From Spirochaetaceae bacterium (GTDB lineage: Bacteria > Spirochaetota > Spirochaetia > Treponematales > Treponemataceae): 52,967 bases of DNA. The stretch is from assembly GCA_017936665.1 (NCBI GenBank), contig JAGBFB010000007.1:1-52967 (forward strand), in the 5' to 3' direction. Position 1 is the first letter of the stretch. Every line of letters begins with the position of its first letter. The position numbers and the translations under genes were made by a program. The notes under the pieces were generated by a model. The model searched no databases. It had not been told where the DNA came from and worked only from the letters and a program-made list of their open reading frames with translations. Shown here piece by piece: positions 1 through 52,967 of the stretch.

Positions 1-593
1 ATTTTGTTTTCGATGTTGAATTTCACTTGCTCCATAAATTCCGAATATTCCTTGAGAGCCTCGCAACGATTTAAAACAGGATTTTCTTTATCTACATTAA
101 TATTAATCACTTTTACAGATATTTCAAGAGGAAAGTTTTTATTTTCATCAAGTTTTATGAAGGCGTCTGATAACTTCATTTCGCTTTCTGAAGGATAATC
201 TTCTTTTCCGTTGTAAAAAACATAAAATTCTGGAACAGGAATTTTAACTAGTTTACGCTCGAACTTTTCCTTTGGATTAGTAATTTTTTCGTAAATACGG
301 GCGATGTATTCAAGAAAGCGAAAAGGCATATTTTCGTTGATGGTGGACTGATGTTCAATCATGACTACGATTTTTCCATCAATCAACATAGCCACATCGT
401 TGTAATACTTCATGTAAAGAACTTTTTCAATCATCACTGGTTGAATTTCCGTAGTTTCTGCGTCGAGATTTGTTCCGTGCAAGGCATTGTACAACGAAAT
501 AAAGTTTTCTTTTGCAGAAATATCGTGAGCGAATAAATCTACAAAAACTGAATCTTTGTAATTGCGACGAGTTTTATTTTGTGAAACGAGCAT
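1..593 (-). CDS. Rpn-family nuclease / putative transposase, 5' part
   Basis: The minus strand is open from an ATG at 591-593 to the window edge, so only the first ~197 residues are present and the 3' end lies outside. The N-terminus (NYKDSVFVDLF, then 'SLYNALHG') and the block 'VVMIEHQSTINENMPFRFLEY' are typical of the Rpn / PD-(D/E)XK nuclease transposase family, whose members act in RecA-independent recombination in E. coli; the E in 'EHQST' belongs to the nuclease core of this family. Family membership is by recognition; activity is inferred. Such genes are multi-copy in Treponema, and another lies at the right edge of this window. Confidence 0.8.
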   Translation of the reverse strand, partial: MLVSQNKTRRNYKDSVFVDLFAHDISAKENFISLYNALHGTNLDAETTEIQPVMIEKVLYMKYYNDVAMLIDGKIVVMIEHQSTINENMPFRFLEYIARIYEKITNPKEKFERKLVKIPVPEFYVFYNGKEDYPSESEMKLSDAFIKLDENKNFPLEISVKVININVDKENPVLNRCEALKEYSEFMEQVKFNIENK

Positions 594-710
594 AAATTTT
601 TCTCCAATAAAATAAATTTCGTGTTAGAAAAAATATTTTCTATACACATATATTAATAGGCACAAACTTGAAAAAAATGATGTAAAGTTGAAAAAATTTT
701 TGAAAAAACT

Positions 711-739
711 TTGAAAATCAAAATTTCATAATCTACACT
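711..739 (+). promoter_or_regulatory. Predicted gadBC promoter
   Basis: TTGAAA (711-716) and TACACT (734-739) are separated by 17 bases. The predicted transcription start is near 746, which coincides with the first base of the hairpin at 746-778. The -10 box is imperfect. Confidence 0.45.
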
Positions 740-745
740 TAGAAT

Positions 746-778
746 AAACGGCATGAGATGGCGCCTTTAATGTCGTTT
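746..778 (+). promoter_or_regulatory. Hairpin at predicted 5' end of gadBC mRNA
   Basis: AAACGGCAT (746-754) can pair with ATGTCGTTT (770-778) over 9 bp with one G-U pair. The 15-base loop contains GGCGCC. It lies in the gadB leader, upstream of the ribosome binding site (AGAGGA near 792). It does not match a riboswitch class I know; mRNA stabilisation or a regulator site is possible. Confidence 0.45.
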
Positions 779-804
779 GGAATAATTTTTTAGAGGAAAA
801 TGAT

Positions 805-2226
805 ATGGCTTTACATACAATAAAATCATCTACTAATGATGATATTTTTGACAAATCTGGGGCTACTAAACCACTTAGTAAATATAAAATGCCAGAAAAA
901 GAATCTGATCCAAAAACTATGTATCAACTTATAAAAGATGAATTGTTTTTGGACGGAAATTCTAGGCAAAATTTGGCAACTTTCTGTCAGACTTACGCAG
1001 AGGATGAAATTCATCGACTTATGGACGATTGTATTGATAAAAATATGATTGATAAGGATGAATATCCTCAGACTGCAGAAATTGAATCTCGTTGTGTAAA
1101 TATCATTGCTGATATGTGGCATGCAGATCCTAAAGAAGCAATAGGAACTTCTACAACTGGGTCTTCAGAAGCATGTATGCTTGGCGGAATGGCAATGAAA
1201 TGGCGATGGCGAAATGCTCGCAAAGCACAAGGAAAATCCACAGAGAAACCAAATTTAATTTGTGGACCTGTGCAAGTTTGTTGGCATAAATTTGCTCGCT
1301 ACTGGGATGTGGAATTGCGTGAAATTCCTATGGCGGAAAATCGCTTTATTTCAAGTCCTGAAGAGGTTATTAAGCGCTGTGACGAAAACACCATCGGAGT
1401 GGTTGTAACTTTAGGAATCACTTTTACGGGACAATTTGAGCCTGTAAAAGAAATTGCCGAAGCCTTGGATAAATTACACAAAGAAAAAGGTTGGGATATT
1501 TCAATTCACGTTGATGCAGCTTCTGGAGGTTTTTTAGCTCCATTTTGTGCACCAGAATTACTTTGGGATTTTAAAATACCAAGAGTAAAATCAATTAGTA
1601 CTTCTGGGCACAAATTTGGTCTTTCCCCTTTAGGATGTGGCTGGGTTGTATGGGGAAACAAAAAAGATTTACCAGAAGACTTGATTTTTAATGTGAATTA
1701 TCTTGGTGGAAATATGCCAACTTTCGCAATCAACTTTTCTCGTCCTGGTGGACAAATCGTTTGTCAATATTACAATTTACTAAGATTAGGTAGAGAAGGA
1801 TACAAAAAAGTTCAGCAAGGTTGTTATGATGTAGGTAAATTTTTTGCAAAAGGCATCGAAAAAATGGGGCTTTTTGAAATGATTTATGATTGTAACGAAA
1901 AAGAAGGAATTCCTGCTGTAACTTGGAAACTAAAACATGCTGATAACTGTTGTGGTGAACCTTCTGAAAAAATTCCTTTTGATTTATATCAACTTTCTGA
2001 TGTTTTAAGAGAACGTGGTTGGCTTTTACCTGCATACAGTTTACCTGCTAATTGCGAGAATATTGTTGTACAACGTGTTTTAATTCGCCATGGATGTACT
2101 TATGATTTAATGGAACTTTTACTAGAAGATATTGAAAGAGCTATTAAAAAGCTGATGGAGAATCCTCATGCAAAACACGGTTCAAAAGTTGCAAATCACA
2201 GAGGCAGTTTTAATCACGGAAGGTAA
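805..2226 (+). CDS. gadB: Glutamate decarboxylase
   Basis: A 473-residue PLP enzyme that converts L-glutamate to GABA and CO2 while consuming an intracellular proton; with GadC this is the classical glutamate-dependent acid resistance system. The PLP lysine is K270 in '[16 protein letters not shown]' (E. coli GadB K276), and the '[19 protein letters not shown]' block that holds the cofactor phosphate is intact. Length matches E. coli GadB (466). The ATG at 805 has an AGAGGA ribosome binding site. gadC begins 3 bases after the stop codon, so the two are co-transcribed. Specificity for glutamate is well supported by the neighbour. Confidence 0.95.
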
Positions 2227-2229
2227 TTT

Positions 2230-3666
2230 ATGGAAACTAAGAAGAAGGGTTTTATAACAACTGGTGCTATGGCATTTATGACCGCCGCTGCAATTATCAG
2301 TTTGCGTGGTCTTCCAATGATGGCTGCAGAAGAAATGACCATGTTTTTTTACATTGCTTTTGCAACAATCTTCTTTTTGATTCCTGCGGCTTTAGTTTCT
2401 GCGGAATTAGGAAGTGCCTTTGCTGGTCAAGACGGTGGTGTATATCGTTGGGTAGGGGCAGCCTTTGGTAAGAAATGGGGTTTTACTGCAATTTGGTTAC
2501 AGTGGATTCAGAATGTTGTTTGGTATCCTACGGTTTTAGCCTTTGCTGCCGCTGCAATCGCTTACGGAATTGGAAAGCCAGAGTTAGCCAATAACGGTAC
2601 TTTTACGGGAATCTTTATCATCGTTTTTTATTGGATTGCAACTTTTATCGCTTTTGGTGGAACAAAACTTCTTTCAAAGGTAACAAGTTGGGGCTTTCTT
2701 GTGGGAACAGTTTTACCTGGTGTAATTGTAATCATCCTAGGGATTGTTTGGATGATGATGAAAAAGCCATTGGGCTTTGAAGAACTTACCGCAGCAGAAA
2801 CTGCGGTTGCAACAGTCGTAGATGGAAAAGTTTCTCCAAGATGGCTACCAAATTTATCTAACATAAATAATCTTTCATATTTATCAGGAATTATTTTGTT
2901 ATTTGCTGGTGTAGAAGTTCAAGCAGTTCACGCTTCAGAAATGGAAAATCCTAAAAAGCAATATCCATTGGCAATTTTTATTTCTTCAATCATCGTATTT
3001 GCTTTGTTTACTTTTGGTTCTTTGGCAATTGCAGCTGTTGTTCCTAACTCACAACTTCAACTAGAATCAGGTTTAATGCAAGCACTTTCTACAATGTTGA
3101 ATGCAGTAAATATGAAATGGGCAATGTATATTTTAGCCTTCTGTGTTGCTTTTGGTTCTTTAGGTGGTGTTCTTTCATGGATTTCTGGTCCAAGTAAAGG
3201 TTTGTTAAGTACCGCAAAAGATGGAATTTTACCAGAAACATTGTCTAAAACAACAAAATCAGGTGCTCCAAAAAATATGATGCTTATACAAGGTTTTATT
3301 GTTACAATTTTGGCTTGTTTGTACTTTGTGATGAAAGATGTTAGTGTTGCATTTTTCTTGCTATCTGCTTTAACTGTTGCAGTTTATATCATTATGTATT
3401 TGATGATGTACATGGCTGCAATTGTTTTAAGAAAATCACAACCTAATTTAGAGCGACCTTACAAAGCTCCAGCTTTACCATTATTGGCAGGAATCGGAAT
3501 TTTGGCTGCAATCTTTGCTTTGGTTCTATCCTTTGTTCCACCTTCCCAACTTCCAATTGGAAATCCAGCTTCTTATATTGCCATCGTTGCAATTGGAACA
3601 GTAGGATTTTTTATCATCCCGTTGATAATTGCAAAGGTGCGAAAAAACAAAATTATTAATCAATAA
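2230..3666 (+). CDS. gadC: Glutamate:GABA antiporter
   Basis: A 478-residue APC-superfamily transporter with about 12 membrane segments that exchanges external glutamate for the GABA made by GadB. The first helix region ('GAMAFMTAAAIISLRGLP') is typical of GadC. Its ribosome binding site (GGAAGG) sits in the last codons of gadB. The protein ends about 12 residues after the last helix ('IIPLIIAKVRKNKIINQ'). E. coli GadC is 511 residues and carries a C-terminal plug that shuts the channel at neutral pH; that segment appears to be missing here, so pH gating may differ. A strong terminator follows. Confidence 0.92.
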   Translation: METKKKGFITTGAMAFMTAAAIISLRGLPMMAAEEMTMFFYIAFATIFFLIPAALVSAELGSAFAGQDGGVYRWVGAAFGKKWGFTAIWLQWIQNVVWYPTVLAFAAAAIAYGIGKPELANNGTFTGIFIIVFYWIATFIAFGGTKLLSKVTSWGFLVGTVLPGVIVIILGIVWMMMKKPLGFEELTAAETAVATVVDGKVSPRWLPNLSNINNLSYLSGIILLFAGVEVQAVHASEMENPKKQYPLAIFISSIIVFALFTFGSLAIAAVVPNSQLQLESGLMQALSTMLNAVNMKWAMYILAFCVAFGSLGGVLSWISGPSKGLLSTAKDGILPETLSKTTKSGAPKNMMLIQGFIVTILACLYFVMKDVSVAFFLLSALTVAVYIIMYLMMYMAAIVLRKSQPNLERPYKAPALPLLAGIGILAAIFALVLSFVPPSQLPIGNPASYIAIVAIGTVGFFIIPLIIAKVRKNKIINQ

Positions 3667-3681
3667 ACTTATTGGTTTAGG

Positions 3682-3729
3682 GGACTGTTTAATGTGTGAT
3701 ATTTTTCATAACTTAGACAGTCCTTTTTT
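3682..3729 (+). terminator. Rho-independent terminator of gadBC
   Basis: GGACTGTTTAA (3682-3692) pairs with TTAGACAGTCC (3713-3723) over 11 bp with one G-U pair, followed by six T (3724-3729). Confidence 0.9.
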
Positions 3730-3736
3730 ATAAAAC

Positions 3737-3799
3737 TTGACAAAATATTGTATTTTATATAATTTAATTGTATAAAATTGAATTGTGTACAATTAAATT
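3737..3799 (+). promoter_or_regulatory. Promoter with OhrR-type operator
   Basis: TTGACA at 3737-3742 is followed by AT-rich -10 candidates (TATAAT 3758-3763, or TAATTT 3760-3765 at 17-base spacing). Overlapping them are AATTTAATTGTA (3761-3772) and its exact inverted copy TACAATTAAATT (3788-3799), with a third degenerate half site AATTGAATTGTG (3777-3788) between. These half sites resemble the Bacillus subtilis OhrR operator (TACAATT/AATTGTA inverted repeats). The OhrR-like gene is third in the operon downstream, so autoregulation by peroxide is likely. Confidence 0.7.
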
Positions 3800-3817
3800 T
3801 ATTTTTATGGAGGTTTT

Positions 3818-4291
3818 ATGAGCTTATATGATTTTAAAGTAAAGAATAATAAAGGCTCTGAAGTTTCCCTTTCTGTGTATAAGGGAAAAGTATTACTGAT
3901 TGTAAATACTGCAACAGGATGTGGATTTACACCTCAGTATGATGGATTGCAAGATTTGTATGAAAAATACAAAGATTCTGGATTAGAAATTTTAGATTTT
4001 CCTTGTGACCAATTTGGACATCAAGCACCAGGAAGCGATGAAGAAATAGCCAATTTTTGTACAGGTAGATTCGGTATTACATTTCCACAATTTTCTAAAA
4101 TAGAAGTAAATGGGGAAAATGCAAGTCCCTTGTATGATTGGCTAAAAAGCCAAAAATCTGGTATACTAGGTAAAGCAATCAAATGGAATTTTACTAAATT
4201 TTTGATAGACAAAAATGGTAACGTAGTTGAGCGTTTTGCACCAACAGTTGAACCAAAGAATATAGAAGAAAAAATAAAGGAATTATTATGA
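3818..4291 (+). CDS. Glutathione/thioredoxin peroxidase (GPx family)
   Basis: A 157-residue peroxidase of the GPx/BtuE family that reduces hydrogen peroxide and organic hydroperoxides in the cytoplasm; no signal peptide is seen. The peroxidatic cysteine is C35 in 'NTATGCGFTPQY', at the position of selenocysteine in animal enzymes and encoded by a normal Cys codon. The conserved 'FPCDQFG' (usually FPCNQFG) and 'WNFTKFLID' motifs supply the other active-site residues. The ATG follows a GGAGG site. It is first in an operon with a TSCPD protein (4-base overlap) and an OhrR-like peroxide sensor, so it probably replaces Ohr as the regulated detoxification enzyme. Bacterial relatives usually use thioredoxin. 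Confidence 0.92.
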   Translation: MSLYDFKVKNNKGSEVSLSVYKGKVLLIVNTATGCGFTPQYDGLQDLYEKYKDSGLEILDFPCDQFGHQAPGSDEEIANFCTGRFGITFPQFSKIEVNGENASPLYDWLKSQKSGILGKAIKWNFTKFLIDKNGNVVERFAPTVEPKNIEEKIKELL

Positions 4292-4539
4292 ATTATACTT
4301 ATAACACAGAAAATGTTTGTGCCAGTCAAATCAATTTTGATATAAACGGAGATGTGATTACAAATATCAATTTTTATGGTGGCTGTAACGGAAACTTAAA
4401 AGCAATTTCAAAATTGCTAGAAGGAAAAACTGTAGATTATATAGAATCTACTTTAAAAGGAAATACTTGTGGTCGTCGTTCTACATCCTGTGCTGATCAA
4501 CTTGCAAAAGCTGTAAGAAAAGCTTATATGGAACAATAA
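4288..4539 (+). CDS. TSCPD domain protein (TIGR03905 type)
   Basis: An 83-residue protein with the cysteine-rich signature 'GGCNGN' ... 'CGRRSTSCADQLAKA', matching the small TSCPD family related to the C-terminal region of some ribonucleotide reductases. Its function is not established. The start codon overlaps the stop of the peroxidase gene (ATGA), so the two are translationally coupled. The conserved cysteines and its place between a peroxidase and a peroxide-sensing repressor suggest a redox or metal-linked role, which is inference. Confidence 0.85.
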   Translation: MNYTYNTENVCASQINFDINGDVITNINFYGGCNGNLKAISKLLEGKTVDYIESTLKGNTCGRRSTSCADQLAKAVRKAYMEQ

Positions 4540-4541
4540 AT

Positions 4542-4973
4542 ATGTCAGAATCTAAAGATGATTTGTTAAAACTTGAAAATCAATTATGCTTTCCTCTTTA
4601 TGTTGCATCTAAAGAAGTGATAAAAAAATATCGTCCGTTTTTAGATGAAATTGATTTAACTTATACTCAATACATTACAATGATGGTTTTGTGGGAAGAA
4701 AAATCAGTTAGCGTAAAAGATTTAGGTAATCGATTATTTTTAGATTCTGGAACATTAACTCCATTATTAAAAAGTTTAGAGAAAAAAGGATTAATTTCTA
4801 GAACACGAGATGCTGAAGACGAAAGAATTTTGCGTGTATCAATTACTGATTTAGGAACTGAGTTAAAAGATAAAGCATTATCAATTCCAAGCAAAGTTGC
4901 CTCATGTGTAAATCTTTCAAAAGATGAAGCCACTACATTATATGGTTTACTTCAAAAAATTTTACTCTATTGA
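4542..4973 (+). CDS. ohrR: MarR-family peroxide sensor, OhrR type
   Basis: A 143-residue winged-helix repressor. The N-terminal block 'LENQLCFPLYVASKEVIKKYRPFLDEIDLTYTQY' (given here only as its positions 11-44) carries C16, the reactive cysteine of OhrR proteins, with Y30 and Y41 at the places of the tyrosines that contact it in B. subtilis OhrR. C122 in 'KVASCVNLS' could be the second cysteine of two-Cys OhrRs. The recognition helix and wing ('DSGTLTPLLKSLEKKGLISR', 'DERILRVSIT') are intact. It starts 2 bases after the TSCPD gene. The operator-like repeats at 3761-3799 fit autoregulation of this operon. Confidence 0.88.
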   Translation: MSESKDDLLKLENQLCFPLYVASKEVIKKYRPFLDEIDLTYTQYITMMVLWEEKSVSVKDLGNRLFLDSGTLTPLLKSLEKKGLISRTRDAEDERILRVSITDLGTELKDKALSIPSKVASCVNLSKDEATTLYGLLQKILLY

Positions 4974-4998
4974 AAAATCCTTGTATTTAAAGTATTCT
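4970..4998 (+). promoter_or_regulatory. Predicted promoter of aroDE (leaderless type)
   Basis: TTGAAA (4970-4975, over the ohrR stop codon), 17-base spacer, TATTCT (4993-4998), then 8 bases to the ATG at 5007. There is no ribosome binding site before the ATG. Confidence 0.5.
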
Positions 4999-5006
4999 AA
5001 AAAAGT

Positions 5007-6515
5007 ATGCAACGCTCAAAAATTTGTTTATGTTTAACTGGAAATACAATTCAAGAAGATTTAGATATTATAGAAACTTATCGAAATTACATCGATATTG
5101 TTGAACTTAGAGTAGATTATCTTTCCTCTGATGAAAAACTTCATATCAGAAAATTTCCTGAGTTAGCAGGAATTCCTTGTATTTTAACAATTCGTAGAAA
5201 AGCCGATGGTGGATTATACGACGCAGGAGAAGCTGCTCGCACAACACTTTTTGCAAGAGCTTTGGCCTACGCTGAACAAGATGTTAGAAAAAACTTTGCT
5301 TATATCGATATGGAAAATGATTTTTACGTTTCAAGTTTACAGGATGCGGCTTTAGCTTTTGGAACAAAAATTATTCGTAGTTATCATGATATGAATGGTA
5401 TGGTTTACAACATCGAAGAAATGATGAAAAAAATGCGTACTACAGGATTTGAAATTCCAAAGATTGCTTGCATGCCTCAATCTTTATCTGATGTAACTCA
5501 AATGTTAAAACAATCAAAATCAATTACAGATTTTGACCATATATTGATTGCAATGGGACCTTTAGGTCAGCCAACACGAATTCTTGCAAATAAAATGAAT
5601 TCTTGTATAACCTATGTTTCTCCAAAAAAAGAAGGCTCACTTTTATCCGAAATTGGTCAACTAGATCCAATTACCCTTAACGAAGTTTACAATTTTAAAA
5701 ACATTGATGAGCGAACAACAATTTACGGAATAACAGGTTATCCTTTAGTTGCAACAGCAAGTCCTGAATTACATAATAGTGGATATAAAGCAAAAAATAT
5801 GAATTCAGTGTATATTCCTGTTCGTGCAAAAAAAATAGAAGAAGCCTTAGAGTTTGCAGAAGAAGTTGGAATTCAAGGTTTATCTGTTACTGTTCCTCAT
5901 AAAGAAGATGTTATTCCTCATTTAATTACGGTTTCTGAAGAAGTTGGCGATATTGGTGCTTCTAATACAATAATCAAACATGGCGAAGAATGGATTGGTT
6001 ATAATACAGATGCAGAAGGTTTTCAAAATTCACTTTTAGAATTTTTAGGTACAAAAAATTTGAAGCGTTGGAAGGTTGCAATTATTGGTGCAGGAGGGGC
6101 AGCAAGAGCTATTGCCTATGTGGTAAAAAAATTAAAAGGAAAAGCATGTATTTTTAATAGAACACTTTCAAAAGCAAAATCCTTAGCACAAGAATATGGA
6201 TTTGATTATGCTCCTTTATCATCTGAAAGTCTTTCAAAGTTAGAACTTTATTCTTCATTGATTATTCAAACAACATCTATTGGATTAGGTGTAGGAGAAA
6301 AAGAAATTTCAACTCCCGAAAATGACCCACTAAGTTTTTACAATTTCAAGGGTTATGAATATGTTTATGATGTAATTTATCATCCTCAAGTAACTCCTAT
6401 TTTGAACAGGGCTCAAATGTCTGGATGTAAAACTATAAACGGATTTAACATGTTGAAATATCAAGGATACAAACAATTTGAATTATTTACAGGAGTAAAA
6501 TATGAAGACTCTTAA
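5007..6515 (+). CDS. aroDE: Bifunctional 3-dehydroquinate dehydratase / shikimate dehydrogenase
   Basis: A 502-residue fusion catalysing two consecutive shikimate-pathway steps. Residues 1-225 form a type I dehydroquinase: H127 in 'RSYHDMNG' and Schiff-base K152 in 'PKIACMPQS'. Residues ~236-500 are an AroE domain: 'SPELHN' (252-257), K299 in 'VTVPHK', D335 in 'GYNTDAEGF', and NADP-binding 'GAGGAARA' (361-368). The same fusion order is known from plants and Chlamydia and is uncommon in other bacteria. The ATG has no Shine-Dalgarno but sits 8 bases after a -10 box, so translation may be leaderless. rpiA overlaps its 3' end. Confidence 0.93.
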   Translation: MQRSKICLCLTGNTIQEDLDIIETYRNYIDIVELRVDYLSSDEKLHIRKFPELAGIPCILTIRRKADGGLYDAGEAARTTLFARALAYAEQDVRKNFAYIDMENDFYVSSLQDAALAFGTKIIRSYHDMNGMVYNIEEMMKKMRTTGFEIPKIACMPQSLSDVTQMLKQSKSITDFDHILIAMGPLGQPTRILANKMNSCITYVSPKKEGSLLSEIGQLDPITLNEVYNFKNIDERTTIYGITGYPLVATASPELHNSGYKAKNMNSVYIPVRAKKIEEALEFAEEVGIQGLSVTVPHKEDVIPHLITVSEEVGDIGASNTIIKHGEEWIGYNTDAEGFQNSLLEFLGTKNLKRWKVAIIGAGGAARAIAYVVKKLKGKACIFNRTLSKAKSLAQEYGFDYAPLSSESLSKLELYSSLIIQTTSIGLGVGEKEISTPENDPLSFYNFKGYEYVYDVIYHPQVTPILNRAQMSGCKTINGFNMLKYQGYKQFELFTGVKYEDS

Positions 6516-7254
6516 TCAAAATGAGCAAAAAGAAAAAGTTGGTAAAGTTTCAATAGATACTTTGATTGAAAAAGGATTGATTTTTTCAGGAATGAAAATT
6601 GGTCTTGGAACAGGTTCTACTGCAATGCACGCTGTAAAACAAGTTGCAGCTCGTATCAGTGATGGAACTTTGAAAAATATCAAGGCTGTTTCTACAAGTT
6701 TTCAGACAACTATTGCTTGTCAAGAATTAGGAATACCTGTTTTTTCTATGAATAGCCCAGAAATTAAGGGTGAACTAGATTTAGCTATTGATGGCGCTGA
6801 TGAAATTGATGCTGATTCTAACTTAATTAAAGGTGGCGGTGCTGCATTGCTTTTAGAAAAAATTGTGGCATACAATTCAAAAGTTTATGTGATTATTACC
6901 GACGAATCAAAAGCTGTTTGCGATTTAGGAACAAAATTTGCTCTCCCTGTAGAAATTATCCCAGAAGCAAGAGTTTCTATTACAAAGCAACTTGAAGCCC
7001 TTGGTGCAAAATGTGTTTTACGGGAAGGGCTAAGAAAATGTGGTCCTGTAATCACTGACAATGGAAATCAAATTTTAGATTGTACTTGGCAATCTGTTAA
7101 CGGAAAATCTCCTATAAATCCTTCAGAAATGGAAGATAAAATTAATTCAATTACTGGAGTTGTAGAAACAGGATTTTTCACAAAAAATAAACCAATCATT
7201 TTTATAGCAAAATCAGATGATTCTGTTGAAATTAGAAATATGCCTTGTAAATAA
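6502..7254 (+). CDS. rpiA: Ribose-5-phosphate isomerase A
   Basis: A 250-residue enzyme interconverting ribose-5-phosphate and ribulose-5-phosphate in the pentose phosphate pathway. Family motifs are intact: 'GLGTGSTAMHAV' (phosphate binding), 'AIDGADEID' and 'LIKGGGAALLLEKI' (catalytic residues), then 'EIIPEARVSI'. The start overlaps the aroDE end by 14 bases, with AGGAG upstream inside that gene, so the genes form one operon; this isomerase supplies the erythrose-4-phosphate branch that feeds aromatic synthesis. Confidence 0.95.
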   Translation: MKTLNQNEQKEKVGKVSIDTLIEKGLIFSGMKIGLGTGSTAMHAVKQVAARISDGTLKNIKAVSTSFQTTIACQELGIPVFSMNSPEIKGELDLAIDGADEIDADSNLIKGGGAALLLEKIVAYNSKVYVIITDESKAVCDLGTKFALPVEIIPEARVSITKQLEALGAKCVLREGLRKCGPVITDNGNQILDCTWQSVNGKSPINPSEMEDKINSITGVVETGFFTKNKPIIFIAKSDDSVEIRNMPCK

Positions 7255-7269
7255 AAGAGTGAAAATTTA

Positions 7270-8670
7270 ATGTTTCCTCCTTTTCCAGAATCAGAAGCAA
7301 AACAAGAATGTCTTTTACTCATTGAACAACTTGAAAAATCTGGTTGTATGGATTTTTGTGTAGAAGAAGAATTTAGAAATCCTAAATTTAGTCTTGAATA
7401 CGCAAAAAATAATTGCGGAATTATGATGGGTGTTTTAGTTTGCAAAATTCCAGATACAAATAAAAAAGTTGTGTTAAAAGCATTTTCGGGGCAATATAAC
7501 AGTAATTGGCAAATTCCAGGCTGGGTCAATCCTTGTTTTGAAGTTGAAAAATGGCAAAATGAAGTAAATCGGGCTGATCCAAAAATAAAAGAACTTACAC
7601 GCAAGATAGAAGAATTTGTAAATGAAGAAAAACTTTATGGCGAAGATGGAAAAGTTCTTCATCAATTAAGAAAAGAAAGAAAACTCCTTTCTAATGAATC
7701 TTTGAAAAATATTTACAGTTTTTATGAATTTACTTGTTTTGACGGTTCAATTGAAACTTATAAAACTTTGCAAGAAAAATTTGAAAATGATTTTTTGTTT
7801 CCTACAGGCACTGGAGATTGTTGTGCTCCAAAATTACTAAATCATGCTTACAAAAAAGGATTGCAACCTATAAGTCTTGCAGAATTTTTTTATGGAAAAG
7901 AACCTGCATCCGCTTTGAAAAAGCACAAAACTTTTTATCCACCATGTAATGAAAAATGTGGATATGTTTTGCCAAAAATGCTTGGCTTAGAAATTTTATA
8001 CAGAGATGAGGACATTATCGTTGTAAACAAGCCTTCTGGAATTTTGTCAGTTCCTGGGAAAGGTGAAGATAAATTTGATTGTATAAGTACAAGAGTTAGA
8101 AAATTACTTCCAGATTGTATTGAACAACCTTCTGTTCATAGATTAGATATGGATACTTCTGGAATTTTAGTTTTAGGTTTAACAAAAGAATCACACAGAA
8201 ATCTTTCTATACAATTTCAAGATAGAAAGGTAGAAAAAAAATATCAGGCTTTATTACGAGGCAGATTATCCGACAAAACAAATGAAACTTCTGGGACAAT
8301 AGAATTTCCAATGCGTGTTGATTTAGAAAATCGTCCATATCAAATTTATGATGAAGAATATGGTAGAATGGCTATTACGGAATGGAAATTACTTGAAGAG
8401 TTTTCTTTAGATAAAAGTTTTTTACAAGGGGAACATCAAGAGGATTCTCTTTGGCGAACTCGAGTGGAATTTACACCAATTACAGGAAGAACACATCAAC
8501 TTAGACTGCATTCTGCTCACGAAAAAGGTTTAGGAATTGCGATTGTAGGCGACCGTCTTTACGGAAAAAATTTTTCTGATGAAAGACTTTGCTTGCAAGC
8601 TTTTTATTTGAAATTTACTCATCCAATTACAAATCAGATTATGGAATTTACAGTTCCTTTTGAATTTTAA
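7270..8670 (+). CDS. RluA-family pseudouridine synthase with N-terminal extension
   Basis: A 466-residue RNA pseudouridine synthase. The catalytic domain is the C-terminal half (from 'ILYRDEDIIVVNKPSGILSV'), with the catalytic aspartate in 'VHRLDMDTSGILVLG' and the conserved 'TGRTHQLRLHSAHEKG' near the end. The ~230-residue N-terminal part is unlike RluA/RluC/RluD S4-type heads; it contains 'GDCCAPKLLNHAYKKGLQP' and 'FYPPCNEKCG', cysteine motifs seen in the long RluA form of Bacteroidetes and some Vibrio, possibly metal-binding. The substrate RNA cannot be told from sequence. It follows rpiA by 15 bases, with a weak ribosome binding site. Confidence 0.88.
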   Translation: MFPPFPESEAKQECLLLIEQLEKSGCMDFCVEEEFRNPKFSLEYAKNNCGIMMGVLVCKIPDTNKKVVLKAFSGQYNSNWQIPGWVNPCFEVEKWQNEVNRADPKIKELTRKIEEFVNEEKLYGEDGKVLHQLRKERKLLSNESLKNIYSFYEFTCFDGSIETYKTLQEKFENDFLFPTGTGDCCAPKLLNHAYKKGLQPISLAEFFYGKEPASALKKHKTFYPPCNEKCGYVLPKMLGLEILYRDEDIIVVNKPSGILSVPGKGEDKFDCISTRVRKLLPDCIEQPSVHRLDMDTSGILVLGLTKESHRNLSIQFQDRKVEKKYQALLRGRLSDKTNETSGTIEFPMRVDLENRPYQIYDEEYGRMAITEWKLLEEFSLDKSFLQGEHQEDSLWRTRVEFTPITGRTHQLRLHSAHEKGLGIAIVGDRLYGKNFSDERLCLQAFYLKFTHPITNQIMEFTVPFEF

Positions 8671-8692
8671 TTTAGAATTAGATAACAAATAT

Positions 8693-8728
8693 AAAAAATG
8701 CATCCAACTTATTAAAAAATTGGATGCA
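8693..8728 (-). terminator. Terminator of the STAS-like gene
   Basis: TGCATCCAA (8699-8707) and TTGGATGCA (8720-8728) form a 9-bp stem. On the minus strand it is followed by six T (8698-8693). There is no T-run on the plus side, so it serves the minus-strand gene ending at 8753. Confidence 0.8.
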
Positions 8729-8752
8729 CTCAAACTCAATTATCTAAATGAA

Positions 8753-9151
8753 TTATAGTCCCATATCAGTTTTTAGCCATTCAAGAACTTGTTCAACTGT
8801 TTCAAAATGTCCTTCAATAACGCCTGTGTCAGACATTTGTGTATTTTTCTTTGTTTGAACTTTTAACATAAGAGAAGAACCTTCTGCAAAACCAAATGCC
8901 TTACATCCTGCTTCTACAAAAGATTTTGTCATTTCTACAAGTTGTCCAATTTCGCCTGGTCCAACTGGTTCCATTTGTGTACAATCTGCAACATATGCCC
9001 AACCAGAAGTTTTCCATGAACCTACTTTTGATAAAACTGTAGACATCAACCACTTCAAATCATCAATATTTGTTTTTCCTGTTCCTGCAGAAACAATTAT
9101 ATTTCTTCCTGCAATAACTTCTACTGATTGTGTTCCTTGTGTTTCTTTCAT
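8753..9151 (-). CDS. SpoIIAA/STAS-like protein of unknown function
   Basis: A 132-residue cytoplasmic protein without membrane segments. The central part ('DDLKWLMSTVL...GWAYVADCTQMEPVGPGEI...FVEAGCKAFGFAEGSS') alternates strands and helices as in SpoIIAA/STAS-like proteins, and the tail 'FETVEQVLEWLKT' is typical of that fold. I do not recognise a functional family. AAGGA lies upstream of the ATG. The gene has its own terminator and appears to be a single unit. No partner kinase or phosphatase is adjacent. Confidence 0.65.
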   Translation of the reverse strand: MKETQGTQSVEVIAGRNIIVSAGTGKTNIDDLKWLMSTVLSKVGSWKTSGWAYVADCTQMEPVGPGEIGQLVEMTKSFVEAGCKAFGFAEGSSLMLKVQTKKNTQMSDTGVIEGHFETVEQVLEWLKTDMGL

Positions 9152-9220
9152 ATTGTCTTATTCCTTGTAATTTATTTGGTATAATTCATTTTAGTACGAC
9201 AAATTAAATCTGTCAAATTT

Positions 9221-10051
9221 TTATACAAAAATTAACCAAATTAATTTACTTACAATGTGAACTAAAGCATGTGAAAGCATTGAATATTGCAATCCGTATT
9301 TTATGTACAACCAACCAAAAAAGAAACCCATTCCACCGTTGTATAAAAAACATCTAAATAAGATAAGAGGAGTTATTCCAAAAGTGATTTGTGTGGCTGG
9401 TAAATGTCCTGCTGCAAAAAGTAAACTTGCAACTATGTTTGCAATCAAAAATACGATTTTTGGAACTTCATTTTTTTCTGAAGTTATTGATTTTCTAAAA
9501 AAGATTTTCCAAATGATAAATGCAAAAAGTGAAAGTACAAAAAGTCTAAGTAAAAGTTCTTCGCAAATTCCACCATAAAGAAGGCTTGAAACTAATGAAA
9601 CAAAACTAAGCCCAACTGCATCTGCCTGACGAATTTGTGGAATCACTGCACCAAAAGTCCAATAATCTAAACTTAATAAAATTCCACAAACAACTGAAAC
9701 AATACAAGTTATACAAACTGCTTTTTTTTCAAAAACAATGATTTTTCCATCTTTTTTTATGGAAGGCAATAGTCCTAGTTTTTTTGCAACAATATATCCA
9801 AAGAAAGTTGCTAAACAAATCATACCTACACTTTGGATTGCTGAAATTAAAATAACAACAGTTTTACTTCCTACGGTGGCGATTGCTTCTTCCAAAATTT
9901 CTGGTGGATATAAATCAAATGTGTAAAGACAAGTAAAAATTACTGCAACTATGATGACTGGCAAAAATCCTAATGTAAAGAAAAGAGGATTTTTTATTTT
10001 TTGCCAAAAAGTTTTTTTTGTTTGTAAAGTTGTGTTTTCTAAATTTTCCAT
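9221..10051 (-). CDS. CPBP-family intramembrane protease
   Basis: A 276-residue membrane protein with about seven to eight hydrophobic segments. It carries the CPBP (Rce1/Abi) metalloprotease motifs: 'EELLLR' (EExxxR), a histidine in 'LLFAAGHLPA', and 'SHALVH' in the last segment. Bacterial members cleave membrane substrates or serve in bacteriocin immunity; the substrate here is unknown. It lies 12 bases downstream of a MerR-type regulator and is probably controlled with it. The ribosome binding site GGAGA is clear. Confidence 0.88.
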   Translation of the reverse strand: MENLENTTLQTKKTFWQKIKNPLFFTLGFLPVIIVAVIFTCLYTFDLYPPEILEEAIATVGSKTVVILISAIQSVGMICLATFFGYIVAKKLGLLPSIKKDGKIIVFEKKAVCITCIVSVVCGILLSLDYWTFGAVIPQIRQADAVGLSFVSLVSSLLYGGICEELLLRLFVLSLFAFIIWKIFFRKSITSEKNEVPKIVFLIANIVASLLFAAGHLPATQITFGITPLILFRCFLYNGGMGFFFGWLYIKYGLQYSMLSHALVHIVSKLIWLIFV

Positions 10052-10063
10052 TGTTGATTTCTC

Positions 10064-10828
10064 CTAATTTTCTGTTTCTGTAATTTCTTCTGGTTCTCTT
10101 GTTGTTTCTACACAAAAACTTTTTACTCTACAATGGGGACAAGTTAGTTTTCTTGTGTTTGGGGTGTGATTAGCCCAAAAAGCTTCCTTAAAGTTTGCTT
10201 TAAAAATTTTGTTACATTCTGGACAAATATAATTTACTTTTGTTAGATAAAATTTGCTAATCCAAATTGCACCTAAAATAGCGAGAATCATTCCAATTAC
10301 AAAAGGCCACCAAGTGCCAGTTTTTATTCCATAAATTAAAGTTACAATTTCAATAATTTCTAAAGGAATTCCAACTCCTAAAATTGTTCCTCTGATTTTC
10401 CATAATGCTTTTTTGTCTTTTTTGTTTTCCATTTCTTCCACCTTGTAATTTACTCTATCAATTAAATCAGCTGACAGCCGATCTTCTAAACAATCTTCCA
10501 ATCCATTTAGGATTTTAAGTTTTTCGTTTTTGTCTTTAATTTCTTTTTGCAAAATTGTTTTTTGTTCTTTTAGCAAAAGAGAAATTACTTTTTTAGAATT
10601 GTTTTCTTTTAGAATTTTTGCGACAGTATTAATAGGAATATTTAAATCTCGTAGGAAACAAACAATTTTCATCTTAGATAAATCTTCTGAAGAATAAAGT
10701 CGTCTTCCTCCTTCTGAAATTCCACTAGGAACAACTAATTCTCTGTTGTCGTAATATTGCACAGTTCTTACTGAAATTCCACAGATTTTTGCCACATCAC
10801 CAGTTGAATACATATTTTGTGTCTGCAT
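10064..10828 (-). CDS. Membrane-anchored MerR-family regulator with zinc ribbon
   Basis: A 254-residue protein. Residues ~5-75 are a MerR winged helix ('YSTGDVAKICGISVRTVQYYD', 'GGRRLYSSEDLSKMKIVCFLRDLNIP'). A coiled coil follows (~80-125), then two hydrophobic helices (~145-185) and a C-terminal zinc ribbon with two Cys pairs ('CPECNK' and 'CPHCRV'). In known MerR proteins the C-terminal part binds the inducer; here it is probably membrane-linked, so envelope or membrane signals are plausible. The start has GGGAG upstream. Its own promoter has the 19-base spacer and dyad expected of a MerR target. It is co-transcribed with the CPBP protease. Confidence 0.88.
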   Translation of the reverse strand: MQTQNMYSTGDVAKICGISVRTVQYYDNRELVVPSGISEGGRRLYSSEDLSKMKIVCFLRDLNIPINTVAKILKENNSKKVISLLLKEQKTILQKEIKDKNEKLKILNGLEDCLEDRLSADLIDRVNYKVEEMENKKDKKALWKIRGTILGVGIPLEIIEIVTLIYGIKTGTWWPFVIGMILAILGAIWISKFYLTKVNYICPECNKIFKANFKEAFWANHTPNTRKLTCPHCRVKSFCVETTREPEEITETEN

Positions 10829-10858
10829 AACATCACTCCCATATCGTTTGATACTAAT

Positions 10859-10889
10859 ATTCTACAATATGACGCAGCGTTATGAGCAA
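10859..10889 (-). promoter_or_regulatory. MerR-type promoter with operator dyad
   Basis: On the minus strand, TTGCTC (10889-10884) and TAGAAT (10864-10859) are separated by exactly 19 bases. The spacer holds the dyad ATGACGCAGCGTTAT (10869-10883, plus-strand reading; arms match at 6 of 7 positions). Over-long spacers with a central dyad are the hallmark of MerR-activated promoters. Confidence 0.8.
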
Positions 10890-10935
10890 GAGAAATTTAT
10901 AATTTTTTGAAAAAATTTTTATTTTTTTGTAAAAT

Positions 10936-11781
10936 TTAGATTTTTATTGCTACAGCCAATCCAAAGTTTTTATCCATAGGATTTATTATTGGAGAAAAAC
11001 TTATATTTTCAACATCTAAATCTAACATCAAGGCTTCTGCTAAAGTTCTGTTGTATTTTGTTGCTCGAGTTTTTGCTCGTACACATTGAAATACTGTACT
11101 TGTAATTTTTATTCCAAGCCCTGCAATAGCCCATGGTAAAAAATGTTTAAATACATCCTCTTGAAATAAAGCATAACCTGCACCTTGTAAAAGAGGAAAC
11201 ATCCCACTAGCTCCGTTGTTTGGGATTGTAAATAAAGAAACAAATAAATCAACACATAACATTGGATATGGTAAAATTGTGTAGAAAAATAATGAAATCC
11301 CCCATCCCGATGCCTCTGATTCTACTGCATATTTTACAGAATTAATTCCTCCTGCTAAGAAACAAGCCACTGAGAATGTATCTGCTAGAGCAAATAATGA
11401 GCCAAAACCAATATCACCTTGCATAAAGTTACCAACTCCAAATCCTGTAATTAAAGCCCATATAATTGGTCCTTGATATTCCATTTGATTTGTGGTGTAC
11501 AAATTTTTTTTAGTGGAATTTTCCATTTGCAAAGCAAGAGCTTGGATTTCTGATTTATTTTTTTTCACGCTTTTAGTAGATTGTAATCCAAACATATTAA
11601 ATAATCCATTTGGTTCTATTAATTTTTGAGCAAATGTTCTAAGTTCTAGCTGTGAAAGAGTGCTTATATTTGAATTAAGTTCATCAATTTGATTTGTTGG
11701 TTCTTGTTCTATTTCTTGAGAAAAAGCAAAATGCAAAGTACCAAAAAATATTAGACAAAATAAAATAAATTTCTTGTTCAT
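10936..11781 (-). CDS. P13-family porin (spirochaete outer membrane)
   Basis: A 281-residue secreted protein starting at 11781, where GGAGG precedes the ATG; the longer open frame to 11823 lacks such a site. Residues 1-22 are a signal peptide ending 'FAFSQ'. The block 'ALITGFGVGNFMQGDIGFGSLFALAD' and the hydrophobic helical stretches that follow match the Borrelia P13 channel-forming family, which is unusual among outer-membrane porins in being mostly helical. This is one of the clearest spirochaete markers here. It has its own promoter. Confidence 0.8.
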   Translation of the reverse strand: MNKKFILFCLIFFGTLHFAFSQEIEQEPTNQIDELNSNISTLSQLELRTFAQKLIEPNGLFNMFGLQSTKSVKKNKSEIQALALQMENSTKKNLYTTNQMEYQGPIIWALITGFGVGNFMQGDIGFGSLFALADTFSVACFLAGGINSVKYAVESEASGWGISLFFYTILPYPMLCVDLFVSLFTIPNNGASGMFPLLQGAGYALFQEDVFKHFLPWAIAGLGIKITSTVFQCVRAKTRATKYNRTLAEALMLDLDVENISFSPIINPMDKNFGLAVAIKI

Positions 11782-11800
11782 GTTTTTCCTCCATGGGTAA

Positions 11801-11829
11801 AGTTTACACCAATAATAAAACAAAGTAAA
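11801..11829 (-). promoter_or_regulatory. Predicted promoter of the P13 gene
   Basis: On the minus strand TTTACT (11829-11824), 17-base spacer, TAAACT (11806-11801), about 20 bases before the ATG at 11781. Confidence 0.55.
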
Positions 11830-11862
11830 TGGAGAAAAATGTTATTGATTTTCGATAAAAAA

Positions 11863-12495
11863 TTAGTTTTTGTTTTCCATCCCGATGGAAATTTTATCAG
11901 ATTCTTCTCCAAAAATAATTCCAGAAGTTTGTTTTGTTGTATTTTTCAAAAATACTAAGGACAGAATGAAAGAGATAATTAAATATAGAACATAAATAAT
12001 AATTATAATATTTTTTATAAGATTTATATAAGGATTTATTTTATTTAGGGATACTTCCTTAATGTTAATCATTGCTTCTTTTATAGATATTGTATTTTTA
12101 TTTTTGTCTATTGTAGTAATTATATTTAATGTAGCAGTAGAAAAATCTGTAACTGAATCATAAATAATATTTTGGATTAAATCGATTTCGGAATTTTCTG
12201 TATTTATTACTTCTTTTAACATTGTTTTTATCTGTGTTGTATCAAATTCTTTTGTTAAAGCATTTGGAAAATATTCATTCACTTTTTGTTCGAGTTTTTC
12301 AATTTGTTTATCTACAAGGTAATTAAATCCTTTTGATGCAAAACTACAAAATAGCATTAAGAAAATAAAAATTACGGAAAAAATAATATTACAAAAATAT
12401 AATGTTAGGCGATTTGTTTTATTTTGAATTTTCTTTACAAAACAAATATTTAAAACTAAGGTAATTAAAATTGAAAACATAATAAAATATATCAT
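11863..12495 (-). CDS. Hypothetical membrane protein
   Basis: A 210-residue protein I do not recognise. Hydrophobic segments lie at ~1-20, ~32-52 and ~160-185. The region between the second and third (~55-155) is polar and rich in E, N, K and T, and probably lies outside the cytoplasm. Its ATG overlaps the stop of the upstream gene by 4 bases, so it is translationally coupled to it. Third gene of a minus-strand operon with the bPH-like protein. Confidence 0.65.
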   Translation of the reverse strand: MIYFIMFSILITLVLNICFVKKIQNKTNRLTLYFCNIIFSVIFIFLMLFCSFASKGFNYLVDKQIEKLEQKVNEYFPNALTKEFDTTQIKTMLKEVINTENSEIDLIQNIIYDSVTDFSTATLNIITTIDKNKNTISIKEAMINIKEVSLNKINPYINLIKNIIIIIYVLYLIISFILSLVFLKNTTKQTSGIIFGEESDKISIGMENKN

Positions 12496-12911
12496 TTGAA
12501 TTCCTCATTTATGTATATTGAAGTTTTTGTTGGTTTAAAATTGTTTTTTACTGAAACAAAAAATGGTTCTTTATAGATTAGCAGTTCTTTATATTTATCT
12601 TTTTGATTTAGGTCTTGTAAGACTGATTTTGTTACAAGTCTTCCACATGGAGCTTGCATAAAAATCTTAAAAGTTTCTGGTCTAAATTCATCTTTATTTT
12701 TTTTTAAAAGAATATCACATTTTATTAATTTATCTTTGTAAGTAGAAAATAATTTTACGGAATAATAAAAAAATATAAAAAATACAATTACTTGTGGAAT
12801 AAATAATACTTTAGAAATTTTATAAAAAGGAACTAAAATACTAATTATTCCACAAAATAGTAAGAGAAAAGAATATGTATTTAAGTAAATAAACTTAAAT
12901 ATTTTATTCAT
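12492..12911 (-). CDS. Hypothetical membrane protein
   Basis: A 139-residue protein with two hydrophobic segments near the N-terminus (~5-27 and ~30-50) and a polar C-terminal part with several K/D/E residues. No known domain is recognised. It starts at a TAATG junction, sharing one base with the stop of the bPH-like gene, and overlaps the next gene by 4 bases. The tight packing says the three products are made together; a small membrane complex is possible but inferred. Confidence 0.65.
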   Translation of the reverse strand: MNKIFKFIYLNTYSFLLLFCGIISILVPFYKISKVLFIPQVIVFFIFFYYSVKLFSTYKDKLIKCDILLKKNKDEFRPETFKIFMQAPCGRLVTKSVLQDLNQKDKYKELLIYKEPFFVSVKNNFKPTKTSIYINEEFK

Positions 12912-13348
12912 TATTTTTGAGCCGATGAAATTGCTTTGTAGAATGCATCTACTGCTTTTTGTGCATCTGCTTCTGTTGCACCAGATAGCATAACAGGTGT
13001 TCTTTGTGTAAATGATTCATAGTACAAATAGTATGCAGGACAGAAACAACCACATGTTGCATGTTTTGTATACCCTACTTCTTTTACGCTACTTGGGAGA
13101 AGATATTTTACTTCACGAGCTGTATTGAAACAATAACAGTTGATAACATTTCGTACTTCAACAACTCTTTTATCTGTGATAACTAAAAAACCATTATATT
13201 TAGTTCCAAAGAGTTTTGCAAAGAATTTTGCAATTTTTCCAAAAAATACTGAAATTGGATTTGAACTTGTAGCCCAAAGTTCTGCTTCAATTTCCATTAC
13301 AAGTGTTTCACCTTCTTCTAAGATGATTCCTGATTTTAATTCTGACAT
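12911..13348 (-). CDS. Bacterial PH-like domain protein
   Basis: A 145-residue soluble protein. The order of strands with 'NGFLVITDKRVVEVRNV' and a final amphipathic helix ('ADAQKAVDAFYKAISSAQ') is like bacterial PH domains (bPH/YdbT-like), where 'lvITdkRvi' is a usual signature. A cysteine cluster ('HATCGCFCPAYY') interrupts the C-terminal half. The start has AAGGAG. It is first in an operon with two membrane proteins and is divergent from an XRE regulator, with paired operator-like repeats between. Confidence 0.6.
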   Translation of the reverse strand: MSELKSGIILEEGETLVMEIEAELWATSSNPISVFFGKIAKFFAKLFGTKYNGFLVITDKRVVEVRNVINCYCFNTAREVKYLLPSSVKEVGYTKHATCGCFCPAYYLYYESFTQRTPVMLSGATEADAQKAVDAFYKAISSAQK

Positions 13349-13374
13349 AAAAGTCTCCTTAAGATTATTAATTT

Positions 13375-13475
13375 AAGGTAATAAAAAAAATAATTACCTT
13401 TATTAGAGTAACTAAATTATATCATATATATTTTTAACGGTAAAGAATATTTTTAATTACTCTTAAAATGGTAAT
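13375..13475. promoter_or_regulatory. Paired inverted operator sites between bPH operon and XRE gene
   Basis: Site A (13393-13411) reads ATTACC-N7-GAGTAA. Site B (13457-13475) is the same pattern in inverted orientation (TTACTC-N7-GGTAAT). A further half site AAGGTAAT (13375-13382) mirrors ATTACCTT (13393-13400). They cover the divergent promoter region and are probable binding sites for the XRE protein encoded at 13484. Confidence 0.6.
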
Positions 13476-13483
13476 TTTTTGCT

Positions 13484-13804
13484 ATGGGGTTTAGAGAGAA
13501 TTTAAAAGAAGAACTTGATTATCAAGGCTTAAAAACAAAGGAACTTGCTGAAAAATCTGGAGTGAATAAGAGAACAATCGATCATTATTTAATGACTAAT
13601 CCTCAAGAGCCTAGTGTTACAAATGCTTTTAAAATTGCACAAGCTCTAAATGTTTCTGTAGAATATTTATTAACAGGTACAGAAATGAAAAATAAAATTA
13701 TTTTGTCACGAGAAAATATTGAATTAATAGAAGGTTTTTCTAATCTTACAGTAGCAAAGAAAAATGTAATCAAAAATTTAATAAATATATTCCTTGACTC
13801 ATAA
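13484..13804 (+). CDS. XRE-family transcriptional regulator
   Basis: A 106-residue DNA-binding protein. Residues ~4-66 form an HTH of the XRE/Cro type ('LKTKELAEKSGVNKRTIDHYL', 'PSVTNAFKIAQALNVSVEYLLTG'). The C-terminal 35 residues may form a dimerisation helix. The ATG lacks a Shine-Dalgarno sequence; a weak -10-like TAATTT ends 6 bases upstream, so it may be leaderless. It is divergent from the bPH operon and sits upstream of a toxin-antitoxin pair, and may regulate either. Confidence 0.8.
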   Translation: MGFRENLKEELDYQGLKTKELAEKSGVNKRTIDHYLMTNPQEPSVTNAFKIAQALNVSVEYLLTGTEMKNKIILSRENIELIEGFSNLTVAKKNVIKNLINIFLDS

Positions 13805-13825
13805 CTAATTTTCGATAAAAACATC

Positions 13826-13859
13826 TTGACAACTTGACAAGTTAATAATATACTATAAT
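13826..13859 (+). promoter_or_regulatory. Toxin-antitoxin operator and promoter region
   Basis: CTTGACAA occurs twice in tandem (13825-13832 and 13833-13840), and AACTTGACAAGTT (13831-13843) is a perfect dyad. TATAAT lies at 13854-13859, one base before the antitoxin ATG. A dyad overlapping the promoter fits autoregulation by a Phd-type antitoxin. Confidence 0.5.
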
Positions 13860-13860
13860 T

Positions 13861-14091
13861 ATGATAAGTGTAACGGTTGGAGATTTTAAATCTCGTTTTT
13901 CAGATTATTTAGATTCGGTTATAAATGGGGAAGATGTAGAAATTTTATATGGGCGTGCAAAAAAGCCAGTAGCAAAATTTACCAAAATTAAAGAAACTGA
14001 AAAGCGAAATATAGGAACTTTGGATGGAATTTCATCTTTTTCTGAAATTGAAGATGGAAAAATCTCTGTGGAAGAATTTTTAGGAATATAA
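13861..14091 (+). CDS. Type II antitoxin, Phd/YefM family
   Basis: A 76-residue protein. The N-terminus 'MISVTVGDFKSRFSDYLDSVINGEDVEI' has the Phd/YefM DNA-binding fold pattern, followed by 'KPVAKFTKI'. The acidic C-terminal tail ('SFSEIEDGKISVEEFLGI') is the part that usually wraps the toxin. It binds and neutralises the PIN-domain toxin encoded 2 bases downstream and should repress the operon. The TATAAT so close to the ATG is puzzling: a start there would leave the first codons untranscribed, so an upstream promoter or co-transcription with the XRE gene is likely. Confidence 0.85.
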   Translation: MISVTVGDFKSRFSDYLDSVINGEDVEILYGRAKKPVAKFTKIKETEKRNIGTLDGISSFSEIEDGKISVEEFLGI

Positions 14092-14093
14092 AA

Positions 14094-14495
14094 ATGAAAT
14101 ATCTTTTAGATACCCATACTTTTATTTGGTCTATTATGAATTCTTCTAAGCTTTCTGAAAAAGTAAAAAATATTATCGAAAATCCAAATAATGAAATTTT
14201 TGTAAGTGGTATTACTTTTTGGGAAATTGCAATTAAAACTCAAATTGGAAAAATGAAATTTGAAAATTTTAATATTCTTCATTTGCCAAATATTGCAACT
14301 CAATATGGATTTTCAATTTTTACTCCAAGTGCTTATGATTATGTAACTTACAATGAACTTCCTTTGGTAGAAAATCACAAAGATCCTTTTGATAGAATGT
14401 TAATTCATTCAGCTTTGAAGAATAATTTAATTTTAGTTTCTAAAGACCAATTTTTTTCAAGTTATGAAGAATTTGGATTACAACTTTTATGGTAG
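14094..14495 (+). CDS. PIN-domain toxin, VapC type
   Basis: A 133-residue putative RNase toxin. It begins 'MKYLLDTHTFIW' with the first PIN aspartate (D6), has the conserved acidic residue in 'SGITFWEIAIKTQIGK', and 'DPFDRMLIHSA' plus 'LILVSKDQFF' carry the remaining acidic residues. VapC toxins cleave tRNA or rRNA. It follows the antitoxin by 2 bases. This is the 'HTFIW' branch of PIN proteins usually paired with Phd-type antitoxins. Confidence 0.88.
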   Translation: MKYLLDTHTFIWSIMNSSKLSEKVKNIIENPNNEIFVSGITFWEIAIKTQIGKMKFENFNILHLPNIATQYGFSIFTPSAYDYVTYNELPLVENHKDPFDRMLIHSALKNNLILVSKDQFFSSYEEFGLQLLW

Positions 14496-14524
14496 TTATA
14501 AGTCAAGTAAGAAAAATGTTACCA

Positions 14525-14553
14525 TTGAATACAGTTAAAATTATCTATATAAT
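14525..14553 (+). promoter_or_regulatory. Predicted glnA promoter
   Basis: TTGAAT (14525-14530), 17-base spacer, TATAAT (14548-14553), then about 33 bases to the ATG with a TTGGAGG ribosome binding site. Confidence 0.7.
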
Positions 14554-14586
14554 AAAAATCAGGTTTATTTGTGTATTGGAGGATAT

Positions 14587-16008
14587 ATGGCAAATTCTGT
14601 AAAAGATATCATAAAAATGATAGAAGAAAATGATATTAAAATGGTAGATTTTAAAATGGTGGACATAAATGGACAGTTCCGCCATGTGACAATTCCTGCA
14701 AAAAACTTTTCTGAAGATACAATGAAAAGTGGAATTGGTTTTGATGCTTCTAATTACGGTTACGCTGTGGTTGAAAAAAGTGACATGGTTTTTATTCCAG
14801 ACCCAGACACAGCTTGTATTGATCCATTCTGCGAAATTCCAACTCTTTCTATGACTGGAAACGCAATGATTATTGATAAGGAAAATCGTCCTTTGGCTCA
14901 GTACCCACGAAATATTGTGTTGGCTGCGGAAAAATATATGAAAGATTCAGGTATTGCTGATGAAATGTTGATTTTACCTGAGTTTGAATTCTATTTGTTT
15001 GATAATGTGGGCTGGAAAGTGGCTCCAAATCATAACGGATTTGAAATTGATGTAAATCAAGCTCATTGGAACAGCGATGTGGAAGGAATGGGCTGCGTTA
15101 TTCCAAAGCAAAAAGCTTATCATGTGGCAAAACCATTTGATGCAAGTTACGAATGTCGTAGTGAAATGTGTTTATTAATGGAAGAAATGGGAATTAATGT
15201 AAAATATCATCATCCAGAAGTAGGGGCAGCTGGTCAGTTTGAAATTGAACCACAACTTGGAAGAATGTCAAAAATGGCTGATGTTACTATGATGATTAAA
15301 TATATTATCCATAATACTGCAAAAAAATACGGAAAAACTGCAACATTTATGCCAAAGCCTGTTATGGGTGAAGCTGGGAATGGTATGCATGTTCATATGC
15401 TTTTACTTAAAAATGGGGAACCTATTTTTTCTGATGATAATGGTTATTCTAATTTAAGTGAAACTGCTCATTATTTTATGGGTGGTCTTTTGAAACATAT
15501 TGCCTCATTGTGTGCAATCACAAATCCAAGTACAAACTCTTTCAAGCGTCTTGTTCCTGGTTTTGAAGCACCTGTTACCGTGGGATATGCAACTTCTAAT
15601 CGTTCTGCTGTTATTCGTATTCCTGCTTATGCAAAATCTCCAAAAATGCGTCGCTTTGAAATTCGTAATCCTGATGCAACTTGTAATCCATATTTTGCTT
15701 ATGCTGCAATTTTGATGGCTGGACTTGATGGAATTAAAAACAAAATTGATCCACATGCAAATGGCTGGGGACCATACGATATGAACTTGTACAACCTATC
15801 TGATGAAGAAAAAGCAAAATTAAAACATTTGCCAACTTCTTTGGAACAAGCTTTGGACGCTTTAGAATCTGACCACGAATATTTAACAGCTGGTGGGGTT
15901 TTCCCAGAAGAATTACTTACAAAATTCATTGCTTCAAAACGTGCTGAATGTGGTGAAATGAATGCAATCCCAACTCCTGCTGAGTTTGAGAAGTATTATA
16001 ATCGGTAG
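14587..16008 (+). CDS. glnA: Glutamine synthetase, type I
   Basis: A 473-residue enzyme joining ammonia and glutamate with ATP, the main route of ammonia assimilation. The ATG at 14587 is chosen because TTGGAGG lies 7 bases upstream; a longer frame from 14569 has none. Motifs: 'DGSN'-equivalent 'GFDASNYGY', 'EFEFYLF', 'GAAGQFEIE', 'GEAGNGMHVHMLL' (catalytic loop with metal-binding His), 'NPSTNSFKRLVPGFEAP' and 'RRFEIRNPDATCNPYFAYAAILMAG'. A tyrosine in 'DMNLYNLSDEE' aligns with the adenylylation region of E. coli GlnA, but no adenylyltransferase is in the window. No good terminator follows before the repeats. Confidence 0.95.
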   Translation: MANSVKDIIKMIEENDIKMVDFKMVDINGQFRHVTIPAKNFSEDTMKSGIGFDASNYGYAVVEKSDMVFIPDPDTACIDPFCEIPTLSMTGNAMIIDKENRPLAQYPRNIVLAAEKYMKDSGIADEMLILPEFEFYLFDNVGWKVAPNHNGFEIDVNQAHWNSDVEGMGCVIPKQKAYHVAKPFDASYECRSEMCLLMEEMGINVKYHHPEVGAAGQFEIEPQLGRMSKMADVTMMIKYIIHNTAKKYGKTATFMPKPVMGEAGNGMHVHMLLLKNGEPIFSDDNGYSNLSETAHYFMGGLLKHIASLCAITNPSTNSFKRLVPGFEAPVTVGYATSNRSAVIRIPAYAKSPKMRRFEIRNPDATCNPYFAYAAILMAGLDGIKNKIDPHANGWGPYDMNLYNLSDEEKAKLKHLPTSLEQALDALESDHEYLTAGGVFPEELLTKFIASKRAECGEMNAIPTPAEFEKYYNR

Positions 16009-16203
16009 CTTCGGCTTCGCTCAGCTACCGATAGAAGACTATGTTCGCTTACCACTTCCGGTTGGTGAGCGTAGTCGAAATGTCAGCTACCGATAGAAGA
16101 CTATGTTCGCTTACCACTTCTGGTTGGTGAGCGTAGTCGGAATGTCAGCTACCGATAGAAGACTATGCTCGCTTACCACTTCCGGTTGGTGAGCGTAGTC
16201 GAA
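16003..16203. repeat. Three tandem 62-bp repeats with hairpin at glnA 3' end
   Basis: Units start at 16022, 16084 and 16146, each beginning CAGCTACCGATAGAAGAC, and differ at few positions. A stem CGGTAGCT/AGCTACCG overlaps the end of glnA (16003-16030). The unit core 'TGAGCGTAGTCGAA' belongs to a dispersed repeat type seen in many bacterial genomes. A fourth copy lies at 16573-16630 and fragments at 16515-16570 and 17350-17370. Confidence 0.85.
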
Positions 16204-16223
16204 CCAATGGAAGTGGTGCTCAT

Positions 16224-16517
16224 TTGAAAGGTTTTGTCTATATTTTAAAATGTAATAATGGACAGTATTACACAGGAAGTACTTCTAATTTAGAAAGAAG
16301 ACTTGAACAACACAAAAATGGAGAGGGTGCTAGATTTACTAAACAACATCTTCCTGTGGAACTAGTATATGTAGAAGAATTTTCAAGAATAGAATAAGCT
16401 TTTTACAGGGAAAAGCAAATTCAAGGTTGGTCTAGAAAAAAGAAAGAAGCTTTGATTAATTCTGACTTTGAAGAATTACATAAATTATCTGAATGTAAAA
16501 ATGATTCGCATTGCTAG
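16224..16517 (+). pseudogene. GIY-YIG endonuclease gene with in-frame stop
   Basis: Reading from a TTG at 16224 gives 'KGFVYILKCNNGQYYTGSTS' and 'LERRLEQHKNGEGARFTKQH', the GIY-YIG core of small UPF0213-type nucleases. A TAA at 16395-16397 interrupts it after 'FSRIE'; reading past it gives 'AFYREKQIQGWSRKKKEALI', the conserved end of the family, up to a TAG at 16515. A single base change from GAA would explain the stop. The same frame is open upstream through the 62-bp repeats, so the true start is unclear. It lies between repeat copies 3 and 4, suggesting it travels with them. Confidence 0.8.
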
Positions 16518-16630
16518 CTTCGGCTTCGCTCAGCTACCGATTAAAAGGGGGCACTGAGCGTAGTCGAAATGTCAGCTACCGATAGCAGACTATGTTCGCT
16601 TACCACTTCCGGTTGGTGAGCGTAGTCGAA
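16515..16630. repeat. Further copy of the 62-bp repeat and flanking fragment
   Basis: 16515-16570 repeats the 'AGCTTCGGCTTCGCTCAGCTACCGA' end of the first block (shortened form) and 'TGAGCGTAGTCGAAATGT'; 16573-16630 is a fourth unit with one change (GATAGCAGAC). Together with 16003-16203 it brackets the broken GIY-YIG gene. The rest of 16009-16763 not covered here or by the GIY-YIG remnant and the terminator shows no gene. Confidence 0.8.
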
Positions 16631-16668
16631 GGACCAATAGTCATTGATTTTTCTGATATCGATAAAGT

Positions 16669-16713
16669 AATCCCACTTTCTTCTTGTTTGTGCGAGAGGG
16701 AGTGGGATTTTTT
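16669..16713 (+). terminator. Terminator, first copy of a duplicated 44-bp element
   Basis: AATCCCACT (16669-16677) pairs with AGTGGGATT (16701-16709), extendable by U-G pairs, followed by a T-run. The same 44 bases recur exactly at 17384-17427. It may be the original glnA terminator moved away from the gene by the repeats. Confidence 0.8.
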
Positions 16714-16763
16714 ACTTGTTTTTTGTGAATTTGTAATGTATATTTTGGGTAAGGAGATTTGTT

Positions 16764-16973
16764 ATGTCTATTACTGTTGTTGAAGAAAAAATCAAATTAC
16801 TACCAGAAGCGTATTTAGATCTTTTAAACAATTATGTAGATGAGCTTCTCGAAAAATCTCAAAAAATACAATCATTAAAAGGTTCTTTGTCTAAAAATGC
16901 TAACGTAGAAATAATAGAAAAGGAAAAAGATGCTTGGTCTGCTGTAGCAAAGGAAAAATACATAAATGGCTAA
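16764..16973 (+). CDS. Putative antitoxin (DUF2281-like)
   Basis: A 69-residue protein. 'VEEKIKLLPEAYLDLLNNYVDELLEKSQ' resembles the helix of DUF2281/VapB-like antitoxins ('LPE..L.EV.DFV..L'). It overlaps the PIN-domain gene by 8 bases and has AAGGAGA upstream, so it is the expected antitoxin. The pair lies between two exact copies of one terminator. DNA-binding ability is not evident from the short N-terminus. Confidence 0.7.
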   Translation: MSITVVEEKIKLLPEAYLDLLNNYVDELLEKSQKIQSLKGSLSKNANVEIIEKEKDAWSAVAKEKYING

Positions 16974-17325
16974 ATTACTTGATGCAAATGCAATAATGCG
17001 TTTCCTTTTGAATGATATTCCCGAACAAGCAGATAAAACTGCAAATGTAATATATGACGGTGCTTTTACAAAAGAAATTGTAATTGCAGAAGTTGTTTAT
17101 GTTTTGAGTGGAGTTTATAATTATTCTCGTACAGAAATTTCTAATGAACTGTTAAAACTACTAGAGTTGATTTCTATAGAAAATGAAAATGTTTTAAAAG
17201 AAAGTTTAAATCTTTTCAAAGAATCATCTCTAGATTTTGTTGATTGTATTCTCATATCGTATAATAAAATTGAAAACATAGAGATTTTTTCTTTTGATAA
17301 GAAATTAAATAAAGGACTTGTTTAG
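16966..17325 (+). CDS. PIN-domain toxin
   Basis: A 119-residue putative RNase. 'MAKLLDANAIMRFLLNDIPEQ' carries the first PIN aspartate (D6) and the family pattern 'DANvilRfLl.D'. 'IAEVVYVLSGVYNYSR' supplies the conserved glutamate, and 'SSLDFVDCILISYNK' plus 'IFSFDKKLNK' the later acidic residues. It is translated together with the upstream antitoxin. This subgroup is distinct from the VapC at 14094, so the window has two unrelated PIN modules. Confidence 0.82.
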   Translation: MAKLLDANAIMRFLLNDIPEQADKTANVIYDGAFTKEIVIAEVVYVLSGVYNYSRTEISNELLKLLELISIENENVLKESLNLFKESSLDFVDCILISYNKIENIEIFSFDKKLNKGLV

Positions 17326-17383
17326 CTATTGTGATAAAAATATGTGGTTTCTGAGCGTAGCCGAAGGACCACAGGATTTGGAA

Positions 17384-17427
17384 AATCCCACTTTCTTCTT
17401 GTTTGTGCGAGAGGGAGTGGGATTTTT
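17384..17427 (+). terminator. Terminator, second copy of the 44-bp element
   Basis: Identical over 44 bases to 16669-16712, same orientation, with stem AATCCCACT/AGTGGGATT and T-run. Preceded, like the first copy, by a piece of the 62-bp repeat ('GAGCGTAGCCGAAGGACCA', compare 16619-16636). Confidence 0.85.
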
Positions 17428-17463
17428 AACATTTCTTTAACATCTATCCCATAGAATATCTTC

Positions 17464-17772
17464 ATGAAGAAAAAATATTTTGCTACTTTGCTGTTATTTT
17501 TCGCCTTTTCGTTTCCTATTTTTTCCCAGACTCAAAATACAAAACAGATTTTTTCTCTTGATACAGGATATTTGGCTAAAGGTTTAAAGAATAACGGTTG
17601 GGGAATTGGTTTTACATACGAGAGAGAGATTTTTAGAGGATTTTCTGTAAAGGGTGGTCTTTCTCACATGACCATGTGGATGAAAAATACTTTTGAATAT
17701 GGAATAAAAGTTAAATTTAGTTTAGGAAAGATAATTAAATTTTTTAAAGACTGGTCTACTATTAAACAATAA
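17464..17772 (+). CDS. Small outer-membrane-like protein
   Basis: A 102-residue exported protein. Residues 1-21 form a signal peptide ending 'FPIFSQ'. The mature part alternates polar and hydrophobic residues ('GWGIGFTYEREIFRGFSVKGGLSH', positions ~43-66), as in a few strands of a beta-barrel, and is too short for a full barrel. It could be a fragment or a small porin-like protein. There is no Shine-Dalgarno; TAGAAT (17452-17457) lies 6 bases before the ATG, so it may be leaderless, though no good -35 is seen. Confidence 0.65.
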   Translation: MKKKYFATLLLFFAFSFPIFSQTQNTKQIFSLDTGYLAKGLKNNGWGIGFTYEREIFRGFSVKGGLSHMTMWMKNTFEYGIKVKFSLGKIIKFFKDWSTIKQ

Positions 17773-17841
17773 ATAAAATTGTTAAAATTCACAAAAGAAC
17801 TTCAAAAAGTGATATGATTATAGTATCACTTTGGAGGATTT

Positions 17842-18354
17842 ATGAAAAAGAAAGTTTTTTTATCAATTTTAATACTTGCATTTATTTCAACTTTATTTGC
17901 ATCAGAAAAAATGAATCACAAGGATTTTTTTGTTTTGTTTAATCACAAAATTGGGGAAAGCTACAAACGAATTGAGCTTTTGAACAAAAAATCAAACCTT
18001 GCAAAACTCGGAAAAGAAGAAGTTATCGGAAAAATCAGTGGAAAAATAAATTATCAAGCAAAAATTAGTGGTTTAGGTGGATTGGTAACTATTCGCTACG
18101 AAAACTTTTGCGACGAAGAAGGCTGGGTTTTTAACGGAGAAATTATCACTCGTGGAAAAATTACTGGAAACGGCAATTTTGACGGAAAAGTTGATGTAAG
18201 TGGTTTGTACAATGCTTCTGTTTATTTTGATAAAGTTTTACTTGGAAATAATCTTCCATGTGAAGGTAGTTACGGAGTTGCTTTTGCAGGGGAATCTCGC
18301 TTAGAAGTGCCCTATCAAGCGTATTTTGAAAAATATACAGATACTTCTTTTTAA
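17842..18354 (+). CDS. Secreted protein of unknown function
   Basis: A 170-residue exported protein with a signal peptide (residues 1-20, cleavage after 'TLFA'). The mature part is rich in short strands with repeated 'GKI.GK', 'GKITGNGNFDGKVDVSGLY', suggesting a beta-rich fold. I do not recognise the family. The start has TTGGAGG. It sits with two other exported proteins on the same strand, each with its own leader, so they are likely separate transcription units. Confidence 0.7.
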   Translation: MKKKVFLSILILAFISTLFASEKMNHKDFFVLFNHKIGESYKRIELLNKKSNLAKLGKEEVIGKISGKINYQAKISGLGGLVTIRYENFCDEEGWVFNGEIITRGKITGNGNFDGKVDVSGLYNASVYFDKVLLGNNLPCEGSYGVAFAGESRLEVPYQAYFEKYTDTSF

Positions 18355-18410
18355 TCTTATTTTATTATGATATAATAACCTTTGTAACGAGGTTAAATAC
18401 AGAGGTTTTT

Positions 18411-19385
18411 ATGAAAAAGATTTTAATTTTATTTTGTGTTACTTTAATTTCAGTTTGTTTATTTGCTGTTGAAACTGATACAAGTTTTTCACTTGTAAGC
18501 GATTTTGCTTATTATCCAAAATCTGATTCCTTGGTTATGGGAAGTCCACAAGATGATATTTCTCGATTTTCTCCAATAAATGGATTTTTTTCTGCTGTAG
18601 AAGCTAGAGTTACAGGAAAATTATATTACAAAATTTCAATTCCATTTGGTGATAATCCCTTGGTGAGAGGAAACAATATCACACTTTCACCTGCTTTAGA
18701 AATTTCGCCAGTAACATTGATGCCTCAGTTTTTTGTAGCATTCACTCCAATTGCCTTTCTTAAATTTACTGCAAGTACAAAAGTAGGAACTGGTTGGAAT
18801 TTAATCGGAATCAATGGTATGGGTGATTTAGTAACTCCTGAGGTTGGATACGAAATTCTTCCTCCATTTAAGCATTATTTTTATGAATTTAGATTATCTA
18901 ATTTGTTTCAGTTTGATGTAGGTGCAATCATTTCTGGAGATTGGACTCATGTTGTAATGCAGGCTTCTTATGATATTTTGTACACAGGTTTATCTGGCGT
19001 TGAAAATGGAACTCCTTGGATTTGGCAAGCAAGTGGTGAAAAAGCAAATGGCTGGAATTATTATTCACAAATAATTTTAGGCTATCAGATGCCTTTAGTT
19101 TTGCAAACTGTTGGACTTCAGTTTGAATTAAGTGGATATTATGATTCATCAAGTTTTGATGTTGAGTATGCCAACTGGAATCCAGAATTTATGCGTGTAA
19201 ATATAAATCCAATTTGTATATTGAAATTTAATGATAAACATGCTCTTACAATTCAAACAAGATTTTCAAGTAGAAGAGGATTTTCTGCTGACAAGGGAGA
19301 ATCTGCTACAAATTTCAATTTAGATTACAATGGTAGAGAATGGTGGTTTGAAAGAATTGCATTTAGTTATGCGTACTCATTTTAG
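18411..19385 (+). CDS. Outer-membrane beta-barrel protein
   Basis: A 324-residue exported protein. Residues 1-19 are a signal peptide ('ISVCLFA'). The rest shows alternating strands with aromatic residues at the ends and a final 'RIAFSYAYSF', with the terminal phenylalanine typical of Bam-inserted barrels. A role in transport or structure cannot be told. AGAGG precedes the ATG. Family: Treponema-type uncharacterised outer-membrane protein. Confidence 0.7.
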   Translation: MKKILILFCVTLISVCLFAVETDTSFSLVSDFAYYPKSDSLVMGSPQDDISRFSPINGFFSAVEARVTGKLYYKISIPFGDNPLVRGNNITLSPALEISPVTLMPQFFVAFTPIAFLKFTASTKVGTGWNLIGINGMGDLVTPEVGYEILPPFKHYFYEFRLSNLFQFDVGAIISGDWTHVVMQASYDILYTGLSGVENGTPWIWQASGEKANGWNYYSQIILGYQMPLVLQTVGLQFELSGYYDSSSFDVEYANWNPEFMRVNINPICILKFNDKHALTIQTRFSSRRGFSADKGESATNFNLDYNGREWWFERIAFSYAYSF

Positions 19386-19400
19386 AATAGGAAATAAAAT

Positions 19401-19871
19401 ATGGCAATCGATAAAATAAAAAAATATTTTTCAAACTTCGGAATGGAAAATCGTATTTTAGAATTTGAAGTTTCTAGTGCAACTGTTGAACTTGCTGCTC
19501 TTGCACTAAATTGTGAACCTCAGCGTATTGCAAAAACTCTTTCGTTTCATGTAAATGATGATGTTGTTTTAATTGTAACTGCTGGAGATGCAAAAATTGA
19601 TAATTCTAAATACAAAGGATTTTTCAAGGCAAAGGCAAAAATGCTTAGTTTTGATGAAGCAGAAAGTTTGATAGGGCATGCAGTTGGTGGAGTTTGTCCT
19701 TTTGCAGTAAATGATGGCGTTAAAATTTTTCTTGATGAATCTTTAAAACGCTTTGAAACCGTTTATCCTGCTTGTGGAAGTTCTAATTCTGCGATTGAAT
19801 TAACTATCCCTGAACTTGAAAAATATTCAAACTATATTCAATGGATAGATGTTTGCAAAGTTGTAGAATAA
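19401..19871 (+). CDS. YbaK/EbsC-family aminoacyl-tRNA deacylase
   Basis: A 156-residue enzyme of the YbaK/ProX family that hydrolyses mischarged tRNA (such as Cys-tRNAPro) in trans. Seen motifs: 'CEPQRIAKTLSFHVNDDVVLIVTAGDAKID' (positions ~38-68), 'GHAVGGVCPFAV' and 'YPACGSSNSAIELTIPEL', which form the deacylase pocket. Start supported by AGGA. It follows the outer-membrane gene by 15 bases. Exact tRNA substrate unknown. Confidence 0.9.
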   Translation: MAIDKIKKYFSNFGMENRILEFEVSSATVELAALALNCEPQRIAKTLSFHVNDDVVLIVTAGDAKIDNSKYKGFFKAKAKMLSFDEAESLIGHAVGGVCPFAVNDGVKIFLDESLKRFETVYPACGSSNSAIELTIPELEKYSNYIQWIDVCKVVE

Positions 19872-19926
19872 AATCAAATTTTTAAACTACAAGTTTAATG
19901 ACAAACAAAAAAATATTAGTTATTAT

Positions 19927-20042
19927 TATAATGTAAAACAAATTAGCGTCTAGTTGGTGTGTATCTGACGCAAAAAATTTTATGTGGTGACTTTGTCACT
20001 GGTGCCGTTGGCATCCATTAATCTTAATGAAGGAGAACGCGT
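19927..20042 (+). promoter_or_regulatory. Structured leader of the XRE-rtcB unit
   Basis: A TATAAT at 19927-19932 predicts a start near 19939. The ~100-base leader then has successive hairpins: GCGTC-t-AG/CT-GACGC (19946-19971), GTGAC/GTCAC with a TTT loop (19987-19999), GGTGCC/GGCATCC with one bulge (20001-20016), and CATTA/TAATG (20016-20029) just before AAGGAG. No riboswitch class I know fits. Confidence 0.45.
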
Positions 20043-20294
20043 ATGTTCGCAAATTTTGCTGGTAATCCTAAAACAGAAAGAGATGTAGTTAAATCAGATT
20101 TTATATTGTTCATTGATGCGATGAAAACATGTGAGAATGACAACATGCAAGAAGTGCAACTTAAAAGCGTGATTCCTACATTTACAAAATTTAATGGACA
20201 AAACAGCACATGGCTAAAAGGACTAAAAATTAAAGCCATGAAATTTTTTGCAATAAGGAGAAAAAACCAATGGAGACTGTTAAGCACATCTTAA
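20043..20294 (+). CDS. Small hypothetical protein
   Basis: An 83-residue basic protein with no recognised domain. The case for translation is the strong AAGGAG 7 bases before the ATG and the overlap of its end with the start of the XRE gene (20270), whose own ribosome binding site lies within it. It contains 'DFILFIDAMKTCENDNMQEV' and a basic C-terminus ('KAMKFFAIRRKNQWR'). It may be a real small protein or a leader whose translation controls the downstream genes. Confidence 0.5.
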   Translation: MFANFAGNPKTERDVVKSDFILFIDAMKTCENDNMQEVQLKSVIPTFTKFNGQNSTWLKGLKIKAMKFFAIRRKNQWRLLSTS

Positions 20295-20608
20295 AACCAG
20301 TTATCAATCCAGAACAAACTGGTAACAAAATCAAAATCCTCAGAAAAGAAAATGGATTTACCGTCCATGAATTGCAAGATTTATTTGGGTTCGATTATCC
20401 ACAGGCAATTTATGCTTGGGAGAGTGGTAAAAGTATTCCTACCGTAGATAATCTTATTGTCCTTGCAAGATTATTTAGCGTGGCTTTAGACGAATTGATT
20501 TGCTATTCTCTTGTGGAAATTGAAACTTGTTGTTCAGACCACGCGGCAAATTGTATGAACAAAGATTTTGTAACATGTCAAAAATGTAAATTCAAAAAAT
20601 CTGCATAA
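20270..20608 (+). CDS. XRE-family regulator with cysteine-rich tail
   Basis: A 112-residue protein. Residues ~17-75 are an HTH ('GNKIKILRKENGFTVHELQD', 'YAWESGKSIPTVDNLIVLARLF'). The last 30 residues carry six Cys and a His ('CCSDHAANC', 'CQKCKFKK'), which could bind zinc or sense redox or damage. AAGGAG precedes the ATG. rtcB follows 38 bases downstream on the same strand, so this protein may control RNA repair. Confidence 0.8.
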   Translation: METVKHILKPVINPEQTGNKIKILRKENGFTVHELQDLFGFDYPQAIYAWESGKSIPTVDNLIVLARLFSVALDELICYSLVEIETCCSDHAANCMNKDFVTCQKCKFKKSA

Positions 20609-20646
20609 AGTGAAAATGCAAATTGATTTTTTATGGAGGATTTAAA

Positions 20647-21912
20647 ATGAAAACTGTTGAAGGAATTTATAATACAGCAAAAATTTTTACAGATGTAATT
20701 GATGAAAAATCTTTAGAGCAAGTAAAAGTTTTGTGTAATCAAGAATTTGTATCTGGACAAAAAATTCGTCTTATGCCTGATATTCACGCAGGAGCTGGTT
20801 GCACAATCGGAACTACCATGACCATCGGAGATAAAATTGTTCCAAACCTTGTGGGCGTGGATATTGGCTGCGGAATGGAAACTCTTGTTATCAGGGCAAA
20901 AAGTGAAGTTAGTAAGCACTTCAATCCTGAGGAACTAGATAAAATCATTCGGAAAAATATTCCATCAGGCAGGGATATCAGAAAGTTTCCTCATAGACTT
21001 GCAAAGGAAGTTGACTTTGAGAAAGTGCGAGGAAAGTTTGATAGGCACCGAGCTTGGCTTAGCGTTGGAACATTAGGTGGCGGAAATCACTTTATTGAGG
21101 CAGACAGAGATGATGATGGAAACTTGTATATCGTTGTTCACTCTGGAAGTCGCCATGCTGGAAAAGAAATTGCTGAATATTATCAAGAAGAGGCTTGGAA
21201 ACAGTTAAACGGAAATTCTGAGGCAGAAATTGCAGCTTTTATTCAAAAGTTAAAATCAGAAGGTCGTGAAACTGAGATTCAAGAGGAGCTAAAAAAGCTA
21301 AAATCCCAAGTAATAACAAACATTCCAAAGGATTTAGCCTACGTTAGCGGTCAACTTTTTGATGATTACATCAACGATATGAAAATTATGCAGCATTTTG
21401 CAGAAATGAATCGAAAGGCTATGATTGAAACAATTTCTATCGGGCTTCACATCAAGGAAAGTGATATTATCGAAAGATTTACCACAATTCACAATTATAT
21501 CTACATTCCAGATGCTGAAAATCCAGAAAATGAAAATGGTGAAACTGAAAAGGGCCAGATGATTTTGCGGAAAGGTGCTGTGAGCGCCCAAAAAGGCGAA
21601 AAACTTTTGATTCCTATCAATATGAGAGACGGAAGTCTAGTTTGTATTGGAAAGGGAAACGAAGATTGGAACTGTTCAGCTCCCCACGGAGCAGGCCGAG
21701 TTATGAGCCGAATGAAAGCCAAAAAAGAGTTGAATTTGGCAGATTTCAAAGCAGAAATGAAAGGTGTTTGGTCAAGCACGGTGAACAAATCCACTTTAGA
21801 CGAAGCCCCAATGGCTTACAAAACCATGGAGGATATCGTAGAAAATATCGGAGAAACCGCAGAAATCGTGAAAATTATCAAACCAATCTATAATTTCAAA
21901 GCGGCTGAATAA
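20647..21912 (+). CDS. rtcB: RtcB-family RNA ligase
   Basis: A 421-residue GTP- and Mn-dependent ligase that joins 2',3'-cyclic phosphate or 3'-phosphate to 5'-OH RNA ends. The ATG at 20647 follows TGGAGG; the frame extends upstream to 20623 without support. Metal-site motifs: 'MPDIHAGAG', 'VGVDIGCGM' (D72, C75), 'GTLGGGNHFIE', 'VHSGSRHAGKEIAEYY'. The guanylylated histidine is H347 in 'CSAPHGAGRVMSR'. 'GKGNEDWNCSAP' and 'DEAPMAYK' are also conserved. No archease or RtcA gene adjoins. It lies behind an XRE regulator and a structured leader, suggesting control by damage or stress. Confidence 0.93.
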   Translation: MKTVEGIYNTAKIFTDVIDEKSLEQVKVLCNQEFVSGQKIRLMPDIHAGAGCTIGTTMTIGDKIVPNLVGVDIGCGMETLVIRAKSEVSKHFNPEELDKIIRKNIPSGRDIRKFPHRLAKEVDFEKVRGKFDRHRAWLSVGTLGGGNHFIEADRDDDGNLYIVVHSGSRHAGKEIAEYYQEEAWKQLNGNSEAEIAAFIQKLKSEGRETEIQEELKKLKSQVITNIPKDLAYVSGQLFDDYINDMKIMQHFAEMNRKAMIETISIGLHIKESDIIERFTTIHNYIYIPDAENPENENGETEKGQMILRKGAVSAQKGEKLLIPINMRDGSLVCIGKGNEDWNCSAPHGAGRVMSRMKAKKELNLADFKAEMKGVWSSTVNKSTLDEAPMAYKTMEDIVENIGETAEIVKIIKPIYNFKAAE

Positions 21913-21934
21913 CAAAATAAATGATAATAATTTT

Positions 21935-21972
21935 AAGAGATTTTGCTTTAAGGCAAGTAAAATCTCTTTTTT
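21935..21972 (+). terminator. Terminator of rtcB
   Basis: AAGAGATTTT (21935-21944) pairs with AAAATCTCTT (21959-21968), with a further CTT/AAG match inside, followed by a T-run to 21972. Confidence 0.9.
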
Positions 21973-22032
21973 ATTTTAAATTGATTAGTGTTTTATGATA
22001 TAATGATGTAATTATTTTTACAGAGGTGAATT

Positions 22033-22335
22033 ATGGTAAAACATATTATTTTGTGGACTTTAAAAGAAATGTCTGAAGATGAAAAAACAAAGGTAAAGGC
22101 AGAAATTAAAACTGGTCTTGAATCTTTAGCAGGGAAAATTCCAGGACTTTTAGAAATTAAGGTGGTGACAGAAGGCAGACTAGAAACTTCAAATGCTGAT
22201 GTGATGTTAGATTCAAGTTTTGAATCTTTTGAGGCGTTGAAAACTTACGCAAAACATCCAGAACATGTGAAAGTTGCTGATGAAAAAGTGCGTCCTTTTA
22301 CTGCAAACAGAAGTTGCTTAGATTTCGAGGTGTAA
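22033..22335 (+). CDS. Dabb-family (stress-responsive A/B barrel) protein
   Basis: A 100-residue protein that begins 'MVKHIILWTLKEMSEDEK' and has 'LAGKIPGLLEIKVVTEG' and 'YAKHPEHVKVADEKVRPF', the defining pattern of the Dabb dimeric alpha/beta barrel. Members range from plant stress proteins to small enzymes; no reaction is assigned in bacteria like this. Start supported by AGAGGTG. Confidence 0.9.
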   Translation: MVKHIILWTLKEMSEDEKTKVKAEIKTGLESLAGKIPGLLEIKVVTEGRLETSNADVMLDSSFESFEALKTYAKHPEHVKVADEKVRPFTANRSCLDFEV

Positions 22336-22411
22336 ACTTTAGTAAGCCTCGAAACAAAGGTGAATCAAGGGCTAGAACAAAGCGTCCCTTGACCACCTGT
22401 ATTATGAGGTG
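22323..22411 (+). promoter_or_regulatory. Inverted repeats with competing helices
   Basis: TTTCGAGG (22323-22330) pairs with CCTCGAAA (22347-22354). AGGTG (22358-22362) and TCAAGGG (22365-22371) pair with CACCT (22394-22398) and CCCTTGA (22386-22392) in one long stem. A second AGGTG at 22407-22411 can compete for the same CACCT. The block lies between the Dabb stop and the broken GIY-YIG gene. Confidence 0.5.
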
Positions 22412-22434
22412 TAAAGAAGTATGGAGAATAAAAC

Positions 22435-23295
22435 ATGAAAACATCGAAACAAGGACATGTATATATTTTAGAATCAGAAAATTGTGATTGTATAAAAATT
22501 GGTGGAACTGATTTTCCACCTACAAAAAGATTAAAAGAAATAAATGAAACAGAACCTTATAAAAGTTTGGGGCCATGGGTAATTGTAGATTTTAGGGAAG
22601 TATTAGATTGGAGAATGGTAGAACATAATCTTCATTACAGATTTAGAGATTTTCAAAATAAGAAAATATTAAATCAAAAAGAGCTATTTCATGTTTCAAA
22701 GAATATTGCTATTTAAGCATTAGAAACAATAGATCCAAACGAAATAGTGTATAAACCAAAAATTGATAGAATGTTCCAAGATGAAAGATTTCTTAATTAT
22801 ATTTCGGAATTATTCTTTTTTTCAGGTTTGATACATAGTATTGATATTCAAGGGATTTGGACTCTTTCAATCTATACACAAACAGGATGTGGAAGATTTT
22901 TTACAATTAATATTGGACCTCACGAAGTAGCATTTAGTACATTTACAAAAAATGAAATACCTCCGTTAAACTATATAGTTGTTGATAAAATGATTTTAGA
23001 TCCAGAGTTTTCTGAAATTAGAAAATGGATTATAGAACATAACGGGGAAATAGGAAAAGCAAATTATAAAACAGCTACAGATCGTGCCTATTATATTTCT
23101 TTTAATTCTGATTTTAAAACAGCATCAGAATTATTACAATTACCAGGTTTTAAAAAAGCAATAATATCATATTGGTATGATGCCTTAATTTCCAAAAGAA
23201 ATGATTGTAAATTAAGCACATATGAAAGATACCATAACTACAATGCAGTATCAAAGATTGTTTCTTATATAAAAAACAATAAAAATATATATTAA
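22435..23295 (+). pseudogene. GIY-YIG (T5orf172-type) nuclease gene with in-frame stop
   Basis: Starts at ATG 22435 with TGGAG upstream. 'GHVYILESENCDCIKIGGTD' and 'PPTKRLKEINE' are a GIY-YIG core of the T5orf172/MUG113 type. A TAA at 22714-22716 stops it after 93 residues, but the same frame continues ('ALETIDPNEIVYKPKIDRMF') for another 193 codons to 23295. A single nonsense change in a ~286-residue gene is the simplest reading. The distal part has no recognised domain. A distal product from an internal GTG at 22747 is possible but lacks a ribosome binding site. Confidence 0.75.
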
Positions 23296-23313
23296 TTCTT
23301 TTAGGACTTTCCC

Positions 23314-24057
23314 ATGCACTACCACCACATCACCACCGCAACCTTTCTTTCTCGGCCAAATCGCTTTATTGCCCAGGTTCGTCTTTTGGACGGCACGGAA
23401 GAAACTGTTCACGTAAAAAATACTGGGCGATGCAGAGAGCTTCTTATTCCGGGATGCACTGTTTATCTTGAAAAATCTGAAAATCCTAATCGAAAAACTT
23501 TGTACGATTTGGTGGCTGTGGAAAAACGCTACGACCAAGTTTCTAACTGGGAAAATTATCCTTCGGCTTTTCGAAAGCGGATGAAAAACGGTGTGGAAAA
23601 ATCTCTTTTGTTTAACATCGACAGCCAAGCGCCAAACAAGGTTGTGCTAGAGTGGCTTCAAACTCAGGGGTACAGCAAAATCAAGCCAGAGTACACTTTT
23701 GGAAAATCAAGATTCGACTTCTACATAGAAAAAACTGATGCAACCACAGGAAAAACCGAAAAAATCCTTATGGAAGTGAAGGGCTGCACTTTGGAAGTTG
23801 AGGGCGTGGGATATTTTCCGGACGCTCCAACGGAACGTGGCGTAAAACATCTTAATGAACTTGCTGCAGCGGTTTCTAAAGGCTATAAGGCAATTTTGGC
23901 TTTTGTAATTCAAATGGAAGGTGTGGAAAAAGTTTTGCCCAACACAAAAACTCACCCAGAATTTGCCACCGCTTTGGAAAATGCACAAAAAGCTGGTGTT
24001 GAAGTGTGGTTTTTACCTTGCAAAGTGAAAGCGGATTGTTTAGAGATTGAGGAATGA
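23314..24057 (+). CDS. sfsA: SfsA-family DNA/RNA nuclease
   Basis: A 247-residue protein of the sugar fermentation stimulation family. It has the N-terminal OB-like part with 'NTGRCRELLIPG', then a nuclease-like half with 'DSQAPNKVVLEWL', 'FGKSRFDFYIE', 'LMEVKGCTLEVEG' (D-ExK type) and 'FPDAPTERGVKHLNEL'. E. coli SfsA was linked to maltose metabolism and binds DNA; the nuclease role is by fold. The gene is visibly richer in G+C codons than its neighbours, perhaps acquired or strongly expressed. It starts 18 bases after the broken nuclease gene. Confidence 0.92.
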   Translation: MHYHHITTATFLSRPNRFIAQVRLLDGTEETVHVKNTGRCRELLIPGCTVYLEKSENPNRKTLYDLVAVEKRYDQVSNWENYPSAFRKRMKNGVEKSLLFNIDSQAPNKVVLEWLQTQGYSKIKPEYTFGKSRFDFYIEKTDATTGKTEKILMEVKGCTLEVEGVGYFPDAPTERGVKHLNELAAAVSKGYKAILAFVIQMEGVEKVLPNTKTHPEFATALENAQKAGVEVWFLPCKVKADCLEIEE

Positions 24058-24090
24058 AAATTTGTTTGTAAAGAAAAATCTTTTTTTGCT

Positions 24091-24124
24091 GTATCATTAT
24101 TTGCGACACTGTGTGTGTTATAAT
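24091..24124 (+). promoter_or_regulatory. Dyad and promoter region upstream of mcrB
   Basis: GTATCATTATTTGCGACAC (24091-24109) is a degenerate dyad nearly the same as the perfect GTGTCG-N7-CGACAC at 43002-43020 (17 of 19 bases). TATAAT follows at 24119-24124. About 120 bases of leader precede mcrB, including a stem CCACA.../...TGTGG around 24135-24176. A 29-codon frame begins with ATG at 24132, right after AGAAGGG; whether it is translated is unknown. Confidence 0.45.
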
Positions 24125-24246
24125 AGAAGGGATGCCACACGGATTGGAAAAAGCTACGCATTTTCTTTTGTGGGGAAGTAATTTTTGTAAATGTGAATAT
24201 TATAATATTATGAAGGGATAAATTTTTAGGAGGAAATCAAAAAGGA

Positions 24247-26079
24247 ATGGTGTTTGAAATTATGGAAGAAAAAAATAAAACTATTTCCTGCATTATGGCA
24301 AATATTGCATGGAATGAGAACGATTGGAAATCTCCTTCAGATAATAAAACTAATTTTCGATGGACTCAAGTGGAAGGAAATATTTCTCCTGAAAGTTGGA
24401 ATTTTGATTTTGATAATACAAGAAATTCGGAAGAAAAAATTTTTGGATTTATTCAATTTACACATCCACCAAAGAACGCCGAGAGAGATAAATTTTTGAT
24501 AATATTTAGATCTGACAATAAAATTGTTGGATTTTATGGAAATGCTGAAATAAAAAAGGAAGCTGTTAAGAAAAGTGAGTATGAATATTCAAACATAGTA
24601 GGAGATAAGGAACTTGTAGTTTTATTAGATAATAAAATTGATGACTCTGATTATAAATTTTTATTCGGAAAAGAGAGAGTTGGGATGATAGGTTTTAATT
24701 ATCTAAATCCAATTGATGCTCAAACAATACTTGATGAAGCAATTAAAACAAATCCCAATCAGATTGATACATTAGAGAAAATAAAAGAATGGTTGAATCA
24801 AGGAGACACACAAATGACACAAGAAGATACACTCGTAAAAAAATATGCAAACCTACTTAAAAATACAAAAAATCTTATTCTTACAGGAGCTCCAGGAACT
24901 GGTAAAACTTACCTTGCAAAACAGATTGCTGCACGATTAATTCTAGATAGAGAAATTAATAATTTTGATAAAGATTTAAGTGAGGAAGAAAAAAAACAAG
25001 TTGAATCACAAACAGGTTTTGTGCAGTTTCATCCAAGTTATGATTACACAGATTTTGTGGAAGGTTTGCGTCCAACAGATAAAGACGGAAATGGAAACGT
25101 AGGATTTGAAAGAAGAGACGGTGTGTTTAAGGAATTTTGTGAGAGAGCGTTGAAGAATTTTGTGGATAGTAGAAAAAGTGTGGAAGAGGTTGCTAAAGAG
25201 ACTATTTTAGATAAACAATTTGATGATTTTATTAATGGGTTTGGTGATAAAAATTTATCTAGTGATGGGGATAGAACGTTTAGTTGCAAAATTTATGAAG
25301 ATGAATCTGGCAAATATTTTGCTTGTAAATATTATTCTAGTGATAGAGAATATAAAATTACAAAAGATGATATATTAACTAAATTAGAACAGAATAAACC
25401 AATGGGAACATTTGAAAAAATTCTTTATAAAGAATTTAATAAATTTTGTAATAATCAAAAAAATATTGAAGTTAATGAAGAAATTACAGAAAAAATTCCA
25501 CTTAAAAACTTCGTCTTCATCATCGATGAAATCAATCGTGGGGAAGTTGCAAAAATCTTTGGTGAACTTTTTTATTGTGTGGACCCAGGGTATCGTGGTG
25601 AAAAAGGGCGAATATCAACTCAATATCAAAATCTTGTAACAAGTGGTGAATTTCAAAAAGGCTTCTTCATCCCAGAAAATGTCTATATCATCGGAACAAT
25701 GAACGACATTGACCGCAGCGTTGAATCAATGGATTTTGCTTTCCGTCGTCGGTTTACTTGGGCTGAAGTAAAAGCGTCTGATACTGTAGATATGCTTTAT
25801 CCTTCAACAACTGAAAACGGAGAACCCACAGGGCTTGAATCTAAGGAACTTGCAGATGAAGCAAAACGCCGAATGGAAAACTTAAATAGTGCAATATCTG
25901 AAATTGAGGGCTTAAACGAAGCATATCACATCGGGGCAAGTTATTTCTTGAAGCTAAAAAACTACAACGGTGATTTTGAAAGCCTTTGGGAATATCACAT
26001 CAAAGGTATTTTGCAGGAATATTTACGGGGCCATCCAAATGGAAAACTTGATGATTTGAAAGCTGCGTATGATATATGA
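24247..26079 (+). CDS. mcrB: McrB-type NTPase of a methyl-directed restriction system
   Basis: A 610-residue motor subunit of McrBC, which binds modified DNA and, with McrC, cuts it using GTP. The N-terminal ~150 residues ('NENDWKSPSDNKTNF', 'IVGFYGNAEI') look like the DNA-reading head of McrB variants (EVE/YTH-like folds read modified bases in some), which is inference. The AAA+ part has Walker A 'GAPGTGKT' (214-221), Walker B 'FIIDEINRGE' (D427, E428) and the McrB signature 'GTMNDIDRS' (483-491) with 'FAFRRRF'. AGGAGG and AAGGA precede the ATG; M6 is an alternative start. Its partner mcrC lies 7 kb downstream. Confidence 0.9.
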   Translation: MVFEIMEEKNKTISCIMANIAWNENDWKSPSDNKTNFRWTQVEGNISPESWNFDFDNTRNSEEKIFGFIQFTHPPKNAERDKFLIIFRSDNKIVGFYGNAEIKKEAVKKSEYEYSNIVGDKELVVLLDNKIDDSDYKFLFGKERVGMIGFNYLNPIDAQTILDEAIKTNPNQIDTLEKIKEWLNQGDTQMTQEDTLVKKYANLLKNTKNLILTGAPGTGKTYLAKQIAARLILDREINNFDKDLSEEEKKQVESQTGFVQFHPSYDYTDFVEGLRPTDKDGNGNVGFERRDGVFKEFCERALKNFVDSRKSVEEVAKETILDKQFDDFINGFGDKNLSSDGDRTFSCKIYEDESGKYFACKYYSSDREYKITKDDILTKLEQNKPMGTFEKILYKEFNKFCNNQKNIEVNEEITEKIPLKNFVFIIDEINRGEVAKIFGELFYCVDPGYRGEKGRISTQYQNLVTSGEFQKGFFIPENVYIIGTMNDIDRSVESMDFAFRRRFTWAEVKASDTVDMLYPSTTENGEPTGLESKELADEAKRRMENLNSAISEIEGLNEAYHIGASYFLKLKNYNGDFESLWEYHIKGILQEYLRGHPNGKLDDLKAAYDI

Positions 26080-26126
26080 TAGGGAAGACCTAACAAAATA
26101 AAGATAAAATATTATTAGGAAGTTGT

Positions 26127-26807
26127 ATGAAAAAGAAAAGAACAAATAAAAAAAATATGGTAAAAAATAAACATCTTGATTTAATTGCTCTTATTATATC
26201 TTGTGTTGCGATTTTTGTTTCATTAATTACATTTATATTGCCATATTCTAGGACTCGATTAGTTATAGAGGAACCATCTAATATTTATATATTAAAAAAT
26301 AATGAAAAATATGATGAAATAATATTCCCCATTATATGTAATAACTATGGGAATTCAAATCGAAATATTTATGACATAGAATGTTATTTATCGATTGATA
26401 ATAAATATGTCCCTATGAAGCCAACATATATTGTTGAAGATGTTTATCAAAATAAAATGGATATGAAAAAAAGGTATTACTCTTCTTTTTGTATTGGTCA
26501 AAATGAAATAGTTGAAAAAAAAGTTATTTTTTCATTTGATGATGAAAACTTTTCAAAACCCGAATTAATTCCAGAAGAAATGTCTATACAATCCAATAAT
26601 TTGTATAGATTTTTTATCAGATTTTACACAACAAGAAATAGTTTTTTCAATCCTGTAAAAGAAATTATTCAATGTACCTATTTTTTTGAAATGGATGAAA
26701 GATTTCAAAATGCAGATTGTATTCCAGCAAAGATCCTTGCAATGAAACTTGAATCAAAAGATGTTTTTCCAATTAAAGAAGAAAAAGAGAGAACGCATAG
26801 AAACTGA
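26127..26807 (+). CDS. Hypothetical single-pass membrane protein
   Basis: A 226-residue protein with a strongly basic start ('MKKKRTNKKNMVKNKH'), one membrane helix (~20-41) and a long polar domain. The domain has no recognised match. It lies between mcrB and the restriction-methylase gene, 47 bases after mcrB, with AGGAAG before the ATG, and so is probably transcribed with the island. A role as a membrane effector or accessory in defence is possible but not shown. Confidence 0.6.
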   Translation: MKKKRTNKKNMVKNKHLDLIALIISCVAIFVSLITFILPYSRTRLVIEEPSNIYILKNNEKYDEIIFPIICNNYGNSNRNIYDIECYLSIDNKYVPMKPTYIVEDVYQNKMDMKKRYYSSFCIGQNEIVEKKVIFSFDDENFSKPELIPEEMSIQSNNLYRFFIRFYTTRNSFFNPVKEIIQCTYFFEMDERFQNADCIPAKILAMKLESKDVFPIKEEKERTHRN

Positions 26808-26873
26808 GTAACTTCCACACAATAGCAACAACCAAAAATTTATGATAAAATTTATCCAATAAAGGAACAGTGT

Positions 26874-29800
26874 ATGATAACAAAAGAAAACTTTAAGCAG
26901 GTTTTAGAAACTTTAGATTTTGCAGAAAATAATGGAATTTATACAAGAAAATATAATAATGTTGATTGTGAACTCAAAGTAGATTTTAAGAATGAAAAAC
27001 TTATTTTTCCAACAGAAAAAGGTTTTCAGGTAAATGATGAAACAACAAGTAATTTTAGTCATCCAGAAAATTTTGTAGTCTTTGAATGTGTAGCTCGTCT
27101 TTTTGAAAAAGGTTATAGACCTGAGCATATTGAACTTGAACCTAGATGGTCGCTTGGGCATGGTGGGAAAAGTGGAAAAGCTGATATTTGTGTAAAAAAC
27201 AAAGATGATTCTCCATATTTGTGTATTATTGAATGTAAAACGGCTGATAGTGAATATAAAAAAGAAAAACAAAATATGATTGCTGACGGTGGACAACTTT
27301 TTTCTTATTGGCAGCAAGTTCGAGCAACAAAATGGCTTGTTTTGTACTCAAGTGATTTTTCTAACAACAAAATTTCATATACAACAACAACCGTAAACTG
27401 TTCGGATGATGCAAACTTTATAGAACTTGCAAAAGATGATAAATCATTAAAACTGTATAAAGACGCAAAAACTGTAGAAGAACTTTTTGAAGTATGGAAA
27501 GAAACTTACGAGCAAAAGTTTTTAGGCGATTTGATTTTTGACGAGGAAACCGTTGCATATGATATAGGTGTGCTTCCTTTAAAGAAAAAACGACTTATTG
27601 ATTTTAGCCGTGATGATAAAATTGTAAATCAATTTGAAGAAATATTACGCCATAATAATGTTTCAGACAAAGAAAATGCTTTTAACAGACTTATAGCATT
27701 ATTCATTGCAAAACTTTATGATGAAAAAACAAAATCTGATGAAAACATCGTAGATTTTCAGTATAAAAGTGGAACAGACACATATCAGAAAATGCAAGAT
27801 AGACTCCAACATCTTCATCATTTAGGAATGAAGATGTTTATGAAAGAAGAAGTTTTTTATGTGCCTGATGATTACATAAAAAATGTGATGAAAAACGCAA
27901 TCGGTGAAAATCGAGAACAATTAGAAAAAGAATTAAATGAAACAATTACAAAATTAAAGTTTTATACAAACAACGATTTTACATTTAAGGATGTTCATAA
28001 CAAAGCATTATTTTATCAAAACGGAAAAATTCTTGTGGAAATGGTAGAACTTTTCCAACAATATAGAATTATAGATTCGAATGAACTTCAACTTTTAGGC
28101 GATATGTTTGAACAGCTTTTAAATAAAGGCTTTAAGCAAAACGAAGGACAATTTTTTACACCTGTTCCGATTACTAGTTTTATTTGGAAATGTTTACCTC
28201 TTGAATCAATAGTTCAAAATAACGAAAAGAATGAAGTTAAATATCCAAAAATAATTGATTATGCTTGTGGGGCTGGGCATTTTTTAACAGAAGGTTTTAG
28301 AGAAATAAACAGCGTTATAAAAAAACTTGGTTTGCAAGAAGAAAAAGGTTGGGAGAGAGATTGCATTTATGGCATAGAAAAAGATTATCGGTTGGCACGG
28401 GTAAGTAAAATTTCTTTATTTATGCATGGTGCAGATGAAGGAAATATTATTTTTGGTGATGGTCTTGATAATCATAATGAAGGAACTGTTATTAAAAATG
28501 GGGAATTTGATATTCTAGTGGCAAATCCACCTTATTCTGTAAGTGCGTTTAAAAATCATCTTGAACTAAAAAACAATAAACTGGACCTTTTTGATTATAT
28601 TTCAAAAGACGGTAAAGAAATAGAAACTTTATTTGTTGAAAGAATTGCACAGCTTTTAAAACCAAACGGAATAGCAGCGGTTGTTCTTCCAAGTTCAATT
28701 TTAAGCAATAGTTCAACAAGTTATATAAAAGCCCGTGAAGTTCTTTTGAAAAATTTTGAATTAAAATCTATTGTTCAGTTTGGAAGTAAAACTTTTGGAG
28801 CGACAGGAACAAATACCGTTGTTCTGTACTTAAAGAAAAATGGTGAGCCACCAGTAAAAAGCAGAATGATTTATGACAATGTTTCTGCAATTTTTACTAA
28901 CGAAAATTTACGAGTGATAAGTGATCAAGAAATCTTTGAAAATTATTGTAATCATATAAAAGTTCCAAAAGAGGATTATATACAGTTTCTAAAAGATTCA
29001 AGAGAAAATAATACGTATGAAAAATACGGTGAAAACAAAAATTATTTTTCTATGTATGTGTCAGATTTTGAACAAAGTTCTGAATATAAAAATGCACAAA
29101 AGCAAGATGAAAAACAAAAGACAAATTTAAACACTATAAAAGCTTTTTATAACTATGTTTTAGAACTTGAAAAAGACAAAGTGTATTATTTTGCGTTGGT
29201 TTATAATCAAAAAGTTTTGGTTGTTACATCTCCAAGTGATAATTCAGAGCAAGAAAAATTTTTAGGATATACTTGGAGTAATCGTAAAGGCGATGAAGGA
29301 ATTAAACTAAAAGAAGATTCAAAAATAAAATGCGGTGTACTTTATAATACAAATGATGAAGAAAATTCTCTTGCTTGTTATGTAAAAGATAGTTTTTTAG
29401 GAATTTACAGGAACGAAGGCTCTTTGCAAAAATATATAAATTGTTTTTCACTTTCTGATATGTTAGATTTTACCCGAGCAAGTTTTGACAAAGCAATTCG
29501 CACAAATGTGCAGAGTGAAATGGCTAAAATTGAAAGTAAGTGGCCTCTAGTAAAGTTGGGGGAAGTAGCGGAGATAAAAATTGGTGGTACTCCTGACAGA
29601 AACAATGACTCTTATTTTCAAGGTGATAAATTGTGGGTTTCAGTATCAGAAATGAATGGTCAAGTAATTGAGAATACAAAGGAAAAGATAACAGATGAAG
29701 CTGTGAAAAAATCCAATGTTAAATTAATTCCGAAAGGAACAACTCTTTTTAGTTTTAAATTAAGTATAGGTAAAACTGCAATTGCAGGAAAAGATTTGTA

Positions 29801-30665
29801 TACAAATGAAGCAATAGCAGCATTGATTCCATTTGATAAAAATAAGATAACAGATATATTTTTGTTTCAATATTTTAATTCATCAAATTTTAATACAGAT
29901 GCTATTGGGAACAAAGCGTTTGGGAAAAGCCTTAATTCAAAATATTTGCGTGAGGAACTGAAAATCCCTCTCCCTCCTCTCGATATACAAAACTCTATTG
30001 TTGCGGAATGTGAAGCGATTGATAATGAAATGCAAACCGCAAAGAGCATTGTCGAAGATAAAAAGAATGAAATTGCTGAAATAATGAAAAATGTAGAAGG
30101 GGAAGAGAAGAAATTAGGTGAAATCTATAAAATTTCTTCAGGTGGAACACCATCAAGAAAAGAACCAAGTTATTGGATAGATGGAAATATTCCATGGCTT
30201 ACTACAACAGAAGTAACAAATGGATATATCACAAAAACAAATGAATACATAACAGAAGAAGGCCTGAAAAATAGTTCTGCTAAGTTATTTCCCAAAGATT
30301 CTCTTGTAATAGCAATGTATGGACAAGGTACAACACGAGGAAGAACTGCAAAATTAGGAATTGAAACAACAACAAATCAAGCTTGTGCTGTACTGTATGA
30401 AAAACTTACAGATATTAATACAGATTATGTTTGGGCTAGTTTGAAATCGCAATATGAAAATTTAAGAAGTATATCACATGGGTCTGCCCAACCAAATTTA
30501 ACAGCAGGAGATATTTTCAATTTTTCTATTCCCGTTCCCCCTCTTTCTGAACAACAAAAAATCGTAGAACAAATCTCCGCTTTAGAAGATCAGATTGCTG
30601 CTGCGAAGAAAATCATTGCAGACGTTCCTGCAAGAAAACAAGCAATTTTGGATAAGTGGTTGTAG
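26874..30665 (+). CDS. Restriction-methylase-specificity fusion (AloI/CjeI-type R-M-S enzyme)
   Basis: A 1263-residue single-chain enzyme. Residues ~60-220 are an HsdR_N-like PD-(D/E)XK nuclease: D104 in 'GKADICV', E120 and K122 in 'CIIECKTA'. Residues ~400-780 are an N6-adenine methylase: 'GQFFTPVPIT', SAM motif 'DYACGAGHFL' (463-472) and catalytic 'NPPY' (551-554). Residues ~890-1060 and ~1079-1263 are two HsdS-type target-recognition domains, each opening 'KLGE..EI/KISxGGTP' and ending in a coiled-coil spacer. This order and length match type IIB/IIG enzymes such as AloI and CjeI, which cut on both sides of a split site. AAGGA precedes the ATG. Confidence 0.9.
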   Translation: MITKENFKQVLETLDFAENNGIYTRKYNNVDCELKVDFKNEKLIFPTEKGFQVNDETTSNFSHPENFVVFECVARLFEKGYRPEHIELEPRWSLGHGGKSGKADICVKNKDDSPYLCIIECKTADSEYKKEKQNMIADGGQLFSYWQQVRATKWLVLYSSDFSNNKISYTTTTVNCSDDANFIELAKDDKSLKLYKDAKTVEELFEVWKETYEQKFLGDLIFDEETVAYDIGVLPLKKKRLIDFSRDDKIVNQFEEILRHNNVSDKENAFNRLIALFIAKLYDEKTKSDENIVDFQYKSGTDTYQKMQDRLQHLHHLGMKMFMKEEVFYVPDDYIKNVMKNAIGENREQLEKELNETITKLKFYTNNDFTFKDVHNKALFYQNGKILVEMVELFQQYRIIDSNELQLLGDMFEQLLNKGFKQNEGQFFTPVPITSFIWKCLPLESIVQNNEKNEVKYPKIIDYACGAGHFLTEGFREINSVIKKLGLQEEKGWERDCIYGIEKDYRLARVSKISLFMHGADEGNIIFGDGLDNHNEGTVIKNGEFDILVANPPYSVSAFKNHLELKNNKLDLFDYISKDGKEIETLFVERIAQLLKPNGIAAVVLPSSILSNSSTSYIKAREVLLKNFELKSIVQFGSKTFGATGTNTVVLYLKKNGEPPVKSRMIYDNVSAIFTNENLRVISDQEIFENYCNHIKVPKEDYIQFLKDSRENNTYEKYGENKNYFSMYVSDFEQSSEYKNAQKQDEKQKTNLNTIKAFYNYVLELEKDKVYYFALVYNQKVLVVTSPSDNSEQEKFLGYTWSNRKGDEGIKLKEDSKIKCGVLYNTNDEENSLACYVKDSFLGIYRNEGSLQKYINCFSLSDMLDFTRASFDKAIRTNVQSEMAKIESKWPLVKLGEVAEIKIGGTPDRNNDSYFQGDKLWVSVSEMNGQVIENTKEKITDEAVKKSNVKLIPKGTTLFSFKLSIGKTAIAGKDLYTNEAIAALIPFDKNKITDIFLFQYFNSSNFNTDAIGNKAFGKSLNSKYLREELKIPLPPLDIQNSIVAECEAIDNEMQTAKSIVEDKKNEIAEIMKNVEGEEKKLGEIYKISSGGTPSRKEPSYWIDGNIPWLTTTEVTNGYITKTNEYITEEGLKNSSAKLFPKDSLVIAMYGQGTTRGRTAKLGIETTTNQACAVLYEKLTDINTDYVWASLKSQYENLRSISHGSAQPNLTAGDIFNFSIPVPPLSEQQKIVEQISALEDQIAAAKKIIADVPARKQAILDKWL

Positions 30666-30728
30666 AAAATCTGGCTAGAATTGCTATAAACTTGCAAAAA
30701 AACTCTATAATAAAAGTGGAGGAACTGA

Positions 30729-31592
30729 ATGAAAACAATAAAAGAAACAATTCATGCACAAGGCATTGAAATTGGAATATACACAACCGATTTTGAAAAT
30801 GAATTTATTTCTTTGACAGATATAGCTCGTTATAGAAGTTCAGATCCTAGAATTACAATTCATAGTTGGCTTAGAAGTCGGGATATTGTAGAATTTCTTG
30901 GATTGTGGGAATGTCTTCATAATCCTAGTTTTAAACGTAGCGAATTCGATACGTTTAAAAGTGATGCAGGAACAAATGCTTTTACATTTTCAATCAAAAA
31001 TTGGAATGAACAACTTTGTGGCAAAGGAATAATTACAAAGTCTGGTCGTTACGGTGGAGGAATTTTTGCCCATTCGGATATTGCCTTAGAATTTGCTTCT
31101 TGGCTTTCTCCTGAGTTCAAATTATACATAATCAAAGATTATAAACGTCTAAAATCTGACGAAAATAGCCGGCTTTCATTAAATTGGAATTTAAATCGGG
31201 AGTTAACAAAACTAAACTATAAAATTCACACCGATGCAATAAAAGACAATTTGATTTTACCAGAACTTACACCGCAGCAAAAATCTTTTGTTTACGCTGA
31301 CGAGGCGGATTTACTAAACGTTGCACTTTTTGGAAAAACTGCAAAAGAATGGAGAGAGGAAAATCCAAAAGCAAAAGGAAACATAAGAGATTTTGCTTCA
31401 ATTTCTCAACTTTTAGTTCTTGCAAATCTGGAAAGTTATAATGCTATTTTAATAGACCAAGAAATAGAACAAGGAAAGCGTTTGGAAATGTTGCGTAAAA
31501 CAGCAATAAAACAACTTACTACAATTAGAGGTCTTGAAAGCCCTCTCTCGTCACTTCCAAATAACTCTCTAGGAATAGAAGAGGATAAATAG
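30729..31592 (+). CDS. KilA-N domain protein
   Basis: A 287-residue protein. The N-terminal ~110 residues carry a KilA-N/BRO-like DNA-binding domain ('EFISLTDIARYRSSDPRITI', 'HSWLRSRDIVEFLGLWE', 'SGRYGGGIFAHSDIALEFASWLSPEF'). The rest is helical with 'GKTAKEWREENP'. KilA-N proteins are common in phages and next to type I-like restriction loci. The GGAGGA site is strong. It follows the fusion enzyme by 63 bases; a regulatory or anti-restriction role is inferred. Confidence 0.88.
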   Translation: MKTIKETIHAQGIEIGIYTTDFENEFISLTDIARYRSSDPRITIHSWLRSRDIVEFLGLWECLHNPSFKRSEFDTFKSDAGTNAFTFSIKNWNEQLCGKGIITKSGRYGGGIFAHSDIALEFASWLSPEFKLYIIKDYKRLKSDENSRLSLNWNLNRELTKLNYKIHTDAIKDNLILPELTPQQKSFVYADEADLLNVALFGKTAKEWREENPKAKGNIRDFASISQLLVLANLESYNAILIDQEIEQGKRLEMLRKTAIKQLTTIRGLESPLSSLPNNSLGIEEDK

Positions 31593-31681
31593 TAGTAATT
31601 GAGCAAAATCGAATTCGCGTGGCAATTTTTTGTTGCAAAAGTAGCCGAAACAGTGACCATAAAAAAAGGAGAAAGTAAAAT

Positions 31682-32548
31682 ATGTCAGAAAACACACAAA
31701 TAAAAATCTTTGAAGAAAAAAAAGTTCGCACTATTTGGGATGCCGAAAAAGAAGAATGGTATTTTTCGGTAGTGGATGTAGTGGCTGTTTTGACGGAAAG
31801 TGAACGACCAAGAAAATATTGGAATGATTTGAAGAAAAAACTTCAACAAGAGGGAAGTGAGTTGTCCGAGAAAATCGGACAACTGAAAATGCCATCGTCA
31901 GACGGGAAAATGTACAAAACTGACTGCATGAACACCGAACAACTTTTCCGCCTTATTCAATCAATTCCTTCTCCAAAGGCAGAGCCGTTTAAATTATGGA
32001 TGGCACAAGTTGCAAAAGAAAGACTTGATGAAATGCAAGATCCAGAACAAGGAATTCAAAGAGCTTTGTTGGAATATAGAGCTTTGGGATATTCTGAAAA
32101 TTGGATTAACCAGCGTCTTAAATCTATAGAAATTAGAAAAGATCTTACTGACGAATGGAAGAAACACGGATTAAAAGAAGGCATTCAATTTGCTACACTA
32201 ACAGATATAATCTACAAAACTTGGGCAGGAAAAATTGCAAAAGAATATAAGGAATTTAAAGGCTTAAAAAAAGAAAATCTTCGGGACAACATGACAAACA
32301 AGGAACTTGTTTTGAATATGCTTGCAGAACTTTCTACTAAAGAAATTTCGGAAAGTTCAAATCCTAAAAACTTTTCCGACCATATGCAAAATGCTGTAGA
32401 TGGTGCCACAATTGCAAAAAATGCAAGAATTGAGCTTGAGCATAAAACAGGGAAATCTGTTGTTACACCTTTAAATGCAAGAAACGGAATTGGTCTTGAA
32501 ACAGATACAAAATCGTCTGTGTTTTTGGAAAATGAAGAAGAAAAGTAA
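31682..32548 (+). CDS. BRO-N domain protein (DinD/antirepressor-like)
   Basis: A 288-residue protein. Residues ~5-115 form a BRO-N domain ('VRTIWDAEKEEWYFSVVDVV', 'RPRKYWNDLKKKL', 'TEQLFRLIQSIPSPKAEPFK'). The C-terminal region ('YRALGYSENWINQRLKSIEI') is like DinD, the DNA-damage-induced protein of E. coli that disassembles RecA filaments, and like related proteins at restriction loci. AAGGAG precedes the ATG. Its place between a KilA-N and a RhuM gene repeats a cluster often seen in type I restriction loci. Confidence 0.85.
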   Translation: MSENTQIKIFEEKKVRTIWDAEKEEWYFSVVDVVAVLTESERPRKYWNDLKKKLQQEGSELSEKIGQLKMPSSDGKMYKTDCMNTEQLFRLIQSIPSPKAEPFKLWMAQVAKERLDEMQDPEQGIQRALLEYRALGYSENWINQRLKSIEIRKDLTDEWKKHGLKEGIQFATLTDIIYKTWAGKIAKEYKEFKGLKKENLRDNMTNKELVLNMLAELSTKEISESSNPKNFSDHMQNAVDGATIAKNARIELEHKTGKSVVTPLNARNGIGLETDTKSSVFLENEEEK

Positions 32549-32563
32549 AACAGGAGCACAAAA

Positions 32564-33160
32564 ATGACAAAGAAAAATACAAAAGAAATCACAATTAGAA
32601 GTTCTGCGGCGGAATATCTTACTTTTGTGGCAGCTGCAGGTGATGACAAAAACAGTGTAGAAGTTCGTTATGAAGATGAAAATATTTGGATTACACAAAA
32701 AATGCTTGCTGTTTTGTACGAAGTGGAAACAAATACAATTAACTATCACATAAAAAAGATTTTTGAAGATTCGGAACTTTCGGAAGTGGCAACTATTCGA
32801 AAATTTCGAATAGTTCAAGCAGAAGGAAACCGTCAAGTTTCCAGAGAAGTTGAACATTACAATCTTCAAATGATTATTGCCGTTGGATTTAAAGTCAATT
32901 CAGAACGTGCTGTTCAGTTTAGAAAATGGGTAAATTCCATTGCAAAGGAATATACAATTAAAGGCTATGCAATGGACGATGAACGATTAAAAAATGATGG
33001 TTCTATTCTTACTAAAAAATATTTTGAAGAACAGTTAGAACGAATCAGAGAAATCCGTTCTAGTGAACGAAAATTTTATCAAAAAATTACAGATATTTAT
33101 GCAACTGTGCAGAATAAAATGCATTTTGCAGTTCATGGACAAACAGGAGCTCTTTTATAA
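32564..33160 (+). pseudogene. RhuM-family gene, internally deleted and truncated
   Basis: The 198 residues match the N-terminal part of RhuM ('IWITQKMLAVLYEVETNTINYHIKKIFEDSEL' at ~46-77, then 'YNLQMIIAVGFKVNSERAVQFRKW', 'EYTIKGYAMDDERLKN'). Full-length RhuM proteins are about 330 residues. Here 'KFYQKITDIYAT' runs straight into 'VQNKMHFAVHGQT', skipping the ~20 residues that normally lie between, and the frame stops a few codons later. The missing part is not found downstream: mcrC begins 4 bases after the stop. It looks like a deletion joined RhuM to mcrC. A short product may still be made (CAGGAG site). Confidence 0.75.
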
Positions 33161-33163
33161 CCA

Positions 33164-34678
33164 ATGCCACACATAACCTTAACCGACAACAATTTTCACA
33201 ATCCTCCAAAACTTCTTGATGTTGCCAAAGAAACCGATTCTGCAATCCACGCCTACGAAGATTTACAACTTGTGGCAAACAAAAGCTTAAAAGAGTTGTG
33301 CAAGAATCAGAGTTTGCTAGTGTTTCCCCAGTGTTTGGGAGATCATGATGACGGAATTGAAGAGCAGTTCATTGTTCAGTTTGAAGGAAGTGCAAAATTT
33401 AATGACGAGGATAAAATTGTTTCTTGCGATGATGTAAAAATCAAAACTGGAAATCTTATGGGATTTATTGGTTTTTCGGGGAAAGGGTGTCATGGTACAA
33501 AGTTAGAGATTCGTTCTAGTTTTTCAGAGAACGGCGAGGCGAAGTTTTCAGAAAACGCTGATAATAACAAAACTGAAAACAACAATCAAGATTTTTTTCT
33601 TCATTATATGTTGGAAAAGGTTTTTAAAATCAATTTGTTTAATTTGAATTATTCTTATAACAATTCTAGTGGATTTGATTTTATTTATTTGATTTTTCCA
33701 TATTTTTTGAAGAGAGCTTTGAATCAAGCTTTGTTCAAAACTTACAAAACTTTTGAGCGAAACGATTCTGCGGTAAAAGGTGCAATAAACGTAAGTCGTC
33801 ATATTCGGCAAAATGTTCCTTTTGGTGGACGGGTTTCTTACAGAAGCCGTGAATACACTTTTGATAACCACATAATGCAACTTATTCGCCACACAATCGA
33901 ATACATCAAAACAAAGCCAAGCGGAAAATCAATTTTAACCCAAGATCCAGATACTCAAAAAGCAGTTTTGCAAATCAATGAAGTTACAAACGAAACTTAT
34001 TCTTTGCAAAAACGAAGCAAAGTAATTTTTGAAAATTTAAAACCACTAAATCATCCTTATTATTTAGATTACAATTATTTGCAGAAACTTTGCCTTATGA
34101 TTTTGAACAATGTAAACAGCCAATATTCAGCCAGTTCTTCCCCAATTTACGGAATTCTTTTTGATGGTGCTTGGCTTTGGGAAGAATATCTTGCAACAGT
34201 TTTGTGTGATTCTAATTCTGGAGATAAAAAATTTGGGCATCCAAATAATAGAACTGGTAAAGGTGGAATTCATTTATTCAAAAATGGAAGAGGTCTTCGT
34301 TATCCTGATTTTTATCGAAAAACTGATAATATTGTATTAGATGCAAAATATAAGGCTCTTTCTTATAACTCTAAAAATGAGGATGACATTTTTTCTGAAA
34401 TAAAAATTAGTTTTAAAAGGGATGATATTCATCAACTTGTAACTTACATGTATATTTTAAAAGCTGAAAAAGGTGGTTTTATTTTTCCTGATAAATCAAG
34501 AAAAGAACATTCAGACGATACAATTCTTTCATTGCCAAATTGGTTAGAACTTGAAGGTTATGGTAAAAAAATAAATGGGTTTGGATTAATTATTCCAAGT
34601 GTAAAGGATTACAATTTATTCAAAGAAAAAATGTATACCCTTGAAAAAAACTTACTTAACAAAATTGATAATGCTTGA
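33164..34678 (+). CDS. mcrC: McrC-type restriction nuclease subunit
   Basis: A 504-residue partner of McrB with the McrBC 5-methylcytosine restriction fold. The C-terminal PD-(D/E)XK core is visible: 'RYPDFYRKTD' (D382) and 'IVLDAKYKAL' (D393, K395). The middle part ('YRSREYTFDNHIMQLIRHT', 'ENLKPLNHPYY') is typical of McrC, which stimulates McrB's NTPase and cuts DNA. The start codon has only a distant AGGAG (14 bases upstream) inside the RhuM remnant. It is normally adjacent to mcrB, but 7 kb separates them here. Confidence 0.9.
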   Translation: MPHITLTDNNFHNPPKLLDVAKETDSAIHAYEDLQLVANKSLKELCKNQSLLVFPQCLGDHDDGIEEQFIVQFEGSAKFNDEDKIVSCDDVKIKTGNLMGFIGFSGKGCHGTKLEIRSSFSENGEAKFSENADNNKTENNNQDFFLHYMLEKVFKINLFNLNYSYNNSSGFDFIYLIFPYFLKRALNQALFKTYKTFERNDSAVKGAINVSRHIRQNVPFGGRVSYRSREYTFDNHIMQLIRHTIEYIKTKPSGKSILTQDPDTQKAVLQINEVTNETYSLQKRSKVIFENLKPLNHPYYLDYNYLQKLCLMILNNVNSQYSASSSPIYGILFDGAWLWEEYLATVLCDSNSGDKKFGHPNNRTGKGGIHLFKNGRGLRYPDFYRKTDNIVLDAKYKALSYNSKNEDDIFSEIKISFKRDDIHQLVTYMYILKAEKGGFIFPDKSRKEHSDDTILSLPNWLELEGYGKKINGFGLIIPSVKDYNLFKEKMYTLEKNLLNKIDNA

Positions 34679-34702
34679 ATAAACTTTTAGGAGGCAAATT
34701 TT

Positions 34703-35209
34703 ATGTCAAATTTAATAATCACACAAGGTGATATTACGACTTTTTCGGGAGACGCTATTGTAAATGCAGCAAATCCTAGTTTACTTGGTGGCGGTGGCGT
34801 AGATGGTGCAATTCACAGAGCTGCTGGTCCTGAACTTGTAAAGGAGTGTGCAACTTTAGGTGGATGCGAAACTGGGAACGCAAAAATCACTAAGGGATAT
34901 AATTTAAAAGCAAAGTTCGTAATTCACACAGTAGGTCCAATTTATTCAAGTAAACATTCTGATGAATGTAAACTGCTTCTTGAAAGTTGCTACAAAAAAT
35001 CCTTGGAACTTGCAGAACAAAATAATTGCAAATCGATTGCTTTCCCTTTAATTAGTGCAGGAGTTTATGGATATCCTAAAAAAGAAGCTTTAGAAGTTGC
35101 CATTGATATGATTCGGAATTACGGAAAAAATTTGGAAGTACAAATTATTCTTTTTGATAAAGAGATTTGCAAAATTGCACAAAAAAATTTCAAGGATTAT
35201 TGGAAATAA
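34703..35209 (+). CDS. Macrodomain protein (O-acetyl-ADP-ribose deacetylase type)
   Basis: A 168-residue macrodomain. 'GDITTFSGDAIVNAANPSLLGGGGVDGAIHRAAG' (positions ~9-42) and 'SAGVYGYPKKEA' are the two ADP-ribose-binding loops of the YmdB/MacroD class, with the 'NAAN' asparagine intact. These enzymes remove acetate from O-acetyl-ADP-ribose or ADP-ribose from proteins. AGGAGG precedes the ATG, 24 bases after mcrC, so it may share that transcript. A tie to defence is possible, as some phage and bacterial effectors act through ADP-ribose, but it is inference. Confidence 0.92.
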   Translation: MSNLIITQGDITTFSGDAIVNAANPSLLGGGGVDGAIHRAAGPELVKECATLGGCETGNAKITKGYNLKAKFVIHTVGPIYSSKHSDECKLLLESCYKKSLELAEQNNCKSIAFPLISAGVYGYPKKEALEVAIDMIRNYGKNLEVQIILFDKEICKIAQKNFKDYWK

Positions 35210-35240
35210 AAAAAAGAATTTTTACAACTGAAAAATCCTC

Positions 35241-35269
35241 TTGTAATTCCTTTTAGAAAAACATAGAAT
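35241..35269 (+). promoter_or_regulatory. Predicted promoter of ltaE (leaderless type)
   Basis: TTGTAA (35241-35246), 17-base spacer, TAGAAT (35264-35269), 7 bases to the ATG at 35277. No ribosome binding site. Confidence 0.65.
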
Positions 35270-35276
35270 ATTTACT

Positions 35277-36305
35277 ATGAGTATTTTACGTTTTGAAAGT
35301 GATTATATGGAAGGTTGTCATCCTTTAATTTTAGAAAAAATGAATAAAATCAATTTTGAAAAAATGACAGGATATGGCTGTGATGAAGTCTGTGAAAGTG
35401 CAAAAGAAAAAATCCGTAAGGCATGTGATTGTCAAAAGGCAGAGATTTATTTTTTAGTTGGGGGAACTCAAACTAATGCCACAGTTATTGATGGACTTTT
35501 AAAACGCTACGAAACTGTTATTACTGCAAACACAGGTCACATTACAGAACACGAAGCAGGTGCTATTGAAGCTAAAGGGCATAAAGTTACGATGCTTCCA
35601 AGTCACGATGGAAAAATTTCTTGTGAAGATTTATTATCTTATCTTAAAAATTATTTTGCTGATGAAAATAATGCTCATATCGTAAAACCTGGTGTTGTGT
35701 ATATTTCTTTTCCAACTGAGTTTGGAACAATTTATTCTCTTGATGAATTAAAGTCTCTGCGAAAAATTTGCGATGAATATAATTTAAAATTATACGCTGA
35801 TGGGGCAAGATTAGGTTATGGTCTTTGTGCAAGTGATGAAGTTACTTTAAAAGACATTGCAAAATATTGTCACGCATTTTATATCGGTGGAACAAAAGTT
35901 GGAGCTTTGTTTGGCGAAGCTGTAGTTTTTACTGAAGAAAATTTGATTCCTCATTTTTTTACTTTAATGAAACAAAATGGCGCTTTGCTTGCAAAGGGTT
36001 GGCTTTTAGGTTTGCAATTTGATGTTCTTTTTACAGATGATTTATATTTTAAAATTTCAAGAAACGCAATTAAGATGGCAAAACAAATTGAAAACGCTTT
36101 TGTAAAAAAAGGTTATCAGATTTTTATGGATTCTCCAACAAACCAAAAATTTATTGTGTTAGAAAATTCTCAAATGGAAGAACTTAAAAAATCTGTTACA
36201 TTTAGTTACTGGCAAAAATTTGATGAAAATCATACTGTAGTTCGTTTTGCAACCAGCTGGGCAACAACTCAAGAACAAGTAGATGCTTTATGTAAACTGA
36301 TATAG
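35277..36305 (+). CDS. ltaE: Low-specificity L-threonine aldolase
   Basis: A 342-residue PLP enzyme of the beta-eliminating lyase/threonine aldolase family that splits threonine to glycine and acetaldehyde. Seen features: 'FESDYMEGCHPLIL', 'GGTQTNATVI' (PLP phosphate binding), 'ADGARLGYGL' (aspartate that pairs with the pyridine) and PLP lysine in 'YIGGTKVGALFGEA'. The ATG sits 7 bases after a -10 box and has no Shine-Dalgarno, so the mRNA is probably leaderless. Confidence 0.92.
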   Translation: MSILRFESDYMEGCHPLILEKMNKINFEKMTGYGCDEVCESAKEKIRKACDCQKAEIYFLVGGTQTNATVIDGLLKRYETVITANTGHITEHEAGAIEAKGHKVTMLPSHDGKISCEDLLSYLKNYFADENNAHIVKPGVVYISFPTEFGTIYSLDELKSLRKICDEYNLKLYADGARLGYGLCASDEVTLKDIAKYCHAFYIGGTKVGALFGEAVVFTEENLIPHFFTLMKQNGALLAKGWLLGLQFDVLFTDDLYFKISRNAIKMAKQIENAFVKKGYQIFMDSPTNQKFIVLENSQMEELKKSVTFSYWQKFDENHTVVRFATSWATTQEQVDALCKLI

Positions 36306-36330
36306 CTTAAATTTTTTTAGGAAATGTTTT

Positions 36331-37101
36331 ATGAATGATTGGAATCCAATTCTTTATGAAAAATTTTTGAAAGAAAGAACCTTGCCTGCAAAAGATTTGC
36401 TTTCAAAAATTGATATTGCTTCTCCTCAAAAAATTATTGATATAGGGTGTGGTCCTGGAAATAGCACAAAAGTTTTATTTGATAAATTTCCTAATGCAAA
36501 AATTATTGGAATTGATAATTCAAAAAAAATGATTGAACAAGCAAAACATAATTTTTCAAAAATTGAATTTATAAATGCTGATATTTCAACTGATGAAATT
36601 AATTATGAAAATGAATTTGATATTGTGTTTTCAAATGCTTGTATGCAATGGATTCCTAATCATCATGTTTTGTTAAAAAAATTAATGAATATGCTAAAAC
36701 AAAATGGAATTTTAGCAGTTCAAATTCCAATAAATTTTTCTGAACCTATTCACAAACTTATACAGAAAGTAACTACTAGTGATAAATGGAAAAATAAATT
36801 TTCTGTTAAAAGAGAAATGTATAACCTTTCTCAAAATGAATATTGCGATATTCTTGCAGAACTTTCATCTGATTTTTTTATGTGGGAAACAACTTATTAT
36901 CATGTTATGCCATCTCATAGCAGTTTACTAGATTGGTATAAAGGCACAGGACTTAGCCCTTATCTTAATCAACTTTCAGAACCTGATGTAAATTTTTTCT
37001 TGCAAGAAATTTTTGAAGGTCTTACAGAAATTTATCCAAAACAAAAAAATGGTCAAATACTTTTTAAATTTCCTCGATTATTTTTTGTTGCAAAAAAGTA
37101 A
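36331..37101 (+). CDS. Class I SAM methyltransferase (Tam-like)
   Basis: A 256-residue methyltransferase. 'IDIGCGPGNSTKVLFDKFPNAKIIGIDNS' (positions ~31-59) is motif I with the acidic end of motif II, followed by 'FDIVFSNACMQWIPNH', which is characteristic of the trans-aconitate 2-methyltransferase family. The C-terminal 'GTGLSPYL' also fits Tam. True substrate is uncertain. TTAGGAAA precedes the ATG; ltaE lies 25 bases upstream, so they may be co-transcribed. Confidence 0.85.
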   Translation: MNDWNPILYEKFLKERTLPAKDLLSKIDIASPQKIIDIGCGPGNSTKVLFDKFPNAKIIGIDNSKKMIEQAKHNFSKIEFINADISTDEINYENEFDIVFSNACMQWIPNHHVLLKKLMNMLKQNGILAVQIPINFSEPIHKLIQKVTTSDKWKNKFSVKREMYNLSQNEYCDILAELSSDFFMWETTYYHVMPSHSSLLDWYKGTGLSPYLNQLSEPDVNFFLQEIFEGLTEIYPKQKNGQILFKFPRLFFVAKK

Positions 37102-37175
37102 GATAAATATTATGAGTTATGAAAATTATTTACCAACAAATAGCATAAGTATTGTTTTTTTGATAAACTGATTTT

Positions 37176-37715
37176 ATGAATACTATTACGCAATTTGATT
37201 TTTCTGTTTTGAATTTTATACAAGAACATTTTAGATGTGATTTTCTTGATGTGATAATGCCTTTTATAACTTCACTTGGGGATGTGGGTTTTATTTGGAT
37301 TTTAACAAGTGTGATTTTATTGTTTTTTAAGAAGACAAGAAAACTTGGTATTCAACTTTTAATTTCTATCTTTTTTGCTTTTGTAATTTATCAATGTATT
37401 TTAAAACCAATAATTGCTCGTCCACGGCCTTTTGTGCAAAATCCAGTTGTTGAACTTTTAATAAAACCTCCAAAAGATTTTTCTTTTCCATCTGGGCATA
37501 CTGCTTGTGGATTTTCTTTTGTAATAATTTTATTTCTTGCAAAAAATAAATGGTGGATTCCGCCATTGATACTTGCAACTTTAATTGGATTTTCTAGACT
37601 TTATTTGTATGTGCATTTTCCAACTGATGTTTTGTGTGGTGCTTTATGTGGAATTATTTTTGGCGCAATCAGTTATTATTTTTCTTCAAAACTTTTGAAA
37701 AAATGTAAAATGTAA
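37176..37715 (+). CDS. PAP2-family membrane phosphatase
   Basis: A 179-residue membrane protein with about five to six helices and all three PAP2 motifs: 'KPIIARPRP' (Kx6RP), 'FPSGHTACG' (PSGH) and 'SRLYLYVHFPTD' (SRx5Hx3D). Members dephosphorylate lipid phosphates such as undecaprenyl pyrophosphate or phosphatidic acid on the outer face of the inner membrane. There is no Shine-Dalgarno; TAAACT (37164-37169) lies 6 bases before the ATG but no convincing -35 is seen. Confidence 0.9.
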   Translation: MNTITQFDFSVLNFIQEHFRCDFLDVIMPFITSLGDVGFIWILTSVILLFFKKTRKLGIQLLISIFFAFVIYQCILKPIIARPRPFVQNPVVELLIKPPKDFSFPSGHTACGFSFVIILFLAKNKWWIPPLILATLIGFSRLYLYVHFPTDVLCGALCGIIFGAISYYFSSKLLKKCKM

Positions 37716-37788
37716 ATTTTTAATTTACCACTTCCAAAATAAAATTTGATATATTCTTAATTGTATTAAAATTTTTGGAGGTGTTAAA

Positions 37789-38136
37789 TTGAATATAAAC
37801 ATAGAATCTTATTATGATAAGGTTACTAAAGACATAGCATTTAATGCAATACAATGTTATAGCTGTTTAGAAAATGGTATATGTAAAGAGCAGGATTGTC
37901 CTACTTGTGAGACATATCAGTTGCTTAATAGTTGTTATAATGAACTGTCTGCTGCTGATAAAATAAAAACACAAAATGAAATAGTAAGACACAGTTTTTT
38001 TATAAAGCCTAAAAAATGGAGTAAAGACGATAAGATCAAGTATCTAAGTATACTTCTTATATTTCCGTTGACTCCGATAGTATTTGGTTTAGTATATTTA
38101 ATGTGTATAATTATTGAATGGCTGTGTTGGGTGTAA
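37789..38136 (+). CDS. Cysteine-rich hypothetical membrane protein
   Basis: A 115-residue protein starting at TTG (37789) with TTGGAGG 8 bases upstream, which settles the start. The N-terminal part has several cysteines ('CYSCLENGICKEQDCPTCETYQ') that may bind metal. A hydrophobic stretch near the C-terminus (~84-112, 'LSILLIFPLTPIVFGLVYLM') forms one or two membrane helices. No family recognised. Confidence 0.7.
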   Translation: MNINIESYYDKVTKDIAFNAIQCYSCLENGICKEQDCPTCETYQLLNSCYNELSAADKIKTQNEIVRHSFFIKPKKWSKDDKIKYLSILLIFPLTPIVFGLVYLMCIIIEWLCWV

Positions 38137-38178
38137 TGTAATGCCAATACGTACTACTAATTGGATTAAAAATTACTT

Positions 38179-38904
38179 TTAATCTTCACCAAATTCCAAT
38201 AAAGTTTTAAGTTCATCATTTTGGTTGTAAATACAAATTGTGTGGCTTCTATCTTTTGAAGCTGATTTTGCTTTTAGTTTTTCTCCAGAAACTACGGCAC
38301 TCTTGTAAGTGATTCTGATGCTTTTAAAGTTATGAGATTTGTAAACATCTTCGCTTAATGCTTCCATTGCGTAATCAAGATACACAAGATTGTGAACATG
38401 ATGATTAAAATCGATATCGTTTCTGCGTGGAGTAATTGCAACTTCAGTTGTAAAGTTTTCTGGAACTTCTATTTTGGGTAATTTTTTTTCTGCAAAAACT
38501 GATTTTGCTTCTGGTTCGTATTTTGCTAAAAGTTCGTCAGAAATTTTTGTTGGTCGTCCAGAATTTATATCAAAGTAAACCCATCGAGTTGTACCTTTTG
38601 CACAAAGTGTGTCATTGCAGTAAAGTTCAAATTCTCTTGATGTTCCAAATAATGAAGTTACACCTTGACTCCATGTGATTGCATGAACTTTATCGCCATA
38701 TTTTGGATAAAAATCAATTTGTACAAGCCAATCTGTTAAAACCCAAGCAAATCCATTGCTACTACTTTCAAGAATATAATCACCTGCTGTATCAGAATGA
38801 CGATTCCCTGAATTTTCTAATATTTTTAAAATGGTTTCTATTTTCATTTCGCCATTAGGATAAAAATCTTCGATAAGTGGTTGATATTCAAATTTTACAA
38901 ACAT
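38179..38904 (-). CDS. Acyl-ACP thioesterase
   Basis: A 241-residue double hot-dog protein of the FatA/FatB-like acyl-ACP thioesterase family, releasing fatty acids from acyl carrier protein. 'ILKILENSGNRHSDTAGDYI' opens the first hot-dog helix; 'RRNDIDFNHHVHNLVYLDYAMEAL' carries the Asn-His pair of the second domain (N and H conserved in 'DxN..VNN' of plant enzymes). The start codon is 7 bases after a -10 box with no Shine-Dalgarno (leaderless type). Confidence 0.9.
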   Translation of the reverse strand: MFVKFEYQPLIEDFYPNGEMKIETILKILENSGNRHSDTAGDYILESSSNGFAWVLTDWLVQIDFYPKYGDKVHAITWSQGVTSLFGTSREFELYCNDTLCAKGTTRWVYFDINSGRPTKISDELLAKYEPEAKSVFAEKKLPKIEVPENFTTEVAITPRRNDIDFNHHVHNLVYLDYAMEALSEDVYKSHNFKSIRITYKSAVVSGEKLKAKSASKDRSHTICIYNQNDELKTLLEFGED

Positions 38905-38911
38905 AAAAATA

Positions 38912-38940
38912 ATTTTAATCTAAATGACATTTTCTGTAAA
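38912..38940 (-). promoter_or_regulatory. Predicted thioesterase promoter (leaderless type)
   Basis: On the minus strand TTTACA (38940-38935), 17-base spacer, TAAAAT (38917-38912), 7 bases to the ATG at 38904. Confidence 0.65.
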
Positions 38941-39079
38941 GATGTAATTAAATTTCATGAATTTTAATTTATTCATTTTTTGAGGGGGAAATTTATTTTT
39001 CTTTTCTACCAAAAACAAAATTTGTATGATAAAATATTCTTATAGATAATTTACAATTTGATTTTTATGGGAGAAAAAA

Positions 39080-40783
39080 TTGCTTTCATATTACATAATT
39101 ACATCTTTATTAGTTTTAATAAATTTTATAGTTTTGATTTTTCTGGTTGAAGGTAAAAAAATAAACTATTATTTTACAATTATGTTTTTATTAATGGTTC
39201 TTTCTTCCCTTGGATATTTAACAAGTGCATTATCAACAACAACTTCAGAAGCAGTTTTGGCAAATAAAATAATTTATCTTGGAGGATGTTTTGTTCCTCC
39301 AGTTTTGTTTTTTTCAATTTGCGCAGTTTGTAACTTAAAAATAAAAGGTTGGTGTAAAAATTTATTATACATATTTAGCCTTTTGGTATATTTTATGGTT
39401 TTATCAACAGGCTTTAGTGAAATTTATTATAAAAAGAATTTTACATTAACTTCAATTTATGGATGTTCTGTTCTTGGATATGAATATGGTCCAGGTCATT
39501 TTACATTTTACATAATTATATATGGCTATATTATAATGGGAGTTCTAACTCTTATTTATAGTTTACATAAAAAACATACTGTTTCAAAAAAAAGTGTTTT
39601 CACTTTGCTAATGTTAGAAGTTGTAAATACTTTATTGTTTATTATTTCTAGAGTTTTAGATTTTCCTTTTGAAATTATGCCTGCAATGTATGTTTTAGAC
39701 GGTTGGATACTTTTGTATATTCATCGTAGAACTTCAATGTACAATATAAAAGATTGCGTAAATAGTTCTTTGGAAAAACAAGATACTTATGGTTACATTG
39801 TTTTTGATAACAAAAAAAATTATTTAGGATGTAATTCCGTTGCAGAAAAAATTGTTCCGGATTTAAAAAAATGCGTGGTTGATTCTCAAGTAGATGATTT
39901 ACCAAAAATGAAGATTTTTTTAAATTGGATTAAGGATTACACTAAGCGCTGTACAAATGATTTTAATTATGAATATGAAGATAAGCATTATGAATGTGTT
40001 ATCGAAAGAATTTGGTACAAAGAAAAACCTTGTGGTTACATTATTGAACTTCATGAAGAAACTGAAAAATGGAAATATCTTGATTTGATTTCTTCTTATA
40101 ATTTTAAATTGGAAGAAAGAATCAGAGATAAAATTCAACATATACAAAATATTCAGTCTCAAATTCTTTTGGGAATTGCAAGTGTTGTAGAAAATCGAGA
40201 TGATAGCACAGGTGGTCATATTAAACGTACAAGTGATGTTATTAAAATTTTAGTTGATGTAATCCGCGAAAAAGATATTTTACGACTAAGTGATGAGTTT
40301 TGCGAAGATTTAATAAAAGCTGCTCCTATGCATGATTTAGGTAAAATCGGAATTGATGATAAAATTTTGAGAAAGCCAGGTAGATTAACTGAAGAAGAAT
40401 TTGCAATTATGCAATCTCATGTTATAAAGAGTGCTCAACTTGTTGAAAAAATTCTAGGTGGAGTTGAAGAAGAACATTTTGTAAAGGTTGCTATCAATGT
40501 TGCAAAACATCATCATGAAAAATGGAACGGAATGGGATATCCAGATAAGTTGAAAGGTGAAGACATTCCTTTAGAATCAAGAATTATGGCAATCGCTGAT
40601 GTTTATGATGCTTTAGTAAGTAAGCGATGTTACAAAGAACCAATGAGTTTTGAACAAGCCTACAATGTTATGATTGAATCTATGGGAAGCCACTTTGACC
40701 CAAAACTAGAAGAAGTTTTTATTTTAAGTAGAGAAAAACTAGAAGAGTATTACAGTAGCGAAGATTGCTCTTCTAATACTTAA
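39080..40783 (+). CDS. 7TM-sensor HD-GYP domain phosphodiesterase
   Basis: A 567-residue signalling protein starting at TTG (39080), supported by GGGAG and by a membrane segment right after. Seven hydrophobic segments (~1-220) resemble the 7TM histidine-kinase sensor module; a PAS-like part follows (~235-330), then an HD-GYP domain with 'HDLGKIG' (H418, D419), 'KHHHEKWNGMGYP' (H477-H479) and 'IMAIADVYDALVSKRCYKEP'. HD-GYP enzymes degrade cyclic di-GMP. All metal ligands look intact, so it is probably active and senses a membrane or external signal. Confidence 0.9.
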   Translation: MLSYYIITSLLVLINFIVLIFLVEGKKINYYFTIMFLLMVLSSLGYLTSALSTTTSEAVLANKIIYLGGCFVPPVLFFSICAVCNLKIKGWCKNLLYIFSLLVYFMVLSTGFSEIYYKKNFTLTSIYGCSVLGYEYGPGHFTFYIIIYGYIIMGVLTLIYSLHKKHTVSKKSVFTLLMLEVVNTLLFIISRVLDFPFEIMPAMYVLDGWILLYIHRRTSMYNIKDCVNSSLEKQDTYGYIVFDNKKNYLGCNSVAEKIVPDLKKCVVDSQVDDLPKMKIFLNWIKDYTKRCTNDFNYEYEDKHYECVIERIWYKEKPCGYIIELHEETEKWKYLDLISSYNFKLEERIRDKIQHIQNIQSQILLGIASVVENRDDSTGGHIKRTSDVIKILVDVIREKDILRLSDEFCEDLIKAAPMHDLGKIGIDDKILRKPGRLTEEEFAIMQSHVIKSAQLVEKILGGVEEEHFVKVAINVAKHHHEKWNGMGYPDKLKGEDIPLESRIMAIADVYDALVSKRCYKEPMSFEQAYNVMIESMGSHFDPKLEEVFILSREKLEEYYSSEDCSSNT

Positions 40784-41321
40784 CTTTCATTCTGCCATAT
40801 CCTTTGATTTTTTTAGAATCGACTGAATATGTGTTGTAATGAACTCCGTTTAAATCTGAGGAACTATCTAAAATATAAACGATATTATCTTCGTATTTTT
40901 GAAAAAATCCGATGTGAGTAATTTTATTTGAATTTTCTGGACCGATAAAAACTAAATCGCCTTTTTGAACAGTTCCTACAGATTTTTTTGTAGAAGCGTA
41001 ATCGTGAATGTTTTGGGCAGTCATATCTTCATTTAATAATTTGTATTCTGTGTCTACCATGGCATATTTGTAACACATAATTACAAGACCAGAACAATCA
41101 ATTCCGATGGTGTTTCGTAATGGATCTTCGCCTCCCCATTCGTAAACAGTATCTTCTTTTTCGTAAAGTTCTGCAAATTTGAAGGCTCGAGAAATAATTT
41201 CGGTTGGACAATCTATGGTTGTAAAAGATGAAGTAACGTATCGTATTCCTGTTAAAAATTCAAAACTACAAGATGAAAAAATTAGGATTACTAAACTAAA
41301 AAATAAAAGTGATTTTTTCAT
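40773..41321 (-). CDS. NlpC/P60-family lipoprotein peptidase
   Basis: A 182-residue predicted lipoprotein: signal peptide with lipobox ending 'IFSSC' (C18), then an NlpC/P60 cysteine peptidase. Catalytic C76 is in 'IGIDCSGLVIMC', and H136 in 'NKITHIGFF'. These enzymes cut peptide bridges of peptidoglycan. The start has AGAGGTG. The gene's 3' end overlaps the convergent HD-GYP gene by 11 bases. Confidence 0.9.
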   Translation of the reverse strand: MKKSLLFFSLVILIFSSCSFEFLTGIRYVTSSFTTIDCPTEIISRAFKFAELYEKEDTVYEWGGEDPLRNTIGIDCSGLVIMCYKYAMVDTEYKLLNEDMTAQNIHDYASTKKSVGTVQKGDLVFIGPENSNKITHIGFFQKYEDNIVYILDSSSDLNGVHYNTYSVDSKKIKGYGRMKVKY

Positions 41322-41352
41322 AAAAACACCTCTAAAAAAATATTTTTAAACT

Positions 41353-41805
41353 TTAGTTTTCGTATTTTTTATCGTATTCTTCTGCGTTTTCGTTTACCCA
41401 TTTTTTTCCAGCTTCAAAAACTTTTTCGGTGGTATTTGCTAGAGCTTTTAAGATTTTTTCGCCAGCTTTACCTAATTTGATTGCTCCTTGAGATGCTGGA
41501 TTTGTTGCTAACGATGCAGCTTTTTCTACAGCCATTTGATATTCTTCTTTTGTTAGTTTCTTACTTGCTTTATCTATTTCAAGATCTCCAATCCAAGAAT
41601 ATCCTAATGATGAAAATGTATTACCAAAAGAAAATCGTGCAATAGATTTTTCTTCATCAGAAAGTTTTCCTGTTATTTTTTCTACAGCAGAAATAAATTT
41701 TTTTGAAGATTTTTCTACATCAACTTTTTCTCCTGCAAAGAGAGCAGAAATACAAAAAAATGAAATCAACATAATGGTAAAAAATTTTAAATAATTATTT
41801 TTCAT
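41353..41805 (-). CDS. Secreted protein of unknown function
   Basis: A 150-residue exported protein with a signal peptide (residues 1-24, 'ISALFA'). The mature part is mainly helical and rich in lysine ('FISAVEKITGKLSDEEKS', 'KLTKEEYQMAVEKAASLA', 'EKILKALANTTEKVFEAGKK'). No family recognised. GAGG precedes the ATG. Its promoter matches those of the two lipoprotein genes upstream. Confidence 0.65.
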   Translation of the reverse strand: MKNNYLKFFTIMLISFFCISALFAGEKVDVEKSSKKFISAVEKITGKLSDEEKSIARFSFGNTFSSLGYSWIGDLEIDKASKKLTKEEYQMAVEKAASLATNPASQGAIKLGKAGEKILKALANTTEKVFEAGKKWVNENAEEYDKKYEN

Positions 41806-41821
41806 AAAACCTCACAAAAAT

Positions 41822-41849
41822 AGTATATCACATAATAAACACTTGTCTA
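41822..41849 (-). promoter_or_regulatory. Predicted promoter of the secreted protein gene
   Basis: On the minus strand TAGACA (41849-41844), 16-base spacer, TATACT (41827-41822). Nearly the same sequence lies upstream of the gene at 41894-42331. Confidence 0.6.
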
Positions 41850-41893
41850 TAAAAAAAGAAACATCAAATTGTACAATAATTTATAAAGGTAAG

Positions 41894-42331
41894 TTAATCT
41901 ACATAAAGATAAAATTCTGCGTAACTAGATGGCTTTCTATTTTCATCTTTTATATAGTAATCTGTTCTAAGGGTTATAATTAATTCTTTACCTTCAGAAA
42001 TATCAAATCCTTTTTCGGGATTTTTTACTTCTTCGAAATCGATTGTAATTTTATATTCAGGATCACCTTGATATAATTTTACTGCAAACTGGCAATGTAC
42101 ATCAGATTCTGCAATAAATTTATAAGTATTTCTACTTCCATTTTCGCTATAAGAGAACATAGCATCTGCATGATAAGCTTTGCCTGAATAAAGTGGATAG
42201 GCATATTGAGCATCGTCACTATTATCTTTTATATCTTCATAATCATTGGGATTTCCAACAGGACACCAACAACTTATAAGTATGGTTGTAAAAATTAAAA
42301 TTAGTGTAATTGATAAAATCGTTTTTTTCAT
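41894..42331 (-). CDS. Predicted lipoprotein, copy 1 of a tandem pair
   Basis: A 145-residue lipoprotein with lipobox 'ILISC' (C21) followed at once by 'WCPVGNPNDYED'. The mature part has 'YPLYSGKAYHADA', 'YKFIAESDVHCQFAVKLYQG' and ends 'PSSYAEFYLYVD', matching copy 2 (42473-42904) almost throughout, so the two arose by duplication. The fold looks beta-rich; function unknown. Each copy has its own TAGACA-type promoter. Confidence 0.8.
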   Translation of the reverse strand: MKKTILSITLILIFTTILISCWCPVGNPNDYEDIKDNSDDAQYAYPLYSGKAYHADAMFSYSENGSRNTYKFIAESDVHCQFAVKLYQGDPEYKITIDFEEVKNPEKGFDISEGKELIITLRTDYYIKDENRKPSSYAEFYLYVD

Positions 42332-42370
42332 AAGTTTTCCTTATTACGTTTTGTAAAAGTAAGTTCTATT

Positions 42371-42398
42371 AGTATATCAAAAATTAAATAATTGTCTA
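42371..42398 (-). promoter_or_regulatory. Predicted promoter of lipoprotein copy 1
   Basis: On the minus strand TAGACA (42398-42393), 16-base spacer, TATACT (42376-42371). The -35 box directly follows the T-run of the upstream gene's terminator. Confidence 0.6.
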
Positions 42399-42446
42399 TA
42401 AAAAAAGAAACATCAAATTGCACAAGAAAAATGCAACTTGATGTTT
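42395..42446 (-). terminator. Terminator of lipoprotein copy 2
   Basis: AAACATCAAATTGCA (42408-42422) pairs with TGCAACTTGATGTTT (42432-42446), 14 of 15 positions. On the minus strand it ends in TTTCTTTTTTT. A half copy with only one arm lies at 41849-41875 below copy 1. Confidence 0.85.
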
Positions 42447-42472
42447 TTAGAATATTGATAGTGTAAAATAAA

Positions 42473-42904
42473 TTAGTCTACATAGAGGTAAAATTCTGCG
42501 TAACTTGATGCTGATCCACTTATTAAATAATAATCAGTGTGAACTCGTATTACTAATGTAGATCCTTCAGGAACATCAAATCCATTTTCAGGGTTTGATA
42601 CATCTTTATCATCTATTTTAACTTCACATCCAGATTTACCTTGATATAATTTTACTGCAAATTGACAATGAACATCTGATTCTGCGATAAATTTATATGA
42701 ATTTCCACAACCATAAATGTTATTTCTTAAAAGGGGTGATGCATGATAAGCTTTCCCTGAAGAAAGGGGGTAAGGAATTCCTGTAGCATAATTGTTATCT
42801 TCAATATCTTCATAATCCCAAGGATTTCCAACTGGACACCAACAACTTACAAGTAAAGTTGTAATAACTAAAATAATTGTAATTAATAAGAACTTCTTTT
42901 TCAT
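42473..42904 (-). CDS. Predicted lipoprotein, copy 2 of a tandem pair
   Basis: A 143-residue lipoprotein, paralogue of the gene at 41894-42331: lipobox 'LLVSC' (C21), 'WCPVGNPWDYEDIEDN', 'YPLSSGKAYHASP', 'YKFIAESDVHCQFAVKLYQG', ending 'SASSYAEFYLYVD'. Differences cluster in the middle and in charged surface positions. Signal and sorting residues fit an outer-envelope lipoprotein. GGAG precedes the ATG. Promoter at 42943-42971 (TAGACA, 17, TATTAT). Confidence 0.8.
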   Translation of the reverse strand: MKKKFLLITIILVITTLLVSCWCPVGNPWDYEDIEDNNYATGIPYPLSSGKAYHASPLLRNNIYGCGNSYKFIAESDVHCQFAVKLYQGKSGCEVKIDDKDVSNPENGFDVPEGSTLVIRVHTDYYLISGSASSYAEFYLYVD

Positions 42905-42942
42905 AAAAATTACTCTCCTTATTTTTATAGAATTTAGTTTTG

Positions 42943-42971
42943 ATAATATAATAAAATTACTATCTTGTCTA
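42943..42971 (-). promoter_or_regulatory. Predicted promoter of lipoprotein copy 2
   Basis: On the minus strand TAGACA (42971-42966), 17-base spacer, TATTAT (42948-42943); same -35 as the other two genes of this cluster. Confidence 0.5.
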
Positions 42972-43001
42972 TTGTTTAAAATTTAGATAAAAAATTTTAG
43001 T

Positions 43002-43030
43002 GTGTCGTTATTTGCGACACTTGGTATGAT
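43002..43030 (+). promoter_or_regulatory. Perfect dyad and -10 box before 43067 gene
   Basis: GTGTCG (43002-43007) and CGACAC (43015-43020) form a perfect dyad with a 7-base centre; TATGAT follows at 43025-43030. The sequence TTATTTGCGACACT (43008-43021) recurs exactly at 24097-24110 upstream of mcrB. Confidence 0.55.
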
Positions 43031-43066
43031 AAAATTATCTAATTTATTCATTTTAGGAGGCAGTTT

Positions 43067-43309
43067 ATGTTTAGTTTTTTGTGTGTTTTATTAATAATTC
43101 TTGCAATACAAGAGTGTCATGATGAAGCAATGAATAACGAAGCAAAATATCGTAAAAAAGAACTTGCTGAATTAGAACAATTAAGGAAAGAAGTTGCAGA
43201 ACTAAAAAACAGAGAAAAACGGTTGACTATGCGACGAAGAACAATAGATAACGGAAAAATAGTACTCAAGGAAGAATTGTTAAAAGATGAAGAATATTAT
43301 CCTAAATGA
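43067..43309 (+). CDS. Small membrane-anchored coiled-coil protein
   Basis: An 80-residue protein with an N-terminal hydrophobic segment (~1-15) and then a charged coiled coil ('ELAELEQLRKEVAELKNREKR' region, ~32-55). No family recognised; the layout is that of a small anchored dimer. TTAGGAGG precedes the ATG. Its upstream dyad is shared with the mcrB region. Confidence 0.7.
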   Translation: MFSFLCVLLIILAIQECHDEAMNNEAKYRKKELAELEQLRKEVAELKNREKRLTMRRRTIDNGKIVLKEELLKDEEYYPK

Positions 43310-43314
43310 TATGT

Positions 43315-43824
43315 CTATAAATCTTTTATAAAAAAATAATCCATTGTAGAATGCTCTGAACCTGGCAAAGGATTTTTTAAAAGTGTGTAATTCAGTTTCT
43401 CATAAAGTTGTTTTGCAACAGGCAAGTTGTGATGAGTTTCAAGATAAATTTTTTCGTAGCCAAACTTTTTTGCTTCATCTTCAACTAGAGAAATTAGTTT
43501 ATAGCTAAAGCCTTTGCCTCGAGCTTCTTTTGAAATATATAATTTTTGGAGTTCACAAACTTTGATGTCACTTCCTTTTTTGCTAAGAGATTTATCGTAT
43601 GTTCCAAATTCTGCAAAGCCACAACCACCTAAAGCATTGTCATTTTTGTCTGTGATTACAAAATAATTTCTTCCTTCTTTATTGATATAAAATTCACTCA
43701 TTTTTTTTATTGATTCATCAAAGTAAGCTGTTCCGGGAATATTTAATTTTGCTTCTTCAAGACAACATCTTATAAGAGAAAAAATAAATTCATCATCTTT
43801 TGCTTGAATTTGTCGAATGTTCAT
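43315..43824 (-). CDS. GNAT-family N-acetyltransferase
   Basis: A 169-residue GNAT enzyme. 'ELQKLYISKEARGKGFSYKLISLVEDEA' (positions ~92-119) is motif A with the acetyl-CoA pyrophosphate loop 'RGKGFS'; 'YEKIYLETHHNLPVAKQLYEKLNY' is motif B. The substrate is unknown. It starts immediately at the stop of the transporter gene, so the two are in one operon. The stop is 5 bases from the convergent small gene. Confidence 0.9.
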   Translation of the reverse strand: MNIRQIQAKDDEFIFSLIRCCLEEAKLNIPGTAYFDESIKKMSEFYINKEGRNYFVITDKNDNALGGCGFAEFGTYDKSLSKKGSDIKVCELQKLYISKEARGKGFSYKLISLVEDEAKKFGYEKIYLETHHNLPVAKQLYEKLNYTLLKNPLPGSEHSTMDYFFIKDL

Positions 43825-44589
43825 TTATGAAATTTCCTTAGAAAGATTTTTGTACTCAAAATATTCTTTTCCAACTTGGTCATTTTCCCATTTGCAAAGA
43901 ATTCTATATCCTAATTTTGAAAAAATTACTTCACAAAATAATTCAAAGGTTGCTGCTACAATCGAACATAATAAAACTTGTGTCCAAGTCCAACCAAAAA
44001 ATAATTTTGAAACCATGGTGGCAAAAATAAAATTATCTGCAAATTGTGCAACAAAAGTTGATACATAAGAACGAATTGCAAAAGTAGTAAAATTATCTTT
44101 TTGTAATTTTTTTTCTACAAAAGTTCCAACAGTTTTATTTATCAGTGCATTTATAATAGAAGAAATTAACGATGCAGTTGCTGAACCTAAAACGATATAC
44201 CAGGATCCTCCAAAGGTTTTGTTAAGAGAAACATTTATTACTTCATTTTGATGTGTGTAAAATTCTCCCCAGTTTCCTGGAATTTTAGAAAGAAGAAAAA
44301 AAGATGCACATACAAACAAATTTATTCCCAATGCAAAAATTGAAATTTTTACAGAAGCTTTTGCTCCATATCGTTTACAAATTATGTCCATACATAAAAA
44401 CATAATCCAACTAAAAGCAAATCCACAATCTAAGGCAAGATATTTAAAATTGATAAGTTCTTTATTTGCCATTAAATTTGCACAAACAACAGAAAGTATA
44501 AAAAATAAAATTGTGGGCGATGGAATGTTTCGTAAAAGGATTTTGTAGTCAGTAAGTTCTTGTTTTAAGAACTTTGAAAGTGTTTTCAT
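43825..44589 (-). CDS. VUT-family transporter, probable queuosine precursor uptake
   Basis: A 254-residue membrane protein with about six helices of the VUT_1/YhhQ family; E. coli YhhQ imports the queuosine precursors preQ0/preQ1. Seen: 'DCGFAFSWIMFLCMDIICKRYG' (~35-56), 'GSATASLISSIINALIN', 'SYVSTFVAQFADNFIF' and 'FELFCEVIFSKLGYRI', family-typical blocks. TAAGGAG precedes the ATG, and a possible structured leader lies upstream. Substrate is assigned by family only. Confidence 0.85.
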   Translation of the reverse strand: MKTLSKFLKQELTDYKILLRNIPSPTILFFILSVVCANLMANKELINFKYLALDCGFAFSWIMFLCMDIICKRYGAKASVKISIFALGINLFVCASFFLLSKIPGNWGEFYTHQNEVINVSLNKTFGGSWYIVLGSATASLISSIINALINKTVGTFVEKKLQKDNFTTFAIRSYVSTFVAQFADNFIFATMVSKLFFGWTWTQVLLCSIVAATFELFCEVIFSKLGYRILCKWENDQVGKEYFEYKNLSKEIS

Positions 44590-44630
44590 TTTGGTTCTCC
44601 TTAAGGATTTTAATTTATATTGCGCAGGAT

Positions 44631-44654
44631 TTTTTGAGATTCATAAACTGCGCA
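44631..44654 (-). promoter_or_regulatory. Leader hairpin of the VUT transporter
   Basis: TGCGCAG (44631-44637) and CTGCGCA (44648-44654) form a 7-bp stem with a 10-base gap on this strand. Downstream on the minus strand the ribosome binding site lies in the palindrome TCCTTAAGGA, and CCTAAGG (near 44672-44678) could pair with part of it. It does not match the preQ1 classes I know. Confidence 0.35.
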
Positions 44655-44730
44655 TTTTGCAAAATAATTGCCTTAGGTGAATAATATAATTTAATGATTT
44701 TTTTTACAAGAGATGAATGTAAAATTAATA

Positions 44731-44760
44731 TTGAAATATAAATTGAATTATGTTTATAAT
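44731..44760 (+). promoter_or_regulatory. Predicted NUDIX promoter (leaderless type)
   Basis: TTGAAA (44731-44736), 18-base spacer, TATAAT (44755-44760), 6 bases to the ATG at 44767. Confidence 0.65.
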
Positions 44761-44766
44761 TCACTC

Positions 44767-45246
44767 ATGTCTGATATTTGTTTTTCAACAGATTCATCTT
44801 GGTTTCGTTATCGAACAGGTGCAATAATTTTAAAAGATGGAAAAATGCTTTTTGTAAAATCAAAAATCTCTGATTATTATTACATGATTGGAGGAGCAGT
44901 TAATTTTGGAGAAACCTCTGTAAATTGTATCGAAAGAGAAGTATTAGAAGAAACTGGAATTATTGCAAAAGTTGATAGGCTTGCTGTTGTTGTAGAAAAT
45001 TTTTTTAAAGGATATGGCGGAAAAATTGAAGGACTTAACTGTCATACAATTGAATTTTATTTTTTGATGAAAATTCAAGATGACAGCAATTTATTTTCTA
45101 AAACAGATGATGGAGAAGAATTAATTTATATTCCTATTGAAGAAATTAAGACTTCGTACATAAAACCAAATTTTATTACTTCCCATATTGCTGAAATTAT
45201 CAATAGTAAAAAAATCATCCACATAATAGAAGAAAGTGATAGATAA
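44767..45246 (+). CDS. NUDIX hydrolase
   Basis: A ~159-residue NUDIX enzyme. The box 'GGAVNFGETSVNCIEREVLEETGI' (the last E residues being metal ligands) is intact. I start at 44767 ('MSDICFSTDSSWFRYRTGAI'), which fits the usual start of this subgroup and lies 6 bases after a strong -10; a longer frame from 44713 has only a weak site and would cross the promoter. Substrate unknown (nucleotide diphosphate-X). Confidence 0.88.
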   Translation: MSDICFSTDSSWFRYRTGAIILKDGKMLFVKSKISDYYYMIGGAVNFGETSVNCIEREVLEETGIIAKVDRLAVVVENFFKGYGGKIEGLNCHTIEFYFLMKIQDDSNLFSKTDDGEELIYIPIEEIKTSYIKPNFITSHIAEIINSKKIIHIIEESDR

Positions 45247-45376
45247 ATTTTTTATCAATAATGAAATAATTAACAAAACCTAAACAATTTATTCATATTT
45301 TATTAATAAATCCTTTTTATTCTAAATTAAATTTTGAATAACAAAGCGTCTTATAAAGATGACATGGAGGATTTTT

Positions 45377-45955
45377 ATGAAAAGATTTATTTTGGTATTT
45401 GCTATTTTATTTTTAGCACTTGGATCAACTTTTGCTTTTGACATGAGTTTGGGATTAAAAGGAATTATTGGAACTGATAATTCTGCAATAAAAGGAACTG
45501 CTTTGGGTGGTGGTTTTGATATTAACCTAGACTTTATTAAAGGTTTTGGACTTCAAATTGAAAGTAATATTGCACCAAGTACAATAACATCTACTAATGA
45601 TGGTGTTACACTTGCAAACAATATGTTGGTACAAATTCCTGTTATGGCTTGGTACAATGCAAAATTCAATTGGTTCGGTTTAGGATTGGGAGCAGGAATC
45701 AGTTGTGTTCTTTCTGAAAACTATCCAGAAAATTCATCAAATATGAAGATGGGTTTAAGTGCTGGTGCAAGAATGAGATTTTTTGTATCAGAAAATTTTG
45801 CTATAAGTTTAGGTGCAACTGGTAACTTAGATTGTTTTCCAACTTTAATAAAAACACCAACAGATAGCGGAAAAAATTATAAAACAGAAAAATCTGATTT
45901 TTCAAGAAATGCAATTTACGGTTCTATCGGCGTAGAATATATACTTCCATTATAG
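45377..45955 (+). CDS. Outer-membrane beta-barrel protein
   Basis: A 192-residue exported protein. The ATG at 45377 follows TGGAGG; the frame extends 6 codons further upstream without support. A signal peptide ('LFLALGSTFAF') precedes strands such as 'GGGFDINLDFIKGFGLQIE' and 'WFGLGLGAGISC', and the chain ends 'YGSIGVEYILPL', the pattern of an 8-stranded OmpA/OprF-like barrel. Probable porin or structural protein of the outer membrane. Confidence 0.75.
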   Translation: MKRFILVFAILFLALGSTFAFDMSLGLKGIIGTDNSAIKGTALGGGFDINLDFIKGFGLQIESNIAPSTITSTNDGVTLANNMLVQIPVMAWYNAKFNWFGLGLGAGISCVLSENYPENSSNMKMGLSAGARMRFFVSENFAISLGATGNLDCFPTLIKTPTDSGKNYKTEKSDFSRNAIYGSIGVEYILPL

Positions 45956-45981
45956 TATTATCTAAAACTAGATAAATTTTT

Positions 45982-46020
45982 GGCGATACATCAAATAAAA
46001 AGTTGTATCGCCTTTTTTTT
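45982..46020 (+). terminator. Terminator of the outer-membrane protein gene
   Basis: GGCGATACA (45982-45990) pairs with TGTATCGCC (46004-46012), followed by eight T. It overlaps the stop of the convergent flavodoxin gene. Confidence 0.9.
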
Positions 46021-46564
46021 ATTTTACAAAGTCTAAAATTGGTTGTATATGTCTTTTATCAGAAATATCATAAGAACCAGAAATCATTTTTATCATTACT
46101 TCATCTTTTTCAGTTTTGTTTTTATTGGATTCCAACATTTTGATAAACATCTTCATTGCAATCTTTGATGGAGTATTCATTTTTTCATAATTAAAACCAC
46201 CTGGGCAATAAAAAACTTTTAAGTTTTCAAGTTGCTTTCCAATTTTTGAAAAAACTGTATTTGTAATTTTTTCTAAAGATTGTGCTACATCAGGATTTTC
46301 GATTGGACTTGCTCCAACTCCAAAAATTACGATTTTTTTGTTTTCTTTTTCAGGAAGTTTTGCAATTTTTGAATTAAACCAATTTAATCCGTTAATGCTT
46401 CCTGCACAACACCAACCACCGTAAATGATTGTATCGTATTCTGATAAATTTATATTTTTAGCTTTTTTTATAGAAATACAATCTGCTTGTAAATCTTTAG
46501 CAATCCAATTTGAATATTTTTCTGTAAATCCAGTTTGGGAACTGTAAATAATTAATGCTTTCAT
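46019..46564 (-). CDS. Flavodoxin-domain protein
   Basis: A 181-residue protein beginning 'MKALIIYSSQTGFTEKYSNW', whose 'SSQTGFTEKY' is the FMN phosphate loop. 'YDTIIYGGWCCAGSING' and 'KIVIFGVGASP' continue the flavodoxin fold, as in the protoporphyrinogen oxidase/HemG-like group. A role in electron transfer is likely. No Shine-Dalgarno; the ATG is 7 bases after a -10 box. Confidence 0.87.
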   Translation of the reverse strand: MKALIIYSSQTGFTEKYSNWIAKDLQADCISIKKAKNINLSEYDTIIYGGWCCAGSINGLNWFNSKIAKLPEKENKKIVIFGVGASPIENPDVAQSLEKITNTVFSKIGKQLENLKVFYCPGGFNYEKMNTPSKIAMKMFIKMLESNKNKTEKDEVMIKMISGSYDISDKRHIQPILDFVK

Positions 46565-46571
46565 GTTATAA

Positions 46572-46600
46572 ATTCTACACTAAAGTTATTTTATTTACAA
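46572..46600 (-). promoter_or_regulatory. Predicted flavodoxin promoter (leaderless type)
   Basis: On the minus strand TTGTAA (46600-46595), 17-base spacer, TAGAAT (46577-46572), 7 bases to the ATG at 46564. Confidence 0.65.
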
Positions 46601-46616
46601 TACTTAAAAAGAAATA

Positions 46617-46645
46617 TTTACAAATTCACTTGTTTAATGTATAGT
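46617..46645 (+). promoter_or_regulatory. Predicted radical SAM gene promoter (leaderless type)
   Basis: TTTACA (46617-46622), 17-base spacer, TATAGT (46640-46645), 6 bases to the ATG at 46652. Confidence 0.65.
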
Positions 46646-46651
46646 AATAAT

Positions 46652-47518
46652 ATGCACTTTGTAAAAGTTAAATCTATTTTATCTTCTTCCAACGGAATGA
46701 ATATTTACAGAGGATGTTCTCATGGTTGCATTTATTGCGATTCTCGTTCTCTTTGTTATCATACTCCAATTCCATTTGAAGATATTGAAGTAAAAGAAAA
46801 TTGTCTTGAACTTTTAGAAACTTCCCTTAAATCAAAACGGAAAAAATGTATGATTTGCACAGGCTCAATGTGCGATCCTTATATGCATTGTGAAAAATCC
46901 CTTGAACTTTCTAAAAAATGCCTTGAAATAATTTACAAATATGGATTTGGAGTTGCAATTTTAACAAAGTCTAATTTAATTTTGCGTGACATTGATATAA
47001 TAGAACAAATAAACAAAAAATCAAAAGCTGTAGTACAAATGACATTAACAACTTATGATGATGAACTATGTAAAATTATCGAGCCAAATGTTTGTACAAC
47101 TTCTAAACGAGTTGAAGTTTTACAAGAATGTCGCAAAAGAAACATTCCAACTGTGGTGTGGTTAGATCCTTTTCTTCCATATATAAACGATACTTTTGAA
47201 AATTTATGTGGTTTGTTAGATTATTGTTTATCCGTAAATGTAAAAGGAATAATAAATTTTGGAATTGGATTAACTTTAAGAGAAGGAAACCGAGAATACT
47301 TTTATTCAAACTTAGATAAATATTTTCCTAATTTGAAAAATCGTTATATTAGTGAATTTGGAAACAGCTACGAAATTTCAAGTTCTAAAAATAATGAATT
47401 AATGTCTTATTATTATTCTGTTTGTAAAAAACATAAAATTATGTGTAATATCAACGATGTTTTTTCATATCTAAAAGAATTTCCTAAGGATAAACAATTT
47501 CAAGGAGAATTATTTTAA
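46652..47518 (+). CDS. SPL-family radical SAM protein
   Basis: A ~288-residue radical SAM enzyme of the spore-photoproduct-lyase-like family. The cluster motif is 'CSHGCIYC' (CX3CX2C), preceded by 'NGMNIYRG'. 'ICTGSMCDPY', 'VAILTKSNLILRDID' and 'VQMTLTTYDDELCKIIEPN' are typical of this group. I start at 46652 ('MHFVKVKSIL'), the usual beginning of homologues, 6 bases after a -10 box; a frame from 46637 would start inside the promoter. The reaction is unknown outside true SPL. Confidence 0.88.
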   Translation: MHFVKVKSILSSSNGMNIYRGCSHGCIYCDSRSLCYHTPIPFEDIEVKENCLELLETSLKSKRKKCMICTGSMCDPYMHCEKSLELSKKCLEIIYKYGFGVAILTKSNLILRDIDIIEQINKKSKAVVQMTLTTYDDELCKIIEPNVCTTSKRVEVLQECRKRNIPTVVWLDPFLPYINDTFENLCGLLDYCLSVNVKGIINFGIGLTLREGNREYFYSNLDKYFPNLKNRYISEFGNSYEISSSKNNELMSYYYSVCKKHKIMCNINDVFSYLKEFPKDKQFQGELF

Positions 47519-47569
47519 ACAATAACAAATTATTATTTTGAAATTAAGTTATTTTGACATAATATCTAC

Positions 47570-47598
47570 TTGTGTTTAAGAATTTTCTAATTTATAAT
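47570..47598 (+). promoter_or_regulatory. Predicted plsC promoter (leaderless type)
   Basis: TTGTGT (47570-47575), 17-base spacer, TATAAT (47593-47598), 7 bases to the ATG at 47606. Confidence 0.6.
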
Positions 47599-47605
47599 TA
47601 CCTTG

Positions 47606-48781
47606 ATGGAAAAATATAAGCGTCATCAGGTTTTCTGGAAAATTATTAGATTTATTGCTCCTAGTGTTTTAAAACCTCTTTATAAATATTCCTATGAACT
47701 TGCACCTAAATTAGAACCACCCTATCTTGTTTTTTCAAATCATAATGGAGATTTAGATCCTGCTCTCGTTGCATTGAGTTTTCCTCAGCAAATGTATTTT
47801 GTTGCAAGTGAACATGTTTATCGTGCGGGTTTTGCTTCTAAAATTTTACGTTTTGTTTTTGAACCAATTGCAAAACGAAAAGGAACCGCCGATGCCGTGA
47901 CTGTGATGAAATCTATCAGAGCCTTGCGAGAAGGAAAAAATGTTTGTATTTTTCCTGAGGGACAAAAATCATTTAATGGAATTACTGGTGAAATAAATAT
48001 TGCAACAGGAAAGTTAGTAAAAGCTTCTAAAGCATCTTTAGTTACATATAAACTTGAAGGTGGATATTTTACAACTCCTAGATGGGGAAAGGGAATCAGA
48101 AAAGGTAAGATGCATGGTTCAATCGTAAATATCTATAACAAAGAAGATTTAGAAAAACTTTCTCCAGAAGAAATTACTGATTTAGTTAAAAAAGATTTAT
48201 ATGAAGATGCTTATCGAAAACAAAGTCAAAATCCGATTGCTTATAAAGGAAAAAATCTTGCAGAAGGAATAGAACATGCCCTTTGTCTTTGTCCAGAATG
48301 TAAACAGATAGATACTTTGTTTTCAAAGAAAAATTCTGTATTTTGTAAAAATTGTAATTTTTCTACAAGTATTGATATTTACGGCTACTTTGATGAAAGT
48401 TGTAAATTCAAAACTGTTTTACAATGGGATGAGTTTCAGCAAGAAGAATTAAAAAAACTGATTCAAGAAAAATCTTCTGAAAAGTCAGAATTTATTTTTT
48501 CAGATGATGAAGTTACATTGAAAACTGTAAAGGCTGAACATCAAGAAGAAATTATTGGTACAGGAAAATTTTCTATGTTCACTGATAAATTTATTTTTAA
48601 TTCAGTGAAAGATGAAAAAGAAATTTCTTTAGAAATTCCACAAAAAAATATAGTTGATATTTCAATGTACGGAAAACAAGCCTTAGTTTTTTCTGATAAC
48701 AATGGAAATTATTATGAATTAACAAGTAAAAATATAATTAATGTTAGAAAATTTATTTTTTGCTTTAAATATCTAAAATAA
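47606..48781 (+). CDS. PlsC-like 1-acyl-glycerol-3-phosphate acyltransferase
   Basis: A 391-residue acyltransferase. The catalytic 'NHNGDLD' (NHx4D), 'FEPIAKRKG' and 'NVCIFPEGQKSFNG' (FPEG) belong to the PlsC family, which adds the second acyl chain in phosphatidic acid synthesis. Beyond ~230 residues it carries a zinc-ribbon-like 'CPECKQ...CKNCNFS' and a C-terminal domain, longer than plain PlsC (~245). The start used is ATG 47606, after a leaderless-type promoter. Confidence 0.85.
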   Translation: MEKYKRHQVFWKIIRFIAPSVLKPLYKYSYELAPKLEPPYLVFSNHNGDLDPALVALSFPQQMYFVASEHVYRAGFASKILRFVFEPIAKRKGTADAVTVMKSIRALREGKNVCIFPEGQKSFNGITGEINIATGKLVKASKASLVTYKLEGGYFTTPRWGKGIRKGKMHGSIVNIYNKEDLEKLSPEEITDLVKKDLYEDAYRKQSQNPIAYKGKNLAEGIEHALCLCPECKQIDTLFSKKNSVFCKNCNFSTSIDIYGYFDESCKFKTVLQWDEFQQEELKKLIQEKSSEKSEFIFSDDEVTLKTVKAEHQEEIIGTGKFSMFTDKFIFNSVKDEKEISLEIPQKNIVDISMYGKQALVFSDNNGNYYELTSKNIINVRKFIFCFKYLK

Positions 48782-48799
48782 AATTATAAGGATGATAAA

Positions 48800-50170
48800 A
48801 TGGATTATTCAGAATTAAACACAGAATTATGGCGTCCAATTATTATAGTTGGAATAATTGCTTCAATTACGTTATTTGCTAACGTTATACGTCAGAAAAT
48901 TTCTTTTATAAGAAAAAGTTATATTCCAACTGCCGTATTAGCAGGATTTATTTTGTTATTATTACGTTCATTGAATATTGTACATATTAGACAAGAATTT
49001 TTAGAATTGATAACTTATCATGGAATTGCTATCGGATTTATTGCAATGTCTTTACGGGTAAAACGGGAAAAGACAACAGATACTTACAAAGTAGCTGTAA
49101 AAAGTGGCGCATTAATTGTTAGTACTTATTTAGTACAGGCAATTACAGGATTAGTTATTTCTTTGTTTTTAGTTTTCACTTTTATGCCTCAGTTTTTTCC
49201 AGCTTCTGGAATTTTATTAGCTATGGGATTTGGACAAGGTCCAGGACAGGCAAATAATGTAGGTTCAACTTATGAATCTTTAGGATTTGTTGGTGGTCAA
49301 TCTTATGGTTTAGCAATAGCTGCTTCAGGATATTTGATTGCTTGTACAGTTGGCGTTTTCTTTTTGAATAAACGAAAATCTAAAATTACAAAATATACAG
49401 ATGAAACTTCTAACGATACACCGATAGATATTTTTCAAGATGAAGATGAAATTCCAATTTCTCAATCTATTGATAAACTTTCAATTCAAGTAGCATTGAT
49501 TGTTTTTGTTTATTTACTTACTTTTGGAATTTTAGTTGGTGTTTCCAGATTACTGAGTTTAATTTCACCAGGAGTTGCAAATACCTTGTCACCAATTTTG
49601 TGGGGATTTAATTTTATTTTTGCTTCAGCGATTGCTTCTGGAGTTGCTGCATTAATTTCTGTTTTACGTAAAAAAGGAATTATGAAAAGACAATATCAAA
49701 ATAATTATTTGTTAAATAGAATTTCAGGATTGGCATTTGATATAATGATAGTTGCAGGAATTGCCTCAATCAATTTTACTGATATTGCTAAATTATGGAT
49801 TCCTTTTGTAGTTACAATTTTACTAGGAGCACTCGTAACTTATTTGTATCTAAAATTTATGTCAAATAAAATTTACAAAGGATACGAAAACGAAGCCTTT
49901 CTTTCTATGTTTGGAATGTTGACAGGTACAATTAGTTCTGGTGTTCTTTTAGTTAGAGAAATTGACCCTGAATACAAAACTCCTGCTGCTAATAATCTCG
50001 TTACTGGAAGTGGAGCTGCTATCGTTTTTGGTGCACCTTTACTTGTACTTATAGGAATGGCACCAAAATCATTAACGATGACATTTATTGTTTTAGGCTT
50101 GATTATTGTTTATCTTGCACTGTTAATTTTTTTAATTTTGAGATTAAACAAGTCTAAAGATTCAGAATAA
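48800..50170 (+). CDS. gltS: Sodium:glutamate symporter family protein (GltS-like)
   Basis: A 456-residue membrane protein with about 10-12 helices. 'GFGQGPGQANNVGSTYES' and 'TPAANNLVTGSGAAIVFGAP' are the two inverted-repeat loops that form the transport site in GltS-type carriers. It probably imports glutamate with sodium, which would fit the GadBC system elsewhere in the window, but other substrates are possible. AAGGAT lies before the ATG, 18 bases after plsC, so the two may be co-transcribed. Confidence 0.8.
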   Translation: MDYSELNTELWRPIIIVGIIASITLFANVIRQKISFIRKSYIPTAVLAGFILLLLRSLNIVHIRQEFLELITYHGIAIGFIAMSLRVKREKTTDTYKVAVKSGALIVSTYLVQAITGLVISLFLVFTFMPQFFPASGILLAMGFGQGPGQANNVGSTYESLGFVGGQSYGLAIAASGYLIACTVGVFFLNKRKSKITKYTDETSNDTPIDIFQDEDEIPISQSIDKLSIQVALIVFVYLLTFGILVGVSRLLSLISPGVANTLSPILWGFNFIFASAIASGVAALISVLRKKGIMKRQYQNNYLLNRISGLAFDIMIVAGIASINFTDIAKLWIPFVVTILLGALVTYLYLKFMSNKIYKGYENEAFLSMFGMLTGTISSGVLLVREIDPEYKTPAANNLVTGSGAAIVFGAPLLVLIGMAPKSLTMTFIVLGLIIVYLALLIFLILRLNKSKDSE

Positions 50171-50202
50171 ACTGTAAAAAAGCTAAAATATTTTATTTTA
50201 CT

Positions 50203-50231
50203 TTGATAAAACTATTATTTCGTGTTAAAAT
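50203..50231 (+). promoter_or_regulatory. Predicted promoter of 50238 gene (leaderless type)
   Basis: TTGATA (50203-50208), 17-base spacer, TAAAAT (50226-50231), 6 bases to the ATG at 50238. Confidence 0.65.
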
Positions 50232-50237
50232 TATTTT

Positions 50238-50576
50238 ATGAATAGATATATTAATACATACAAGAAATTTATTTTAATTTTGGTAATTTTACAAATTATT
50301 TGTAGTTTTTCAATTTTTGCTATGGCTAAAAATCAGTCTGTTATTGGATACATCCAAGTTTATGGAAATGAGCCTCATACTTATTTAGGTTTGAAGAGTC
50401 AGGATGGAACTGTTTTTACTTTAAAAGCTGATAAAGAAACCTTAGATGAAATTCAAAAAAAACAAGGTGAACTTTTACAGCTTAGTGGAAAAATTATTGA
50501 AAATAAAAAACCTTTGTTCATGGGCAAATATCAATTTGAAATTGCAGAATGGTCAATCGTAACAGATGCTCAATAA
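50238..50576 (+). CDS. Exported protein of unknown function
   Basis: A 112-residue protein with a signal peptide or anchor (~9-30, ending 'FAMAK'). The mature part is mostly strands ('VIGYIQVYGNEPHTYLGLKS', 'LLQLSGKIIE') and may have an OB-like fold; it resembles no family I can name. No Shine-Dalgarno; probably leaderless. Confidence 0.65.
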   Translation: MNRYINTYKKFILILVILQIICSFSIFAMAKNQSVIGYIQVYGNEPHTYLGLKSQDGTVFTLKADKETLDEIQKKQGELLQLSGKIIENKKPLFMGKYQFEIAEWSIVTDAQ

Positions 50577-50627
50577 TTCCATTTAAAGAATAAATCTTTA
50601 TATAAAATAAGACTTGTTATAAAAAAC

Positions 50628-50656
50628 TTGCCTTATACACAGTTATTTTGTAAAAT
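50628..50656 (+). promoter_or_regulatory. Predicted promoter of Eis-like gene (leaderless type)
   Basis: TTGCCT (50628-50633), 17-base spacer, TAAAAT (50651-50656), 6 bases to the ATG at 50663. Confidence 0.6.
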
Positions 50657-50662
50657 TAAACT

Positions 50663-51871
50663 ATGAGTAAAGATAATTTAGAACTGCACAAAGTAAACAT
50701 TGAACACATGGAACAGTATAATCAACTTTTAAAGTATGTTTTTCAAGTTACAAAACATACAATGCAACAAGTTGGTTGGGAAGAAAAAGAATTTATCCGA
50801 GCAAAATTGCCTAGTTTTGAACGAGCTAGTGTAATTGGTTGGTTTGATAAAGAAAATTTAGTTTCACAGTGCGTTGTTTATCCAATGAAGGTGCGAATTT
50901 TTAGTCAAATATATGACATGGGTGGGCTCACAGGAGTTGGAACCTATCCAGAATATTCAAATCATGGACTAATGCATGCCCTTTTAGAAAAAGCACTTTA
51001 CGAAATGCGTGATAAAGGACAGTATATTTCTTATCTTTATCCATATTCCATTCCTTATTATAGAAGAAAAGGATGGGAAATTATTTCAGATAAAATCACC
51101 TACGAAATCCAAGATTATCAGTTGCCAAAAAGTCGTCAGGTTGCAGGGGAGGTTCGCCGTGTTCCAATTACAAGTCCTATAATCCGAGAATGTTATGATA
51201 GATTTGCCTCTGTTACTCATGGAGCTTTAATTCGTGACGATTTGGCATGGAATGAATATTGGCTTTGGGATAATGATGATATAACTTCAGCTGTTTACTA
51301 TAACGAAAAAGGTGAACTTGACGGTTATGTAATTTACTGGATTGCAGACGAAGTTTTTCATATCAAAGATATGATTTTTATGAATGAAGAAGCAAGAATT
51401 GGTCTTTGGAACTTTGTTAGTGCCCACTTTTCTATGATAAATAAGGTTGTGGGAAGTACATTCACAGATGAATCTTTGGCTTTCCTTTTGGAAGATGCAA
51501 AAATTCAAGAAAATATTTCTCCTTATTTTATGGCACGCATCGTTGATTTTGAAAAATTTATCGAGCAATATCCATTTAAACCAGATACTCGAAAAAGAGT
51601 TTGGTCATTTACATTAGAAGATCCACTTTTACCATGGAATCAAGGTGGTTTTACTTTAACTATCGATAGACAAGGAAAAGGAAAAGTTGAACCTACTGGA
51701 AAAAAACATAAAGATAAAATTGATATTCAAACAATGACAACAATGCTTTTAGGTTATAAACGCCCAGATTATCTTAACAAAATAGGAAGATTAGTTTGTA
51801 GCGAAAACACAGTTGATATGCTTGAAGATGCTATTGAACAACAAACTTCATATTTTTCTGATTATTTTTAA
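50663..51871 (+). CDS. Eis-type GNAT acetyltransferase
   Basis: A 402-residue protein of the three-domain Eis/Acyl-CoA N-acyltransferase family: an N-terminal GNAT fold ('GGLTGVGTYPEYSNHGLMHALL', positions ~91-112, with the acetyl-CoA loop), a second degenerate GNAT domain, and a C-terminal SCP2-like domain ('PLLPWNQGGFTLTIDRQGKG'). Eis proteins acetylate amines, including aminoglycosides in some bacteria; the natural substrate here is unknown. The ATG is 6 bases after a -10 box with no Shine-Dalgarno. Confidence 0.87.
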   Translation: MSKDNLELHKVNIEHMEQYNQLLKYVFQVTKHTMQQVGWEEKEFIRAKLPSFERASVIGWFDKENLVSQCVVYPMKVRIFSQIYDMGGLTGVGTYPEYSNHGLMHALLEKALYEMRDKGQYISYLYPYSIPYYRRKGWEIISDKITYEIQDYQLPKSRQVAGEVRRVPITSPIIRECYDRFASVTHGALIRDDLAWNEYWLWDNDDITSAVYYNEKGELDGYVIYWIADEVFHIKDMIFMNEEARIGLWNFVSAHFSMINKVVGSTFTDESLAFLLEDAKIQENISPYFMARIVDFEKFIEQYPFKPDTRKRVWSFTLEDPLLPWNQGGFTLTIDRQGKGKVEPTGKKHKDKIDIQTMTTMLLGYKRPDYLNKIGRLVCSENTVDMLEDAIEQQTSYFSDYF

Positions 51872-51885
51872 TAAGGAATTTATCC

Positions 51886-52371
51886 ATGGACGGAAGTATC
51901 GCATATGTAATAATTGGTGGAATTTTTTTGCTAATTGGTTTTGCAGGAACTATAGTTCCTATACTACCTGGTGCTCCTCTTGCTTGGCTTGGTCTTTTAC
52001 TAGCATATTTTTCTGTTTATACAGATATTTCTGTTACAACTTTGATTATCACTGCTGTTGTTGCAGTTTTAGTTTCCGTTTTGGATAATATTTTTCCAAT
52101 CATTTTTACAAAACAATCTGGTGGAAGTAAGGCTGGAACTTGGGGTTCTACAATTGGTCTAATTATCGGTTTTTTTGTTGGACCACTAGGAATTATTGCA
52201 GGACCTTTTATCGGAGCTTGGGTTGGAGAAATGATTCACGATAATTCTGATTCAAAAAGAGCCTTAACAGCTGCCTTCGGTTCTTTAAAAGGATTTTTAC
52301 TAGGTACTGGAATGAAAATGATCGCTTGTGGTATTTTCATCTGGATATTTGTAACTTCGTTGCTCCCTTGA
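51886..52371 (+). CDS. DUF456-family membrane protein
   Basis: A 161-residue protein with four hydrophobic segments and the glycine-rich pattern of DUF456: 'GFAGTIVPILPGAPLAWLGLL' (~17-37), 'GGSKAGTWGSTIGLIIGFFVGPLGIIAGPFIGAWVGE' (~79-115). Glycine-zipper helices suggest a channel-like or scaffold protein; no function is known. AAGGAA precedes the ATG, 15 bases after the acetyltransferase gene. Confidence 0.88.
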   Translation: MDGSIAYVIIGGIFLLIGFAGTIVPILPGAPLAWLGLLLAYFSVYTDISVTTLIITAVVAVLVSVLDNIFPIIFTKQSGGSKAGTWGSTIGLIIGFFVGPLGIIAGPFIGAWVGEMIHDNSDSKRALTAAFGSLKGFLLGTGMKMIACGIFIWIFVTSLLP

Positions 52372-52515
52372 CGCTACGCTAACTAGTTGTACTACAGTTT
52401 GTAGTTTACCGAGTTTTTTTATGGAAGAAAAAGTTGTGGCGATGTTTTTGATTACAAAAACTCGCACTGTTTGCATTGCAAACAGCACAAACTTCTTTCG
52501 TTCTAGTAGAAAGAG
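52372..52515. other. Intergenic region with hairpin
   Basis: Between the DUF456 gene and the Rpn gene. CTGTTTGC (52467-52474) and GCAAACAG (52478-52485) form an 8-bp hairpin with a 3-base loop but no T-run on either side. The same block has 'CGCTACGCTAACTAG' and a CTAC/GTAG dyad near 52391-52403. Nothing else is seen. Confidence 0.5.
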
Positions 52516-52967
52516 CTATTTTGCAAGGGTTTGAATTTCGTTCAAGGAAAGTCCTGTATATTTTATAATTGTTTGTATATCAAGATTGTCTTTTAGCATA
52601 TTCTTAGCAGTTTCGATTTTTGCTTGTTGAGAACCTTGAGATATACCTTGTGAGATACCTTCTTCTACGCCTTCTTTGTAACCGCGACGTTCTGCATCAA
52701 ATTCTGCAAGTCCCCAAGCCATGTAATCTCCTCTAAAAATTTCGTTAAGTTTAGTTTGTTCTACAAGAGAATTAAGTTTTGCTGTAAAATCAGTTGTAGA
52801 AGTCCTATCTACAATATACTCCAAAATTGATTTTTTTTCTACATTTTTTTCTTGTTTAAAAGCAGAGGCATTAAAAATGATTTTATGGACTTCATCTTGT
52901 AAAAATAAATCTGGTTTTTCTTTGCAAGTATTTGAAAAACTGTAGCAAGGCAAATTAAAGCCGAAAA
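52516..52967 (-). CDS. Rpn-family nuclease / putative transposase, 3' part
   Basis: The minus strand is open from the window edge to a stop at 52516-52518; the 5' part lies outside. The last ~150 residues show the usual tail: 'DEVHKIIFNASAF', 'KSILEYIVDRTSTTDFTAKL', 'RGDYMAWGLAEFDAERRGYK', the repeated 'EGVEEGISQGISQGSQQ' coil and 'IKYTGLSLNEIQTL'. This is the C-terminal half of Rpn-type proteins. It is a separate copy from the gene at the left edge, which shows the N-terminal half only, so the two cannot be compared directly. Confidence 0.8.
   Translation of the reverse strand, partial: FGFNLPCYSFSNTCKEKPDLFLQDEVHKIIFNASAFKQEKNVEKKSILEYIVDRTSTTDFTAKLNSLVEQTKLNEIFRGDYMAWGLAEFDAERRGYKEGVEEGISQGISQGSQQAKIETAKNMLKDNLDIQTIIKYTGLSLNEIQTLAK

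Follow-up and report, generated by a model that had tools for sequence, protein, structure and literature searches.

The window, by which we mean the whole 52,967-nucleotide stretch of DNA analysed, is part of a 2.58 Mb Treponemataceae genome and carries a small ORF, a gene for an XRE-family regulator and rtcB in succession, preceded by a leader that is single-copy in that genome. The features of the locus are given below (positions in the window), with H_A and H_B standing for two predicted long-range helices.

19882-19902, + strand: palindromic operator TTAAACT-ACA-AGTTTAATGAC (exact match), lying partly over the predicted -35; probably bound by XRE
19898-19932, + strand: promoter-like region, ATGACA, 17 bases, TATTAT (19921-19926), then TATAAT; from a consensus scan, which alone is no proof of function
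19927-19932, + strand: TATAAT, with the first ATG at 20043, 110 bases on
19946-19971, + strand: P1 hairpin GCGTC/GACGC (covariation); its 5' arm and loop double as the predicted left strand of H_B
19970-19984, + strand: predicted left strand of H_A, GCAAAAAATTTTATG, pairing with 20237-20251
19987-19999, + strand: hairpin insert GTGAC-TTT-GTCAC, in the window only, absent from the other 27 leaders of alignment A1
20001-20015, + strand: P2 hairpin GGTGCC-GTT-GGCATC (covariation)
20017-20028, + strand: ATTA/TAAT inverted repeat, a UUAUCUU-type sequence; the sequence is kept, the helix is not
20029-20041, + strand: small-ORF Shine-Dalgarno region, with a predicted partner at 20167-20179
about 20030-20035, + strand: AAGGAG, just 3' of the last inverted repeat
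20043-20294, + strand: small ORF, 83 aa, with a variable sequence; its last 25 bases run into the XRE gene
20167-20179, + strand: predicted anti-Shine-Dalgarno segment within the small ORF (pairing probabilities mostly 0.96-0.99)
20237-20251, + strand: predicted right strand of H_A, CATGAAATTTTTTGC (from the fold)
20255-20277, + strand: XRE Shine-Dalgarno sequence and start codon; predicted right strand of H_B (20266-20270 plus 20274-20277), pairing with 19954-19958 and 19948-19951
20270-20608, + strand: XRE-family regulator, 112 aa, Cys-rich tail, C-terminus -KKSA (Pfam HTH_3, 1.1e-9)
20647-21912, + strand: rtcB, 421 aa, beginning 38 bases past the XRE stop codon (Pfam RtcB, 2.3e-62)
21935-21968, + strand: terminator-like hairpin 3' of rtcB (sequence scan)

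This layout agrees with an earlier reading made from the letters alone (hereafter the sequence-only reading), which had put about 100 bases between TATAAT and the first ATG and AAGGAG beside the last hairpin, and had named a small ORF, an XRE protein with a cysteine-rich tail and rtcB in that order, as coordinates and Pfam matches now bear out. By its domain, the rtcB product is probably an RtcB RNA ligase. The XRE product also matches HTH_19 (7.9e-8) and scores 35.8 bits against the NCBIfam RstR-like model, under its cut-off of 80. Its C-terminal alanine is invariant in alignment A2, where the ending is mostly -SA or -TA, and one might speculate that this ending is a degradation signal. A tblastn search for the XRE protein in viral contigs returned none.

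Conservation of the leader was assessed in alignment A1, which comprises 28 leaders gathered via XRE genes (L109, L132, L100, L165 and L107 are not included, and L120 was dropped as a duplicate of L116). All four short hairpins described in the sequence-only reading are present in the window, but only P1 and P2 are conserved elements. The GTGAC/GTCAC hairpin belongs to an insert of ~22 bases between P1 and P2 that is seen in the window alone (n = 28), and the ATTA/TAAT repeat was rejected as a conserved helix, what is conserved there being a UUAUCUU-type sequence with no conserved pairing. Two-sided changes occur at 6 of 8 pairs of P1 (helix 1 in A1) and at all 6 pairs of P2, for which 91.1% of the cells are paired and many copies share a fixed GTT loop. 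Taken together, P1 and P2 have 81.4% of their cells paired (28-43% with slid partners) and 52 cells with two-sided changes, where shuffles give 22.1 and sliding the partners gives 10-29. The arm sequences of P1 clearly differ from clade to clade and its register shifts between clades; when the register is left free, the helix is kept in most single sequences. The sequence-only reading had named unconserved stems in homologous leaders as the finding that would speak against it, and in these 28 XRE leaders P1 and P2 are conserved and covary. Unusual stability of the leader on its own was rejected (z -1.29, with 16 of 200 shuffles folding equally well or better). The earlier statement that no known riboswitch class fits holds as well: Rfam 15 gave no match at the gathering score across the whole window and, at seven module loci, none for the leader even at E values as high as 5. 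As far as sequence comparison can establish it, the leader is a real, conserved cis-regulatory RNA element, unmatched in Rfam.

The same element order recurs at XRE genes, namely operator, promoter, P1, CAAAAA, P2, UUAUCUU, ribosome site, small ORF and XRE, and this small-ORF and XRE module with a common operator and leader is found in 38 of 274 Treponemataceae genomes. The covariance model built for the leader (R1) matched 40 of these 274 genomes, reduced to 38 after inspection of weak matches: four of the latter were taken as false, with no XRE seen (L216, L217, L218 and L243), and a fifth (L215) is a module with inserts. Among 194 genomes of the order, of which 10 matched, there was no true match outside the family, the sole outsider being false. 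As XRE genes served to collect the 28 leaders of A1, the association of leader and XRE gene is partly circular. R1 by itself added 8 true leaders that were read; 5 of them show an XRE start (L170, which is L221; L179; L184; L185; L215) and the remaining 3 stop at a contig edge (L171, L176, L188). Relatives of the XRE protein themselves occur in 191 of the 274 family genomes.

The sequence-only reading had tied the leader to rtcB, and this part of it was not borne out. A scan for rtcB yielded 80 loci, and among the loci fetched an XRE relative lies directly 5' of rtcB only in the window, L017 and L035; at many Treponema loci the gene in that place is WYL-like (named by eye). A leader of rtcB itself was rejected, as R1 reaches E < 1e-7 at only 2 of 88 rtcB-search loci, the window (L002) and L017, where the 88 are the 80 plus 8 loci from two scans, with some places duplicated and L010-L016 left out, and a match in L007 (26 bits, E 0.033) was set aside. 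The covariation analysis across Treponema rtcB loci that had been proposed would fail because most of these loci lack the leader, so rtcB loci were unsuited to this check, whose substance stands in that P1 and P2 covary across XRE leaders. In a nucleotide comparison of the window with L017, rtcB reaches 95.3% identity and XRE 73.7%, and a 24-base operator is the sole conserved block 5' of XRE. All this argues, from sequence, that the leader is that of the XRE gene.

The operator has one exact match in the window against 0.03 expected. Across loci, TTAAACT-N3-AGTTTAATGAC with 0-2 mismatches lies at most 480 bases 5' of XRE in 44 of 69 cases, and downstream control stretches with up to 2 mismatches gave 0 of 67. 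Some clades have the variant TTAAAG...CTTTAA, a symmetrical change, and XRE proteins with other leader types have the same operator. Further operator copies, differing at one or two positions, are grouped on one contig (C4) of the window's genome, where they precede two metallophosphoesterase genes and a gene known near XRE operons elsewhere; one of the two metallophosphoesterase genes is a homologue of the phosphoesterase gene present in other XRE operons. A genome-wide search allowing up to 2 mismatches returned 12 matches against 8 for a reversed-pattern control, and therefore only the 5 matches with 0-1 mismatch carry weight. A palindrome over the -35 is consistent with an XRE protein that binds and represses its own promoter.

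Turning to the small ORF, its frame is open up to XRE in 22 of 22 representatives (0 stops, vs. 96 and 129 in the other two frames) and, as in leader-ORF switches, overlaps the regulated start in every one of them, by 19-71 bases. The frame was picked by taking the longest ORF that starts with ATG and giving priority to those with a ribosome site, a choice that favours openness; the result stands after a three-frame correction. Gaps between the small ORFs of close relatives are mostly multiples of three. Two modules depart from this picture, the small ORF being broken in L185 and interrupted in L110. The peptide is usually conserved well below XRE: in the window's own clade, small-ORF peptides are 17-25% identical where XRE is 71-75%, and L113 and L114 share 98% identity over the 60 leader bases 5' of the ORF, 100% in the XRE protein and 77% in the ORF peptide. 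The conserved part lies at the end of the ORF, where the H_A partner and the ribosome site of XRE are located. Could the ORF instead encode a working small protein, e.g., an antirepressor, the RNA structure being secondary? The conserved frame, an own Shine-Dalgarno sequence and a frequent M-F start would suit such a protein, but its identity falls to a fraction of that of XRE, the conserved C-terminal stretch falls on the two RNA elements just named, a Pfam scan found no family, and the fold z of the ORF alone is near 0 and turns strongly negative once the ORF is joined to the leader, all of which makes this reading highly improbable. A role as amino-acid sampler was not supported either (17-20 distinct residues against a background of ~17-19).

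When leader, small ORF and XRE start are folded together, two long-range helices are predicted. In H_A (19970-19984 with 20237-20251 in the window), the leader's CAAAAA run pairs with a TTTTTG run ~20-30 bases 5' of the XRE start. In H_B (19948-19951 with 20274-20277 and 19954-19958 with 20266-20270), the start codon and ribosome site of XRE are taken up by the 5' arm and loop of P1. In gut Treponema leaders the predicted fold-back spans ~300 bases. Neither this pairing, which accounts for the conserved leader bases in the fold model, nor the operator at 19882-19902 features in the sequence-only reading. The 345-base unit from leader to XRE start has a z of -3.82, with 0 of 100 shuffles as stable. 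Over 29 loci, the leader has a mean z of -1.31, the ORF alone one of -0.07 and the two joined one of -3.42; downstream control stretches also beat their shuffles (mean z -1.76), which counts against the switch proposed below. Standard pairs exceed those in row shuffles for both helices (290 vs. 257.4 for H_A, 277 vs. 223.7 for H_B), counts that are biased upwards because the choice of register gave the own partner an advantage. We therefore relied on a swap test that pairs every leader segment with its own partner and with those of other clades, optimising both (30 of 32 loci; L109 and L132 were dropped as they had no usable anchor). The own partner was better in 12 of 12 clades for H_A and in 11 of 12 for H_B, with a weaker result (8 of 12) for the pairing of the small-ORF Shine-Dalgarno sequence with the ORF interior. 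That Shine-Dalgarno sequence is unpaired at 0.26, vs. 0.41 after codon shuffling (18 loci). A further pairing, H_C (UUAUCUU with AAGAUAA-type segments), was seen in single folds only.

Ensemble folds of the full transcript at 27 loci contain on average 12.9 pairs of H_B, 9.9 of H_A and 0.09 of P1, whereas the leader alone contains 7.3 pairs of P1; P1 is excluded because its 5' arm and loop go into H_B. Both helices form in 25 of the 27 computed folds, the exceptions being L107 (without H_B) and L112 (without both), which carry leader inserts. L112 was probably anchored at the wrong place. The XRE ribosome site is unpaired at 0.33 with the leader and 0.54 without it, and is more open without the leader in 24 of 27 loci. 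That the interior of the small ORF hides this site was not supported, as its accessibility is 0.38 vs. 0.39 on codon shuffling; the partner is the leader. In these computed folds the regulated ribosome site is hence hidden by structure that translation of the ORF would disrupt.

These folds bear on two other readings of the leader. It might be a ligand riboswitch or a protein site (for XRE, RtcB or another factor) to which the small ORF is incidental, and P1 and P2, which are conserved and covary, the GTT loop being constant in many copies of P2, would fit this, as would an operator common to XRE proteins with other leader types. In the fold model, however, the near-invariant leader bases CAAAAA and GGTT are accounted for by their distant partners, no other compact conserved pocket was seen, the small ORF retains its frame and Rfam has no match, so we regard such a site as quite improbable; nothing points to an RtcB substrate as ligand, a possibility raised in the sequence-only reading. 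Secondly, AU-rich helices over a ribosome site could form an RNA thermometer or a general structural block that temperature opens with no need for translation. H_A and H_B together average >20 pairs, which is many for a thermometer, and such a device does not require an overlapping open frame, and we give this reading almost no credence.

Covarying hairpins, co-varying long-range helices, the exclusion of P1, the open overlapping frame, the operator and the recurrent repair genes described below are all computed results. The reading we prefer, to which we assign a probability of roughly 0.6, is that leader, small ORF and XRE gene form a translation-gated RNA switch that governs production of an autorepressor, such that failed translation derepresses repair. 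In an untranslated transcript, the leader would fold back over the small ORF, with H_A (CAAAAA/TTTTTG) and H_B (the P1 5' arm on the XRE ribosome site and start) keeping XRE untranslated. A ribosome reading the small ORF would open both helices, which it must cross because the stop codon lies 25 bases past the XRE start, and the freed 5' arm would then snap into P1, which would latch the XRE start open in the cell. The XRE protein so made, presumably a repressor and short-lived, would bind TTAAACT-N3-AGTTTAA over the -35 and repress its own operon, here including rtcB; this would also set the sign of the regulation. If translation fails, e.g., when tRNAs are cut, the ORF would go untraversed and XRE would not be renewed, so that the repair genes would be transcribed, the failure itself presumably acting as the signal. 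The suggestion of the sequence-only reading that translation of the small ORF takes part in control has thus gained in weight, given the open overlapping frame through both helices, and is very probably part of the mechanism.

What lies downstream was tabulated for 35 small-ORF modules: 14 precede repair or rescue genes, 12 another co-directional gene, 8 face a convergent gene, and 1 runs off a contig end. The repair and rescue sets comprise rtcB (window and L099); a DRB0094-type RNA ligase at 5 loci; RlaP followed by a WYL-like gene, RtcB and DUF2828 (L127); DUF2828 with Y RNA-like and tRNA-like RNAs (L118); PARG and ArfB (L110); and a metallophosphoesterase with ArfB (L111, L114, and L120 after an unknown gene, the same gene being present in L116, where the contig then ends). 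The ArfB call passes the NCBIfam cut-off; the RNA ligase passes in Pfam and falls just under the cut-off in NCBIfam (145.3 vs. 151.15), and the Y RNA match scores 46.8 bits, under the gathering score of 69. Co-occurrence and the wider literature suggest that the phosphoesterase and PARG genes may take part in RNA repair. The RNA-level control of RNA repair proposed in the sequence-only reading therefore survives in part: the module heads repair or rescue genes in 14 of 35 cases, but the leader is not that of rtcB.

The 12 modules that precede co-directional genes unrelated to RNA repair count against a repair function, and being about as numerous as the 14 they would suit a simpler explanation, in which the switch merely couples XRE to translation of the small ORF, keeping the repressor low and in step with its mRNA, with no sensing involved and the repair neighbours as transferred cargo. 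The difference in identity between rtcB and XRE in the window and L017 likewise suggests that rtcB itself has moved. Against this stand four separate small-ORF lineages that each head a different repair or rescue set, and the operators before two phosphoesterase genes elsewhere in the window's genome; on balance we think mere coupling rather unlikely.

Building on the translation-gated switch, it is tempting to go one step further, in a proposal that we offer tentatively and at slightly less than even odds. The module would be an RNA-only sensor of translation integrity, in which the small ORF is a test track selected for translatability and pairing and not for its peptide, and each completed pass yields one round of short-lived XRE through a bistable RNA. 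Cleaved tRNAs or stalled ribosomes would then turn on RtcB, RNA ligase, RlaP, Y RNA and ArfB, in a family-wide RNA-damage regulon of the Treponemataceae that is parallel but unrelated to RtcR. If true, this would give a concrete answer to how a cell can sense translation failure and call on RNA repair without a dedicated ligand sensor, and would explain a small ORF that is variable and yet open, since RNA and ribosome passage would count and the peptide would not. The module also defines a structured RNA element with no Rfam 15 match, together with a probable operator and a candidate regulon for RNA repair in the Treponemataceae.

Among known systems, the closest in architecture is mok/hok of plasmid R1, one of the type I toxin mRNAs, in which a leader ORF overlaps and is coupled to the regulated start and a long-range fold-back hides ribosome sites. 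The module shares the overlapping ORF, a predicted fold-back and, on the preferred reading, the coupling, whereas its product is an XRE regulator and that of hok a toxin under antisense RNA control; by analogy, the module would work like mok/hok without being a member of that family. In erm attenuation, translation of an upstream ORF picks between exclusive stems and so exposes a downstream ribosome site, which needs a stalling peptide. Translation of an ORF would choose between exclusive stems here too, but passage and not stalling would open the XRE start, and a conserved arrest peptide of the erm type was not found, small-ORF peptides being as divergent as given above for the window's clade.

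With respect to repair, the rtcBA operon is controlled by RtcR, a tRNA-fragment-binding sigma-54 activator that carries a CARF domain (PMC7790460). The two systems resemble each other in a regulated repair operon around RtcB, Y RNA and tRNA damage, and differ in that the former uses a sigma-54 activator and the Treponema module an XRE protein and a putative RNA switch; neither RtcA nor RtcR was found among the nine gene products encoded at 16966-22713. Closer to the window, other Treponema loci (L018, L019, L021 and others) have rtcB in the same family, with Y RNA-like matches under the gathering score downstream, once with a tRNA, but a WYL-like gene upstream (by eye) in place of XRE, and no R1 leader. 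Candidate structured RNAs near HTH-XRE genes have been described in human microbiomes, some of them in Treponema, and the leader may overlap one of these (PMC8040213, in the portion consulted). Our literature search found none joining XRE, leader peptide, translational coupling and repressor, and, for RtcB with Treponema, nothing related.

In regulatory logic, the module has a published precedent in TrcR of Anabaena, an autoregulated transcriptional repressor of genes linked to translation. Under translational stress (chloramphenicol) the TrcR protein level drops and expression of its regulon goes up, and the authors infer some translational or post-translational control (PMC10272220, from the sections available to us). 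Autorepression and derepression when translation fails would be common to both, whereas TrcR is a ribbon-helix-helix protein and not an XRE protein, and those sections describe no leader RNA switch (PMC10272220). Overall, the module is probably a new form of translation-coupled RNA switch.

The window rtcB, an RNA ligase gene (20647-21912), shares 95.3% nucleotide identity with its counterpart at L017, a locus from a genome of a different genus, vs. 73.7% for the XRE gene, a putative repressor, which suggests either a recent rtcB transfer or a swap of the regulatory module of rtcB. Many members of the XRE family (window 20270-20608) carry a Cys/His cluster at the C-terminus, and the last residue of the XRE proteins is an invariant alanine, as -SA or -TA; the C-terminus could possibly bind metal or act as a degron.

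At a comparison locus, L205, the following are gathered within 11 kb: PARG, the leader module (conserved leader RNA, small ORF and XRE gene), RlaP, a WYL-like gene, RtcB, tRNA-like and Y RNA-like RNAs, and DUF2828. The operator, the probable XRE binding palindrome, also recurs on C4, another contig of the window's genome (G000), and a further gene pair lies in the window:

G000:C4:28000-38100 (L234), operator array upstream of metallophosphoesterase genes and other genes
Window 16764-17325, small ORF, then PIN-domain protein

C4 also bears ParA-like and replication-initiator-like ORFs (names assigned by eye), and its array is possibly an RNA-repair regulon carried by a plasmid-like element. 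The window pair may be a toxin-antitoxin pair.

Among rtcB loci lacking XRE, there seems to be another leader at L018, L019 and L020, ~30-160 bases upstream of rtcB. Its closing helix reads AAGGTTC/GAACCTT in L018 and L019 and AAGATTC/GAATCTT in L020, and judged by eye it covaries. Downstream of rtcB, L018, L021 and L024 have Y RNA-like matches scoring under the gathering threshold, accompanied in L018 by a tRNA.

Other XRE clades (L136-L163) share the operator; their leaders differ but are likewise hairpin-rich, and their small ORFs terminate upstream of the XRE start. Finally, the XRE genes of L179 and L215 contain copies of a short repeat inserted in frame (peptide like WDRERRL..SESPSSCAA), resembling coding palindromic repeats.
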